From contig JAPLGS010000147.1 of assembly GCA_026390015.1 (NCBI GenBank), forward strand, positions 1 to 46,216: a DNA stretch of 46,216 bases. Reading direction: 5' to 3'. Every line of letters starts with the position of its first letter. The first letter of the stretch is position 1. A program made the translations under genes and the position numbers. Positions 1 through 46,216 of this stretch are shown in pieces. The notes below the pieces were generated by a model, which worked only from the letters and a program-made list of their open reading frames with translations, made no database searches and had not been told where the DNA came from. This DNA is from Chloroflexota bacterium (GTDB taxonomy: Bacteria; Chloroflexota; Anaerolineae; Anaerolineales; Villigracilaceae).

Positions 1-1
1 A

Positions 2-331
2 GTTGTCGCGACAGCGCCAGTCGCTGATCCGAATGCGCCGCCACAAGCGCCAGCAGCCCCCGACATTATCACCTTGATCGTTTCTCCACAGGATTCGATC
101 ACCCTGTCCTATTTAATTTATACGAACGCGCAAATTTCAATGACACTGCGTAACCCAACCGATCTGGCGCGGCAGGCTACCGAAGCATCAACTTTGCAGT
201 TCCTGCTCAGTCAATATAATATTCCCATTCCTGCGAAACTGCCCTATGCCATGCAGCCTGCGTTGGATCTTAAATATGATCCATTGAAGACACAGTTATT
301 GCCAAACGATATCGTGCCGGTTACCCCTTAA
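2..331 (+). CDS. cpaB: CpaB/RcpC-like Flp pilus assembly protein, C-terminal fragment
   Basis: The reading frame is open from the left edge (frame starting at base 2) to TAA at 329-331, so the gene begins outside the window. The visible 109 residues start with a Pro/Ala-rich linker and continue into the segment around ITLIVSPQDSITL and MTLRNP. That resembles the C-terminal part of CpaB/RcpC, where a short strand-rich domain ends in an 'LaLRnp'-like motif. CpaB is a periplasmic or cell-surface subunit of the Tad secretion machine. The identification rests mainly on position, directly upstream of cpaE, cpaF, tadB and tadC, plus this weak motif. An internal ATG at 74 exists but is not needed as a start. 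The gap to the next gene is 69 bases. Confidence 0.7.
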   Translation, partial: VVATAPVADPNAPPQAPAAPDIITLIVSPQDSITLSYLIYTNAQISMTLRNPTDLARQATEASTLQFLLSQYNIPIPAKLPYAMQPALDLKYDPLKTQLLPNDIVPVTP

Positions 332-400
332 TTAATAGTTGATCTGAGTTGTCAATTCATAGAAGTATAATTTTTCTTAATTACTGGATGTAATATATAT

Positions 401-1642
401 ATGGCCACAGACAAAATTCGGGTTCTCATCGTAGATGACATTGCAGAGACTCGGGAGAATATTCGTAAGCTGCTGCAGTTCGAGTCAGATGTAGATGTGA
501 CTGGCACTGCGCGCTCAGGCAAGGAAGGTATCCAGCTCGCACTGGAACTGGATCCTGACGTTGTGCTGATGGATATTAACATGCCCGATATTGACGGAAT
601 TTCTGCTACAGAGCAGATTCGTCAAAAAGCACCGCATATTCAGGTGGTGATTTTGTCTGTGCAGGGCGACCCGCGCTATATGCGTCGGGCCATGCTAGCC
701 GGTGCGCGAGACTTTTTGGAAAAACCACCGATGGGAGATGAACTGATCTCTGCAATTCGACGCGCTGGCGAAGTGGCTCGTATTGAACGCGCGAAAGGTA
801 CCCAGCAGCGTAATTCTGCCACTACCGCATCCGGCAATCCTGCTTCGATGTCAGGTTTTGCACCTATTTCAAAAGGTAAGATCATAACGATATACAGCCC
901 GAAAGGTGGGACTGGATGCACCACGATCGCAGTCAATCTGGCTATCGCATTAAATAATGAAGACACACGCACCGTAATTGTCGATGCAAACCTGCAGTAT
1001 GGTGATGTGGCAGTATTCGTCAATGAGCAAGGCAAGAATACTATTCTGGAACTTGCCCCGCGTGTAGATGATCTGGAACCTGATGTTGTTGAAGAAATAT
1101 TGATCAAACATGAAGCTTCAGGTGTTCGTATTCTTGCCGCACCACAACGTCCGGAGTTGGCAGAGAAAGTTTCTGCCGATCAATTTTCAAAAGTATTGGA
1201 GTTTTTGCAGCGAATGTTTTCTTATGTAGTAGTGGATACATCCTCCATTTTGACGGATGTGGTGCTATCCACAATTGACATTAGTGACGTTGTGATTGTT
1301 TTGACCACACAGGAAATACCCGCCATTAAGAATGCCCGCTTATTCCTTGATCTATTGAAGACGATGGCAATTAATAAGGAACGTATTATATTTGTAATGA
1401 ATAGATACGATAAGCGTTTTTCTATTACACCAGAACGAGTCAGTGAAAACCTCAAACATGAAATTTCCACCACGATCCCTCTCGACGAGAAAGTTGTCAT
1501 TACTGCGATCAACCGCGGCGTTCCATTTATGTTGGATAATAGATCTCAACCTGTAGGAAAAGGAATATTTTCCCTGGCTGAGACAGTTCGGGCTCGCTTG
1601 AATATATTGGAATCTGAAAATGAAGCGTCTGTTAAACGTTAA
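401..1642 (+). CDS. cpaE: CpaE/TadZ-like protein: receiver domain plus MinD/ParA-type ATPase
   Basis: A 413-residue protein with two domains. Residues about 5-120 form a response-regulator receiver with the acidic pair D12/D13, phospho-acceptor D58 in MDINMPD and the conserved Lys in LEKPP. After a Ser/Thr-rich linker, residues about 155-405 form a MinD/ParA-like ATPase with the P-loop SPKGGTGCTT. In Tad systems CpaE/TadZ localises the pilus machine at the membrane. The receiver keeps its acidic residues, so phosphorylation control is possible, although many CpaE receivers are degenerate. The ATG at 401 lacks a clear Shine-Dalgarno and is preceded by an AT-rich stretch. A TATAAT at 366-371 could be a promoter element but has no well-spaced -35. 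It lies 11 bases before cpaF, in the same operon. Confidence 0.9.
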   Translation: MATDKIRVLIVDDIAETRENIRKLLQFESDVDVTGTARSGKEGIQLALELDPDVVLMDINMPDIDGISATEQIRQKAPHIQVVILSVQGDPRYMRRAMLAGARDFLEKPPMGDELISAIRRAGEVARIERAKGTQQRNSATTASGNPASMSGFAPISKGKIITIYSPKGGTGCTTIAVNLAIALNNEDTRTVIVDANLQYGDVAVFVNEQGKNTILELAPRVDDLEPDVVEEILIKHEASGVRILAAPQRPELAEKVSADQFSKVLEFLQRMFSYVVVDTSSILTDVVLSTIDISDVVIVLTTQEIPAIKNARLFLDLLKTMAINKERIIFVMNRYDKRFSITPERVSENLKHEISTTIPLDEKVVITAINRGVPFMLDNRSQPVGKGIFSLAETVRARLNILESENEASVKR

Positions 1643-1653
1643 GGAGTTATTCC

Positions 1654-3105
1654 ATGTCATTGCTTCGGCGTATTGAGCAAGGTCAGGGTAGTGGTCAGCA
1701 GGATGCAGGAGGGACACCAGCTCTTCCGCAAAAAGCTGGCGGTGAAGGTCAGCCGGGTGGTGGGGGCGGGGATTCTTCTCGCCTTTCGTCCATGCAAGCC
1801 AGGCGAGTTAGCGCGCCAATTACATCTCCACAAGCTGGCTCGTACTTTGATTTAAAAACCCGCGTTCAAAATAAATTGCTGGCTGAAATTGACCCGTCCA
1901 TGGATGTTTCCAGGACGGATGATGTTCGGCGCACGATTCAAGGTTTATTCGAACAAATCCTCACCGAGGAAAATATTGTCCTATCCCGGCCAGAGCGCGC
2001 CCGATTATTCGAGCAAATTGCAGCGGAAATTCTTGGGTTAGGGCCGCTACAGTCTTTGCTTGAAGATGACACCATTACTGAAATTATGGTCAATGGTCCT
2101 AAAAATATTTATATCGAGCGAAAAGGCAAGCTCCATCGGGTACCCATAACTTTTGAAAGCAATGAACATGTGATGCGTATTATTGACCGTATCGTCGCGC
2201 CACTTGGTCGCCGCATTGATGAGTCAAGCCCTTATGTTGATGCCCGTTTACAAGACGGCTCTCGTGTAAATGCTGTCATCCCTCCAATTTCCTTGGTCGG
2301 GCCTGTTTTGACTATTCGTAAATTTTCAAGGAATCCGATCTCGATCGATCAATTAATCCAATTTGGCTCCATCACGAACGAAGCTGTTCAGTTTCTAAAA
2401 GCCTGTGTAGAAGCCCGTTTGAATATTATTATTTCTGGCGGTACAGGGTCTGGCAAGACAACTCTTTTGAACGTACTCTCAAGTTTTATTCCTTCTGATG
2501 AACGTATTTTGACAATTGAAAACGCCGCCGAATTACAGCTGCGTCAGGAGCATGTAGTAACTCTTGAATCTCGCCCACCCAATATCGAAGGACGAGGTGA
2601 AATTACCATTCGCGATTTGGTTATCAATGCCCTTCGTATGCGCCCCGAACGAATCATCGTTGGTGAGTGCCGTGGCGGTGAAACGCTGGATATGTTACAA
2701 GCCATGAATACAGGCCATGACGGTTCAATGACCACTGCTCATGCGAATACTCCCCGCGACGCAATTTCCCGTATTGAAACCATGTGCCTTATGGCAGGGA
2801 TGGATTTACCCGTCAGGGCGATCCGTGAACAAATAGCAGGCGCAGTTGATGTGATCTGTCAGCAGGAGCGCATGCGTGATGGCACCCGCAAGGTTACGAC
2901 GATCGCAGAAGTAAGCGGTATGGAAGGGGATGTCATTACCATGACAGATATATTTGTCTTTGAACAAACTGGCATGGAAAACGGCAGGATCGTGGGACGT
3001 ACGCGGCCAACCGGGCTGCGTCCTAAATTTATGGACAAGATCGAATCCGCTGGAATTCACCTGCCTCCTTCGATTTTTGGCATTGGCGAACGGCATAGAT
3101 ATTAA
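1654..3105 (+). CDS. cpaF: CpaF/TadA secretion ATPase
   Basis: A 483-residue type II/IV secretion ATPase that would power Tad pilus assembly from the cytoplasmic side. The first ~60 residues are Gly/Gln-rich and probably disordered. The ATPase core has Walker [10 protein letters not shown] near residue 270, the Asp-box region IENAAELQL, Walker [12 protein letters not shown] and the His-box [13 protein letters not shown]. The Asp box usually reads 'EDTAELQL', so Asn replaces Asp here. Length is normal for TadA/CpaF. A strong AAGGAG ribosome site precedes the ATG. It lies 11 bases after cpaE and 111 bases before tadB. Confidence 0.95.
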
Positions 3106-3216
3106 GATACGGGAATTTTAGCTACCGATCGGTAACAAAGTTCTGATTTGCTAAAAGCGTAGTAGACAAAATAATTTTATGAAATTAAATCTGAAGCACT
3201 ATTTAGAAGGACAAAA

Positions 3217-4173
3217 ATGACTTCTTGGATCATTATCATTGGCGGTTTGATTCTAATCATTCTATTAATAATTGGAGTTGTTGTTTCTTCGAATAGCGAG
3301 CGATCCATCGTTGAACAACGGCTTAGCCAATATTTAGATGATGATAAGAAAAGTGAGGAGCGTGATCCTCAACGCTCAGTAATCACTGATTGGGTAACCA
3401 AACGGGTGGAAAAGACCTCCATTGGCGACCGAATTGCCCGTGACCTTGCCCGTGCCGATCTAAAATTCAAAGTGGCTGAATATTTTGTCTTGATCGCGGT
3501 CAGCATTCTTATTGCCGGTCTGTTTGCATGGTTCCTTGGAAATAGACACCCGATCTCAGCCCTGATCGGAGCTCTCGCCGGCGCGTTCGCTCCTGGGTTT
3601 TATGTAAAACGACAGCAAAAACTTCGGCTTCAAAAATTTAATGACCAATTATCAGATATGCTCAACTTAATGGTAAATGGTCTTCGTGCAGGCTATTCCG
3701 TCATGCAGGCTATGGAGGCAATCAGTAAGGAATTGCCGTCACCGATCAATGATGAATTTCGGCGTGTCGTGCAGGAAATGCAGATCGGCATATCAATGGA
3801 AACAGCCCTGGAGAATCTTCTTCGCCGTATTCCCAGCGCCGATCTGGATTTTGTTATAACGGCGATCAATGTTCAGCGCGAAGTCGGTGGCAACCTCTCG
3901 GAAATTTTGGATAATATATCCTTTACCATACGTGAACGTGTCCGCATCAAAGGAGAAGTGCGTGTGCTTACCTCTCAGGTTCGCACCTCTGGCAGCGTCC
4001 TCTCCCTGATCCCCTTTGGTTTGACGATCATTCTGTGGTTCCTAAATCCAGAATATCTTTTGTCAATTACACAAGGCGGCCCGATTTGTACTGCAGGGAT
4101 CGTCTGTGTTGTTCTCGGCTTGATTGGATCCAGTTACTTTATCATGATGCGAATTGCGGATATCGAGGTGTAA
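3217..4173 (+). CDS. tadB: TadB-like inner-membrane pilus assembly protein (T2SSF domain)
   Basis: A 318-residue membrane protein. An N-terminal hydrophobic segment (about residues 4-24) and a middle pair of membrane segments (about 90-130) precede a cytoplasmic T2SSF-type helical domain (about 145-270, with LNLMVNGLRAGYSVMQAMEA). A C-terminal pair of membrane segments follows. TadB and TadC form the inner-membrane platform for Tad pili. AGAAGG lies just upstream of the ATG. Its stop is one base before the tadC start, and with the shared order cpaF-tadB-tadC this supports translational coupling. Family assignment is firm; TadB rather than TadC is judged from gene order. Confidence 0.9.
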   Translation: MTSWIIIIGGLILIILLIIGVVVSSNSERSIVEQRLSQYLDDDKKSEERDPQRSVITDWVTKRVEKTSIGDRIARDLARADLKFKVAEYFVLIAVSILIAGLFAWFLGNRHPISALIGALAGAFAPGFYVKRQQKLRLQKFNDQLSDMLNLMVNGLRAGYSVMQAMEAISKELPSPINDEFRRVVQEMQIGISMETALENLLRRIPSADLDFVITAINVQREVGGNLSEILDNISFTIRERVRIKGEVRVLTSQVRTSGSVLSLIPFGLTIILWFLNPEYLLSITQGGPICTAGIVCVVLGLIGSSYFIMMRIADIEV

Positions 4174-4174
4174 T

Positions 4175-5146
4175 ATGAACACATCAACAATAATTGGCAT
4201 AATTGTCGGGATTGTAATTTTAGGTGGGGCGGTCGCGCTGGTCGTTGTGGGAATGCGCTATTCCCCTAAAAACCAACGGGATGATAGTGATCCGGTCATG
4301 GCCCGCCTGGCTGAAGCGACACAACGAGGCGAATCAGTTTCACTCGAAGATATTGAATTGCAACAACCGTTTATGGAACGTGTTGTTTTTCCAGTCGTAA
4401 AAAAATTTGGTGAAATTTCTACAAGATTTACTCCCCAAAAACTTTTGGAAGAGACCACCCTCAAATTGGAACTGGCCGGGAACCCGGGTCACATTGATGC
4501 CGCATCTTTTTTGGCAACCCGTTTTGTGGGGGCAGCGCTCTTTGGCGGTTTACTGCTTTTGATCTCATTTCTCTCAGCCAACAAGTGGCCCCTCGGAAGA
4601 GTTGTTCTGGTTGTGAGCATCTTTACTGCTTTAGGATTTTTCTTTCCGCAATTGTGGTTACAGAGCCGAATAAATAGCCGCCAAGCTGAAGTACGCAAGG
4701 CGATGCCAGACGCTCTCGACCTATTAACCATTTGCGTGGAAGCTGGCTTGGGCTTTGACGCAGCGATGTCAAAAGTCAGTGAAAAATGGGAAACTGAACT
4801 TTCGATCATGTTCGGGCGGTGCATCCGCGAAGTTCAATTGGGAAAGCCACAACGTGAAGCCTTACGTGATATGGCCGATCGACTTGGCTTGCCCGAATTG
4901 ACCAGTTTTGTAGCGGCTGTGATCCAGAGTCAGATCCTGGGTGTCAGTTTGGCAAAAGTGCTTCGCATTCAATCTGATCAGATGCGCATGAAGCGTCGTC
5001 AGTTCGCAGAAGAACTGGCGCACAAGGCTCCTGTCAAGATGATCATCCCAATGGCATTGCTGACTTTCCCCTCCATTATGATTATTCTTATGGCACCTGC
5101 GGGTTTTCAGATCGCTGGAGCCTTTGGACCGATCTTAGGGAATTAG
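4175..5146 (+). CDS. tadC: TadC-like inner-membrane pilus assembly protein (T2SSF domain)
   Basis: A 323-residue second T2SSF-family platform protein. I chose the ATG at 4175, one base after the tadB stop and preceded by GAGGTG, over an in-frame upstream ATG at 4154 that overlaps tadB. It has an N-terminal membrane segment (residues about 4-27), a central membrane pair, the T2SSF helical region (around MPDALDLLTICVEAGLGF) and a C-terminal hydrophobic segment ending in MILMAPAGFQ. It is the last Tad gene in the window. No pilin gene is visible, so pilins and prepilin peptidase must lie elsewhere or upstream. Confidence 0.9.
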   Translation: MNTSTIIGIIVGIVILGGAVALVVVGMRYSPKNQRDDSDPVMARLAEATQRGESVSLEDIELQQPFMERVVFPVVKKFGEISTRFTPQKLLEETTLKLELAGNPGHIDAASFLATRFVGAALFGGLLLLISFLSANKWPLGRVVLVVSIFTALGFFFPQLWLQSRINSRQAEVRKAMPDALDLLTICVEAGLGFDAAMSKVSEKWETELSIMFGRCIREVQLGKPQREALRDMADRLGLPELTSFVAAVIQSQILGVSLAKVLRIQSDQMRMKRRQFAEELAHKAPVKMIIPMALLTFPSIMIILMAPAGFQIAGAFGPILGN

Positions 5147-5202
5147 AAACTAAAAGAGAAAAGATAGTTGTCCTAATCTATTCATTCTGATAGAGGCGGA
5201 GT

Positions 5203-5937
5203 TTGCCGAAAATTTCTCTCGCTTATACTTTTTATCGATCCATTTGGGGCGGGTTGGATATGCTTTTTCCCCCCAGCTGTGGAGGCTGCGGCAAATCCGG
5301 CTCGCGTTGGTGCGTAGAATGTCAGGGACTTGTGAAAATATTAAATGGGAATTTATGCGAAGTATGCGGTCTTCCTTTGCATCAGGCAGGAATTTGTGAT
5401 GAATGCCGAGCAGATAGGCCGCATTTTCGCGCATTAAGAGCGTGGACAGTTTTTGAAGGCCTTGTCAAAAACGCATTACATAAACTCAAATACCGCCGCG
5501 ACATGTCTATGGGTGATTCTCTGGCTGCGCAAATGGTCGCCTTCGTTCGGGAATTAAATTGGCCCATTGATGTGATCATTCCTATTCCGTTGGGAAAACA
5601 AAGACTCAGGGAACGGGGCTATAATCAAGTTGGGATGATCGCGAAGCCGCTTGCGTTGGCGCTGGAAGTTCAGTACGTATCGAAGGGATTGATACGCTGT
5701 AAAGAGACGCGTTCACAGGTGGGGTTGTCTAAACTCGAACGCAGAGAAAATGTCAAAGAGGCGTTTCAGGCTGGGGCGGGGATGAATGGAAAAAATATTC
5801 TGGTAATGGATGATGTTTCTACAACCGGATCAACTTTATCGTCCGGCGCAGTTGCGCTGTATTCAGCTGGCGCGAAAAAAGTGTATGCGTTGACAGTCGC
5901 TCGCGCGTTGCCTCATCATGGTTTACAGCACGCGTGA
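5203..5937 (+). CDS. comF: ComF family protein (phosphoribosyltransferase-like)
   Basis: A 244-residue ComF/GntX-like protein. The N-terminus has paired Cys motifs typical of a zinc-binding region (CGGCG, CVEC, CEVCG, CDEC between residues about 26 and 72). The C-terminal phosphoribosyltransferase domain carries the PRPP-binding signature VMDDVSTTGSTL near residue 205. ComF proteins are linked to DNA uptake and to salvage of DNA-derived material, but the reaction is not established. The likely start is TTG at 5203, after a GAGGCGGAG stretch. No in-frame ATG precedes the Cys motifs. It lies 56 bases after tadC and may be co-transcribed with it, which would fit pilus-linked competence. Confidence 0.88.
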   Translation: MPKISLAYTFYRSIWGGLDMLFPPSCGGCGKSGSRWCVECQGLVKILNGNLCEVCGLPLHQAGICDECRADRPHFRALRAWTVFEGLVKNALHKLKYRRDMSMGDSLAAQMVAFVRELNWPIDVIIPIPLGKQRLRERGYNQVGMIAKPLALALEVQYVSKGLIRCKETRSQVGLSKLERRENVKEAFQAGAGMNGKNILVMDDVSTTGSTLSSGAVALYSAGAKKVYALTVARALPHHGLQHA

Positions 5938-5978
5938 ACGTTTTGTGTACGTGATTTTCATCCCGAAGAGGAGGACGT

Positions 5979-6542
5979 ATGTCCAACAAAGTGGAAGTTC
6001 AAACACGCAATATCAGATTGACCGAAACGATCGAAGAGTATGTGAATAAGAAGGCAGGTAATTTCGATCACTATTTGCCCGCGATCGATGAGGCGCGCGT
6101 GGAGTTGGCTCATTACAAAGCCGCACGCAATGCCGATGACCGTAACGTCGCGCAGATCACAGTGTATGGTAAAGGATTTACGCTTCGTACCGAAGAGCGC
6201 GCAGACGAAGCCATGGCCGCCTTTGATCACGCGCTCGACAACATGCAGCATCAGATCGAAAGATACAAAGGCAAACATCAGCATGGGCGTGGTGATGGAC
6301 GTTCAGCCGCCGAAGCCGCCGAGCCGATCATTAACGATGAAACAGGCGAGCTTTCTCCGCTTGTGGCTCGCAAAAAGAAATTTGTGTTATACCCGATGGA
6401 TGAAGAGGAAGCCGTGGTACAAATGCGTAATCTCGGGCACGATAACTTCTTTATCTTTTATAATATAAAGACCAGCAAGATGAATGTCTTGTATCGCCGC
6501 CGCAATGGAAGTTATGGATTGATCGAGCCTGAACTCGGTTAA
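5979..6542 (+). CDS. hpf: Long-form ribosome hibernation promoting factor
   Basis: A 187-residue long HPF. The N-terminal S30AE/RaiA domain (about residues 1-100, starting VEVQTRNIRLTETIEEYV) binds the 30S decoding centre. After a short linker, the C-terminal S30AE_C domain (about 125-185, with KFVLYPMDEEEAV and NVLYRRRNGSYGLIEP) drives dimerisation into 100S ribosomes. Length and domain order match the long form found in most bacteria outside the enterics. An AGAGGAGG ribosome site lies 5 bases before the ATG. A strong hairpin terminator follows directly. Confidence 0.95.
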   Translation: MSNKVEVQTRNIRLTETIEEYVNKKAGNFDHYLPAIDEARVELAHYKAARNADDRNVAQITVYGKGFTLRTEERADEAMAAFDHALDNMQHQIERYKGKHQHGRGDGRSAAEAAEPIINDETGELSPLVARKKKFVLYPMDEEEAVVQMRNLGHDNFFIFYNIKTSKMNVLYRRRNGSYGLIEPELG

Positions 6543-6552
6543 TCAGATATGC

Positions 6553-6594
6553 AAAAAACTGGCTTGGCGGTATCGCTGTCAAGCCAGTTTTTTT
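6553..6594 (+). terminator. Rho-independent terminator after hpf
   Basis: An A-rich arm plus ACTGGCTTG pairs with CAAGCCAGT and is followed by a T tract. It closes the hpf transcript. Confidence 0.9.
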
Positions 6595-6639
6595 AATTTT
6601 ATATAAGTCCTGATATTAAGACTTTGGTTTGGAGTAAAT

Positions 6640-7263
6640 ATGGATTTCGATGATGCAGGCGAAAAAACTACGAACGATGGCAATATGGATGATTCTTCCA
6701 TTGAAGATGCGATCACGAAGATCTTGAACGCAGTTGGCGAAGATCCCGAGCGTGAAGGCTTACAGTTCACACCACGCCGCGTGGCGCGCATGTATCATGA
6801 ATTGCTGGGCGGTTACACGATGGATCCAAAAACCATCATTAACGGCGCGCTGTTTGAAGTGCAATATGATGAAATGGTTCTCGTGCGCGATATTGAGTTC
6901 TATAGTTTATGTGAACATCACATGCTTCCCTTCATTGGGCGCGCTCATGTTGCCTACATCCCCGATGGCAAAGTGTTGGGGCTGTCAAAGATCCCGCGCA
7001 TCGTGGATATGTACGCGCGCCGCCTGCAAGTGCAGGAACGCATGACTCGTCAGATCGCAGATTTTCTACGCGACTTGCTCAAGCCGCAGGGTGTGGCAGT
7101 CGTAGTGGAAGCCATGCACTTATGCTCCATGATGCGCGGCGTAAAAAAACATGACGCGCGCATGACCACCTCGGCAATGCACGGCGCCTTCCGCGCCAAC
7201 CTTGCCACGCGCCAGGAATTTCTTGCCAACATCTCGCGCGGAGAGTCGCCGCTTCACCTTTAA
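6640..7263 (+). CDS. folE: GTP cyclohydrolase I
   Basis: A 207-residue FolE that converts GTP to 7,8-dihydroneopterin triphosphate, the entry to pterin and folate synthesis. Conserved parts visible are the zinc/active-site CEHHMLPF near residue 91, [20 protein letters not shown], and the second zinc Cys in HLCSMMRG near 160 followed by the TTSAMHGAF segment. The first ~20 residues are acidic and variable. GGAG lies 8 bases upstream of the ATG. It converges with folB, 43 bases away on the other strand, so two consecutive pterin steps are neighbours but not co-transcribed. Confidence 0.96.
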
Positions 7264-7306
7264 TGTAATGTTTGATTTTTTTTGCGGATGAAGAACCGCT
7301 TCTTCT

Positions 7307-7669
7307 CTACCCTTGAGCCTGATTCTCTCGTTCGACCTCTACCGCCACTGAATCAACTCCCGGCACCGCCCCAGGTTTATCCACTCGTAAAATAACTTTT
7401 ACCACCCGCGGCTCTTGCAGACATATCTCGGCGAGATCGTTCGCCAGCGCTTCCACCGTCATCCGCGCCGCGCTTTCTGCGTGAGCGCGGAGTTTTTTTG
7501 CCATATCGCTGTAGTTGACGCAATCAGAAATATCGTCGCTGAGCGCCGCGGGACGTGTGTCTGTGAACATCGTCGTGTTGATGATGATCTCGCGCAAGGT
7601 GACTCGCTCCCAATCGTGGATGCCCAAAATGACATTCGCGCGCAAGGTCTGGATGAATACTTTGTCCAT
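7307..7669 (-). CDS. folB: Dihydroneopterin aldolase
   Basis: A 120-residue FolB that cleaves 7,8-dihydroneopterin to 6-hydroxymethyl-dihydropterin and glycolaldehyde. The protein starts DKVFIQTLRANVILGIHDWE, has the CVNYSDMAK segment with the conserved Tyr, the TVEALAN helix and VDKPGAVPG with the catalytic Lys. Length is typical. Its ATG overlaps the stop of the upstream lgt-like gene (TAATG), so the two are translationally coupled. Confidence 0.92.
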   Translation of the reverse strand: MDKVFIQTLRANVILGIHDWERVTLREIIINTTMFTDTRPAALSDDISDCVNYSDMAKKLRAHAESAARMTVEALANDLAEICLQEPRVVKVILRVDKPGAVPGVDSVAVEVERENQAQG

Positions 7670-8391
7670 TAGGGTTTCTCCTTTAACCGATATTCGATCA
7701 AAATAAAAATGAACGCCAGCGCCGCGAATGCAATGACTTGTTCCTGCCTCAAGTCATTTAATATCAATGTGTTATCTCCGCGAAAAGCCTGGATGAAAAG
7801 CTGTGAGCCTGCTGTCAACGCGGCGAATGTCAGGAAGAGCATGCCTGAGCGTGGATCATGCCGCTTGAACCAGAGCAGGCTAAAGGTTAGGAATGATGCG
7901 AGTGTCTCATAAATTTGTGTCGGATGGCGCGTCGCATTCCATAAATTAATTCCCCAGACCAATTTCGTTTCTTTTCCAAAAGCTGTACCCGCCGCGAGAT
8001 GACTCAGTCCTAATCCAATGGTGAGGATCGCAAAGAATGGTGTGAGCGCATCGAGTGTGTGCCAAAATAAAAGCCCGCGCCGTTGACCGTAAACGAGCAT
8101 GACGATGATGGCGGCTGTCACTGCGCCGAGCGGATCGAACATGTCCGGGTTGATGGAGATGATCCCGAGCGAGCTTTTGATAAAGGCGGGAATGTTTTGC
8201 AGGATAAATGAAATTCGTCCACCGATTACGAATGTGATGAGACCATAGAAAATAATGTTGTTGATATTATCCTTACTAATGGCGCTACGCTCGGCGCGTT
8301 TTTCTGCAAGACTGAGTCCGATCCAGGCGGCGGCGAATATCAGGAGCATGTGGCGGGGCGGGGAGAAGAAGTTGCGGAATATTGTGAGCAT
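7669..8391 (-). CDS. Divergent Lgt-family membrane protein
   Basis: A 240-residue protein with about seven hydrophobic segments. GGRISFIL and HPTQIYE match the style of prolipoprotein diacylglyceryl transferase, which transfers diacylglycerol to lipoprotein Cys. However, the family's hallmark region, usually an Arg-Asn-containing segment near 'GRIGNFxNGE', reads LGLSHLAAGTAFGKET here. The protein may therefore be a catalytically altered paralogue. It is sandwiched by tight coupling: one base after tlpA and overlapping folB by TAATG. A true lgt elsewhere in the genome would support the paralogue reading. Other membrane acyltransferase roles cannot be excluded. Confidence 0.65.
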   Translation of the reverse strand: MLTIFRNFFSPPRHMLLIFAAAWIGLSLAEKRAERSAISKDNINNIIFYGLITFVIGGRISFILQNIPAFIKSSLGIISINPDMFDPLGAVTAAIIVMLVYGQRRGLLFWHTLDALTPFFAILTIGLGLSHLAAGTAFGKETKLVWGINLWNATRHPTQIYETLASFLTFSLLWFKRHDPRSGMLFLTFAALTAGSQLFIQAFRGDNTLILNDLRQEQVIAFAALAFIFILIEYRLKEKP

Positions 8392-8392
8392 G

Positions 8393-8953
8393 TTATTTTA
8401 AGATTTCTTCAATGCGCGTGCGAAGCAGCGCTTCAGACATCGGTCCGCCGATGATAACTTCGGAGATGATACCGTCACGACCAATAAAAAAGGAAGATGG
8501 TAGTGAGCGCAGTTGATACGCAGCTGCGACATCTCCCGTCTCTTCCAGCAGGATGGGAAAGGTCAGGCTGTATTCCTGCGTGAATGGGACCACTGCGAAA
8601 GGATCGTCTTGATAGGTCATATTGACCGCGAGTACCACGAAGCCTTGATCTTTGTATTCTTCATACATCTTTTCGAGGGCGGGCATTTCTGCGCGACAAG
8701 GCGGGCACCAGGTTGCCCAAAGATTCACAAGCAACGCCTGACCGCGTAATTCAGAAAGTTTGTATGTTTCACCTGTTGGAGTTTTGAGCGTGAAGTCAGG
8801 CGCGGCAAAGCCTGCCTGCGGCGCAGGCATGTTTCTTGATGGGGTGGCACCAGTTTTTTCAGCGGAGAGTGCGATCCAAGCTGCGCCTGAGATGAGTATA
8901 AGAATGTAAAGGATGATCCGTTGGTTTTTATACATGGTTGTTCGAGTATACAT
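8393..8953 (-). CDS. TlpA/ResA-like membrane-anchored thiol-disulfide oxidoreductase
   Basis: A 186-residue thioredoxin-fold protein. An N-terminal hydrophobic segment (about residues 13-30) acts as a signal anchor, so the catalytic domain would face outside the membrane. The domain starts APDFTLKTPTGE and holds the redox motif WATWCPPCRAEMP near residue 85, with the cis-Pro region LRSLPSSFFI near 150. Such proteins reduce periplasmic disulfides, for example in cytochrome c maturation. No cytochrome-maturation genes are nearby, so the partner is unknown. An alternative ATG at 8935 would shorten it by six residues, and neither start has a clear Shine-Dalgarno. Confidence 0.88.
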   Translation of the reverse strand: MYTRTTMYKNQRIILYILILISGAAWIALSAEKTGATPSRNMPAPQAGFAAPDFTLKTPTGETYKLSELRGQALLVNLWATWCPPCRAEMPALEKMYEEYKDQGFVVLAVNMTYQDDPFAVVPFTQEYSLTFPILLEETGDVAAAYQLRSLPSSFFIGRDGIISEVIIGGPMSEALLRTRIEEILK

Positions 8954-9004
8954 GAATTGAGGTGTAAAATTGATTTTATTTCAAATACCTACCTGGTGAC
9001 TCTT

Positions 9005-9766
9005 ATGATTTTCTCTAACTCAACCTATATCGGCATTGATCCCACTTCCGCAAATAAGTCCTTTACCTATGCCGCATTGGATCATGATTTGAATCTTATA
9101 ACCCTTGCGGATGGTGAAATGGAAGATATTCACGCGTTCCTCGTTGAGCAAAGGTCTGCGGTCGTGGCGGTAAATGCTCCTTCGGGAGTCAGCCGAGGAC
9201 TTGTCCGCGAGAGGATGAAAAAGAAAATGGTTACGCCGCGCCCGATCCAGCGTGTAGAGATGCGCGTGGCTGAATTTGAACTGCGTGAACGAGGCATCCA
9301 TATCGCTGGAACTTCCTCAAATGAAGGCTCCTGCTTCGAGTGGATGAAGGTGGGCTTTGAGTTGTATCGTGAATTGAAAAAAATGGGTTTTAAAAAATAT
9401 CCCCAAAACGATTCTGTGCATCAAGTTTTGGAAACGAATCCACATGCGTGTTTTTGTGTTTTGGCAGGCCAAATTCCTTTGGCGAAGCCTTCGTTGGAAG
9501 GCCGCTTGCAAAGACAGTTGATCTTGTATGAGCGCGGCATCCGCATCAAAGATCCAATGGATTTCTTTGAAGAGATCACGCGCTACAAACTTTCCAAAGG
9601 TGTTTGGCCGACAGAGTTATTATATTCACCCGAACAACTTGACGCGTTGGCAGCGGCTTATACTGCCTGGCTGGCGGCGAATAAACCGGAGAACACATCC
9701 ACGATCGGGATTCCAAAAGAAGGATTGATCGTATTGCCTGAAAAGGAACTCAAGGAAAAGTATTAA
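9005..9766 (+). CDS. DUF429 family protein
   Basis: A 253-residue protein of the DUF429 family, predicted to have an RNase H-like fold. It starts [23 protein letters not shown], where the Asp in GIDPT is the expected first acidic residue, and later shows VAVNAPSG and [11 protein letters not shown], also typical. I moved the start from an upstream in-frame ATG (8921) to 9005, because the extra residues overlap the divergent tlpA gene and do not look like family sequence. Biological role is unknown. It is monocistronic, with a hairpin terminator just downstream. Confidence 0.8.
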
Positions 9767-9778
9767 GCAATTAACCCT

Positions 9779-9806
9779 CCGAGGTTGCAAGACTTCGGTT
9801 TTTTTT
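9779..9806 (+). terminator. Rho-independent terminator after the DUF429 gene
   Basis: CCGAGGTT and GACTTCGG pair (with two G-T pairs) around a GCAA tetraloop and are followed by eight T residues. Confidence 0.85.
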
Positions 9807-9854
9807 CGTGCGCCCTTTGGTAAAATAGACGTATTCTTATTAAGAAGGATTCTC

Positions 9855-11825
9855 ATGTCAACTGATCTTCAAACTCGCGCGATCAATACACTTCGATTTT
9901 TATCTGCGGATGGCGTGCAGAAAGCCAACTCGGGTCATCCGGGACTGCCAATGGGTACCGCCGCAATGGCATACACAATCTGGACGCGCCACCTACGCCA
10001 CAATCCCCGCGACCCAAAATGGGCGGGACGTGACCGTTTCATTCTCTCTGGCGGCCACGGTTCGATGTTGTTATATTCCCTGCTCCACGTCACAGGTTAT
10101 GATGTTTCGCTCGATGACCTCAAGAATTTTCGTCAATGGGGAAGCATCACACCGGGTCACCCTGAATATGGATTAACACCCGGCGTGGAGATGACCACTG
10201 GCCCGTTGGGACAAGGTTTCGCCACAGGCGTGGGCATGGCAATTGCCGCTTCGCATCTCGCCGCGACTTTTAATCAGCGCGGCCACGAAATCATTGACCC
10301 TTTCATTTATGCAATTGTTACTGACGGCGATCTGATGGAAGGCGTTACTTCTGAAGCCGCGTCACTGGCGGGACATTTATCTCTCGGACGATTGATCTAT
10401 CTCTACGATGACAATCACATCTCCATAGATGGTTCGACTGACCTCGCATTCACCGAAGATCGCGCCGCGCGATTCCGTTCTTATGGCTGGCAAGTTCTGA
10501 TGGTGGAGGACGGCAACGATGTGGAAGTGATAGATAAACTGATTCAAGAGGCGAAGACCGATCCGCGACCATCCATTATTATGTGCCGCACCACCATCGG
10601 ATTTGGCGCGCCGAACCGTCAGGGTACATCCAAGGCGCACGGCGAACCTTTGGGTGACGAAGAACTCAACGCCGCAAAAGATAATCTCGGCTGGCCGAAA
10701 GAGCCGCGCTTCTTTATCCCCGATGATGTGCTTGAATTTTATCGAAAAGCCGTAGATCGCGGACGTGAAATTGAAGCCGAATGGAAATTGCGTTTTGAAG
10801 GATTCACACGTTTGTATCCCGCATTCGGCGCGGAGTTGTCCCGCCGCCTGACTGGTGAACTCCCGAAAGATTGGGAATCTGCAATACCAGTTTTCCCTGT
10901 CGATGCGAAAGGCATGGGAACACGCGTGGCTTCGGGCAAAACGATCAATGCACTCGCGCCCAAACTCCCCGAGTTGATCGGCGGCTCTGCGGATCTGGCG
11001 CCCTCGAACAATACAAAAATTGATGGATACCCCTCCTTCCAAAAAGATTCTTACGCTGGCCGCAATTTCCACTTTGGTGTGCGTGAACACGCGATGGGCG
11101 CGGCCTTGAATGGGATGGCTGTCTTTGGCGGTGTAATTCCCTATGGCGCTACATTCCTCATCTTCGCAGATTACGTGCGCCCTGCGATTCGACTCGCGGC
11201 GTTATCTCATATCCCATCCATTTTTATTTTCACACATGACAGCGTTGGGCTTGGCGAAGATGGTCCCACACATCAGCCGATCGAGCAGTTGACTTCATTG
11301 CGCATCATTCCAAATCTGGTGGTAATCCGCCCTGCAGATGCGAACGAGACCGCCCAAGCCTGGAAAGTTGCCGTTGAACGCCGCAACGGGCCGACAGTGA
11401 TTGCGCTTTCACGTCAGAATGTTCCAACCTTTGAACGTTCAAACCATCCACCTGTTGAAAAAGGCGCGTATGTATTAAAAGATTTTGGCACACCAGAAAT
11501 AATTTTGATGGCCTCTGGTTCAGAAGTTGGACTGATTCTTGAATCCGCGCAAAAACTTGAGGATGAAGGCAAAGGTGTGCGAGTGGTTTCCTTCCCAAGC
11601 TGGGAGCTGTTCGAGAAACAGGATGAAGCCTATCGCGAGTCAGTCTTGCCGAAAAATATTCAGAAGCGACTCGCTGTCGAAGCGGGCATAGGAATCGGCT
11701 GGGAGAGATACGCGCAGTCCGCCATCAGTATTGAACGCTATGGCGCATCCGCTCCCGCGAAGATCATCTTTGAAAAACTTGGCTTCACCGTTGAGAACGT
11801 AGTCGCAAGAGCGAAGGAACTTTGA
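9855..11825 (+). CDS. tkt: Transketolase
   Basis: A 656-residue thiamine-diphosphate enzyme that moves two-carbon units between sugar phosphates. Visible are the substrate loop [21 protein letters not shown], the ThDP/metal motif TDGDLMEGV near residue 155 with [23 protein letters not shown] with the catalytic Glu, and [16 protein letters not shown]. Full length for the family. AAGAAGG lies 6 bases upstream of the ATG. It heads a pentose-phosphate block with rpiB and tal-pgi. Confidence 0.97.
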
Positions 11826-11830
11826 TAGGT

Positions 11831-11863
11831 AGATCCTAATGGTTTTCAAAACCTTTAGGATCT
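11831..11863. repeat. 33-bp near-perfect palindrome between tkt and rpiB
   Basis: Two 16-base arms around one central base, with one mismatched pair. The outer arm reads AGATCCTAA and the inner arm GGTTTT. No T tract follows, so it is not a standard terminator. It ends about 6 bases before the rpiB ribosome site. It could be an mRNA-stability or translation-control hairpin, or an operator. Confidence 0.6.
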
Positions 11864-11877
11864 GTTTGTGGAGTGAT

Positions 11878-12339
11878 ATGAAAATTGCAGTTGGCTGTGA
11901 CCACGGCGGATTCCCGCTGAAAGATGTAGTGATCGAATCAGTGCGCGCCGCGGGACATGAAGTAATTGACGTTGGCACATTCAGCGCTGATGCTGTGGAC
12001 TTTCCCGATTTCACAAAAAAAGTTGGCGAGAAGATCCAAAGCGCTGAAGCTGAGCGTGGAATTTTAATATGCGGCTCTGGCATTGGCGCGGCAATTGCGG
12101 CCAATAAAATGAAAGGCGTTTACGCTTCGATCTGTCACGATACATATTCTGCCGCTCAAGGTGTTGAACACGATTCGATGAATGTGCTCTGCCTCGGCGG
12201 ACGTGTGATCGGGCCAGAATTGGTCAAAGTTTTAATTCCCGCATTTTTAAATGCGCGGTATCAGGGAAACGACAGTGGCAGCGAAAGACTTGCAAAGCGT
12301 GTAAACAAAATTAAGGCAATGGAAGCCGGTAATTTGTAA
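11878..12339 (+). CDS. rpiB: Ribose-5-phosphate isomerase B
   Basis: A 153-residue RpiB/LacA-family isomerase interconverting ribose 5-phosphate and ribulose 5-phosphate. It begins [15 protein letters not shown] and has the catalytic-Cys region [17 protein letters not shown] near residue 65. CHDTYSA and [11 protein letters not shown] follow. I chose the ATG at 11878 (GGAG 6 bases upstream) over an in-frame ATG at 11839 lying inside the palindrome. The family core starts exactly at the chosen Met. It is in line with tkt and tal-pgi. Confidence 0.94.
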
Positions 12340-12388
12340 TTTTCCAATTACCAATTACGCACTTATTTTTAAAGGAGCTATTTTTATT

Positions 12389-15073
12389 ATGTCAGAATCA
12401 ATTAGAAAATTAACGAACCTCGGCCAATCACTCTGGTATGACAACATCCAAAGAAAACTTCTCGAAAGCGGTGAGCTTAAAGCCATGATCGAGCGCGGCG
12501 ATATTCGCGGCGTGACATCCAACCCGACCATTTTTCAAAATGCGATTGCAAAAACCAATGATTATGATTCCGCGTTGATTCCGCTGGCCTGGTCTGGTTG
12601 GGATGCGGAAAAAATATTCTGGCAGCTTGCTGTTGAAGATATTCAGCAAGCCTGCGATCTCTTTCGTCCGCTGTATGATGCAACCAAAGACGGTGATGGA
12701 TATGTCAGTCTTGAGGTCAGCCCGTATCTTGCAAATGAAACCGAAGCCACCGCCAAACAAGCTAAAGAACTTTGGCAGCGTGTCAACCGCCCGAATCTGA
12801 TGGTGAAAATCCCGGCCACCAAGGCGGGCATTCCTGCCATTCGTCAAACCATCGCCGCGGGAATTAATGTCAACGTCACGCTCATCTTTTCTTTGGAGCG
12901 CTATGCCGAAGTGATGGACGCGTATCTCTCTGGCCTCGAAGATCGTGTCGCGGCGAATGAATCCATAAATATGATCGCGTCCGTCGCGTCATTTTTTGTT
13001 TCACGCGTGGATACAAAAATTGATCCGCGTCTTCCGAAAGATTCGAGTCTGCTTGGCAAGGCCGCGATCGCAAATGCAAAACTTGCCTATCACGCCTTTG
13101 AAGAAACTTTTACTTCTGCGCGCTTCGCAACACTCAAGGCTCGTTTCAGCGCCCGCGTTCAGCGACCGCTTTGGGCCTCGACGGGTACGAAAAATCCCGC
13201 GTACTCCGATACCGTTTATGTCGACAATCTTATTGGCCCTGATACCGTCAACACCGTTCCGCCCGCCACGCTGGATGCGTTCCGCGAGCATGGCAACGCT
13301 TCCATCACCATCACTCGCGGATTGGATGAAGCAAAGACTCAGCTTGCTAAACTTGAGTCCGCAGGCATTTCGATGAATCAAATCACCGACGAATTGGAAT
13401 TGGAAGGCGTCAAATCTTTTGCGGATGCGTTCAAGATGTTACTCGATGTAGTTGAGGATAGAAGAAAGAAAGCCGCTTCATCCATTAATCCTTTAGCTGA
13501 TTCTGTTGCCAGGCGTTTAGCCACACTGCAAGCTGACTCCGTCGCCGACCGCCTGTGGGCGCATGATCCGACACTTTGGGCGAGTGACTCCGCGGGTCAG
13601 GCCGAAGTCAAAATCAGACTCGGCTGGTTACATTCCATCGAAGACGCGCGTACGCGGCTGGATGGATATTTATCTTTTGCAAAACAGATTCACGAAGAAG
13701 GCATTGACCGCGCCCTCGTCATTGGCATGGGCGGCTCGTCATTGACCGCTGAAGTTTTTAGTTCACTGCTGGCCGCCGCGAATATCGAAGCGAAGTTGAG
13801 TCTCGCGATTCTTGATTCAACGGATCCACAGCAGGTTGCGTTGGCGGCCGAGCAATATCCCCCTGAAAGATCTTTATACATTCTCGCGAGTAAATCAGGT
13901 GGCACCGCTGAGTTATTGGCCGCGTTTGAATATTTCTGGGAGCTGAGCAAAGGTGACGGGTCGCGCTTTGTGGTCACAACTGACGCGGGTTCAACCCTGG
14001 AAAAACTCGCAAAGGACCGTGGTTTCAGAAAAGTATTTAATGCTGACCCAAATGTTGGCGGACGTTTCTCCGCGTTGACAGATTTTGGCCTTGTTCCTGC
14101 TGCGCTGCTTGGTATGGATATAAATAAGTTATTGAATTCTGCCGAGAAGATCAAGAAAGTTTCATCCGATACTAACAGCGCTGGCTTTGCGCTCGGTGCC
14201 CTGCTCGCTGAATCTGCTCTCGCAGGCAGAGACAAGCTCACAGTTTTGAGCGATGCGCCTGTATCCGCGTTTGCAGGCTGGATCGAACAGGTTATCGCTG
14301 AGTCCAGTGGCAAACATGGCAGGGGAATGCTCCCTGTTCCATTGGAGCCGCTCGCCGCGCCCGAAATGTATGGCGATGACCGCTTGTTTGTATATCTGCG
14401 TAACAGCGGCGAATTGGATGCTGACATTGCGGCATTGAAAAACGCCGGCTTCCCTGTGATCGAATTACCCATTACAAATCTCTATGATGTGGGCGCGGAA
14501 TTTTTTCGCTGGGAGATCGCGGTTTCGTTGATGTGCCACATTCTTGGAATCAACGCCTTCGACCAGCCCGATGTGCAGGATAGTAAACTTCGGACGATTG
14601 CGAAGATCACTGATTATCAAAAAACTGGCAAGCTGGCCGATGTGGATCTGGTAAATATTATCGCCGCGAAATCTACTTTGGATAAATTTATTTCCAACGC
14701 GCAAGCGGATGAGTTCTTCACGATCAATGCATATATTCCGCGCAATAAAGAAACGATTGATGCGCTGCAAGCCTTGCGTGTTGCCATTCGTGAAAAGACA
14801 AAATGCGCTGTGTCTGCGGGCTTTGGTCCGCGCTTCCAACATTCAACGGGACAATTCCACAAAGGCGGCCCCAACAAAGGATTATTTATTCAAGTTGTGT
14901 ATGATGCGCAAAACGATATGGATATTCCCAATCAAGGCATGACCTTCGGCACGCTCATCCGCGCGCAGGCGCTGGGTGATTACGAGGCGCTGGTTGCGGC
15001 TGGCAGACGAACAACACGAGTTCTGTTATCTTCGCCCGCTGATCTATCCAAATTGTTGGATGCGTTGAAGTGA
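12389..15073 (+). CDS. tal-pgi: Bifunctional transaldolase / glucose-6-phosphate isomerase fusion
   Basis: An 894-residue fusion. Residues about 5-365 are a TalB-type transaldolase ([10 protein letters not shown], and the Schiff-base Lys in [11 protein letters not shown] near 138). Residues about 380-890 are a phosphoglucose isomerase with SIS domains ([22 protein letters not shown] near 505, and [12 protein letters not shown] near the end). The two activities link the non-oxidative pentose phosphate pathway to upper glycolysis. Such Tal-Pgi fusions are known in several bacterial groups, so this is not new. AAAGGAG lies upstream of the ATG. The stop overlaps the pcd start (GTGA), coupling the two. 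Confidence 0.95.
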
Positions 15074-15408
15074 TCAATTTGGCGGCTGGACAATGTGTCG
15101 CCTGTCGTGGCGGCGAGCCATCCTTGACCAACGCCGAGATCGAAGATTTGCAATTCCACGTGATTGGCTGGCAGGTTAAGGTAGTGGATGGCGTCAAACG
15201 GCTTGAACGTGTTTTCAAACTCAAGAATTTTGTTGATGCGATGGAGTTTACAAACAAGATCGCGGTCATCGCTGAAGAGCAGGGACATCATCCGCTCATC
15301 ATTACCGAATGGGGCAGGGTAACTGTCCAATGGTGGACGCATGTGATCAAAGGCTTGCACAAAAACGATTTCATCATGGCTGCCAGGACGGATGAATTGA
15401 TTGGATAA
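15070..15408 (+). CDS. phhB: 4a-hydroxytetrahydrobiopterin dehydratase (pterin carbinolamine dehydratase)
   Basis: A 112-residue PCD/DCoH-family protein that dehydrates 4a-hydroxytetrahydropterins. It shows [16 protein letters not shown] at the N-terminus, the active-site segment [15 protein letters not shown] near residues 73-87, and [17 protein letters not shown], typical of the family. The start is GTG, overlapping the tal-pgi stop by four bases. Its last ~100 bases recur downstream at 16157-16280 on the far side of an MNT/HEPN pair. No aromatic amino acid hydroxylase is in the window, so the substrate pterin is unknown. Confidence 0.92.
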
Positions 15409-15425
15409 GCGGATATAATATCTGT

Positions 15426-15755
15426 ATGAACAAGATAAAACCAAGGGTGCGCGCTCTCAAACTTGCAAAAGAGTTTCGCAAGCGATTGACGAATGCTCTG
15501 GGGCAGCCCATCAAAGTCATCATGTTCGGCTCACAAGCGCGCGGAAACGCAACTAAAGAGTCGGACATTGATTTGCTTGTTATTCTGCCCTCCATTAACA
15601 ACGAATTAATAAACCTTACTTCTGATATTGCGTGGGAAGTTGGCTTTGACGCGGGCAGGGTAATTTCAGCAATTCCAGATACAAAGGAACAAATGAAGCG
15701 TTACGGATTCCTGCCTTTCTACCGTAACATAAAAGAGGAGGGGGTTGTTGTATGA
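15426..15755 (+). CDS. MNT-type nucleotidyltransferase (antitoxin of an MNT/HEPN pair)
   Basis: A 109-residue minimal nucleotidyltransferase with the catalytic signature MFGSQARGNATKESDIDLLV (GSx10DxD type) at about residues 36-55. MNT proteins paired with HEPN proteins act as antitoxins, and some modify the partner by polyadenylylation. The ATG at 15426 has no Shine-Dalgarno. A TATAAT at 15414-15419 sits about 7 bases upstream, so transcription may start at or next to the start codon. The stop overlaps the HEPN start by four bases, the usual arrangement. Confidence 0.88.
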   Translation: MNKIKPRVRALKLAKEFRKRLTNALGQPIKVIMFGSQARGNATKESDIDLLVILPSINNELINLTSDIAWEVGFDAGRVISAIPDTKEQMKRYGFLPFYRNIKEEGVVV

Positions 15756-16151
15756 CGCGTGAGCAGTCTTATAAGAAAGATCTCATAAAATACCGGATTG
15801 ATTGCGCAAATGAATCTTTGCATGATGCGCGCATACTGAAGGATAATGGCGGAAGCCCCTCCAGTATTGTAAACCGCTCGTATTATTCGATTTTTTATGC
15901 CGCGCTTGCATTGCTGGTTACAGCGGATACGGAACCCTCGAAACATAGCGGCGTTTTAGCTAAGTTTGATGAACTGTTTATTCGGCAGGGAATTTTTCCA
16001 AAGGAAATGAGCAAGGTACTTCATCATGCTTTTTGACATGCGGCAGGCGGGAGATTATCAAAAATCCAAAGTGATTACTGAAGAACAGGCAATTCAAGTC
16101 TTTGAGTCTGCGGAAGAGTTCATAAAAACAATCAAAGCAAAAATTATTTAA
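15752..16151 (+). pseudogene. HEPN-domain toxin gene with a one-base frameshift
   Basis: The first 94 residues read as a HEPN protein (YRIDCANESLHDARI, IVNRSYYSIFYAALALL) and then stop early at TGA 16034-16036. Removing one T from the five-T run at 16030-16034 restores the frame: HHAF continues as DMRQAGDYQKSKV and runs to a natural stop at 16149-16151, giving about 132 residues. The AFDxRQxGDY segment is typical of the HEPN C-terminal half. The truncated form lacks part of the helical bundle. HEPN proteins are often RNases that need a conserved Rx4-6H motif, which I cannot locate with certainty here. A homopolymer sequencing error is as likely as a real inactivation. Confidence 0.75.
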
Positions 16152-16156
16152 TTCCC

Positions 16157-16280
16157 GAAGAGCAGAGACATCACCACCGAGTGGGGCAGGGTCACCGTCC
16201 AATGGTGGACGCATGTGATCAAAGGCTTGCACAAAAATGATTTCATCATGGCGGCCAGGACGGATGAACTGTTTGGATAA
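16157..16280 (+). pseudogene. Displaced partial copy of the pcd (phhB) 3' end
   Basis: This stretch matches the 3' end of the pcd gene. From TGGGGCAGGG to the TAA there are six mismatches in 98 bases, and further upstream the two copies also share GAAGAGCAG..GACATCA. About 14 bases are missing near the start, so there is no intact frame into it. Five of the six differences are synonymous in the pcd frame. This indicates that the copy diverged as part of a functional gene before it was cut off. It lies directly after the HEPN gene, so the MNT/HEPN pair is bracketed by direct repeats. Confidence 0.85.
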
Positions 16281-16281
16281 T

Positions 16282-16307
16282 AAAAACGACCCGCGCGGGT
16301 CGTTTTT
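16282..16307. terminator. Bidirectional terminator between the pcd remnant and the alpha-galactosidase gene
   Basis: A perfect palindrome with ACGACCCG arms, flanked by A5 and T5 runs. It can act for both converging transcripts. Confidence 0.9.
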
Positions 16308-16309
16308 AT

Positions 16310-17872
16310 TTAAAGGCTGTTCCTTCTTTTTCTCAATACGTTATCATCCAGCATCTTGAAAAATCGCAGCACGAAATGCCTGTCTCCCAGCCAGCCGAGG
16401 AAATCTGCCCATAGGCCAAGCAGCCCTATTTTTATTTTTGGCAATGAAACTGCTGAAGTGAAATCCACAATACGGTCATCGAGTTGAAAAATATATCTGC
16501 CAGTTTGTTTTACTTTTGGGATTGTATTCAGGAAGGAACGCAATTCCTCAAGTTCATTCTTTGTCATCCATTGCGGCAGGTCGGAGGTCGCCTTGAAGTT
16601 GCAGACATAGGCCAGGTCTTGCAAAAGGATCTTTTGTTCCTGAGTGAGTGAATTTTCTTTTGATTCGAAATACGCCACATCGGGGTCAATATGCAGTAAT
16701 GATCCCAGCCATAATCTGTGGATCACGGTGCGGATGGCATTCTTTGTTCCTGGGGTGGACGGATTGTAAAGCAGATGTTCGTTGCGAAAATTTTCCCACT
16801 CATGAGAAACGTCGGGGCCAATACGGATCGCGTCACACATGCCGATTGCGGGCAGGATGGGTGTGCCGCAGGTTAGAAAGAATGCGTCAAGTCCCATTGC
16901 TTCGCGCATCACTTGCAAACAATCACGATACGCGGCTTCGCGGGGCATGTCTTTGAATCGTTTTCCTTTCAACGCCCCCGCGTATAAAAAATCCAGCTTG
17001 AGATAGTCAAAGCCCCAGGCGCGTACCTGCTTCATGAGCGCGGTCAGCCACGAGATTACATTAGGATGCGTGGTGTCGAGCGCGTATAACTCTTCGCCCC
17101 AATTGAATCCAGCAGAAACAAATTGTCCGCGTTCGTCGCGTAGAAACCAATCCGAATGTTCCCGAAATAAACGTGATGATTTTACTACGATCAAAGGCGC
17201 GAGCCACAATCCAGCTCTTCGCCCGGTTGATTTAATTTTTTCCGCGAGCGCATTCATGCCTGATGGGAATTTTTGATTTGCCCGCCAATCACCAATGTCT
17301 GTCTGCCAGCCATCATCCACTTGTAAAATTTCAAAAGGCAAATCGCCAAGATCGTTAAAGATTTTCCCCAAAATATTTTCATCAATGGATGTGTACAGGC
17401 TATACCACGAACACCATACACGCGGCGCATTATTTCTTTTATATTTTCCCAGATGATTTCCCAACTCTTCGGCATACTCAGCGAAGACGATAAATTCCTG
17501 CCCATAAGCAACGAACCATTCTCCTGCGTTCGCATCAAACCGCCCCGATAATTGATCCTCGACGAGATGCACATGTGCGTCTGTGGCAAGCGCTCCAAGC
17601 AGAAGAATATTCCCATCCGCAAATTCCACCACGCCCAGCCATGATCCATTTGGATTCTTGTCGTATGCAAACTCTTCATTAACATGCATTGGATGAAAGA
17701 TGGCTGGCTTCTGCATTGGCAATGAACTCAGATCCGTCCATGCTGCAAGTGACCACGATTGCCAGCCATGCCGATAATATTTTAGTGGAGTTGAGGGAAG
17801 TTGGATCGATATATCTTTGGATTTTATAATTTTTGATTTATTTTGAAATTCATTAAATTGAATGTCTGTCAT
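16310..17872 (-). CDS. Alpha-galactosidase-like glycoside hydrolase (GH36/GH-D clan)
   Basis: A 520-residue cytoplasmic (no signal peptide) glycoside hydrolase. It shows YRHGWQSWS near the N-terminus, the barrel motif WCSWYSLYTSIDE, LQVDDGWQ, the likely nucleophile Asp in YLKLDFLYAG near residue 290, and the likely acid/base Asp in RIGPDVSHEW near 350. These positions match GH36-type alpha-galactosidases. Length is shorter than classical 700-residue GH36 enzymes because the N-terminal sandwich domain is reduced. It is a single gene divergent from lrp1. The ribosome site is weak. Substrate specificity is unproven. Confidence 0.82.
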   Translation of the reverse strand: MTDIQFNEFQNKSKIIKSKDISIQLPSTPLKYYRHGWQSWSLAAWTDLSSLPMQKPAIFHPMHVNEEFAYDKNPNGSWLGVVEFADGNILLLGALATDAHVHLVEDQLSGRFDANAGEWFVAYGQEFIVFAEYAEELGNHLGKYKRNNAPRVWCSWYSLYTSIDENILGKIFNDLGDLPFEILQVDDGWQTDIGDWRANQKFPSGMNALAEKIKSTGRRAGLWLAPLIVVKSSRLFREHSDWFLRDERGQFVSAGFNWGEELYALDTTHPNVISWLTALMKQVRAWGFDYLKLDFLYAGALKGKRFKDMPREAAYRDCLQVMREAMGLDAFFLTCGTPILPAIGMCDAIRIGPDVSHEWENFRNEHLLYNPSTPGTKNAIRTVIHRLWLGSLLHIDPDVAYFESKENSLTQEQKILLQDLAYVCNFKATSDLPQWMTKNELEELRSFLNTIPKVKQTGRYIFQLDDRIVDFTSAVSLPKIKIGLLGLWADFLGWLGDRHFVLRFFKMLDDNVLRKRRNSL

Positions 17873-17974
17873 GTAAGGTATCCCATTTTATTTCTAAATA
17901 AAAAAACCATAAACATAATAATCGAATTCACCATGATTGGGTAGGACATCTTCGCAATTGTAGTCAATTTTCCC

Positions 17975-18003
17975 TTGACGATTAAAAGACCATAAGGTAT
18001 ATT
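17975..18003 (+). promoter_or_regulatory. Sigma-70-like promoter for the first Lrp/AsnC gene
   Basis: TTGACG (17975-17980), a 17-base spacer, then TATATT (17998-18003). The predicted start is near 18010, giving a ~29-base leader. It lies in the intergenic space shared with the divergent alpha-galactosidase gene. I saw no clear leftward promoter. Confidence 0.65.
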
Positions 18004-18038
18004 TATCATGTAATATTCGGAAGCGATATGGATAAATT

Positions 18039-18536
18039 ATGTATGAATTCGACAAAATTGACATAAAAATTGTAAATTTACTCCTTGAGGATGGCCGTAT
18101 GTCCGCTTCTGAGATGTCCCGACGTATGGGAAAAATCACTGAGCGCACCATCCGTTATCGAATCGAGCGGATGATAAAGGATGAGGTTATCCAGATCAGC
18201 GCTGTTGTCAGCCCTGAAGCGCTTGGCCTGACCATTAAAGCGGATGTCTGGCTTGAAGTTGAGTCTGATCTAATTCTCGAAGTGGCGAAGAAAATAGCTG
18301 CATTCGAGAATGTTACTTATGTTGCGTGCGGCATTGGTCAAAATGATATCAGTATTCAGATCGTCGCAAAAGATACAGCGGAAATTTATTACTTTGTAAC
18401 GGAAGTGGTTCGAAAAGTTACAGGGGTTCGCAAGACTACCACTTCCATTGTGCCGATCATTATCAAAGATGTATATCAGTGGCGGGTTCCAGAACGGATC
18501 ACAAAAGAGATCACTGAAGGCAAAGATTCAGTTTAA
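18039..18536 (+). CDS. Lrp/AsnC family transcriptional regulator
   Basis: A 165-residue feast/famine regulator. The N-terminal winged helix is typical (DKIDIKIVNLLLEDGRMSASEMSRRM, then TIRYRIERMIKDEVI). The C-terminal RAM/ligand domain spans about residues 70-150 (ADVWLEVESD, VTYVACGIGQNDI). Such proteins sense amino acids or related small molecules and often control the adjacent genes. Here the next gene is aminotransferase A, 28 bases downstream. It is the likely local regulator of the amine catabolism island. A promoter at 17975-18003 precedes it. The C-terminal tail after residue 150 is longer than in basic Lrp proteins. Confidence 0.9.
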   Translation: MYEFDKIDIKIVNLLLEDGRMSASEMSRRMGKITERTIRYRIERMIKDEVIQISAVVSPEALGLTIKADVWLEVESDLILEVAKKIAAFENVTYVACGIGQNDISIQIVAKDTAEIYYFVTEVVRKVTGVRKTTTSIVPIIIKDVYQWRVPERITKEITEGKDSV

Positions 18537-18564
18537 AGTTAAACCTGTTATCAGAGGAGAATTT

Positions 18565-19689
18565 ATGTTTGGACCAAAAACACAAACGTTGCAGCAGCGC
18601 GCTCAAAAAGTAATACCGTTGGGTGTGAATTCAAATTTCCGTTTTTGGGGAGAGGGCGTTACTCCTTATGTAGAAAAATCAAAAGGCGTTGAAATGTCTC
18701 CTGCGATTGACATGGTGCGCATGACCTGCTCTGGTACAGAAGCTACGATGCATGCCATTCGCGTGGCGCGCGCTTTCACTGGCCGCGATCTCATCGTAAA
18801 ATTTGAAGGCAATTATCACGGTATGCATGATCATGTTTTATGGTCAACATATTCGCCAGTAGAGTCTTATGGGAATCGTCGCAGCCCGATCGCTGTGCCT
18901 GCTTCTTCAGGAATTCCGAAGGCGATGCGCGAATTTATCATCACGCTCCCGTTCAACGACTTTGAAGGATTCGAGCGGGTCATGAAATCTTACGGGGAGC
19001 AAATTGCTGCAGTTATTACCGAGCCTTGTCAGGGGAATTGCGCGGCTATTAATCCACAGGAAGGATTTTTACAGCTTATCCGCCAACGCACGGAAGAGCA
19101 CGGCTGTCTTTTTATTTTGGATGAAGTGAAGACTGGATTCAGAATCGCCAACGGTGGCGCGCAGGAATACTATGGTCTTATGCCTGATCTGGTGACGTAC
19201 GCAAAAGCTTTGGGTAATGGATACCCTGTGGCGGCGTTCGGTGGCAAGCGTGAGATCATGTCCATTATTGGGCAGGGTGTTTCACAGGGTGGTACGTACA
19301 CCAATAATAAACCTGGCATCGCAGGAGCGTATGCAACTTTGAGCTTATTGAAATCCAAACCTGTTTTGAAAACAATCGAAAAACGCGGACAGCGCCTTAT
19401 GGATGGCTTAAGGGAAATTTTTGAAGAGAATGATATTCCTGCCGTGTTTACAGGCTATCCGGCCATGTTCTCATTTTCTTTGAACATCGACTCTGTTACC
19501 AGCCAACGTGAGTGGGCAAAGAGCGACCATGATCTGTATCTCAAAATAGCGGAGAAAGCCATTGCGCGCGGCGTAATGCCAGATTTTGATCCGCGTGAAC
19601 CATGGTTCCTGTGCTATGAGCATTCTGATGCCGATATTGATGAGACATTGAATGTGTATGCGGAAGCTGTGAAGGAAGTCAAAAAATAA
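18565..19689 (+). CDS. Class III aminotransferase A (GSA-aminomutase-like), internally shortened
   Basis: A 374-residue PLP enzyme of the glutamate-1-semialdehyde aminomutase-like subgroup. Visible are the phosphate-binding CSGTEATMHAIRVARAFTGR, the YHG motif, ILDEVKTGFR with the PLP Asp, and the PLP Lys in TYAKALGNGYP. Relatives are about 430-440 residues. Here the N-terminal VTPYVEKSKG runs straight into VEMSPAIDMVRM, so the segment usually reading 'DvDGneYiDy..GHa..' (about 60 residues) is missing in frame, joined near 18687. This part normally contributes to the fold and dimer interface, so activity is doubtful. The start at 18565 follows AGAGGAG; an upstream in-frame start at 18448 overlaps lrp1 and is rejected. 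Confidence 0.85.
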   Translation: MFGPKTQTLQQRAQKVIPLGVNSNFRFWGEGVTPYVEKSKGVEMSPAIDMVRMTCSGTEATMHAIRVARAFTGRDLIVKFEGNYHGMHDHVLWSTYSPVESYGNRRSPIAVPASSGIPKAMREFIITLPFNDFEGFERVMKSYGEQIAAVITEPCQGNCAAINPQEGFLQLIRQRTEEHGCLFILDEVKTGFRIANGGAQEYYGLMPDLVTYAKALGNGYPVAAFGGKREIMSIIGQGVSQGGTYTNNKPGIAGAYATLSLLKSKPVLKTIEKRGQRLMDGLREIFEENDIPAVFTGYPAMFSFSLNIDSVTSQREWAKSDHDLYLKIAEKAIARGVMPDFDPREPWFLCYEHSDADIDETLNVYAEAVKEVKK

Positions 19690-19691
19690 TC

Positions 19692-19738
19692 AAAAGTCGA
19701 AGATCAAGCTGATTTTTGACCATTCATCTTCAACTTTT
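19692..19738. repeat. Intergenic inverted repeat (GTCGAAG type)
   Basis: AAAAGTCGAAGAT (19692-19704) pairs with ATCTTCAACTTTT (19726-19738) apart from one mismatch. It shares its core with the repeat at 21075-21105. Confidence 0.6.
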
Positions 19739-19755
19739 AAACAAGGAAAATAATT

Positions 19756-21066
19756 ATGTCAAATAAACTAACATCTAAAGAAATCGTTGATATGAACAAA
19801 GAGTACACTTTTTTCTCGTGGTCAAATCAGGGACAGGTAAATCCGATCCCTGTCACCAAGGCTGAGGGCGTTTATTTTTGGGATGCCAATGGGAAGCGCT
19901 ATCTTGATTTCGCGTCACAGTTAGTAAATGAGAATATCGGGCATCAACACCCAAAGGTGGTGAAGGCCATTCAAGATCAGGCAGCTATTCTGGCTTTTGT
20001 ATCGCCTGGCATGGCAACCGAGCCGCGTGGATTATTAGGCAAGAAGCTTGCCGAGATCACACCTGGAGATTTGAAGAAAACATTTTTTGCCCTGGGCGGT
20101 GCGGAAGCAAACGAGAACGCGATCAAGATCGCGCGGCAATACACTGGCAGGCACAAGATACTTGCACGCTATCGCTCGTATCACGGAGCAACGCATGGCG
20201 CGATTGCGCTCACAGGTGACTATCGACGGTTGCCCGCGGAACCTGCCATCTCTGGCGTTGTCCACTTTCTTGATCCGTATTGCTATCGCTGCCCATTTGG
20301 TTGGACGAAGGATACTTGTCATCGTGAATGTATCAGTCATGTAGAAGAAGTGATCCAGCATGAAGGCCCAGATCAGATCGCAGCTATCATCCTCGAAGGC
20401 GTTACAGGCACGAATGGACTCATCATCCCGCCCGATGAATATTGGCCGCGCATGCGCGAAATTTGCGATAAGTATGGAATACTATTGATCTCTGATGAGG
20501 TCATGTCTGGTTGGGGACGTACAGGCGAATGGTTCGCTGTCGACAACTGGAAAGTGACGCCTGACATTATCACAACTGCAAAAGGCATCACTTCTGGCTA
20601 TGTGCCTTTGGGTGCGGCGATCGTCAGCGAGAAAATTGCCAAATTCTTTGACAACCATATGCTTTCTGCTGGCCTAACATATAACGGTCATGCTTTGGCT
20701 TGCGCTACAGCGCTGGCAACCATTGAGGTTTATGAAGAGGAAAAAATCTTCGAGAATGCAAAAAAAGTTGGAAAATACCTCGGTGAGCAGCTTGAAGATT
20801 TAAAGAAGAAGCACGCCTCGATCGGTGATGTGCGTTATATTGGTTTGTTCACAGCTATGGAATTAGTGAAGAATCGTGAAACAAAAGAGCCAATGGATCT
20901 GACTGCGCTCAAGAATTTCCTGATTTCAAATGGCGTCTACGTTTTCAACTTCAAGAATATCCTTTTCATCGTGCCGCCGTTGATCATTACAAAAGAACAG
21001 ATCGGTGAAGGCTTGAAATTGATCGACGAGGGGCTGGCCGAGTTGATGGATACACAAACGGTCTAA
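19756..21066 (+). CDS. Class III aminotransferase B (beta-alanine/taurine:pyruvate type)
   Basis: A 436-residue PLP aminotransferase of full length. It has GVYFWDANGKRYLDFASQLV, FALGGAEANENAIKIAR (GGAEA in place of SGTEA), SYHGATHGAIALTGD, ISDEVMSGWGRTG with the PLP Asp, and the PLP Lys in TAKGITSGYVPLGA. A Cys-rich insertion CYRCPFGWTKDTCHREC near residue 175 resembles that seen in taurine- and beta-alanine-pyruvate aminotransferases. Beta-alanine or a similar omega-amino acid would give malonate semialdehyde, the substrate type of the next gene, MmsA, and this pairing supports the assignment. ACAAGGA lies upstream of the ATG. The exact substrate is not determined by sequence. Confidence 0.87.
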   Translation: MSNKLTSKEIVDMNKEYTFFSWSNQGQVNPIPVTKAEGVYFWDANGKRYLDFASQLVNENIGHQHPKVVKAIQDQAAILAFVSPGMATEPRGLLGKKLAEITPGDLKKTFFALGGAEANENAIKIARQYTGRHKILARYRSYHGATHGAIALTGDYRRLPAEPAISGVVHFLDPYCYRCPFGWTKDTCHRECISHVEEVIQHEGPDQIAAIILEGVTGTNGLIIPPDEYWPRMREICDKYGILLISDEVMSGWGRTGEWFAVDNWKVTPDIITTAKGITSGYVPLGAAIVSEKIAKFFDNHMLSAGLTYNGHALACATALATIEVYEEEKIFENAKKVGKYLGEQLEDLKKKHASIGDVRYIGLFTAMELVKNRETKEPMDLTALKNFLISNGVYVFNFKNILFIVPPLIITKEQIGEGLKLIDEGLAELMDTQTV

Positions 21067-21074
21067 AATCAAAG

Positions 21075-21105
21075 GTCGAAGGTCAAACGACTTTTGACCT
21101 TTGAC
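21075..21105. repeat. Intergenic inverted repeat (GTCGAAG type)
   Basis: GTCGAAGGTCAAA (21075-21087) pairs with TTTGACCTTTGAC (21093-21105) with one mismatch. Same family as 19692-19738. Confidence 0.6.
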
Positions 21106-21122
21106 AATCTTTTGGAGAACCT

Positions 21123-22589
21123 ATGGAAATCTTAAACTACATAAATGGCGAATGGGTGAAACCAGACGTAAAAGAATATTTTGATGTCATCAATCCCGCG
21201 ACGGGCGAGGTGATCGCGCGTACTCCGCTCGGCACAAAGGCGGATGTGGAAGCGGCGGCAAAGGCGGCCAGTGAAGCATATCTTTCTTGGCGCCGCGTAC
21301 CTGTCAATGACCGTGTGCAGTATTTGTTCAAGCTTCGTAATTTGATGCGTGAAAATGCAGATGAAATTGCAAAATATATCACCAACGAAGCGGGCAAAAC
21401 TTTTGAAGAAGCCAAAGCTGAGATGGTTCGCGCTTACGAAAATATTGAAGTGGCTTGCGGTATGCCGATGATGATGAAAGGCGAGCTCGCTGAAGATATC
21501 GCGCCTGGCATTGACGAGTTGATGATCCGCCAGCCTGTGGGCGTGTGCGCCACCATCGCGCCGTTCAATTTCCCTGGCATGATCCCATTTTGGTATTTGC
21601 CGTACGCCATCGCCGCGGGCAATACTTATATTGTGAAGCCGTCTGAAAAAGTTCCTATGACGATGCAGTTTATTTTTAAACTCATTGAACAGATCGGTTT
21701 GCCGAAGGGCGTCATTAATATGGTCAACGGCGGGAAGGAAACTGTGGATGGAATTCTCGAACATCCCGCCATTCGCGCGATCACTTTTGTGGGTTCGACC
21801 AATGTCGCAAAATATATTTATTCAACCGCCGCATTTCATGGAAAGCGGGTACAGGCGCAAGGTGGAGCGAAGAACCCTGTGATCATTTTGCCTGATGCAG
21901 ATATGGAAATGGCTACGAAGATCATCGCCGACTCAGCTTTCGGGTGTGCAGGGCAGCGCTGCCTGGCAGTCTCCCTCGCTGTGACCGTGGGCGAGGCGCG
22001 CGGCATGTTCAATGAATTGATATGTGACGCGGCTTCAACCAGAACAGTCGGCTATGGACTCGATGCTGGCGTGCAAATGGGACCTGTCATCAATACAGCC
22101 AGTATGCAGCGTGTGGAGCAGTTGATCGCACTCGGCGCGAAAGAAGGCGCAGGCGTCCCTGTTGATGGCCGCGGAACGGTCGTGAAAGGCTATGAGCGTG
22201 GCGCCTTTGTCAGACCAACGATTCTGTCCGACGTCCCAATTGGTAGCGAGATTGCGAGGACAGAAATCTTTGGACCAGTATTAAGTCTGGTACACGTCAA
22301 TTCCATCGATGAAGCCATCCAATTGGTAAATAGCGGACAGTATGGAAATCAAGCGAGCCTATTCACTACCAGCGGAAACGCCGCGCGCAGATTTAGATAC
22401 GAAGCCGATGCGGGCAATATCGGAATCAATATTGGCGTCGCTGCGCCGATGGCATTCTTCCCATTTAGCGGCTGGAAGGATTCGTTCTTTGGAGATATGC
22501 ACGGGCAGGGCATGGATGCGGTTGAATTCTTCACACAAAAGAAAATTGTTGTGGAACGCTGGCCGAAAGAGTGGACGAGAAAGTTTTAA
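21123..22589 (+). CDS. mmsA: CoA-acylating (methyl)malonate-semialdehyde dehydrogenase
   Basis: A 488-residue aldehyde dehydrogenase of the MmsA subgroup. It shows YINGEWVKP at the start, [24 protein letters not shown], the cofactor loop [12 protein letters not shown], and the catalytic Cys in [10 protein letters not shown] near residue 283. [17 protein letters not shown] near the C-terminus is characteristic of MmsA. The enzyme oxidises malonate or methylmalonate semialdehyde with NAD+ and CoA to acetyl- or propionyl-CoA plus CO2. It would complete degradation of beta-alanine or beta-aminoisobutyrate after aminotransferase B. TTGGAG precedes the ATG by 6 bases. Confidence 0.93.
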
Positions 22590-22601
22590 AATAATTTTTC
22601 C

Positions 22602-22676
22602 CGTCATTGCGAGGTCGGTGTACTTCCGCCCGAAGCAATCTTCTGCGAAAGATGAGATTGATTCGTCGCAATGACG
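22602..22676. repeat. REP-like inverted repeat (TCATTGCGA type)
   Basis: CGTCATTGCGA (22602-22612) is mirrored by TCGCAATGACG (22666-22676), with inner arms GAAGCAATCT and AGATTGATTC. This is the same kind of element as 30514-30635. It separates mmsA from aminotransferase C. Confidence 0.8.
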
Positions 22677-22693
22677 AAATATTGAGGATTTTT

Positions 22694-24055
22694 ATGACAA
22701 CCGATTACGAAGACGCATTGGATTATTCATCGCGCTGGCTGGATTGGATCCAGAAGAAAGAATTTCCTACACAGGAAGAAGCATTTAAGATCATTGATGA
22801 ATCAAAAAATAATTTTGCAGAATACTACAACCGTAACTGGCTGGAGTATCGCAAATCTGTAACCGAGTCTGGTGACTGGGCGGCCGTGGAATGGGGCGGT
22901 TCGGGGGCGGTCTTCAAGGATGTGTTGGGCCGCGAGTATTTGGATTTTCTTGGCGGCTACGGCATGATGGACCTGGGCTGGAGTCATCCGGATGTGGTGA
23001 GCGCGGTCAAGGCGCAGTTGGATCGTTCGCCGATGCCTTCGCAGGAATTGATCGACCCGCTGCGCGGCGTGCTTGGAAAACTTTTGGCAAGCATCACGCC
23101 CGGCGATTTGAAATATAGCTGGTTTGCGGCAAGCGGAGCCGAAGCTAATGAAGCCGCAATGAAGATCGCGAAATTATATACAGGCAAGTCTGCATTCATC
23201 GTGGGCGTGAAAGCCTTTCATGGCAAGACCATGGGCGCTCTTTCGTTAATGGGCAAAGCCGATTATCGCGCGCCGATGGGAGCGTTGTATGGCGGACAGG
23301 TTTATCACGTCCCATTTGGTGATGCGGATGCGGTTGAGAAACAGCTTGAGATCTGCGAGAAAGTTGGCATCGGCGTGGCGGCGGTCATGTTCGAACCAAT
23401 TCAAGGCGAGTCGGGCGCAATCGTTCCGCCTGATGATTTTTGGCCGCGCATCCGCGCCGCGACGAAAAAATATGGAGTGCTGTTAATTGCGGATGAAGTC
23501 CAAACGGGTTTGGGGCGTACGGGCAAGCTGTGGGGCGTTGATCATTGGGACGTTATCCCTGATATTTTGACCGTGGCCAAATCTTTGGGCGGCGGCGTGA
23601 TGCCCATCAGCGCAGTGACAACGACCGAAGAAATCTATCAGCCAATGATGTATCCGAATCCATTTATGCACACCACCACCACGGGCGGAGGCGCTTTGGC
23701 ATGTTCTGCTGCGATCGCCGCCATCCATGTCACCTTGCGTGAACGCTTATGGGAAAAAGCAGCCGATAAGGGAAATTATCTAATTTCCAATTTGGAAAAA
23801 CTCGCTACGCAGTATCCGCAAATTTATGAGAAAATAACAGGCAAAGGTTTGTTGATAGGCATGCATTTCAAAACTCCTGAGATCGGCTATAAAGTTGCGG
23901 CTGGATTATTCAAACGGAATGTGGTTGTCGCTGGTACATTGACCAGCGCACAGACCATCCGCGTTGAACCGCCATTGATCGTTACTCAGGAACAAATGGA
24001 AGCGCTATTGGATCGTTTGAGCGATGTGCTGAAGGAAATTCATAAAACAATGTAG
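22694..24055 (+). CDS. Class III aminotransferase C (putrescine aminotransferase-like)
   Basis: A 453-residue PLP aminotransferase resembling putrescine aminotransferase (PatA/YgjG type) through most of its length. The long N-terminal extension (WLDWIQKKEFPTQEEAF) precedes AAVEWGGSGAVFKDVLG, GYGMMDLGWSHPDVV, QELIDPLRG, FAASGAEANEAAMKIAK, FHGKTMGALSLMGK, IADEVQTGLGRTG with the PLP Asp, and VAKSLGGGVMPISA with the PLP Lys. Putrescine would be converted to 4-aminobutanal. The start at 22694 has GAGGA upstream, while an in-frame ATG at 22607 lies in the REP element and is rejected. The polyamine ABC importer follows directly, which fits the substrate. Confidence 0.88.
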   Translation: MTTDYEDALDYSSRWLDWIQKKEFPTQEEAFKIIDESKNNFAEYYNRNWLEYRKSVTESGDWAAVEWGGSGAVFKDVLGREYLDFLGGYGMMDLGWSHPDVVSAVKAQLDRSPMPSQELIDPLRGVLGKLLASITPGDLKYSWFAASGAEANEAAMKIAKLYTGKSAFIVGVKAFHGKTMGALSLMGKADYRAPMGALYGGQVYHVPFGDADAVEKQLEICEKVGIGVAAVMFEPIQGESGAIVPPDDFWPRIRAATKKYGVLLIADEVQTGLGRTGKLWGVDHWDVIPDILTVAKSLGGGVMPISAVTTTEEIYQPMMYPNPFMHTTTTGGGALACSAAIAAIHVTLRERLWEKAADKGNYLISNLEKLATQYPQIYEKITGKGLLIGMHFKTPEIGYKVAAGLFKRNVVVAGTLTSAQTIRVEPPLIVTQEQMEALLDRLSDVLKEIHKTM

Positions 24056-24056
24056 A

Positions 24057-24131
24057 AAACCTGACAGGTTTCATTACGACTCTGATCGCTCAGAGATTTA
24101 TGAAAACCTGTCAGGTTTATAGAAACCTGAC
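24057..24131. repeat. Repeated palindrome AAACCTGwCAGGTTT (two copies plus a partial)
   Basis: Copies at 24057-24071 and 24104-24118, with a partial AAACCTGAC at 24123-24131. Each copy is itself palindromic, and the two can also pair with each other. It occupies the whole gap before potA. Confidence 0.75.
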
Positions 24132-24144
24132 TTGGAGAAGATAG

Positions 24145-25260
24145 ATGACCAGTGAATTTGCAGTTGAAATGCGCGATGTAGTAAAAAAATTTATTACGCC
24201 CGAAGGGAATGAGATGGCCGCCGTAGACCATGTCACCATGCAGATCAAGAACGGTGAGTTCTTTTCCATGCTTGGTTCTTCTGGCTGCGGCAAGACCACC
24301 TCTTTGCGTATGGTCGCAGGTTTTGAATGGCCTACTGAAGGTGAGGTTTACATCGAGGGGAAAGCCATGGGGCATACACCTCCATTCCAGCGAAAGGTAA
24401 ATACAGTCTTTCAAAATTACGCCCTCTTTCAGCATTTGACCGTCTACCAGAATCTTGCATTTGGATTGGAAATGGAAGGCGCAAAGGAAGATGAGATCAA
24501 GAAACGAGTCGGGCGCGCCCTTGAGATGGTTCAACTTACAGGCATGGATCGGCGCAAGCCCAAACAGCTTTCTGGTGGACAGCAACAGCGCGTCGCACTT
24601 GCCCGCGCCTTGGTCAAAACACCCGATGTTTTACTGCTCGACGAGCCGCTTGGCGCTTTAGACTTAAAACTTCGCAAAGAAATGCAGCTTGAATTAAAAG
24701 CATTGCAGCAGCAATTGGGAATTACTTTTATTTATGTGACGCATGATCAGGAAGAAGCGTTGACCATGTCTGACCGCATTGCTGTGATGAGCAAGGGCAA
24801 GATCCAGCAATTGGGCACGCCTGTTGAAATATATGAGCGTCCCACCAACAAATTCGTCGCAGATTTTATCGGGGAGTCAAACTTTCTCGAAGGCAAGATC
24901 AAATCCATTTCACAGAATGAAGCGAGTGTTTTCGTTTCCAGCATAAATGCTGAAGTGGTCGGCCTTCCTATTTCAAAGGGACTCGTCAAAGGCGAGGAAG
25001 TCATCGTGAGCATTCGCCCGGAGAAAATCCATATCGCTGAAAAAGATGCGATCAATCAAAATATGTTCCGCGCCACCGTGACGAACACAGTTTATATTGG
25101 TGTGGATACGAAAGTTTTTGTGGATGTGCACGGTGCGAAGTTAAAGGTGTGGGAACAGAATCGAATTTCAAGGCTGGACCCGAAATCGTTCTATACGGTC
25201 GGGCAGGAAGTTTGGCTGATGCTGCTTCCTGAAAATACGATCGTACTGAGAAAGGATTGA
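24145..25260 (+). CDS. potA: Spermidine/putrescine ABC transporter ATP-binding protein
   Basis: A 371-residue ABC ATPase with a C-terminal TOBE domain. Walker A is [10 protein letters not shown] near residue 39, followed by the Q-loop FQNYALF, signature [15 protein letters not shown], Walker [13 protein letters not shown] and switch His in [10 protein letters not shown]. After residue ~240 ([10 protein letters not shown]) comes a TOBE-type regulatory domain. Sequence style and operon order (A-B-C-D) fit the polyamine-type importers. Fe3+ or thiamine importers have similar ATPases, but the PotD-like binding protein argues for polyamines. TTGGAG lies upstream of the ATG, and its stop is just before potB. 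Confidence 0.92.
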
Positions 25261-25262
25261 TC

Positions 25263-26186
25263 ATGCTACAGCGACTCCGCGAAAGTAAATCTGCACAAGG
25301 TACGTTATTGGCGCTGCCTACAACAGTGTGGTTATTTGTGTTGTTGATCATTCCGTTGATCCTTACTTTGATAGTGAGCTTTGGCAGGCGCAGTCCTGAC
25401 GGCAATGTGATCTACACGTTTACATTTGAAAATTACACCCGCCTGTTTGGTTACAGTACGAATTGCGCGAATGGACAGCCTTCGTGCTTCGATCCGCTGT
25501 ATGTGAATATTCTTGGGCGTTCCTTATCACTGGCATTCAATACGACAGTTTTGGTGATCTCGCTGGCATATCCGCTGGCATACTTTATCGCGCGCGCGCA
25601 TCCGAAACAGCGAAATATGTATTTGTTCATGGTCTTGATTCCGCTATGGACAAATTTTGTTATTCGCGTCTACGCATGGATGATGTTATTGCGGAAGGAA
25701 GGCGCGATCAATATTATCATCGGCTGGATCGCGCATTTTCTTCATATTCCATTTACGCCTTTTGAGATGTTATATACACCCGGCGCGGTCCTGGTGGGTA
25801 TGGTGTATGAATTTTTGCCTTTCATGATCCTGCCGATCTACACCTCGCTGGAAAAGATCGATCTTTCCCTTTATGAAGCCGCCGCGGATTTGGGCGCGAA
25901 TGCGATCAAGACGTTTTTGCGTGTGACACTTCCATTATCCATGCCGGGTGTGGTGGCAGGGACAATTCTCGTATTTATCCCTGTGATGGGAACGTTCATT
26001 GTGTCAGATATTCTCGGCGGCCGACAGGTGATCCTGGTCGGAAACCTGATCCAGCGTCAGTTCCTGGATGCGCGCGATCCGACCTTTGGTTCCGCCGCTT
26101 CATTAATCCTGATGGTGATGACTCTGATCGTCACGTATTTCTATACGCGTAAATTCGGATTCGGAGAGGAGATCGTCGTCGCATGA
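25263..26186 (+). CDS. potB: Polyamine ABC transporter permease PotB-like
   Basis: A 307-residue permease with about six membrane segments and the EAA coupling motif [20 protein letters not shown] near residue 205. The ATG at 25263 follows AAAGGA by six bases. A TTG at 25257 overlapping the potA stop is an alternative adding two residues. It overlaps potC by four bases (ATGA). Compared with classical PotB, the first periplasmic loop is Cys-containing ([13 protein letters not shown]). Confidence 0.92.
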
Positions 26187-27079
26187 ACCCATTTCGCCGT
26201 TCTCCCTTTGTACTTACTGCCGCGGTTTTGGTGTATATCTTTTTATATGCGCCCATTATAGGACTGGTTCTTTATTCCTTTAATGCCTCGCGCGCAAATG
26301 TGACCTTTGAAGGTTTTATCCCCAAGTATAGTGATCGTATCGTGATGGAAGGAAGCCTGGTAAAGTCGAGCCCGTGCGGGCCATTCCATTGGTATTGTGA
26401 GCTTGCAAAAAATAATGATGTGGCGGAAGCGGCTGGTAATACACTGACCATTGCTTTCATCGCCACGATCATTTCCACGATCATCGGTACCATGGCTGCG
26501 CTTGCGCTTCAACGCTATAACTTCAAGATGAAGCCGTTCTCACAGCTTTCACTTTATATTCCGATCGTGATCCCTGAGATCGTAATGGGCATTGGTATCC
26601 TTACCCTGTTCAGCCAGTTCTTTGGATGGGTAAATGAAACCTTCAACCTCGTCGGCAACGCGCGCCTCTCACTCGGCATGGCAACTGTCACAGCGAGTCA
26701 TATTGCCTTCATGGTGCCCTTTGTGGCGTTGGTTGTGCAGGCTCGCCTGCAAGGCTTCGATAAATCCTACGAAGAAGCCGCCATGGATCTGGGCGCGAAT
26801 GAGTGGATCACCTTCCGCCGCATCACATTTCCTATAATTTTGCCTGGCATTATGTCCGGCGCATTGCTGGCCTTTACTTTATCTCTGGATGATTTTGTGA
26901 TCACGTTCTTCACGAATGGGCCTGGCTCAACAACTCTTCCCATTTATGTGTACGGATTATTACGCCGCATAATCACACCCCAAGTCAACGCACTTTCAAC
27001 CGTGTGGATTTTGGTTGTGTTTATCGCAGTCTTGTTATTACAGATTCTTCAAAACCGCGAGTCGAAGGATCATTCGTAA
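26183..27079 (+). CDS. potC: Polyamine ABC transporter permease PotC-like
   Basis: A 298-residue second permease with about six membrane segments and the EAA motif [21 protein letters not shown] near residue 195. [10 protein letters not shown] near residue 235 is typical of PotC. The loop after the first membrane segment is longer than in E. coli PotC and contains two Cys ([13 protein letters not shown]). The ATG overlaps the potB stop by four bases, indicating coupled translation. Confidence 0.92.
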
Positions 27080-27154
27080 AAGATATTCAGTTATCCCGCG
27101 TTCTAAAAAGATCGCGTCCCCGCTTGATTTCAAAATCTTCCAAAGGAGAAAGAG

Positions 27155-28309
27155 ATGAATAGAAATAGAATTTTCAAACTGCTGGCGCTCCTTGTTATTG
27201 CAAGTATGGCGCTGACCGCGTGCGGCGGCGGAGCTGCCGCTACTCAACCTGCCGCTGATGGCCCCAAGGTCACTTCGACTGGGTTTGAGTGCCCTGCACC
27301 TGAATTTCCGATTGAGGTTACATCCAAGGAATTAAATATTTTCGTGTGGACGGAATATATTCCTACTGATATGCAGGATTGTTTTGAGCTGGTCTATGGA
27401 GTAAAAGTCAATCGTGATGAATATTCTGCCAATGAAGAAATGTATGCCAAGTTGTCAGCGGGTGGTTCATCGTATGATCTCGTCCAGCCTACTGACTATA
27501 TTGTCAGCCTCATGATCCGTCAGAATCTGTTGCAGGAATTCGATCATAGTAAATTGCCTGCGATCAAAAACTTCGACCCGAACTATATGGATTTTGCTTT
27601 TGACCCGGGTAATAAATATACAATTCCGTATCAGGCTGGCACCGATGCCATTGTATACAATGCAGATGCAGTTACCAATGTGCCAACATCATGGGCTGAC
27701 TTGTGGAAACCTGAATATGCCGGCAAGATGGTCTTCCTTGATGACTCACGCGCCGTAATTGGCGCAACCCTGCTTACTTTGGGATATGATGTCAATACAA
27801 AAAACCCTGCAGAGTTGGATGAAGCAAAGGCAAAACTGGCTGAACTGGTACCGAATATTAAGCTGTTCGACAGTGACAGCCCCAAGACAGCCCTCATCGC
27901 AGGTGACGTTGACCTGGGACTGACCTGGACTGGAGAAGCCTTCCTCGCCCAGAAAGAAAAACCATCCATTCAATATGTTTACCCCACCGAAGGCGCGATC
28001 ATCTGGCAGGATAACTGGGCCATGCCCAAGGAAGCTCCGCACGCAGACGCTGCTTATGCCTGGTTGAATTACACCAATCAAGGAAATATTTTCTGGATGA
28101 TGCTGCGCGATTTCCCATTCACCAATCCGAATCAAGCCGCGCTTGATTTTTCAAAGACCGATCACAAAGATCTTTATGATGCCTACATGGCTTCTCCGAT
28201 CACAAATACACCGGTGGAGGCGATCAAGAATTCGCATCGCATTGACGATGTTGGCGAAGCACTCCCGCTTTATGATCAGATATGGACCGAAGTAAAAGGC
28301 GGTCAATAG
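27155..28309 (+). CDS. potD: Polyamine ABC transporter substrate-binding lipoprotein PotD-like
   Basis: A 384-residue extracytoplasmic binding protein. It has a lipoprotein signal (hydrophobic residues 8-20, lipobox LTAC with the Cys at about residue 23) followed by an Ala/Gly-rich tether. The mature protein starts KELNIFVWTEYIP, corresponding to the 'L.vynW.eYi' start of PotD/PotF, and has YDLVQPTDYIV, IPYQAGTDAIVYN and WADLWKPEYAGK. Polyamine-binding proteins use acidic and aromatic residues in the cleft, but I cannot assign them reliably. AAAGGAGA lies upstream of the ATG. A 75-base gap separates it from potC, and a strong terminator follows, closing the transport operon. Confidence 0.9.
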   Translation: MNRNRIFKLLALLVIASMALTACGGGAAATQPAADGPKVTSTGFECPAPEFPIEVTSKELNIFVWTEYIPTDMQDCFELVYGVKVNRDEYSANEEMYAKLSAGGSSYDLVQPTDYIVSLMIRQNLLQEFDHSKLPAIKNFDPNYMDFAFDPGNKYTIPYQAGTDAIVYNADAVTNVPTSWADLWKPEYAGKMVFLDDSRAVIGATLLTLGYDVNTKNPAELDEAKAKLAELVPNIKLFDSDSPKTALIAGDVDLGLTWTGEAFLAQKEKPSIQYVYPTEGAIIWQDNWAMPKEAPHADAAYAWLNYTNQGNIFWMMLRDFPFTNPNQAALDFSKTDHKDLYDAYMASPITNTPVEAIKNSHRIDDVGEALPLYDQIWTEVKGGQ

Positions 28310-28346
28310 ACTTCCGGTTTGAGCGTTGACATGTAATATTAGATGT

Positions 28347-28377
28347 CCCGACAGGTGAAAGCCTGTCGGGATTTTTT
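28347..28377 (+). terminator. Rho-independent terminator after potD
   Basis: CCCGACAGG and CCTGTCGGG pair around TGAAAG, followed by ATTTTTT. Confidence 0.92.
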
Positions 28378-28468
28378 GATTTAATCGCGCGTTCCGAATC
28401 TTTGCTGATTTTCTCTGTACTAAAAGTTATAAGAATGATACTTTTAGTTCAAAATCATCATAAATCTA

Positions 28469-28497
28469 TTGACAATAGTGCAGAATGGTTATATTAT
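28469..28497 (+). promoter_or_regulatory. Strong sigma-70-like promoter of the second Lrp gene
   Basis: TTGACA (28469-28474), a 17-base spacer and TATTAT (28492-28497). The expected transcription start, about 7 bases downstream, coincides with the ATG at 28504, so the mRNA is probably leaderless. Confidence 0.75.
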
Positions 28498-28503
28498 ATA
28501 GCT

Positions 28504-28971
28504 ATGGAAAGCGTAATCAACATAAACCAACCTGAAGGCCTCGACCCGATAGACCAGTATATTATCGAGGCTCTTCAAAAAGATGGTCGAGTGGCATTTG
28601 CCCAGATCGCCGAACAGCTCAAAGTGTCGCCGGGTATGATCCGCCAGCGCTACAATCGCCTGGTTGAGTTGGACTATCTGAAAGTCGTCGCGGTCACCAA
28701 TCCGCTGATGATGGGCGTGCGAAAAATGGCAATGATCGGAATCCGCACTGATGGCGGCAAGTTGATGCAGGTCGCTGAAAAACTATCCGCGCTAAAAGAA
28801 GTCATCTATCTGGTGATATTGAGCGGCCGTTATGACATCATGATCGAAGTCTTTTGCCGTGACCATGAAGAGTTATTAAGTTTTATGATCGAAAAACTTT
28901 CCACAGTGGATGGTGTGCGGGATACAGAATCATTCATGCACTTGAAGATCGTCAAGGAAATTTATTTTTAG
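28504..28971 (+). CDS. Lrp/AsnC family transcriptional regulator (second)
   Basis: A 155-residue regulator. The N-terminal helix-turn-helix reads DQYIIEALQKDGRVAFAQIAEQLKVSPGMIRQRYNRL, and the C-terminal ligand-sensing domain (about residues 70-150) includes VIYLVILSGRYDIMIEVFC. I chose the ATG at 28504. An earlier in-frame ATG (28402) adds 34 non-homologous residues that span the promoter. No Shine-Dalgarno precedes the ATG, in keeping with a leaderless transcript. It sits between the polyamine importer and the saccharopine-dehydrogenase-like gene and may control either. It is clearly distinct in sequence from the first Lrp protein. Confidence 0.9.
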   Translation: MESVININQPEGLDPIDQYIIEALQKDGRVAFAQIAEQLKVSPGMIRQRYNRLVELDYLKVVAVTNPLMMGVRKMAMIGIRTDGGKLMQVAEKLSALKEVIYLVILSGRYDIMIEVFCRDHEELLSFMIEKLSTVDGVRDTESFMHLKIVKEIYF

Positions 28972-29070
28972 GAAGCCCGCTTCAAGCGGACCTTGGGTCT
29001 GCTGCGGCTTTCAACAAACTTTGTCTGCGTCCCACGCATGCGGATGGCAGAGCCAATTTGAGAGGATAAA

Positions 29071-29190
29071 ATGAAAGCGTTCGTTCTTAGGTTCAAAGCA
29101 CTGGGGGATACGTTTGTGAAGGCGTATTTAATGTCTCTGATGATCACGATCAATCCAGAAAGTCAGAACAAGATAGTTGACCGATATTAA
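29071..29190 (+). CDS. Putative 39-residue small protein
   Basis: A small ORF with a good ribosome site (GAGAGG, 6-7 bases before the ATG), bracketed by lrp2 100 bases upstream and a strong terminator starting 6 bases after its stop. The product is basic and partly hydrophobic in the middle (KAYLMSLMITI), ending NKIVDRY. I do not recognise it. The ribosome site and terminator placement favour a real gene over chance, but length alone gives little support. It could be co-transcribed with lrp2. Confidence 0.45.
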   Translation: MKAFVLRFKALGDTFVKAYLMSLMITINPESQNKIVDRY

Positions 29191-29196
29191 TGTGAA

Positions 29197-29232
29197 TGCC
29201 TCAGCCGCCGGGGAAGGCGGCTGAGGCATTTT
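29197..29232 (+). terminator. Rho-independent terminator after the small ORF
   Basis: TGCCTCAGCCGCC and GGCGGCTGAGGCA form a perfect 13-base-pair stem around GGGGAA, followed by TTTT. Confidence 0.92.
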
Positions 29233-29313
29233 CGATCATATATTCAGAGTGTTTCCACAGTAATCTAACTCGCATTATTGCGGGTTATAAAACCAAACGG
29301 AGAATGGATCGTC

Positions 29314-30463
29314 ATGAAAGTCTTGCTAGTTGGTGTGGGTGGGGTAGGGGAAGCGATTGCGGCGATTGCCAAACCGCGCGCCTGGATGGAACAAATGGTG
29401 CTGGCCGATTACAACGTCAAGCGCGCCAAGGAAGTGCAGAAGAAACTTGGTCAGAACAAACGCTTCCCTGTCGAATTCATTGATGCCAGCAAGAAATCTG
29501 AAATTGTAAAGCTCGCTAAAAAATATAAAGTGGATATGATCATGAACGCGGTCGATCCCATTTTCAACGAGCAGATCTTCGATGCCGCCTTTACCGCTGG
29601 TGTGACCTACATGGACATGGCGATGACCCTGTCTACGCCGCATGCCAAAGATCCGTTTAACAAGTGCGGAGTCAAATTGGGCGATTATCAATTCGCCAAA
29701 GCCAAAGACTGGAAAAAGAAGAAACAGCTCGCGCTGGTCGGAATTGGAGTGGAGCCTGGCATGGCGGATGTGTTTGCGCGTTATGCCGCTGAGCATCTCT
29801 TCGACGAGATTGAAGAACTTGGCATTCGTGACGGCGCCAATATTGCCATTGAAGGGTATGAATTTGCGCCCAACTTCTCGATCTGGACAACGATCGAAGA
29901 ATGTCTCAATCCGCCCGTGATCTGGGAAAATGGAAAGTGGTTCACCACCGCGCCATTCTCGGAACCTGAAATATTTGATTTCCCCGAGATCGGCCCCGTG
30001 GAAATCGTCAACGTGGAGCATGAAGAAGTCCTGCTTATGCCGCGCTGGGTAAAGACCAAGCGCGCCACTTTCAAATATGGTCTCGGTGATCAATTTATCG
30101 GCGTGCTTAAAACCTTGCACATGCTTGGTCTTGATAGTAAGGAGAAGATCACCGTCAAAGGCGTGCAAGTCGCGCCGCGTGATGTGGTGGTCGCCTGCCT
30201 GCCCGACCCTGCTCATCTTGGCGACAAGATGTCTGGCAAGACCTGCGCTGGCACCTGGGTGAAAGGAACAAAAGGATGCGTGGGGCTGTCAAGCCGTCGT
30301 GGCGCAGACCGCGTTCAGCGCAGTCATCGCCATGGATTTGCTTGAGCATGGTGTGTGGAAAGGTGTGGGCGTTCTTGGCCCCGAAGCTTTCCCGCCTGAT
30401 CCATTCATGGAAAAAATGGAAGATTACGGCTTCCCGTATGGGATGAAGGAAATGGCCGCATAA
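29314..30463 (+). pseudogene. Saccharopine dehydrogenase-like gene with deletion and frameshift
   Basis: The frame from ATG 29314 reads as a saccharopine/carboxynorspermidine dehydrogenase-family protein: Rossmann start MKVLLVGVGGVGEAIA, then VDMIMNAVDPIFN, TYMDMAMT, VGIGVEPGMADVFARYA. It stays normal to CAGTWVKGTK near 30273. The rest of the family C-terminus is in the next frame from 30278 (WGCQAVVAQTAFSAVIAMDLL ... VLGPEAFPP) to TAA 30461-30463. About 20 residues usually found at the junction are missing, so a non-multiple-of-three deletion explains it. As written, the product ends in 20-odd meaningless residues at 30343-30345. The family includes enzymes acting on amino-acid and polyamine intermediates. 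The substrate is unknown. Confidence 0.85.
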
Positions 30464-30472
30464 AGTCAATCA

Positions 30473-30510
30473 AGCGGATAAACGTGAGAGCGTTTATCCG
30501 CTCTTTTTTT
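30473..30510 (+). terminator. Rho-independent terminator after the saccharopine-dehydrogenase-like gene
   Basis: AGCGGATAAACG and CGTTTATCCGCT pair around TGAGAG, followed by C and seven T residues. Confidence 0.93.
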
Positions 30511-30513
30511 GTA

Positions 30514-30635
30514 ATGTCGTTGCGAGCGCACTCGCGAAGCAACCTCCAGTTCGATGGTGTATCTCGGCGATAAGTTCCGCCTGTTTAATCGGAGGTTGCT
30601 TCGGGCAAAGAACAAATGCGCCCTCGCAACGACAT
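30514..30635. repeat. REP/MITE-like inverted repeat element, 122 bp
   Basis: Outer arms ATGTCGTTGCGAG (30514-30526) and CTCGCAACGACAT (30623-30635). Inner arms GAAGCAACCTCC (30536-30547) and GGAGGTTGCTTC (30591-30602). It carries no gene and ends about 20 bases before the permease start. Same style as 22602-22676. Confidence 0.85.
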
Positions 30636-30654
30636 GAGAGATTCGGAGGGCATA

Positions 30655-32244
30655 ATGACAATCAAGTCTGCTGAAGTGCATGCCATCACTGCTGAGACAA
30701 AAAAACTCAAACGTGAGTTGACCCTGTTACCGCTTTTTGGTTTGATCTATTTCACAGTCTGCGGCGGTGCTTTCGGAGCAGAACCAATGGTCGGCTGGTC
30801 AGGACCGGGATTGGCTTTGCTTCTTTTTGTACTAACTCCTTTATTCTTCAGTATTCCAAATATGTTGATGGTGCGCGAAATGCAATCCATGATGCCGGTG
30901 GAGGGTGGGTACTATCATTGGCTGAAAGTCGCGTTCGGTCCCTTCGTGGGCTACATGGGCGGGTGGATGAACTGGGTCGTCTCGTGGGTGGATGTTTCCA
31001 TTTATCCTGTGCTGGCCGCTTATTATCTTGGATACTTCATCCCCGCCTTGCGTCAGGGTGCAACGATCGGGGGCGTGTTTGTCGACAGTACGTGGCTTTC
31101 GTTCCTTGTAGCAGTTACTTTAATTTGGCTAGTCTCCGCCTTGAACGTGCGCGGCGCGCGCTTTTCAGGATTGCTCACCAACTGGTTGGGCGTCCTGATG
31201 CTCCTGCCGTTAATCGCGTTGACCGTGGTCGGTTTCATGGCATGGTACAAAAGCGGTACAACCATTCATTTGCCTTTCCTACCCGGCGGAGCGGAAGTTA
31301 ATGTCAGCAATACCATTGGCGCGTTGAGCACAGGCATCTTTGTCGCCATGTGGAATTTCATGGGCTGGGAGCTGCCTGCCGCAGCCGGCGATGAGATCGT
31401 CAATCCCAAACGGACATACCCACTGGCGATGGTACTGGTTTTAGTCGCCGCAATCGCGACGTATTCATTGCCGACCCTGGCGGGTTTGTACGGCGGCGCG
31501 GGTGCAGATGGCCGTTATCAAATGTGGGGTATTGAAGAATACGAGAGCGGCGAAGGCATTGGTGCTGTTCTTGATGAATATGGAGTTCCTGTTGAGAAGG
31601 CGCAATCCTGGGGCGTGGATACTGCCAGCTCGGTCGGATGGGAATTCCCTGATATTGCCCATGCCGTTGCGGATAATTTAATGGGCCAAACCAACGGGAC
31701 GCTTGCCCTTGCTTTGGGAGGGTTGGTCACATTCTCGGCGGTGTTGAGCATGATCGGTTTGTTCATCGGCAATGGACTCGGCGGAACACGTGTGCCCTTT
31801 GCGATGGCGGCAGATGGGATGATGCCGAATTTCATGGTAAAAGTCCACCCGAAGTATGGAACACCTTGGGTTGCAATTTTGTTCTGCGGGTTGATCTATT
31901 CCATCTTCTCGCTTTCGGCATTTGCAGCGCTTGTGGTAATTGATGTATTCCTCAACATGCTTGTATTAATGGCGGAATTCTTCGCCATGTGGAAACTGCG
32001 CTTTTCAATGCCTGATCTGGAGCGGAAGAAAGTGCCCGGCGGTTATTTTGGATTAACTCTTGTGACACTTGCTCCTGCTCTGATCATCAGCCTCGCAATT
32101 TATAGCCAATATACCGAGGAAGGCATGGCTTCCATTTCGTGGGCGCTGGGCGCGATGGTGATCGGCGCGATCCTGTATTTTCCGATCCGCATGTGGATCA
32201 AGCCCGGGATTCCAGATGTCGATCCGTTCGTGGCGGGCGATTAA
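30655..32244 (+). CDS. APC-family amino acid/polyamine permease
   Basis: A 529-residue permease with about 12 membrane segments. The first segment LLPLFGLIYFTVCGGAFGAEPMV has the GGxxGxE-like substrate-binding motif of the APC superfamily, and MMPVEGGYYHWLKVAFGPFVGYMGGW matches the 'GG.Y.w...a.G...g...gw' region. A soluble insertion of about 60 residues around 290-340 (ADGRYQMWGIEEYESGEG and on) is unusual. The start at 30655 follows GGAGGG; an upstream ATG (30616) lies inside the REP element. It would supply amino acids or amines to the island enzymes. Substrate undetermined. Confidence 0.88.
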   Translation: MTIKSAEVHAITAETKKLKRELTLLPLFGLIYFTVCGGAFGAEPMVGWSGPGLALLLFVLTPLFFSIPNMLMVREMQSMMPVEGGYYHWLKVAFGPFVGYMGGWMNWVVSWVDVSIYPVLAAYYLGYFIPALRQGATIGGVFVDSTWLSFLVAVTLIWLVSALNVRGARFSGLLTNWLGVLMLLPLIALTVVGFMAWYKSGTTIHLPFLPGGAEVNVSNTIGALSTGIFVAMWNFMGWELPAAAGDEIVNPKRTYPLAMVLVLVAAIATYSLPTLAGLYGGAGADGRYQMWGIEEYESGEGIGAVLDEYGVPVEKAQSWGVDTASSVGWEFPDIAHAVADNLMGQTNGTLALALGGLVTFSAVLSMIGLFIGNGLGGTRVPFAMAADGMMPNFMVKVHPKYGTPWVAILFCGLIYSIFSLSAFAALVVIDVFLNMLVLMAEFFAMWKLRFSMPDLERKKVPGGYFGLTLVTLAPALIISLAIYSQYTEEGMASISWALGAMVIGAILYFPIRMWIKPGIPDVDPFVAGD

Positions 32245-32337
32245 TTAGTTGCGCGCCAAAAGCGACTAAAGTCGCCACTACGGTACAATTTTGCAAGAGG
32301 TCTAGTATCGAAAGCGCCATATTCCGTAGTAAATAGC

Positions 32338-32374
32338 AAAAAGACGGTTTAACTCTGGTTAAACCGTCTTTTTT
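32338..32374 (+). terminator. Rho-independent terminator after the APC permease
   Basis: AAAAAGACGGTTTAA and TTAAACCGTCTTTTTT pair around CTCTGG. The A and T tails make it potentially bidirectional. Confidence 0.92.
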
Positions 32375-32400
32375 ATTGGTTTGTCTGTAAGGTTTGAAAA

Positions 32401-32526
32401 TTTGTTATTGTAATTTGAAGGTTTGTTATTGTAATTTGAAGGTTTGTTATTGTAATCTGAAAGTTTGTTATTGTAATTTGGAAGTTTGTTATTGTAATTT
32501 CAGAGTTTGATATTGTAATTTCGGGA
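32401..32526. repeat. Tandem array of six 21-bp repeats
   Basis: Six head-to-tail units based on TTTGTTATTGTAATTTGAAGG, starting at 32401, 32422, 32443, 32464, 32485 and 32506. The first two are identical, and later ones drift in the last six bases. Degenerate half-units flank it on both sides (32380 and 32527). There are no spacers, so it is not a CRISPR. The array lies in the 461-base gap between the permease and the next small gene. The rest of the gap (32527-32700) shows nothing I recognise. On the minus strand it reads as a heptapeptide repeat, probably by chance because 21 is a multiple of three. Confidence 0.9.
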
Positions 32527-32705
32527 TTTGTTTCCAGAACGGCGTAAAGTGCGGTAGGAACAGCAGGTGAAAACGAGCAGGGTTGATCAGTTGAGCTCGT
32601 TTGATCTGTCGATTCAACCCAATCAATTGCTGAAATCTCGGAGTTCTTCAAGAACTTCGAGGTTTTTCATAGTAGAATCAACCAACCCAAACAAGGAGAA
32701 TCATT

Positions 32706-32906
32706 ATGCTTTCAGTTGAGATCAAGGAAAATGACAAAACAGTCGGTCTGTTGACCGCCACCGAAAAAGCCTTCAAGACTGGTTCAAAAGGATATTTCGG
32801 GATGGGCAAGATCCAGATCGGCGAGAAGCGTTATCAGGTGCAGGTACAGTTGGTGGAGATCGGGTCAAAGCCGAAAGCTGAGGAAGTGGCTTTGAAGGGG
32901 GAGTGA
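32706..32906 (+). CDS. Small conserved-looking hypothetical protein (66 aa)
   Basis: A 66-residue cytoplasmic protein with CAAGGAGAA upstream of the ATG. Composition is that of a real small soluble protein: charged, beta-rich (GKIQIGEKRYQVQVQLVEIG), with no membrane segment. I do not recognise a domain. It stands alone between the 21-bp repeat array and the AOR1 promoter. Confidence 0.65.
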   Translation: MLSVEIKENDKTVGLLTATEKAFKTGSKGYFGMGKIQIGEKRYQVQVQLVEIGSKPKAEEVALKGE

Positions 32907-33011
32907 TGCCCTTCGAAAAAGAATCAGTTTCCAGTTAGGAATAAAACGCTGCGGGTTGTGCAGGAAAAAAACAAGGGGTCGGTTGTTCCTGTCACTTTCG
33001 GAAAAGTCAAG

Positions 33012-33040
33012 TTGTCATAAGTCCACCCGACCTGTATAAT
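33012..33040 (+). promoter_or_regulatory. Sigma-70-like promoter of AOR1
   Basis: TTGTCA (33012-33017), a 17-base spacer and a perfect TATAAT (33035-33040). A start near 33047 would give an ~88-base leader containing the REP-like hairpin at 33063-33110. Confidence 0.75.
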
Positions 33041-33062
33041 TGAAAAATAAATCTATATTGAA

Positions 33063-33110
33063 GTGGTGGTTGAGTAGCCCTGCGTGTTTTTCGCAGGGCG
33101 TATCGAAACC
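33063..33110. repeat. REP-like hairpin (GGTGGTYGAGTAG type) in the AOR1 leader
   Basis: GTGGTGGTTGAGTAG, then a CCCTGCG/CGCAGGG stem with a T-rich loop, then CGTATCGAAACC. It is an inverted copy of the element type at 35126-35176. Confidence 0.8.
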
Positions 33111-33134
33111 ATAACATTCCAAACGGAGGATGCT

Positions 33135-35042
33135 ATGCCCAATGGTTATAACGGTAAGATCCTGCACGTTGATCTTACAAAAGGTTCACTGACTGTAGAG
33201 GAACCGAAAGATGCCTTCTACCGCAAGTATCTTGGCGGCAGCGCGATGGGGATGCATTATATTTTGCGTGACATCCCCAAAGGCGCGGATGCGCTCAGCC
33301 CTGAAAATGTTCTGACGCTGATGGCGGGCGTGACAACGGGCGCCGCTATTTCGGGTCAGAGTCGATTGAACGCGAATGCCAAGTCGCCGATCAGCGGTGG
33401 AATTGGAGACTCGCAGAGCGGCGGATTTTTTCCCGCTGAATTGAAGTTCGCTGGCTTTGACGGAATTGTCATCAAGGGCAAATCTGAGAAACCTGTTTAT
33501 CTGGCGATCATCGAAGGCAAATTTGAATTGCGTGACGCCGCGCATTTGATGGGCAAACTAACGGGGGAAGTGGACGATATCATTCACAAGGAAGTTGACC
33601 CGAAAGCTGAAATCCTACAGCACGGCATCGGCGCTGAAAATGGCGTGCTGTTCTCGTCGCTGTGTTCCATGTCCAACCGCCATAATGGGCGCACAGGCAT
33701 GGGATTGGTGATGGCATCCAAGAATTTGAAAGCCGTGGTTGTGCGCGGTACGAAGAAAGTTCAACTTGCCGACCAAAAATCTCTGGTTGAATTAAACCGC
33801 ACGGGACCAAAGATCCTGCCAGAGAATGGCGATATGGACGGACTGGCAAAGTTCGGTACTGCGGTGGTGGTGATGTTCAATAACTCGCTCGGTACCTTAC
33901 CGACCCGCAACTATAACGAGGGTCAGTTCGAAAGTTGCGAGCCGATCAGCGGTGAGAAAATGGCTGAGACCATTTTGAAAGAACGTGATACTTGCTACGC
34001 GTGCGTGGTCAAATGCAAACGCGTGGTTGAAATTAATGACGGACCTTATAAAGTGAGTCCGCGCTATGGCGGGCCTGAATACGAAACGCTCGGTACCTTT
34101 GGTTCGTACTGCGGCATTGACGATCTTGCGGCAGTTTCAATAGCGAATCAAGTCTGCAATGAATATGCTGTCGACTCGATCGCGGCTGGCGCAACGATCG
34201 CCTTCGCGATGGAATGTTACGAGAAGGGAGTCATCACAAAAGAACAAACTGCCGGCCTTGATCTCAAGTTCGGCAATGTCGATGCGATGATCCAGGCTTT
34301 GTATATGATGGTCAAAGGCGAAGGTGAATTCGGCAAGACTCTCGGCATGGGTTCGGAACGCGCCTCCAAAGTTTGGGGCAAAGGCTCCGATGAATTCCTG
34401 ATCACGGTTAAAGGCGCTGAATCTCCCGCGCACATGCCGCAAGTCAAACGTAGTCTTGCGCTCATCTACGCGGTCAATCCCTTCGGCGCGGATCACCAAT
34501 CCAGCGAGCACGATCCCTATTACGAAGACGGCATCGGCGATTTCAATTTGGATCGCCTGAAAGTGATCGGCCTCGGTTCACCCCAGCCCGCGTACAGCCT
34601 TAATGAAGAGAAAGTCCTCTTTGCGTATGAGACCGAAGTCTTCTACTCGATGATGGACTCAGCCGAACTCTGTCAATTCGTGTACGGCCCCACTTGGACT
34701 CTCTACGGCCCCAACGAAACCGTCGAGATGATGAAATCAGTCACAGGCTGGGATCTGACCGTCGAAGAATTGATGACTGTTGGCCGCCGCCGCCTGGATC
34801 TTTTCCGCACGTTCAATGCCCGCGAGGGACTCGGACGCAAGGATGACAAACTGCCAAAGAAATTTTTCAAAGCTTTGAGCGGCACCGGCCCGAGCGCGGG
34901 CTTCGTTCTGACTCACGAGGAAGTTGATTCTGCCATCGATCATTACTACAAGCTGTCAGGGTACACCTCCGACGGCGTGCCGACCCGCGAGACCTTACAG
35001 AAGCACGACATCGAGTGGGCCGCGGAATATTTGCCAGCGTAA
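33135..35042 (+). CDS. aor: Aldehyde ferredoxin oxidoreductase family protein (AOR1)
   Basis: A 635-residue tungsto-pterin oxidoreductase subunit of normal length. It starts NGYNGKILHVDLTKGSLTVE and shows LGGSAMGMHYI, NAKSPISGGIGDSQSGGFF, and NRHNGRTGMGLVMASKNLKAVVVRG. The [4Fe-4S] ligands C287, C290 and C294 (CYACVVKC) and a fourth Cys near 513 (AELCQF) match the classical CxxCxxxC spacing. AORs oxidise aldehydes to acids with ferredoxin as acceptor. GGAGG lies 8 bases before the chosen ATG; an upstream start at 33084 lies in the leader hairpin and is rejected. It is followed by GABA aminotransferase, suggesting it handles succinate semialdehyde or 4-aminobutanal. No ferredoxin gene is nearby. 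Confidence 0.92.
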   Translation: MPNGYNGKILHVDLTKGSLTVEEPKDAFYRKYLGGSAMGMHYILRDIPKGADALSPENVLTLMAGVTTGAAISGQSRLNANAKSPISGGIGDSQSGGFFPAELKFAGFDGIVIKGKSEKPVYLAIIEGKFELRDAAHLMGKLTGEVDDIIHKEVDPKAEILQHGIGAENGVLFSSLCSMSNRHNGRTGMGLVMASKNLKAVVVRGTKKVQLADQKSLVELNRTGPKILPENGDMDGLAKFGTAVVVMFNNSLGTLPTRNYNEGQFESCEPISGEKMAETILKERDTCYACVVKCKRVVEINDGPYKVSPRYGGPEYETLGTFGSYCGIDDLAAVSIANQVCNEYAVDSIAAGATIAFAMECYEKGVITKEQTAGLDLKFGNVDAMIQALYMMVKGEGEFGKTLGMGSERASKVWGKGSDEFLITVKGAESPAHMPQVKRSLALIYAVNPFGADHQSSEHDPYYEDGIGDFNLDRLKVIGLGSPQPAYSLNEEKVLFAYETEVFYSMMDSAELCQFVYGPTWTLYGPNETVEMMKSVTGWDLTVEELMTVGRRRLDLFRTFNAREGLGRKDDKLPKKFFKALSGTGPSAGFVLTHEEVDSAIDHYYKLSGYTSDGVPTRETLQKHDIEWAAEYLPA

Positions 35043-35052
35043 CAAAATAATC

Positions 35053-35176
35053 TGGTGGTCGAGTAGGCGGTGCGCGAAGCGGCCCGCCTACTCGACCACC
35101 GAGTAACAAGATAACTCTTGAAAACTTGGTGGTCTCGATACATCCCGCAAAATCATGCGGGACTACTCGACCACCA
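35053..35176. repeat. Pair of REP-like elements (GGTGGTCGAGTAG type) between AOR1 and gabT
   Basis: First element 35053-35100, with ends TGGTGGTCGAGTAGGC and GCCTACTCGACCACC. Second element 35126-35176, with TTGGTGGTCTCGATAC, a CCCGCA/TGCGGG stem and CTACTCGACCACCA. The two fill nearly the whole 157-base gap. Confidence 0.85.
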
Positions 35177-35199
35177 GTGTTTTATGAAACGAGGAAACA

Positions 35200-36483
35200 A
35201 TGACCAATCAATTATTTCAAGATAATGCCACCCATATGACTCCCGCATGGAGCCGCATTTTCAATTTTGTGGCCGACCACGCCGAAGGCGCGTACATCTA
35301 CACCGACGACGGAAAAAAACTGCTCGACTTCACCAGCGGTATCGGTGTCACCAACACGGGTCACTGCCATCCCAAAGTCGTTGAAGCGATTCGCGAACAG
35401 GCTGGCTTATTCCTTCACGCGCAGGTCAACATTGTTATTCACAAGCCGATGCTGCAACTCATCGAAGAACTTCGCAAAATTACTCCACCTGCGATGGACA
35501 GTTTCTTCTTCGCCAACTCAGGCGCAGAAGCTTTGGAGAACGCCGTTAAGATCGCGCGCGCTGCAACAGGTAAACAAAACATCATCGTCTTCAACGGTTC
35601 CTTCCACGGACGCACCGCGCAGACTATGGCACTGACCACTTCCAAAACAGGCTATCGCACCGGTTTTGGTCCACTACCGTCGGGCATTTATGTCGCGCCA
35701 TTTCCGTATGCTTTTCATTTAAATATGAGCGAAGAACAAGCGAGTCAATATGCGTTAGGTCAACTTGAATATTTGCTCGCCTCACAAACTGCGCCGAAAG
35801 ATACCGCCGCGATCCTGATCGAATCCGTGATGGGCGAAGGCGGATACATCGTCCCGCCGACATCCTTCATGAAAGGTCTGCGTGAGATTTGCGACAAGCA
35901 TGGCATCATGCTCATTTTCGACGAAGTGCAATCAGGCTTTGGGCGCACGGGTAAGTGGTTCGCTCTCGAGCATTTTGGCGTTGTCCCTGATATCATCACC
36001 GCCGCCAAAGGACTCGCCTCGGGCATGCCGCTCTCTGCCGTATTCAGCCGTACTGACATTATGAAGAAACTGGATGTTGGTTCGATCGGTGGAACATACG
36101 GTGGTAATGCAGTCGCCTGCGCGGCTGGTGTGGCAACTATCCGCGCGATGAGAGATGAGAAAATGCTGGAGAATGCCGCTGAGAAAGGAATCCAGCTAAT
36201 GACGGGTCTGCGAAAATTTCAGGAGGAATATCCAGAGATCGGCGATGTGCGCGGGCGTGGACTTATGGTCGGCACTGAATTCATCATTGATGGCAGTCAG
36301 GCAAAAGCCAAACAACTGGTCAAAGATATTATTCACTCCGCCGAAGAAAAAGGCATGTTGCTGCTTTCGTGCGGCACGTATGACAATACCCTGCGTTGGA
36401 TCCCGCCATTGAATGTCACATCCGAACAGATCAATGACGGTTTGAATATTTTTGGCGAAGCATTAAAGGAAAGCGTAAAGTAG
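35200..36483 (+). CDS. gabT: Class III aminotransferase D (4-aminobutyrate aminotransferase-like)
   Basis: A 427-residue PLP aminotransferase of the GabT/acetylornithine subgroup. Motifs: YIYTDDGKKLLDFTSGIGVTN, TGHCHPKVVEAI, FANSGAEALENAVKIAR, FNGSFHGRTAQTMALT, IFDEVQSGFGRTG with the PLP Asp, and ITAAKGLASGMPLSA with the PLP Lys. GGTYGGNAVACAAG also fits. It would convert 4-aminobutyrate to succinate semialdehyde, downstream of the putrescine route. ACGAGGA precedes the ATG. Its last bases (36433-36470) recur at 36969-37006 beyond a small two-gene cassette. Confidence 0.9.
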   Translation: MTNQLFQDNATHMTPAWSRIFNFVADHAEGAYIYTDDGKKLLDFTSGIGVTNTGHCHPKVVEAIREQAGLFLHAQVNIVIHKPMLQLIEELRKITPPAMDSFFFANSGAEALENAVKIARAATGKQNIIVFNGSFHGRTAQTMALTTSKTGYRTGFGPLPSGIYVAPFPYAFHLNMSEEQASQYALGQLEYLLASQTAPKDTAAILIESVMGEGGYIVPPTSFMKGLREICDKHGIMLIFDEVQSGFGRTGKWFALEHFGVVPDIITAAKGLASGMPLSAVFSRTDIMKKLDVGSIGGTYGGNAVACAAGVATIRAMRDEKMLENAAEKGIQLMTGLRKFQEEYPEIGDVRGRGLMVGTEFIIDGSQAKAKQLVKDIIHSAEEKGMLLLSCGTYDNTLRWIPPLNVTSEQINDGLNIFGEALKESVK

Positions 36484-36549
36484 TCGAAATTTGAAGTTAC
36501 GAGATTTTTGACTATTTCATTCAGAGTATAATTTTCACCAGAGGCAACC

Positions 36550-36852
36550 ATGACACTTAATACTCTCGAATCCAGCGCTAGACGATTATTTCCCAACCGC
36601 AAGCCCGAGCAGGTAATTGCAGAATTACTGCTTGAAAAGGCGCAAAAAAATCTCATTAAGTATCAAAGCATGGCGCGTCAATTTCAGGAAAAATATAAAG
36701 AAACATTTGAGGCTTTCCGCAAGAAAATGCTTCAAGCGAAATTAAATTCCACTGCCGAGCAGGATTATTTTGACTGGGAACTCGCGGTGACAGGTATTGA
36801 AGATATGCAGGATGAGATCAAGAAACTTAAACCGTTGAGTAAAAAAGCATGA
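36550..36852 (+). CDS. Small alpha-helical protein, likely antitoxin of a two-gene cassette
   Basis: A 100-residue, highly charged, mostly helical protein (LFPNRKPEQVIAELLLEKAQ, QDYFDWELAVTGIEDMQDE). From memory, similar small proteins sit upstream of DUF6516/TumE-type toxins, but I cannot confirm this without a search. A TATAAT at 36527-36532 and GAGG upstream of the ATG support expression. The -35 (TTGACT, 13-base spacer) is poorly spaced. Its stop overlaps the next ORF by ATGA, typical of toxin-antitoxin pairs. It sits between gabT and a repeated copy of the gabT 3' end. Confidence 0.6.
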   Translation: MTLNTLESSARRLFPNRKPEQVIAELLLEKAQKNLIKYQSMARQFQEKYKETFEAFRKKMLQAKLNSTAEQDYFDWELAVTGIEDMQDEIKKLKPLSKKA

Positions 36853-37019
36853 ATGTTCCAGATCTTGCAAGTGGCTTGCAGAGGGAATTAAAACGCCGCA
36901 AGTATTTTGTTAGCCTGGAAATACTTGACCAGACCTTGAACATCATAAAAGCGCATTTGTATATTTCTAATGACGGTTTGAATATTTTTGGCGAAGCGTT
37001 AAAGGATGTGGTTGGTTGA
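36849..37019 (+). pseudogene. Truncated toxin-like ORF fused to a copy of the gabT 3' end
   Basis: The ORF starts at ATG 36849 (overlapping the upstream stop) and reads LQRELKRRKYFVSLEILDQTLNI then IIKAHLYIS. After about 40 residues it switches at 36969 into NDGLNIFGEALKD, which is the gabT C-terminus in the same frame, and stops at 37017-37019. The first 40 residues resemble the start of DUF6516/TumE-like toxins, which are normally over 100 residues, so most of the toxin is missing. Total 56 residues. Probably non-functional. The toxin identity is an inference from memory and position. Confidence 0.6.
36969..37006 (+). repeat. Direct repeat of the gabT 3' end (partner at 36433-36470)
   Basis: 38 bases starting AATGACGGTTTGAATA with a single A/G difference (GCA versus GCG, synonymous). 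After the repeat the two sequences diverge (LKESVK versus LKDVVG in translation). The cassette between the copies is 498 bases. Confidence 0.95.
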
Positions 37020-37023
37020 CTTC

Positions 37024-38127
37024 CTATACCTGAAAAAACCCGATATTCTTTTTCGTTGAGTTGTTAAATTCAGGGTCGTCAATTCCAAAGATATCAGCCA
37101 GTGTCATACTGCCCTCGATATTGTCATGCCCGAGTTTTTTTGTAAGGAAGGCTGTTTTTTCGGGAGACAAAGGTGCAAAGTTGTATTTTGCGATCATCCT
37201 TCCCTTCCTAAGCAAGGCCTTATCGATACGGTCAATATCTGTGTTGAAGGTGCAGATAACCTTGATGTTCAGAAAGTCACTGAATAGGCCATCTGTTAAT
37301 TGAAGGATGGTTGAAACAACTGATGCATCAGAAGCATGATCACGGGAAACGATCACCTTTTCAGCGTCTTCGATCACAAGGACTGAATTTTTGTTATGCA
37401 AAAGAAATGTGATAAAGGAAGGCCTCAGGAGTTCTTTAACAAAGTCGTTTTGAATAAAGATGAAGTCCTTGTCCTTGAATCTGCAGATCAGGCTTTTAAT
37501 GTAGCTTGTCTTTCCAGTCCCAGGTTCACCGTGTAGTAAAATGATGCCCGCTTCCTTCTTTTCCATGGATTTTGAGATGATCGAGTCGATCTCAGAAAAA
37601 TCATCGTTATATAACTCGTTGATGTTGACAGATCTGAAATCGAGTGTGTTTACATTTTCGGTGTAAAAACCGCCATCTCCTGCGACCAACACCTTGAAAC
37701 TCGGCATTTTTTGAGCCCCGAACGTGGATCGAAGGCTGTGGTTTGTCTCAAGCACCCATTTTTCAGATTCGGGGCGGTCGATGTTGTACAAAAAATTGAT
37801 CTGGATCATTTTGGATAGGGCTAGAAAATGGATCAGCATCTGACCCGATTCACTTTTGAATACATATTCATTTGCATAATCATTCGATATGATTGCGTCA
37901 TTTGAATCGTCAGTGATCCAGTTTTTGAAGATTGGAATAAAGTCAAACTTTTCCATCTTGATATGGTTTAATACAGTATCCACGACTTCCTTTGATCCCT
38001 CCGACGGTAAAATAACTTTTACCGCCGATGGAAAAATGCTGAAGCAAACTGTGAAATATGGAAATAATTTAAAACGATTATTCTGATTAAATGAGTCGAG
38101 TAAGTTGCCGAGTATCGGATCTTCCAT
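37024..38127 (-). CDS. Stand-alone AAA-family ATPase
   Basis: A 367-residue protein. The N-terminal ~170 residues have no recognisable domain. An AAA core follows with Walker A LLHGEPGTGKTSYI near residue 200, Walker B SVLVIEDAEK near 250, a sensor-1-like TFNTDIDRID and an arginine-rich LLRKGRMI segment. The general form resembles Bcs1- or ClpX-like AAA modules with an unknown N-domain. It is visibly A+T-richer than its neighbours and stands opposite to the surrounding operon, directly beside the gabT cassette, so recent acquisition is plausible. No partner gene is visible. Confidence 0.75.
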   Translation of the reverse strand: MEDPILGNLLDSFNQNNRFKLFPYFTVCFSIFPSAVKVILPSEGSKEVVDTVLNHIKMEKFDFIPIFKNWITDDSNDAIISNDYANEYVFKSESGQMLIHFLALSKMIQINFLYNIDRPESEKWVLETNHSLRSTFGAQKMPSFKVLVAGDGGFYTENVNTLDFRSVNINELYNDDFSEIDSIISKSMEKKEAGIILLHGEPGTGKTSYIKSLICRFKDKDFIFIQNDFVKELLRPSFITFLLHNKNSVLVIEDAEKVIVSRDHASDASVVSTILQLTDGLFSDFLNIKVICTFNTDIDRIDKALLRKGRMIAKYNFAPLSPEKTAFLTKKLGHDNIEGSMTLADIFGIDDPEFNNSTKKNIGFFQV

Positions 38128-38281
38128 GGATTGCGCCTCCTGAATTTTTTCGAAAAAAAGATATAAGACGGTTTGTGAAATTCAAACCCCGCGTGGAGAA
38201 CTACTATACAGCCGTTCAAATATTTTGGCAATACCGTGTATTGGGTAATAATATACGAATTTTATTTCACTGGTGAAAAAA

Positions 38282-39646
38282 ATGTCCAACATTCCCACGC
38301 TAGATCGTTCCCGTCTCGAATCCTTGCTTCAGCAGGAAGAACAACTTTTTCATAAGGATCATCCCAAATCATACGAACTCTACCAGCGCGCGCGCAAGTC
38401 ATTACATGGCGGTGTGCCAATGCTTTGGATGATCCGTTGGGCGGGCTCGTTTCCGATATTTGCAAAGGAAGCCAAAGGCGCACATTTCACTGATGTCGAT
38501 GGTCATGATTATATTGACTTCTGCCTCGGTGACACTGGCGCAATGACAGGCCATTCACCAGATGCAACAGTCAAAGCCATCACGGAGCAAATTCAAAAAG
38601 GCATCACGCTCATGCTTCCGTACGAAGATGTGATTTGGGTGGGCGAGGAATTGCAGCGCCGTTTCAAACTTCCCTACTGGCAGTTTGCCCTGACTGCCAC
38701 TGATGCGAATCGTTTTGTATTGCGCATGGCGCGTCATATTACTGGACGCCCGAAAATTCTCGTTTTCAATTATTGTTATCACGGCTCGGTGGATGAAGCC
38801 TTCATCACGATGGATGAAGAAGGCACGCCGATGTCACGTCTTAACAACTTGGGGCCGCAAATTGATCCGCGAGAAACTTCCAAGGTAATTGAGTTCAACG
38901 ATATCGCCGCGCTTGAAACCGTGCTATCCTCGCGTGATGTGGCCGCCGTCCTCGCCGAGCCCGTCATGACCAACATCGGTATCATTCATCCACAACCTGG
39001 TTATCATGATGCACTGCGCGAATTGACTCGAAAATATGGGACCTATCTCATCATCGATGAGACACACACGATCTGCGCTGGTACTGGCGGATACACCGCT
39101 TTGCACGGTCTTCAGCCTGATTTCCTGACCCTCGGCAAACCTCTCGCTGGAGGAGTGCCCGCCGCGATCTACGGTTTCACCGAAGAAGTGGCACAAGCCT
39201 TCAGCGCAAAACTTTCAGTCGAAGACTCAGATGTGAGCGGAATCGGCGGCACACTCGCAGGTAACGCTTTATCCATTGCGGCGATGAAAGCCACTTTGGA
39301 GAATGTATTAACAGAAGAGTTTTATGCAAAGGCAATTGCATTGCAGGAAAAATTTACAGCAGGTGTTGAAGGTGTGATTAAGGAATTTGAATTGCCGTGG
39401 ATCGTAAAACAACTAGGCAACCGCTCTGAATATTGGTTTCGTCCCAACCCGCCAAAAAATGGCGGGCAGGCGGCCGCTGCCATTGACCCCGAACTCGATC
39501 GTTACATGCATCTTTTTGCCCTCAATCGTGGCATTCTGTTGACACCTTTCCACAATATGGCACTTATTTCACCAGAGACAACACAGGAAGATGTGGATTA
39601 TCACACCAAAGTTTTCCGCGAGGCAGTCCTGTCTCTTTTTGGATAA
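38282..39646 (+). CDS. Class III aminotransferase E (GSA-aminomutase-like)
   Basis: A 454-residue PLP enzyme. Motifs: GGVPMLWMIRWAGSFPIFAKEAKGAHFTD, YIDFCLGDTGAMTGHSP, the phosphate-loop counterpart ALTATDANRFVLRMARHITGR (ATDAN instead of SGTEA), FNYCYHGSVDEAF, IIDETHTICAG with the PLP Asp, and TLGKPLAGGVPAAIYG with the PLP Lys. The ATDAN and DETHT variants mark a distinct subfamily of GSA-like transaminases of uncertain substrate. The start ATG at 38282 has only a weak ribosome site; a GTG at 38273 is an alternative. It is followed by an RHH/PIN pair and AOR2, probably in one transcript. Confidence 0.87.
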   Translation: MSNIPTLDRSRLESLLQQEEQLFHKDHPKSYELYQRARKSLHGGVPMLWMIRWAGSFPIFAKEAKGAHFTDVDGHDYIDFCLGDTGAMTGHSPDATVKAITEQIQKGITLMLPYEDVIWVGEELQRRFKLPYWQFALTATDANRFVLRMARHITGRPKILVFNYCYHGSVDEAFITMDEEGTPMSRLNNLGPQIDPRETSKVIEFNDIAALETVLSSRDVAAVLAEPVMTNIGIIHPQPGYHDALRELTRKYGTYLIIDETHTICAGTGGYTALHGLQPDFLTLGKPLAGGVPAAIYGFTEEVAQAFSAKLSVEDSDVSGIGGTLAGNALSIAAMKATLENVLTEEFYAKAIALQEKFTAGVEGVIKEFELPWIVKQLGNRSEYWFRPNPPKNGGQAAAAIDPELDRYMHLFALNRGILLTPFHNMALISPETTQEDVDYHTKVFREAVLSLFG

Positions 39647-39685
39647 AATAAAAAGTCATTGAGCTGGTTTTTGATTTGTTGGCAT

Positions 39686-39705
39686 GATGTATAATGTGAT
39701 GTATA
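39686..39705 (+). promoter_or_regulatory. Direct-repeat operator overlapping a -10 element
   Basis: GATGTATA occurs twice, at 39686-39693 and 39698-39705, exactly 12 bases apart. The first copy overlaps TATAAT (39690-39695). It lies just upstream of the ribbon-helix-helix gene, so autorepression is a reasonable inference. Confidence 0.55.
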
Positions 39706-39721
39706 GTCACAGGAGTATCTT

Positions 39722-40015
39722 ATGTCACAGATGATCCGCAAGCAAATTTATATTCAAAAGAGTCAGGAAGAACGGCTCAAGCGCGTGGCGGAGGCGCGTG
39801 GTGTGAGTGAAGCTGAGATCATCCGCCGCGCATTGGAAAATGAACTCAAGCACGCTGGGTATCGTCTCGCGTATGACGATGAAGCGTGGGCAAAAGCATA
39901 TCAGTTCATGCTAGATATGGAAAAACGCCTCCCCGTCGCTCGTCAAAAACGTAGTTGGACGCGCGAAGAACTCTATGAAGAACGTATGAAACGCCATGAC
40001 CGAAATACTAATTGA
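39722..40015 (+). CDS. Ribbon-helix-helix (CopG-like) antitoxin
   Basis: A 97-residue protein. The N-terminal RHH fold reads IRKQIYIQKSQEERLKRVAEARGVSEAEIIRRALENEL (beta strand then two helices). A charged C-terminal tail would bind the toxin. ACAGGAG lies upstream of the ATG. Its 3' end overlaps the PIN gene by 20 bases, as is usual for VapBC-type pairs. Autoregulation through the repeats at 39686-39705 is likely. Confidence 0.85.
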   Translation: MSQMIRKQIYIQKSQEERLKRVAEARGVSEAEIIRRALENELKHAGYRLAYDDEAWAKAYQFMLDMEKRLPVARQKRSWTREELYEERMKRHDRNTN

Positions 40016-40442
40016 TACCAATGTCTTGGTTTATGCCCATGACCTGGCTGAACCAGAAAAGCGCAAGCAAGCCCTGCGCGTGATCTTTGAGTTACAGCAA
40101 TCCCGTTTGGGTTGCCTGAGTGTTCAATGTATTTCAGAATTTTTCAATACAGTTACGCGCGGTAAATCTCCCATGCTGGATATTCAGGAAGCAATCGAGC
40201 AGGCACATGTTTTGATTAATTCTTTTCCCGTTTTTCCGCTGACGCCCATGGTCGCAACCAATGCCATGAAAGGCGTAAAGGAGCACAGTCTTGCATTTTA
40301 CGATGCGCAAATTTGGGCTTGCGCTCATTTGAATCAAATCCCTGTAATTTTCAGTGAAGATTTTTCTGATGGACAAACCCTTGAAGGTGTCCGTTTCGTG
40401 AATCCTTTTGCAGAAATTTTTGATTTGGAGAAATGGTTATGA
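39996..40442 (+). CDS. PIN-domain toxin (VapC-like ribonuclease)
   Basis: A 148-residue PIN-domain protein. The first acidic residue is in ILIDTNVLVYAHD (D7), a conserved Glu is in QCISEFFNTV near residue 48, and further acidic residues are in FYDAQIWACA near 100 and FSEDFSDG near 120. These form the Mg2+ site of PIN nucleases. Length is normal and the motifs look intact. It overlaps the antitoxin gene, and its stop overlaps the AOR2 start (ATGA). Confidence 0.88.
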   Translation: MTEILIDTNVLVYAHDLAEPEKRKQALRVIFELQQSRLGCLSVQCISEFFNTVTRGKSPMLDIQEAIEQAHVLINSFPVFPLTPMVATNAMKGVKEHSLAFYDAQIWACAHLNQIPVIFSEDFSDGQTLEGVRFVNPFAEIFDLEKWL

Positions 40443-42154
40443 GTCAAATTTGGCGGATCAATGTACGAACACAGGAGCTCAAACGTGAACCTGCTCCTGC
40501 TTCCTGGCAGCGCCTCGGCGGGCGCGGACTGCTCGCGCGTATTCTCGTAGATGAAGTGGATGCGAAATGCGATCCGCTTGGCGCAGAAAATAAATTGATC
40601 TTTGCACCCGGTCTATTAGTTGGGCATATCCTTTCATCCACCGATAGAATTTCCATTGGTGGTAAGTCCCCGTTGACTGGTGGAATTAAAGAAGCCAATG
40701 CGGGCGGACGCACTGGTTATCACATGGCTTTCATGGGTATCCACGCGCTCATTATTGAAGATGCTCCAAATGAAGATAGCTACTGGGTTTTGCATCTTTC
40801 TTTGAACGGCGCGAAATGGGAAAAAGCAGACTATATTACTGGTTTGGGCGTCTATGAAACTGCGCCAAAACTGTTGGAAAAATATGGCGATAAAGTTGCG
40901 ATCGCGTTGATCGGTCCCGGCGGTGAAATGCGGATGAAGTCTGCGGGCATTCAAAATATTGATAAAGATAAAATCCCGTCACGTATTGCCGCTCGCGGCG
41001 GACTCGGCGCGGTGATGGGCTCGAAGGGATTAAAGGCTATAGTATTCGATCATGCCGGTGGGCAGAAACCTGCCATCGCGAATCCAGAAGCGTTTAAAGT
41101 CGCACAGAAAGACTACACCAAGTCAGTCATGGATCATCCGCAGTCAGTCACGTATCGTGATTATGGTACTGCGGCCATGGCGCAAATGACTCAACGTTTT
41201 GCGGCTTTAACAGTTCATAATTTTTCGCGCGGCACGTTTGATAATGTAGAAAATATCAGCGGCGAGACATTGCGCGAGTTTACGTTGACGCGCGGCAAGC
41301 CGTCTGACCCGGCGCATGCCTGCATGGCAGGCTGCACGATCAAATGCTCGAATGTCTTTGGCGGGGAGGATGGAAAAATTATCGTCTCGCCGTTGGAGTA
41401 TGAGACCATTGGTTTGATGGGCACGAATATTGATATAGATTCTCTCGATTCAATTGGCCGCTTGAACTGGCACGTCAATGATCTGGGACTTGATTCAATT
41501 GAAATTGGAGGCTCGCTTGGTGTAGCCGCTGAAGCAGGTTTAATGAGATGGGGAAGCGAAGAAGATGCTCAGAAGTTGATCGATGAGATTCGCGCGGGCA
41601 CAGAGCTTGGTCACATCCTCGGCGATGGCGCTGTGAGTGTTGGTAAAAAATATAATATTGAACGAGTGCCTGCCGTGAAGGGACAGACCATGTCAGCCTA
41701 CGAGCCGCGTTCGATCAAGGGCACCGGCGTGACGTTTGCGACAACTCCGCAGGGTGCGGATCATACCTGTGGATTGACCATCCGCGCGCAGGTCAATCAT
41801 CTCGACCCAACACAGCAAAGAGAAGCATCGTTGAATGCGCAATTAAATATGGCTGGTTACGATACTATCGGGGCTTGTATCTTTGCTGGCTTTGGATATG
41901 CCGCTACTCCCGATGGAGTGGTTAAACGTCTGCTCAAGGCGCGTTATGGCTGGGATGATCTGCCTGATAATATTTTGCAAGCGTTAGGAAAAGAAACCAT
42001 TAAGCTGGAGCGTGAGTTCAACAAACGTGCAGGCTTCACCGCAAAAGATGATCGCCTACCTGAATGGATGACGAAGGAAGCCATCCCTGAAAACGGATCA
42101 GTGTTTGATGTGAGCGAGGATGTGCTCGATCATATTTTTGACGGGATAGAATAA
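40439..42154 (+). CDS. Aldehyde ferredoxin oxidoreductase family protein (AOR2)
   Basis: A 571-residue AOR-family protein, shorter than AOR1 and divergent from it. Visible are IWRINVRTQELKREPAP, RLGGRGLLARILVDEV, SIGGKSPLTGGIKEANAGGR, ARGGLGAVMGSKGLKAIVFD and the cluster ligands C295, C299 and C303 (CMAGCTIKC). This is CxxxCxxxC spacing, in contrast to CxxCxxxC in AOR1. A fourth Cys is near TIGACIFAG. The start at 40439 overlaps the PIN stop (ATGA); an ATG two codons earlier is possible. It shares a transcript with aminotransferase E and the toxin pair. The substrate is unknown; an aldehyde made by aminotransferase E is a natural guess. Confidence 0.88.
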   Translation: MSQIWRINVRTQELKREPAPASWQRLGGRGLLARILVDEVDAKCDPLGAENKLIFAPGLLVGHILSSTDRISIGGKSPLTGGIKEANAGGRTGYHMAFMGIHALIIEDAPNEDSYWVLHLSLNGAKWEKADYITGLGVYETAPKLLEKYGDKVAIALIGPGGEMRMKSAGIQNIDKDKIPSRIAARGGLGAVMGSKGLKAIVFDHAGGQKPAIANPEAFKVAQKDYTKSVMDHPQSVTYRDYGTAAMAQMTQRFAALTVHNFSRGTFDNVENISGETLREFTLTRGKPSDPAHACMAGCTIKCSNVFGGEDGKIIVSPLEYETIGLMGTNIDIDSLDSIGRLNWHVNDLGLDSIEIGGSLGVAAEAGLMRWGSEEDAQKLIDEIRAGTELGHILGDGAVSVGKKYNIERVPAVKGQTMSAYEPRSIKGTGVTFATTPQGADHTCGLTIRAQVNHLDPTQQREASLNAQLNMAGYDTIGACIFAGFGYAATPDGVVKRLLKARYGWDDLPDNILQALGKETIKLEREFNKRAGFTAKDDRLPEWMTKEAIPENGSVFDVSEDVLDHIFDGIE

Positions 42155-42155
42155 A

Positions 42156-42188
42156 AAACCTCCGAGGTCTTTAAGACCTCGGAGGTTT
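42156..42188. terminator. Bidirectional terminator between AOR2 and the CPBP gene
   Basis: A perfect palindrome of 16-base arms (AAACCTCCGAGGTCTT) around one base, flanked by A- and T-rich tails. Confidence 0.88.
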
Positions 42189-42192
42189 GCTT

Positions 42193-43014
42193 TTAACTTT
42201 TATTCATTCGATTTTGATAGATCAACAATCCCACCGCGCCAAATAATATGGATGTGATGATGCCTTCATTGGTGGGGGTGAAGATAGGCGCCATCGAACT
42301 GTTGACTTTGATGAAGCCATTGATCAATAACGGCATACTTAGCGCATTGATTACATTATGCAGAACGAAGACAGGCCAGACAGATTTACTCACCAGCCGT
42401 AATTCTCCGAAAAGAATGGCGGTTGGGAACATGGCGAATAATCCAATGGCGAGAAAAACGGGGATGCTGGTTGTAATGGATGACATCAATATATTGCGGT
42501 CAAGGAAATAATAATAGTAAGGCAAATGCCATGACCACCATAGAATACCGACGATCACATGATTCAATAATGGATGAATTTTTGTGGCTTCCAGCCTCGG
42601 AGTCAAATATCCGCGCCAGGCAAATTCCTCGAAGATGTTCTTCATCAGCGAACCGATGAGCATGACACCCGCCGCCGAGAGATAGCCGTCGAAACTGTCC
42701 GCGCTGACAATGCCGAGGAGCGCACCCAGACCAAAAGTTAAGAGAGCCGCGAGCGGATAGACCAGAATCGCCGCCAGATACCACTTCCAGCTTGAGATGA
42801 GATTCAATCCAAAGCCAGCATCCTTCCAGCCATCCCCGCCGAATGCGCGCAGAAAAATCCCAACGAGTGCGGGAGATGTGAGCCAGACCAGCGCGCCTAG
42901 GCTTTGCATAGGCGGTTGGGTGTTGCCTGTGACGGTGTTGAGCCAAATGCCGAGCCAGCCGCCACCAACGGTGAAAAGCGCGACTATGATAATGTTGCGA
43001 ATTGTTTTGTTCAT
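42193..43014 (-). CDS. CPBP family intramembrane metalloprotease (Abi/CAAX type)
   Basis: A 273-residue membrane protein with about eight hydrophobic segments. The catalytic motif EEFAWRGYL is near residue 132, and the second motif HLPYYYYF, with the metal-binding His, near 163. A further His lies in VLHNVINAL near 220. CPBP proteases process prenylated proteins in eukaryotes and bacteriocins or unknown targets in bacteria. I moved the start to the ATG ending at 43014, which has GGAGAAAC directly upstream, instead of the first in-frame ATG at 43035. Single gene, role unknown. Confidence 0.88.
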   Translation of the reverse strand: MNKTIRNIIIVALFTVGGGWLGIWLNTVTGNTQPPMQSLGALVWLTSPALVGIFLRAFGGDGWKDAGFGLNLISSWKWYLAAILVYPLAALLTFGLGALLGIVSADSFDGYLSAAGVMLIGSLMKNIFEEFAWRGYLTPRLEATKIHPLLNHVIVGILWWSWHLPYYYYFLDRNILMSSITTSIPVFLAIGLFAMFPTAILFGELRLVSKSVWPVFVLHNVINALSMPLLINGFIKVNSSMAPIFTPTNEGIITSILFGAVGLLIYQNRMNKS

Positions 43015-43045
43015 TGTTTCTCCGCTATTATTCACTTGAATGTTA

Positions 43046-43082
43046 AAATAAAATTGACAGACTGAAACGGTCTGTCAATTTT
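43046..43082 (-). terminator. Rho-independent terminator after tRNA-Thr
   Basis: On the minus strand, AAAATTGACAGAC and GTCTGTCAATTTT pair around a seven-base loop, followed by ATTTTAAC. It lies just downstream of the tRNA. Confidence 0.8.
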
Positions 43083-43105
43083 GAGCCCGAGAGAAACACG
43101 CATTG

Positions 43106-43178
43106 AGCCACCTGTGGGATACGAACCCACGACCTGCTAATTACGAATTAGCTGCTCTACCAGCTGAGCTAAGGTGGC
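43106..43178 (-). tRNA. tRNA-Thr (anticodon CGT)
   Basis: The minus strand folds as a 73-base cloverleaf: acceptor stem GCCACCT/AGGTGGC, D-stem GCTC/GAGC with loop AGCTGGTA, anticodon stem GCTAA/TTAGC with loop TTCGTAA (anticodon CGT, reading ACG), and T-stem GTGGG/CCCAC with loop TTCGTAT. CCA is not encoded. Confidence 0.96.
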
Positions 43179-43270
43179 GTTTTTTATAGCGGGCGGGATT
43201 ATAAAGGAAAGCATCTAAACCCGCAAGTTTTCAGCTTTACATGTTGTCTGTGTCTTGGGAATAAAATATT

Positions 43271-44518
43271 ATGCTTCGTATTGCTATGCTTTCTTATCAC
43301 ACCTGTCCACTGGCAACGCTGGGCGGAAAAGATACCGGCGGAATGAATGTCTACGTTCGCGATCTGACGCGTGAGTTGGGGCGAATGGGCGTTCATGTGG
43401 ATGTCTTTACGCGTTCGCAGGATGAGCACGTTCCGCACGTTGTCCACGAGTTGGGATTTGGCAACCGCGTGGTGCATGTGCCGTCAGGGCCTGAAACCCC
43501 CAAGGCCAAGAATGAACTCGCAAATTTCATCCCCGAGTTTGTGGAGGGCATCAAACAATTCGCCATTGATAAAGGGATTCACTATGATGTGATCCATAGT
43601 CATTATTGGATGTCTGGTTTGGCGGCGGAATCATTGAGCGATGCTTGGGGCGGGACTCCCATCGTGCACATGTTCCACACTTTAGGTGAAATGAAGAACC
43701 GTGTGGCACGTTCGGAGAGTGAACGCGCGGGCGAGGATCGACTCAAAGGCGAGAGACAGGTGCTCGGTCGGGCAGATCGGATCATCGCTGCCACGATAGC
43801 TGAGACGACACAGTTGAGATTCCTCTACCGAGCACAATCTCGCAAGCTGGTTATCATTCCACCAGGCGTAGATACGAGTCATTTTTATCCGATCCCAACA
43901 GATGAGGCGAAGCAATTTCTTGGTTTGAAACCTGAGAATCGAATGGTGCTTTTTGTCGGGCGCATTGAACCGCTCAAGGGCGTGGATACGTTGATCCAGG
44001 CGATGGCTTGTTTGGATATGCAAGAGATACATCGTCCCGTTCATCTTGCCGTCATTGGCGGTGAGCCAAACGTGATCCCCGAAGATATGACCGAAGAAAT
44101 GACTCGCCTGCAGAAATTGTGTGATGAAATGTTTATGGGCGGGATGGTGGTCTTCCTCGGCAAGCGTGGACAGGATACGCTTCCATATTATTATTCCGCG
44201 GCGGAAGTGGTCGTGATGCCTTCGCTGTATGAATCTTTTGGGATGGTGGCGCTCGAAGCCATGGCTTGCGGAACGCCAGTCATCGCCTCAGAAGTGGGTG
44301 GGCTTGGCTATCTTGTCCAAAACGATGTGACAGGATACACGATCCCCGATAGTGACCCCGAAGCGCTGTGCGATAAACTTTCGACGTTGTTAGGCGCTGC
44401 AAATCTGCGTGAGACGATGGGGCTGCGCGCCGCTGAATACGCATTGGATTATGCCTGGGAAAAAATCGCCGCGCGGATCGTGGAAGTTTATGTGGATGTG
44501 ATAGGTAACAAAGCGTAA
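43271..44518 (+). CDS. GT4 family glycosyltransferase (MshA/sucrose-synthase-like)
   Basis: A 415-residue GT-B glycosyltransferase. The N-terminal domain has the acceptor loop TLGGKDTGGMNVYVRDLTREL and DVIHSHYWMSGL. The C-terminal nucleotide-sugar domain has LFVGRIEPLKGVDTLI near residue 228, and MPSLYESFGMVALEAMACGTPVIASEVGG with the conserved E-x7-E motif near 320-328. The style is that of retaining GT4 enzymes such as MshA and sucrose-phosphate synthase-like proteins. The acceptor is unknown. The ATG follows a TAAAAT-like element closely and has only a weak GGGA ribosome site. Confidence 0.88.
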   Translation: MLRIAMLSYHTCPLATLGGKDTGGMNVYVRDLTRELGRMGVHVDVFTRSQDEHVPHVVHELGFGNRVVHVPSGPETPKAKNELANFIPEFVEGIKQFAIDKGIHYDVIHSHYWMSGLAAESLSDAWGGTPIVHMFHTLGEMKNRVARSESERAGEDRLKGERQVLGRADRIIAATIAETTQLRFLYRAQSRKLVIIPPGVDTSHFYPIPTDEAKQFLGLKPENRMVLFVGRIEPLKGVDTLIQAMACLDMQEIHRPVHLAVIGGEPNVIPEDMTEEMTRLQKLCDEMFMGGMVVFLGKRGQDTLPYYYSAAEVVVMPSLYESFGMVALEAMACGTPVIASEVGGLGYLVQNDVTGYTIPDSDPEALCDKLSTLLGAANLRETMGLRAAEYALDYAWEKIAARIVEVYVDVIGNKA

Positions 44519-44544
44519 TAAAATTCTTCGTTTGAAATGAATCA

Positions 44545-44581
44545 AAAATGCTTTGCAAGTTTTATCCTTGCAAAGCATTTT
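44545..44581. terminator. Hairpin terminator between the GT4 and NYN genes
   Basis: AAAATGCTTTGCAAG pairs perfectly with CTTGCAAAGCATTTT. The genes converge here and the A and T tails allow use from both sides. Confidence 0.88.
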
Positions 44582-44583
44582 AT

Positions 44584-45339
44584 CTACTCCTTGATCTTCA
44601 CAAAAAATCCGCCCGTATCTTTTTCGTGAATTTCAAATTGATCCTTGAATTTCATCATCATCTTCGAAAGTTGTTTGTGACCATACGTGCGCGGGTCAAA
44701 GCCTGGGTCAAGTTGATAAAGTGCATTCCCCATGTTTGCCAGTGACGCCCAGCCATCCTGCTGAACCGCCATTTCAAATGCCTGAGTCAGCAATGGTACA
44801 GGGTCAACTTCCTCTTTTTCATCTTTGATTTTCTTTGTCCCATCTTTTGGTTTGCTGATTTGTTTTGCAACAACCTTTTTATCTGTCACCAGATTTTCAG
44901 TATAAACAAATACATCGCATGCGTTGACGAAAGGCTTGGGCGTTTTCTTCTCGCCGATGCCCATCACAAAAATGCCGGTCTCTCGAATGCGGGTAGCCAA
45001 TCGAGTGTAATCACTGTCAGAAGAGACGAGGCAAAACCCATCCACCACGCTGGCGTGCAGGATGTCCATCGCGTCAATGATCATTGCGCTGTCGGTGGCG
45101 TTCTTGCCGATCGTATAGCGGAATTGTTGAATGGGTTGGAAGGCGTGAAAGTTCAATGTTTCTTTCCACGAATTCATGCTGGAAGTTGTCCAGTCACCGT
45201 AAATACGGCGCACGGTCACTTGTCCGTAGCGGCCAGATTCGACGAGCATTTGGGAAAGCAAACCCGCCTGAGCATTATCGCCATCGATCAGCATGGCGAT
45301 CTTGTTACGTACAAGGGATTGGATTTTTTCTTCTGTCAT
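44584..45339 (-). CDS. NYN-domain protein with C-terminal LOTUS-like domain
   Basis: A 251-residue protein of the LabA/DUF88 type. The N-terminal NYN (PIN-like) domain has MLIDGDNAQ near residue 17, DSAMIIDAMDIL near 83 and LVSSDSDYTRLATRIRE near 103. These acidic residues match a metal-dependent nuclease site. A Lys-rich linker (KPKDGTKKIKDEKEE) leads to an OST-HTH/LOTUS-like domain (about 178-251, PLLTQAFEMAVQQDGWASLANMG and on), which in other proteins binds RNA. Cellular target unknown. Confidence 0.87.
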   Translation of the reverse strand: MTEEKIQSLVRNKIAMLIDGDNAQAGLLSQMLVESGRYGQVTVRRIYGDWTTSSMNSWKETLNFHAFQPIQQFRYTIGKNATDSAMIIDAMDILHASVVDGFCLVSSDSDYTRLATRIRETGIFVMGIGEKKTPKPFVNACDVFVYTENLVTDKKVVAKQISKPKDGTKKIKDEKEEVDPVPLLTQAFEMAVQQDGWASLANMGNALYQLDPGFDPRTYGHKQLSKMMMKFKDQFEIHEKDTGGFFVKIKE

Positions 45340-45405
45340 GATGACAATTATACACTTCTTAAGACCCGACAGGATTTATGGAAACCAGTCAAGTTTGTTT
45401 GATAC

Positions 45406-45440
45406 AAACCTTTACCAAACCTTTACACTTGCTTTATGAT
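45406..45440 (+). promoter_or_regulatory. Tandem 11-bp direct repeats overlapping a promoter
   Basis: AAACCTTTACC (45406-45416) is followed immediately by AAACCTTTACA (45417-45427), an 11-base period typical for tandem binding by OmpR/PhoB-family dimers. TATGAT (45435-45440) is a plausible -10, with TTTACC (45411-45416) 18 bases upstream as the -35 position. It precedes the response regulator gene, so autoregulation is likely. Confidence 0.65.
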
Positions 45441-45470
45441 AAAGAAAAAAAAATAGTAGAGAATCTCACT

Positions 45471-46154
45471 ATGACAAAAATCCTTGTAATTGATGATGAA
45501 CCTTCCATTGTGACGCTTGTTCAAGCTTATTTGAAACCTGAAGGATACGAAGTCTTCACCGCGACAGATGGTCCTTCGGGACTTAAAGCTGTGCGCGTTT
45601 TCAAACCCGACCTGATCGTATTGGATGTCATGCTGCCCGGAATGGATGGATTGGAATTGCTTTCGCGCCTGCGTCGTGAGTCGCAGGTGTATGTTATTTT
45701 ATTAACTGCCCGCACTGAGGAGACTGACAAGATCGTCGGCCTCTCTGTCGGTGCGGATGATTACATGACGAAACCGTTCAGTCCGCGCGAGTTGGTGGCA
45801 AGAGTCAAGGCAGCGCTAAGACGCATTCAGACAGGATCAGGCTCGGGCGTGGAAGGATCTGTGCTGGCTTTTCGTCATGTCCGAGTTGATACAGGCGCGC
45901 GTCAAGTCACAGTAGATAATGATCTCATTGATCTTACAGCCAGCGAATTTGACCTCCTGCTTGCGCTCGCCGAGAATCGCGGACGTGTTCTTTCACGTGA
46001 GCAATTGCTCGAGCGCGTCTGGGGCGGATCGTATTTTGGTGAAATGCGCGTGGTGGATGTTCATCTTGGACATGTCCGCCAAAAATTAGGAAACCCTGAT
46101 CTGATCGCTACTGTGCGCGGTGTTGGCTATCGTTTTGACGACGAACCTTTATAA
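45471..46154 (+). CDS. OmpR/PhoB-family response regulator
   Basis: A 227-residue two-domain regulator. The receiver domain (about residues 1-120) has the acidic pair DDE near 9-11, phospho-acceptor Asp in IVLDVMLPGMDG near 53, and the Lys in YMTKPFSPREL near 102. The C-terminal winged helix (about 130-225) has FDLLLALAENRGRVLSREQLLERVWG and VVDVHLGHVRQKLG with VRGVGYRFDD. The start at 45471 is the Met of the family core; an in-frame ATG at 45378 extends through the promoter repeats and is rejected. The next gene, 12 bases on, begins like a sensor kinase. Confidence 0.93.
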   Translation: MTKILVIDDEPSIVTLVQAYLKPEGYEVFTATDGPSGLKAVRVFKPDLIVLDVMLPGMDGLELLSRLRRESQVYVILLTARTEETDKIVGLSVGADDYMTKPFSPRELVARVKAALRRIQTGSGSGVEGSVLAFRHVRVDTGARQVTVDNDLIDLTASEFDLLLALAENRGRVLSREQLLERVWGGSYFGEMRVVDVHLGHVRQKLGNPDLIATVRGVGYRFDDEPL

Positions 46155-46166
46155 AACTGGTGACCT

Positions 46167-46216
46167 ATGAAAATCATTCGATCGCATTTAGGTATTAAAT
46201 TATTCCTTTCATATTT
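46167..46216 (+). CDS. Start of a probable sensor histidine kinase (cut by window edge)
   Basis: Sixteen codons are visible (MKIIRSHLGIKLFLSY), a basic start running into a hydrophobic segment. That fits the first membrane helix of a histidine kinase paired with the upstream response regulator. GGTGA lies 5 bases before the ATG. The identity is inferred from position. Confidence 0.6.
   Translation, partial: MKIIRSHLGIKLFLSY

Follow-up and report, generated by a model that had tools for sequence, protein, structure and literature searches.

A 56-bp gap, probably technical, in a carboxyspermidine-dehydrogenase-like gene of a Chloroflexota genome assembly

Introduction

The closest described relatives of the enzyme considered here are the carboxyspermidine dehydrogenases, represented by 8DEB from B. 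fragilis and by 8H4Z, 8H50 and 8H52 from H. pylori, with 4INA and 4RL6 as further relatives. In PMC10413350, roles in carboxyspermidine dehydrogenase are described for a His-Glu-Glu motif and for a nicotinamide-packing Thr. Thr344 of 8DEB packs against the nicotinamide ring, and the His-Glu-Glu motif is reported to be absent in 1E5Q and 3ABI (PMC10413350). As for the polyamine pathway in Chloroflexota, the accessible text of PMC11999265 mentions "Chloroflexi" only within a reference title.

That faulty assembly can give rise to apparent pseudogenes is documented, and a raised count of them is a recognised mark of such assemblies (PMC11017572). The spurious pseudogenes discussed there (Cooley and Wright 2024) resemble the present case in that broken frames occur in well-kept genes and are enriched in one assembly. 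The abstract of PMC11017572 concerns frameshifts and internal stops and names the assembler, the platform and the coverage as causes, whereas the gaps described below are clean deletions of 40-170 bp.

In this study, we analysed a dehydrogenase gene in a stretch of 46,216 nucleotides, here called the window, which lies on contig C157 of genome G000. The G000 assembly comprises 4.31 Mb in 177 contigs, is 95.2% complete and 3.9% contaminated, and is presumably metagenome-derived. The nearest relative of the gene is found in genome G008, a public lake metagenome bin, where the orthologue carries the labels L003 and L032 for one and the same locus.

Results and Discussion

The intact orthologue resembles carboxyspermidine dehydrogenases

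The gene matched the profiles PF03435 and PF16653, both above their cut-offs. The intact orthologue L032 matched carboxyspermidine dehydrogenases over its whole length (phmmer E 1e-66 to 5e-45), with an identity to them of only about 26-32%. Its predicted fold (mean pLDDT 85.1, pTM 0.87) reproduced their three domains, with a whole-chain TM of 0.90 (on query) to both 8DEB and 4INA. The superfamily fold was also shared with 3ABI (TM 0.75), 2AXQ (0.71) and 6Y87 (about 0.65-0.70, on query), which were weaker structural matches than the carboxyspermidine dehydrogenases. The active-site residues were found in place: H236-E237-E238 and T351 were invariant among the 22 aligned sequences and aligned with those of 8DEB.

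The NCBIfam equivalog NF043000 has a cut-off of 800 bits. L032 scored 211.3 and the window product 157, and L032 was not filed as a carboxy(nor)spermidine dehydrogenase because its score fell below this cut-off. The partner decarboxylase nspC (TIGR01047) scored over its cut-off in none of 101 genomes and gave weak matches in 21 of them; in the control for this search, it was over the cut-off in one of 14 well-known genomes. True saccharopine dehydrogenase is the more distant relative of the family and carboxyspermidine/carboxynorspermidine dehydrogenase the nearer one, a kinship that falls short of established membership. The first-pass annotation had called the gene saccharopine-dehydrogenase-like, which is right for the superfamily and is narrowed here to these nearer relatives. 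The intact protein is predicted to be an NAD(P)-dependent amine/opine-type dehydrogenase of that superfamily. Its substrate is probably polyamine-derived, judging from the adjacent potABCD-like and Lrp-type genes.

A 56-bp gap shifts the reading frame

As read in the assembly, the gene occupies 29314-30345 on the forward strand (the strand also of the second deletion on this contig, the neighbouring genes and the terminator-like hairpin described below), and its own-frame product has 343 aa compared with the roughly 401 expected in the family. Codons 1-320 (29314-30273) follow the family frame, and the last of them is Lys320 at 30271-30273. A deletion junction lies at 30273-30275 and moves the frame by +1, with an ambiguity of 1 bp, since the G at 30274 could belong to either flank. 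The out-of-frame tail (30274-30345) encodes 23 unrelated residues followed by a stop at 30343-30345. The next frame preserves the remainder of the gene (30275-30463): it reads DAWGCQAVVAQT... from 30275, corresponds to residues 340-401 of the relative, and ends at the natural stop of the family at 30461-30463.

Compared with G008, 56 bp are missing, which is residues 321-339 (19 codons) minus one base. The flanks are pristine. Residues 1-321 were 99% identical to the G008 protein, and DNA identity was 96.25% over gene bases 1-961 and 96.3% beyond the junction. Both flanks aligned without other indels, and the junction homology was 1 bp.

The earlier reading of this locus as a gene broken by a deletion plus a frameshift was correct for the assembled sequence, as was its placing of the second frame's natural stop at 30463. 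It had followed the family frame to about 30273, in agreement with the position of Lys320. Its point of resumption, 30278, has to be corrected, since the next frame runs from 30275 (D-A-W-G-C-Q) and its W lies at 30281. The loss that it estimated at about 20 residues and an odd number of bases is close in residues, at 19 codons less one base, and wrong in parity, the count of 56 being even and not a multiple of three.

The truncation removes conserved parts of the enzyme

Six positions within residues 321-339, namely G322, Y328, L329, Y330, D334 and N335, did not vary across the 22 aligned sequences, of which 21 are distinct. The model of the intact protein places strand 323-334 and the first part of a helix in this segment. 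The tail is out of frame in the window; it contains helices 346-363 and 380-389 in the same model, and its residue Thr351 aligns with Thr344 of 8DEB. Unlike the carboxyspermidine dehydrogenases, the window copy is thus without residues 321-339 and has the rest out of frame. We infer that a product of 343 aa would be non-functional.

The junction is confined to one assembly

We examined the distribution of the gene and of its junction among related genomes. The 56-bp segment was present in all nine relatives of the gene alignment. An orthologue was matched over residues 1 to about 320 and was free of stops in 61 of 100 relatives, the own genome being excluded. The open frame, counted from stop to stop, had at least 401 codons in 60 of these 61; the remaining one (G044) had 331 codons and ended at a contig edge. 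Two further genomes gave partial matches only (G030, residues 1-88; G062, residues 226-320) and stand outside the 61. The junction pattern, with up to 2 mismatches allowed, occurred in one of the 57 genomes of the genus, which was the own genome. No second intact copy of the gene was found in the G000 assembly, and no viral relatives were found. The open frame of the window gene is disrupted relative to its orthologues, and by this criterion the gene as assembled reads as a pseudogene.

Before the junction, 36 codons differed between the window gene and that of G008. The window branch accounted for 13 of these differences (12 silent, 1 replacement) and the G008 branch for 11 (10 silent, 1 replacement); the other 12, all silent, could be assigned to neither. 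After the junction, 7 of 63 codons differed from G008, 6 of them silently. Because silent changes dominate its branch (12 to 1), the window gene shows no accumulated decay. The view that both halves are well preserved and that the event is recent or artificial agrees with these mostly silent changes and with the clean junction.

Similar clean deletions occur elsewhere in the assembly

A second clean deletion was found on the window's own contig, in a class-III aminotransferase gene (ORF 18448-19689) that is GntE/HemL-like by NCBIfam, under the cut-off. It lies at 18686-18688, with the break between 18687 and 18688, and removes 174 bp, or 58 codons in frame; the segment was present in G008, G016 and G051. 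Four more were located on three other contigs of G000, in a family-2 glycosyltransferase (C150:88489, 55 bp, frameshift), an NAD-dependent epimerase (C6:17819, 41 bp, frameshift), a CoA-ligase/ATP-grasp protein (C6:9393, 45 bp) and a nicotinate-phosphoribosyltransferase-like protein (C37:105296, 72 bp). Each of the six coding deletions (the 56-bp one and the five others of 41-174 bp) had a junction homology of 0-2 bp. Five of the six segments were present in G008 and G016, and all six deletions were specific to G000. In the 72-bp case, all 24 fully covered relatives, including G016, matched in one full-length piece, and G000 alone was split. Three of the six lengths (174, 72 and 45) were multiples of three, compared with two expected without selection.

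These deletions were seen in a limited sample, in which 1.09 of the 4.31 Mb of G000 was set against 0.83 Mb from G016 and 0.18 Mb from G008, the overlap being much less. At the gene level, G000 could be checked for 83 G016 genes (97.3 kb), and G016 for 86 G000 genes (97.8 kb); for the pair with G008, the figures were 113 G008 genes (124.6 kb) in G000 and 112 G000 genes (123.7 kb) in G008. Genes of low identity, at contig edges or less than half matched were set aside. Some losses near gene starts escape this screen in either direction, and the 174-bp event was caught against G008 only at the DNA level.

In the comparison with G016, G000 had five in-gene deletions of at least 40 bp and G016 had none as large; without the window's contig, only three G000 deletions were left. 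At the DNA level against G008 (137,818 aligned bases), all seven clean deletions of at least 40 bp were in G000 and none in G008, among 28 indels of at least 20 bp, a figure in which one event is counted as two. One of the seven, of 826 bp at C6:10896, has no assigned polarity, and in G008 it falls within no ORF. DNA that G000 has in addition to G008 (97, 174, 536, 537, 883, 1675, 1901 and 2111 bp, and 69 bp in a variable gene) fell in diverged or repeat-flanked intervals. Binomial p values were 0.016 (7:0), 0.031 (6:0, polarised coding), 0.125 (6:1) and 0.25 (three frameshifting). They are descriptive, because the stretches were partly picked after the first breaks: for two of the three extra G008 stretches, around C150:80-100 kb and around C6:1-20 kb, breaks had already been seen when they were chosen, the C37 stretch was picked without prior sight of breaks, and the G016 contigs were picked for length and for containing the window's counterpart.

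Two local routes to deletion were considered and rejected. G008 has a 4-bp repeat (GATG) spaced 57 bp apart, and exchange between short repeats would remove 57 rather than 56 bp. Hairpin-driven deletion was rejected because the deleted stretches, taken as a group, folded no better than random windows; the shares of random windows with folding equal to or better than theirs were 0.12-0.13, 0.82, 0.89, 0.14-0.18, 0.55-0.64 and 0.04-0.05.

A technical cause is favoured over biological loss

The 56 bp are absent from one assembly only, between pristine flanks, and like deletions are present in unrelated genes of that assembly. From the sequence comparisons, we consider it probable that the gap and the loss of frame are technical rather than cellular in origin, and that the organism probably has an intact gene. 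An assembly as fragmentary as this one could have lost the 56 bp, and with them the frame, through a misjoin, a consensus error or a chimeric read at low coverage. The technical cause is favoured because like clean deletions hit unrelated genes on three other contigs. The same observation speaks against a real and very recent null allele, in which a 56-bp deletion in the strain or population would have abolished the enzyme, perhaps during loss of a polyamine/amine island, since it means that the pathway is not singled out. In the alignment with G008, moreover, no breaks were found in the neighbouring pot and Lrp genes, and the product would be without the strand, the helices and the nicotinate-contact residue of a conserved enzyme. 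A null allele of this kind has in its favour the precise junction, the lack of a second copy in the assembly, flank conservation that fits a recent event, and the 174-bp deletion in another gene of the same island; we regard it as unlikely, at roughly one chance in a handful. The 174-bp aminotransferase deletion would likewise suit the idea of an island being lost, which is not favoured. The suggestion of the first-pass annotation that one branch of the island's pathway might have been removed is accordingly not the likeliest reading.

A process acting across the whole genome is considerably less probable than a null allele. It would require a lineage in which clean deletions, each of about 40-170 bp and nearly devoid of junction homology, have come in a burst, for example by error-prone end joining, and have knocked out about one gene in 20. 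The six deletions, with 0-2 bp of homology, in different genes and all specific to G000 among the genomes compared, are what such a lineage would leave; a truly deletion-prone lineage would give the same picture as a technical cause. Fresh damage in about 5% of some 113 compared genes would nevertheless be a heavy load, and the deleted stretches showed no hairpin tendency. We know of no precedent for such a load of fresh clean deletions. Programmed ribosomal frameshifting, by which the two frames would be joined into a shorter working enzyme, could appeal to the second frame being intact to its natural stop. It would not supply residues 321-339, with their six invariant positions and the strand 323-334 of the model. 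It is excluded because only the own genome, among the 57 of the genus, has the junction, and because the frame stays long and unbroken in 60 of the 61 other orthologues; conservation of the same frame change in relatives, which the first-pass annotation had named as the sign of programmed frameshifting, was thus not found.

If the technical cause is correct, the finding is of little weight as biology, being an apparent gene loss. It calls for caution, because within the compared sample the assembly has short clean deletions in several conserved genes: losses of pathways in G000, including the polyamine-linked dehydrogenase and the aminotransferase, are not credible until the reads are checked. 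Should the deletions be true, the lineage would have an unusual deletion process and would be worth study.

Neighbourhood of the gene

An Lrp/AsnC-type regulator gene (28402-28971; PF01037, PF13404) lies directly upstream of the dehydrogenase gene. Of 72 related loci, 31 had an Lrp match no further than about 1 kb upstream, and 28 of these also had a potD match. Further upstream are polyamine ABC transporter genes (potABCD-like, 24145-28309), with profile matches for a potA-like (24145-25260), a potC-like (26183-27079) and a potD-like gene (27155-28309); the ORF between the potA-like and potC-like genes (25257-26186) is assigned by position only. Just past the natural stop of the dehydrogenase gene, a hairpin with a T run (30473-30509) resembles an intrinsic terminator by consensus match, and five such terminator-like sites were found compared with a mean of 2.0 in shuffles. 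An APC-family amino-acid permease gene (30616-32244; PF13520) follows downstream, with close matches (at least 56% identity) in 9 of 72 related loci.

Several smaller features were also observed. A 39-codon ORF at 29071-29190, between the Lrp and dehydrogenase genes, was kept in 8 of 72 related loci (E < 1e-7), or in 10 of 72 when E values up to 0.1 are admitted, and its own genome has one other weak match; it is possibly a small protein or a leader. Downstream of this ORF, at about 29198-29236, a strong G+C-rich hairpin and a short run of T residues were seen by eye, and they are absent from the terminator listing. Past the terminator of the dehydrogenase gene, the interval 30511-30640 holds about 97 bp more than G008 and by eye contains an inverted-repeat element. 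Compared with G008, the intervals 36470-36969 and 15408-16155 are longer by about 540 and 880 bp, and the G008 matches on either side of them overlap by 38 and 137 bp; the extra DNA represents either insertions in the window or collapse at repeats in G008. Short stretches at about 33064-33119, 35116-35193 and 42150-42200 match many places in related genomes and are therefore dispersed repeats.
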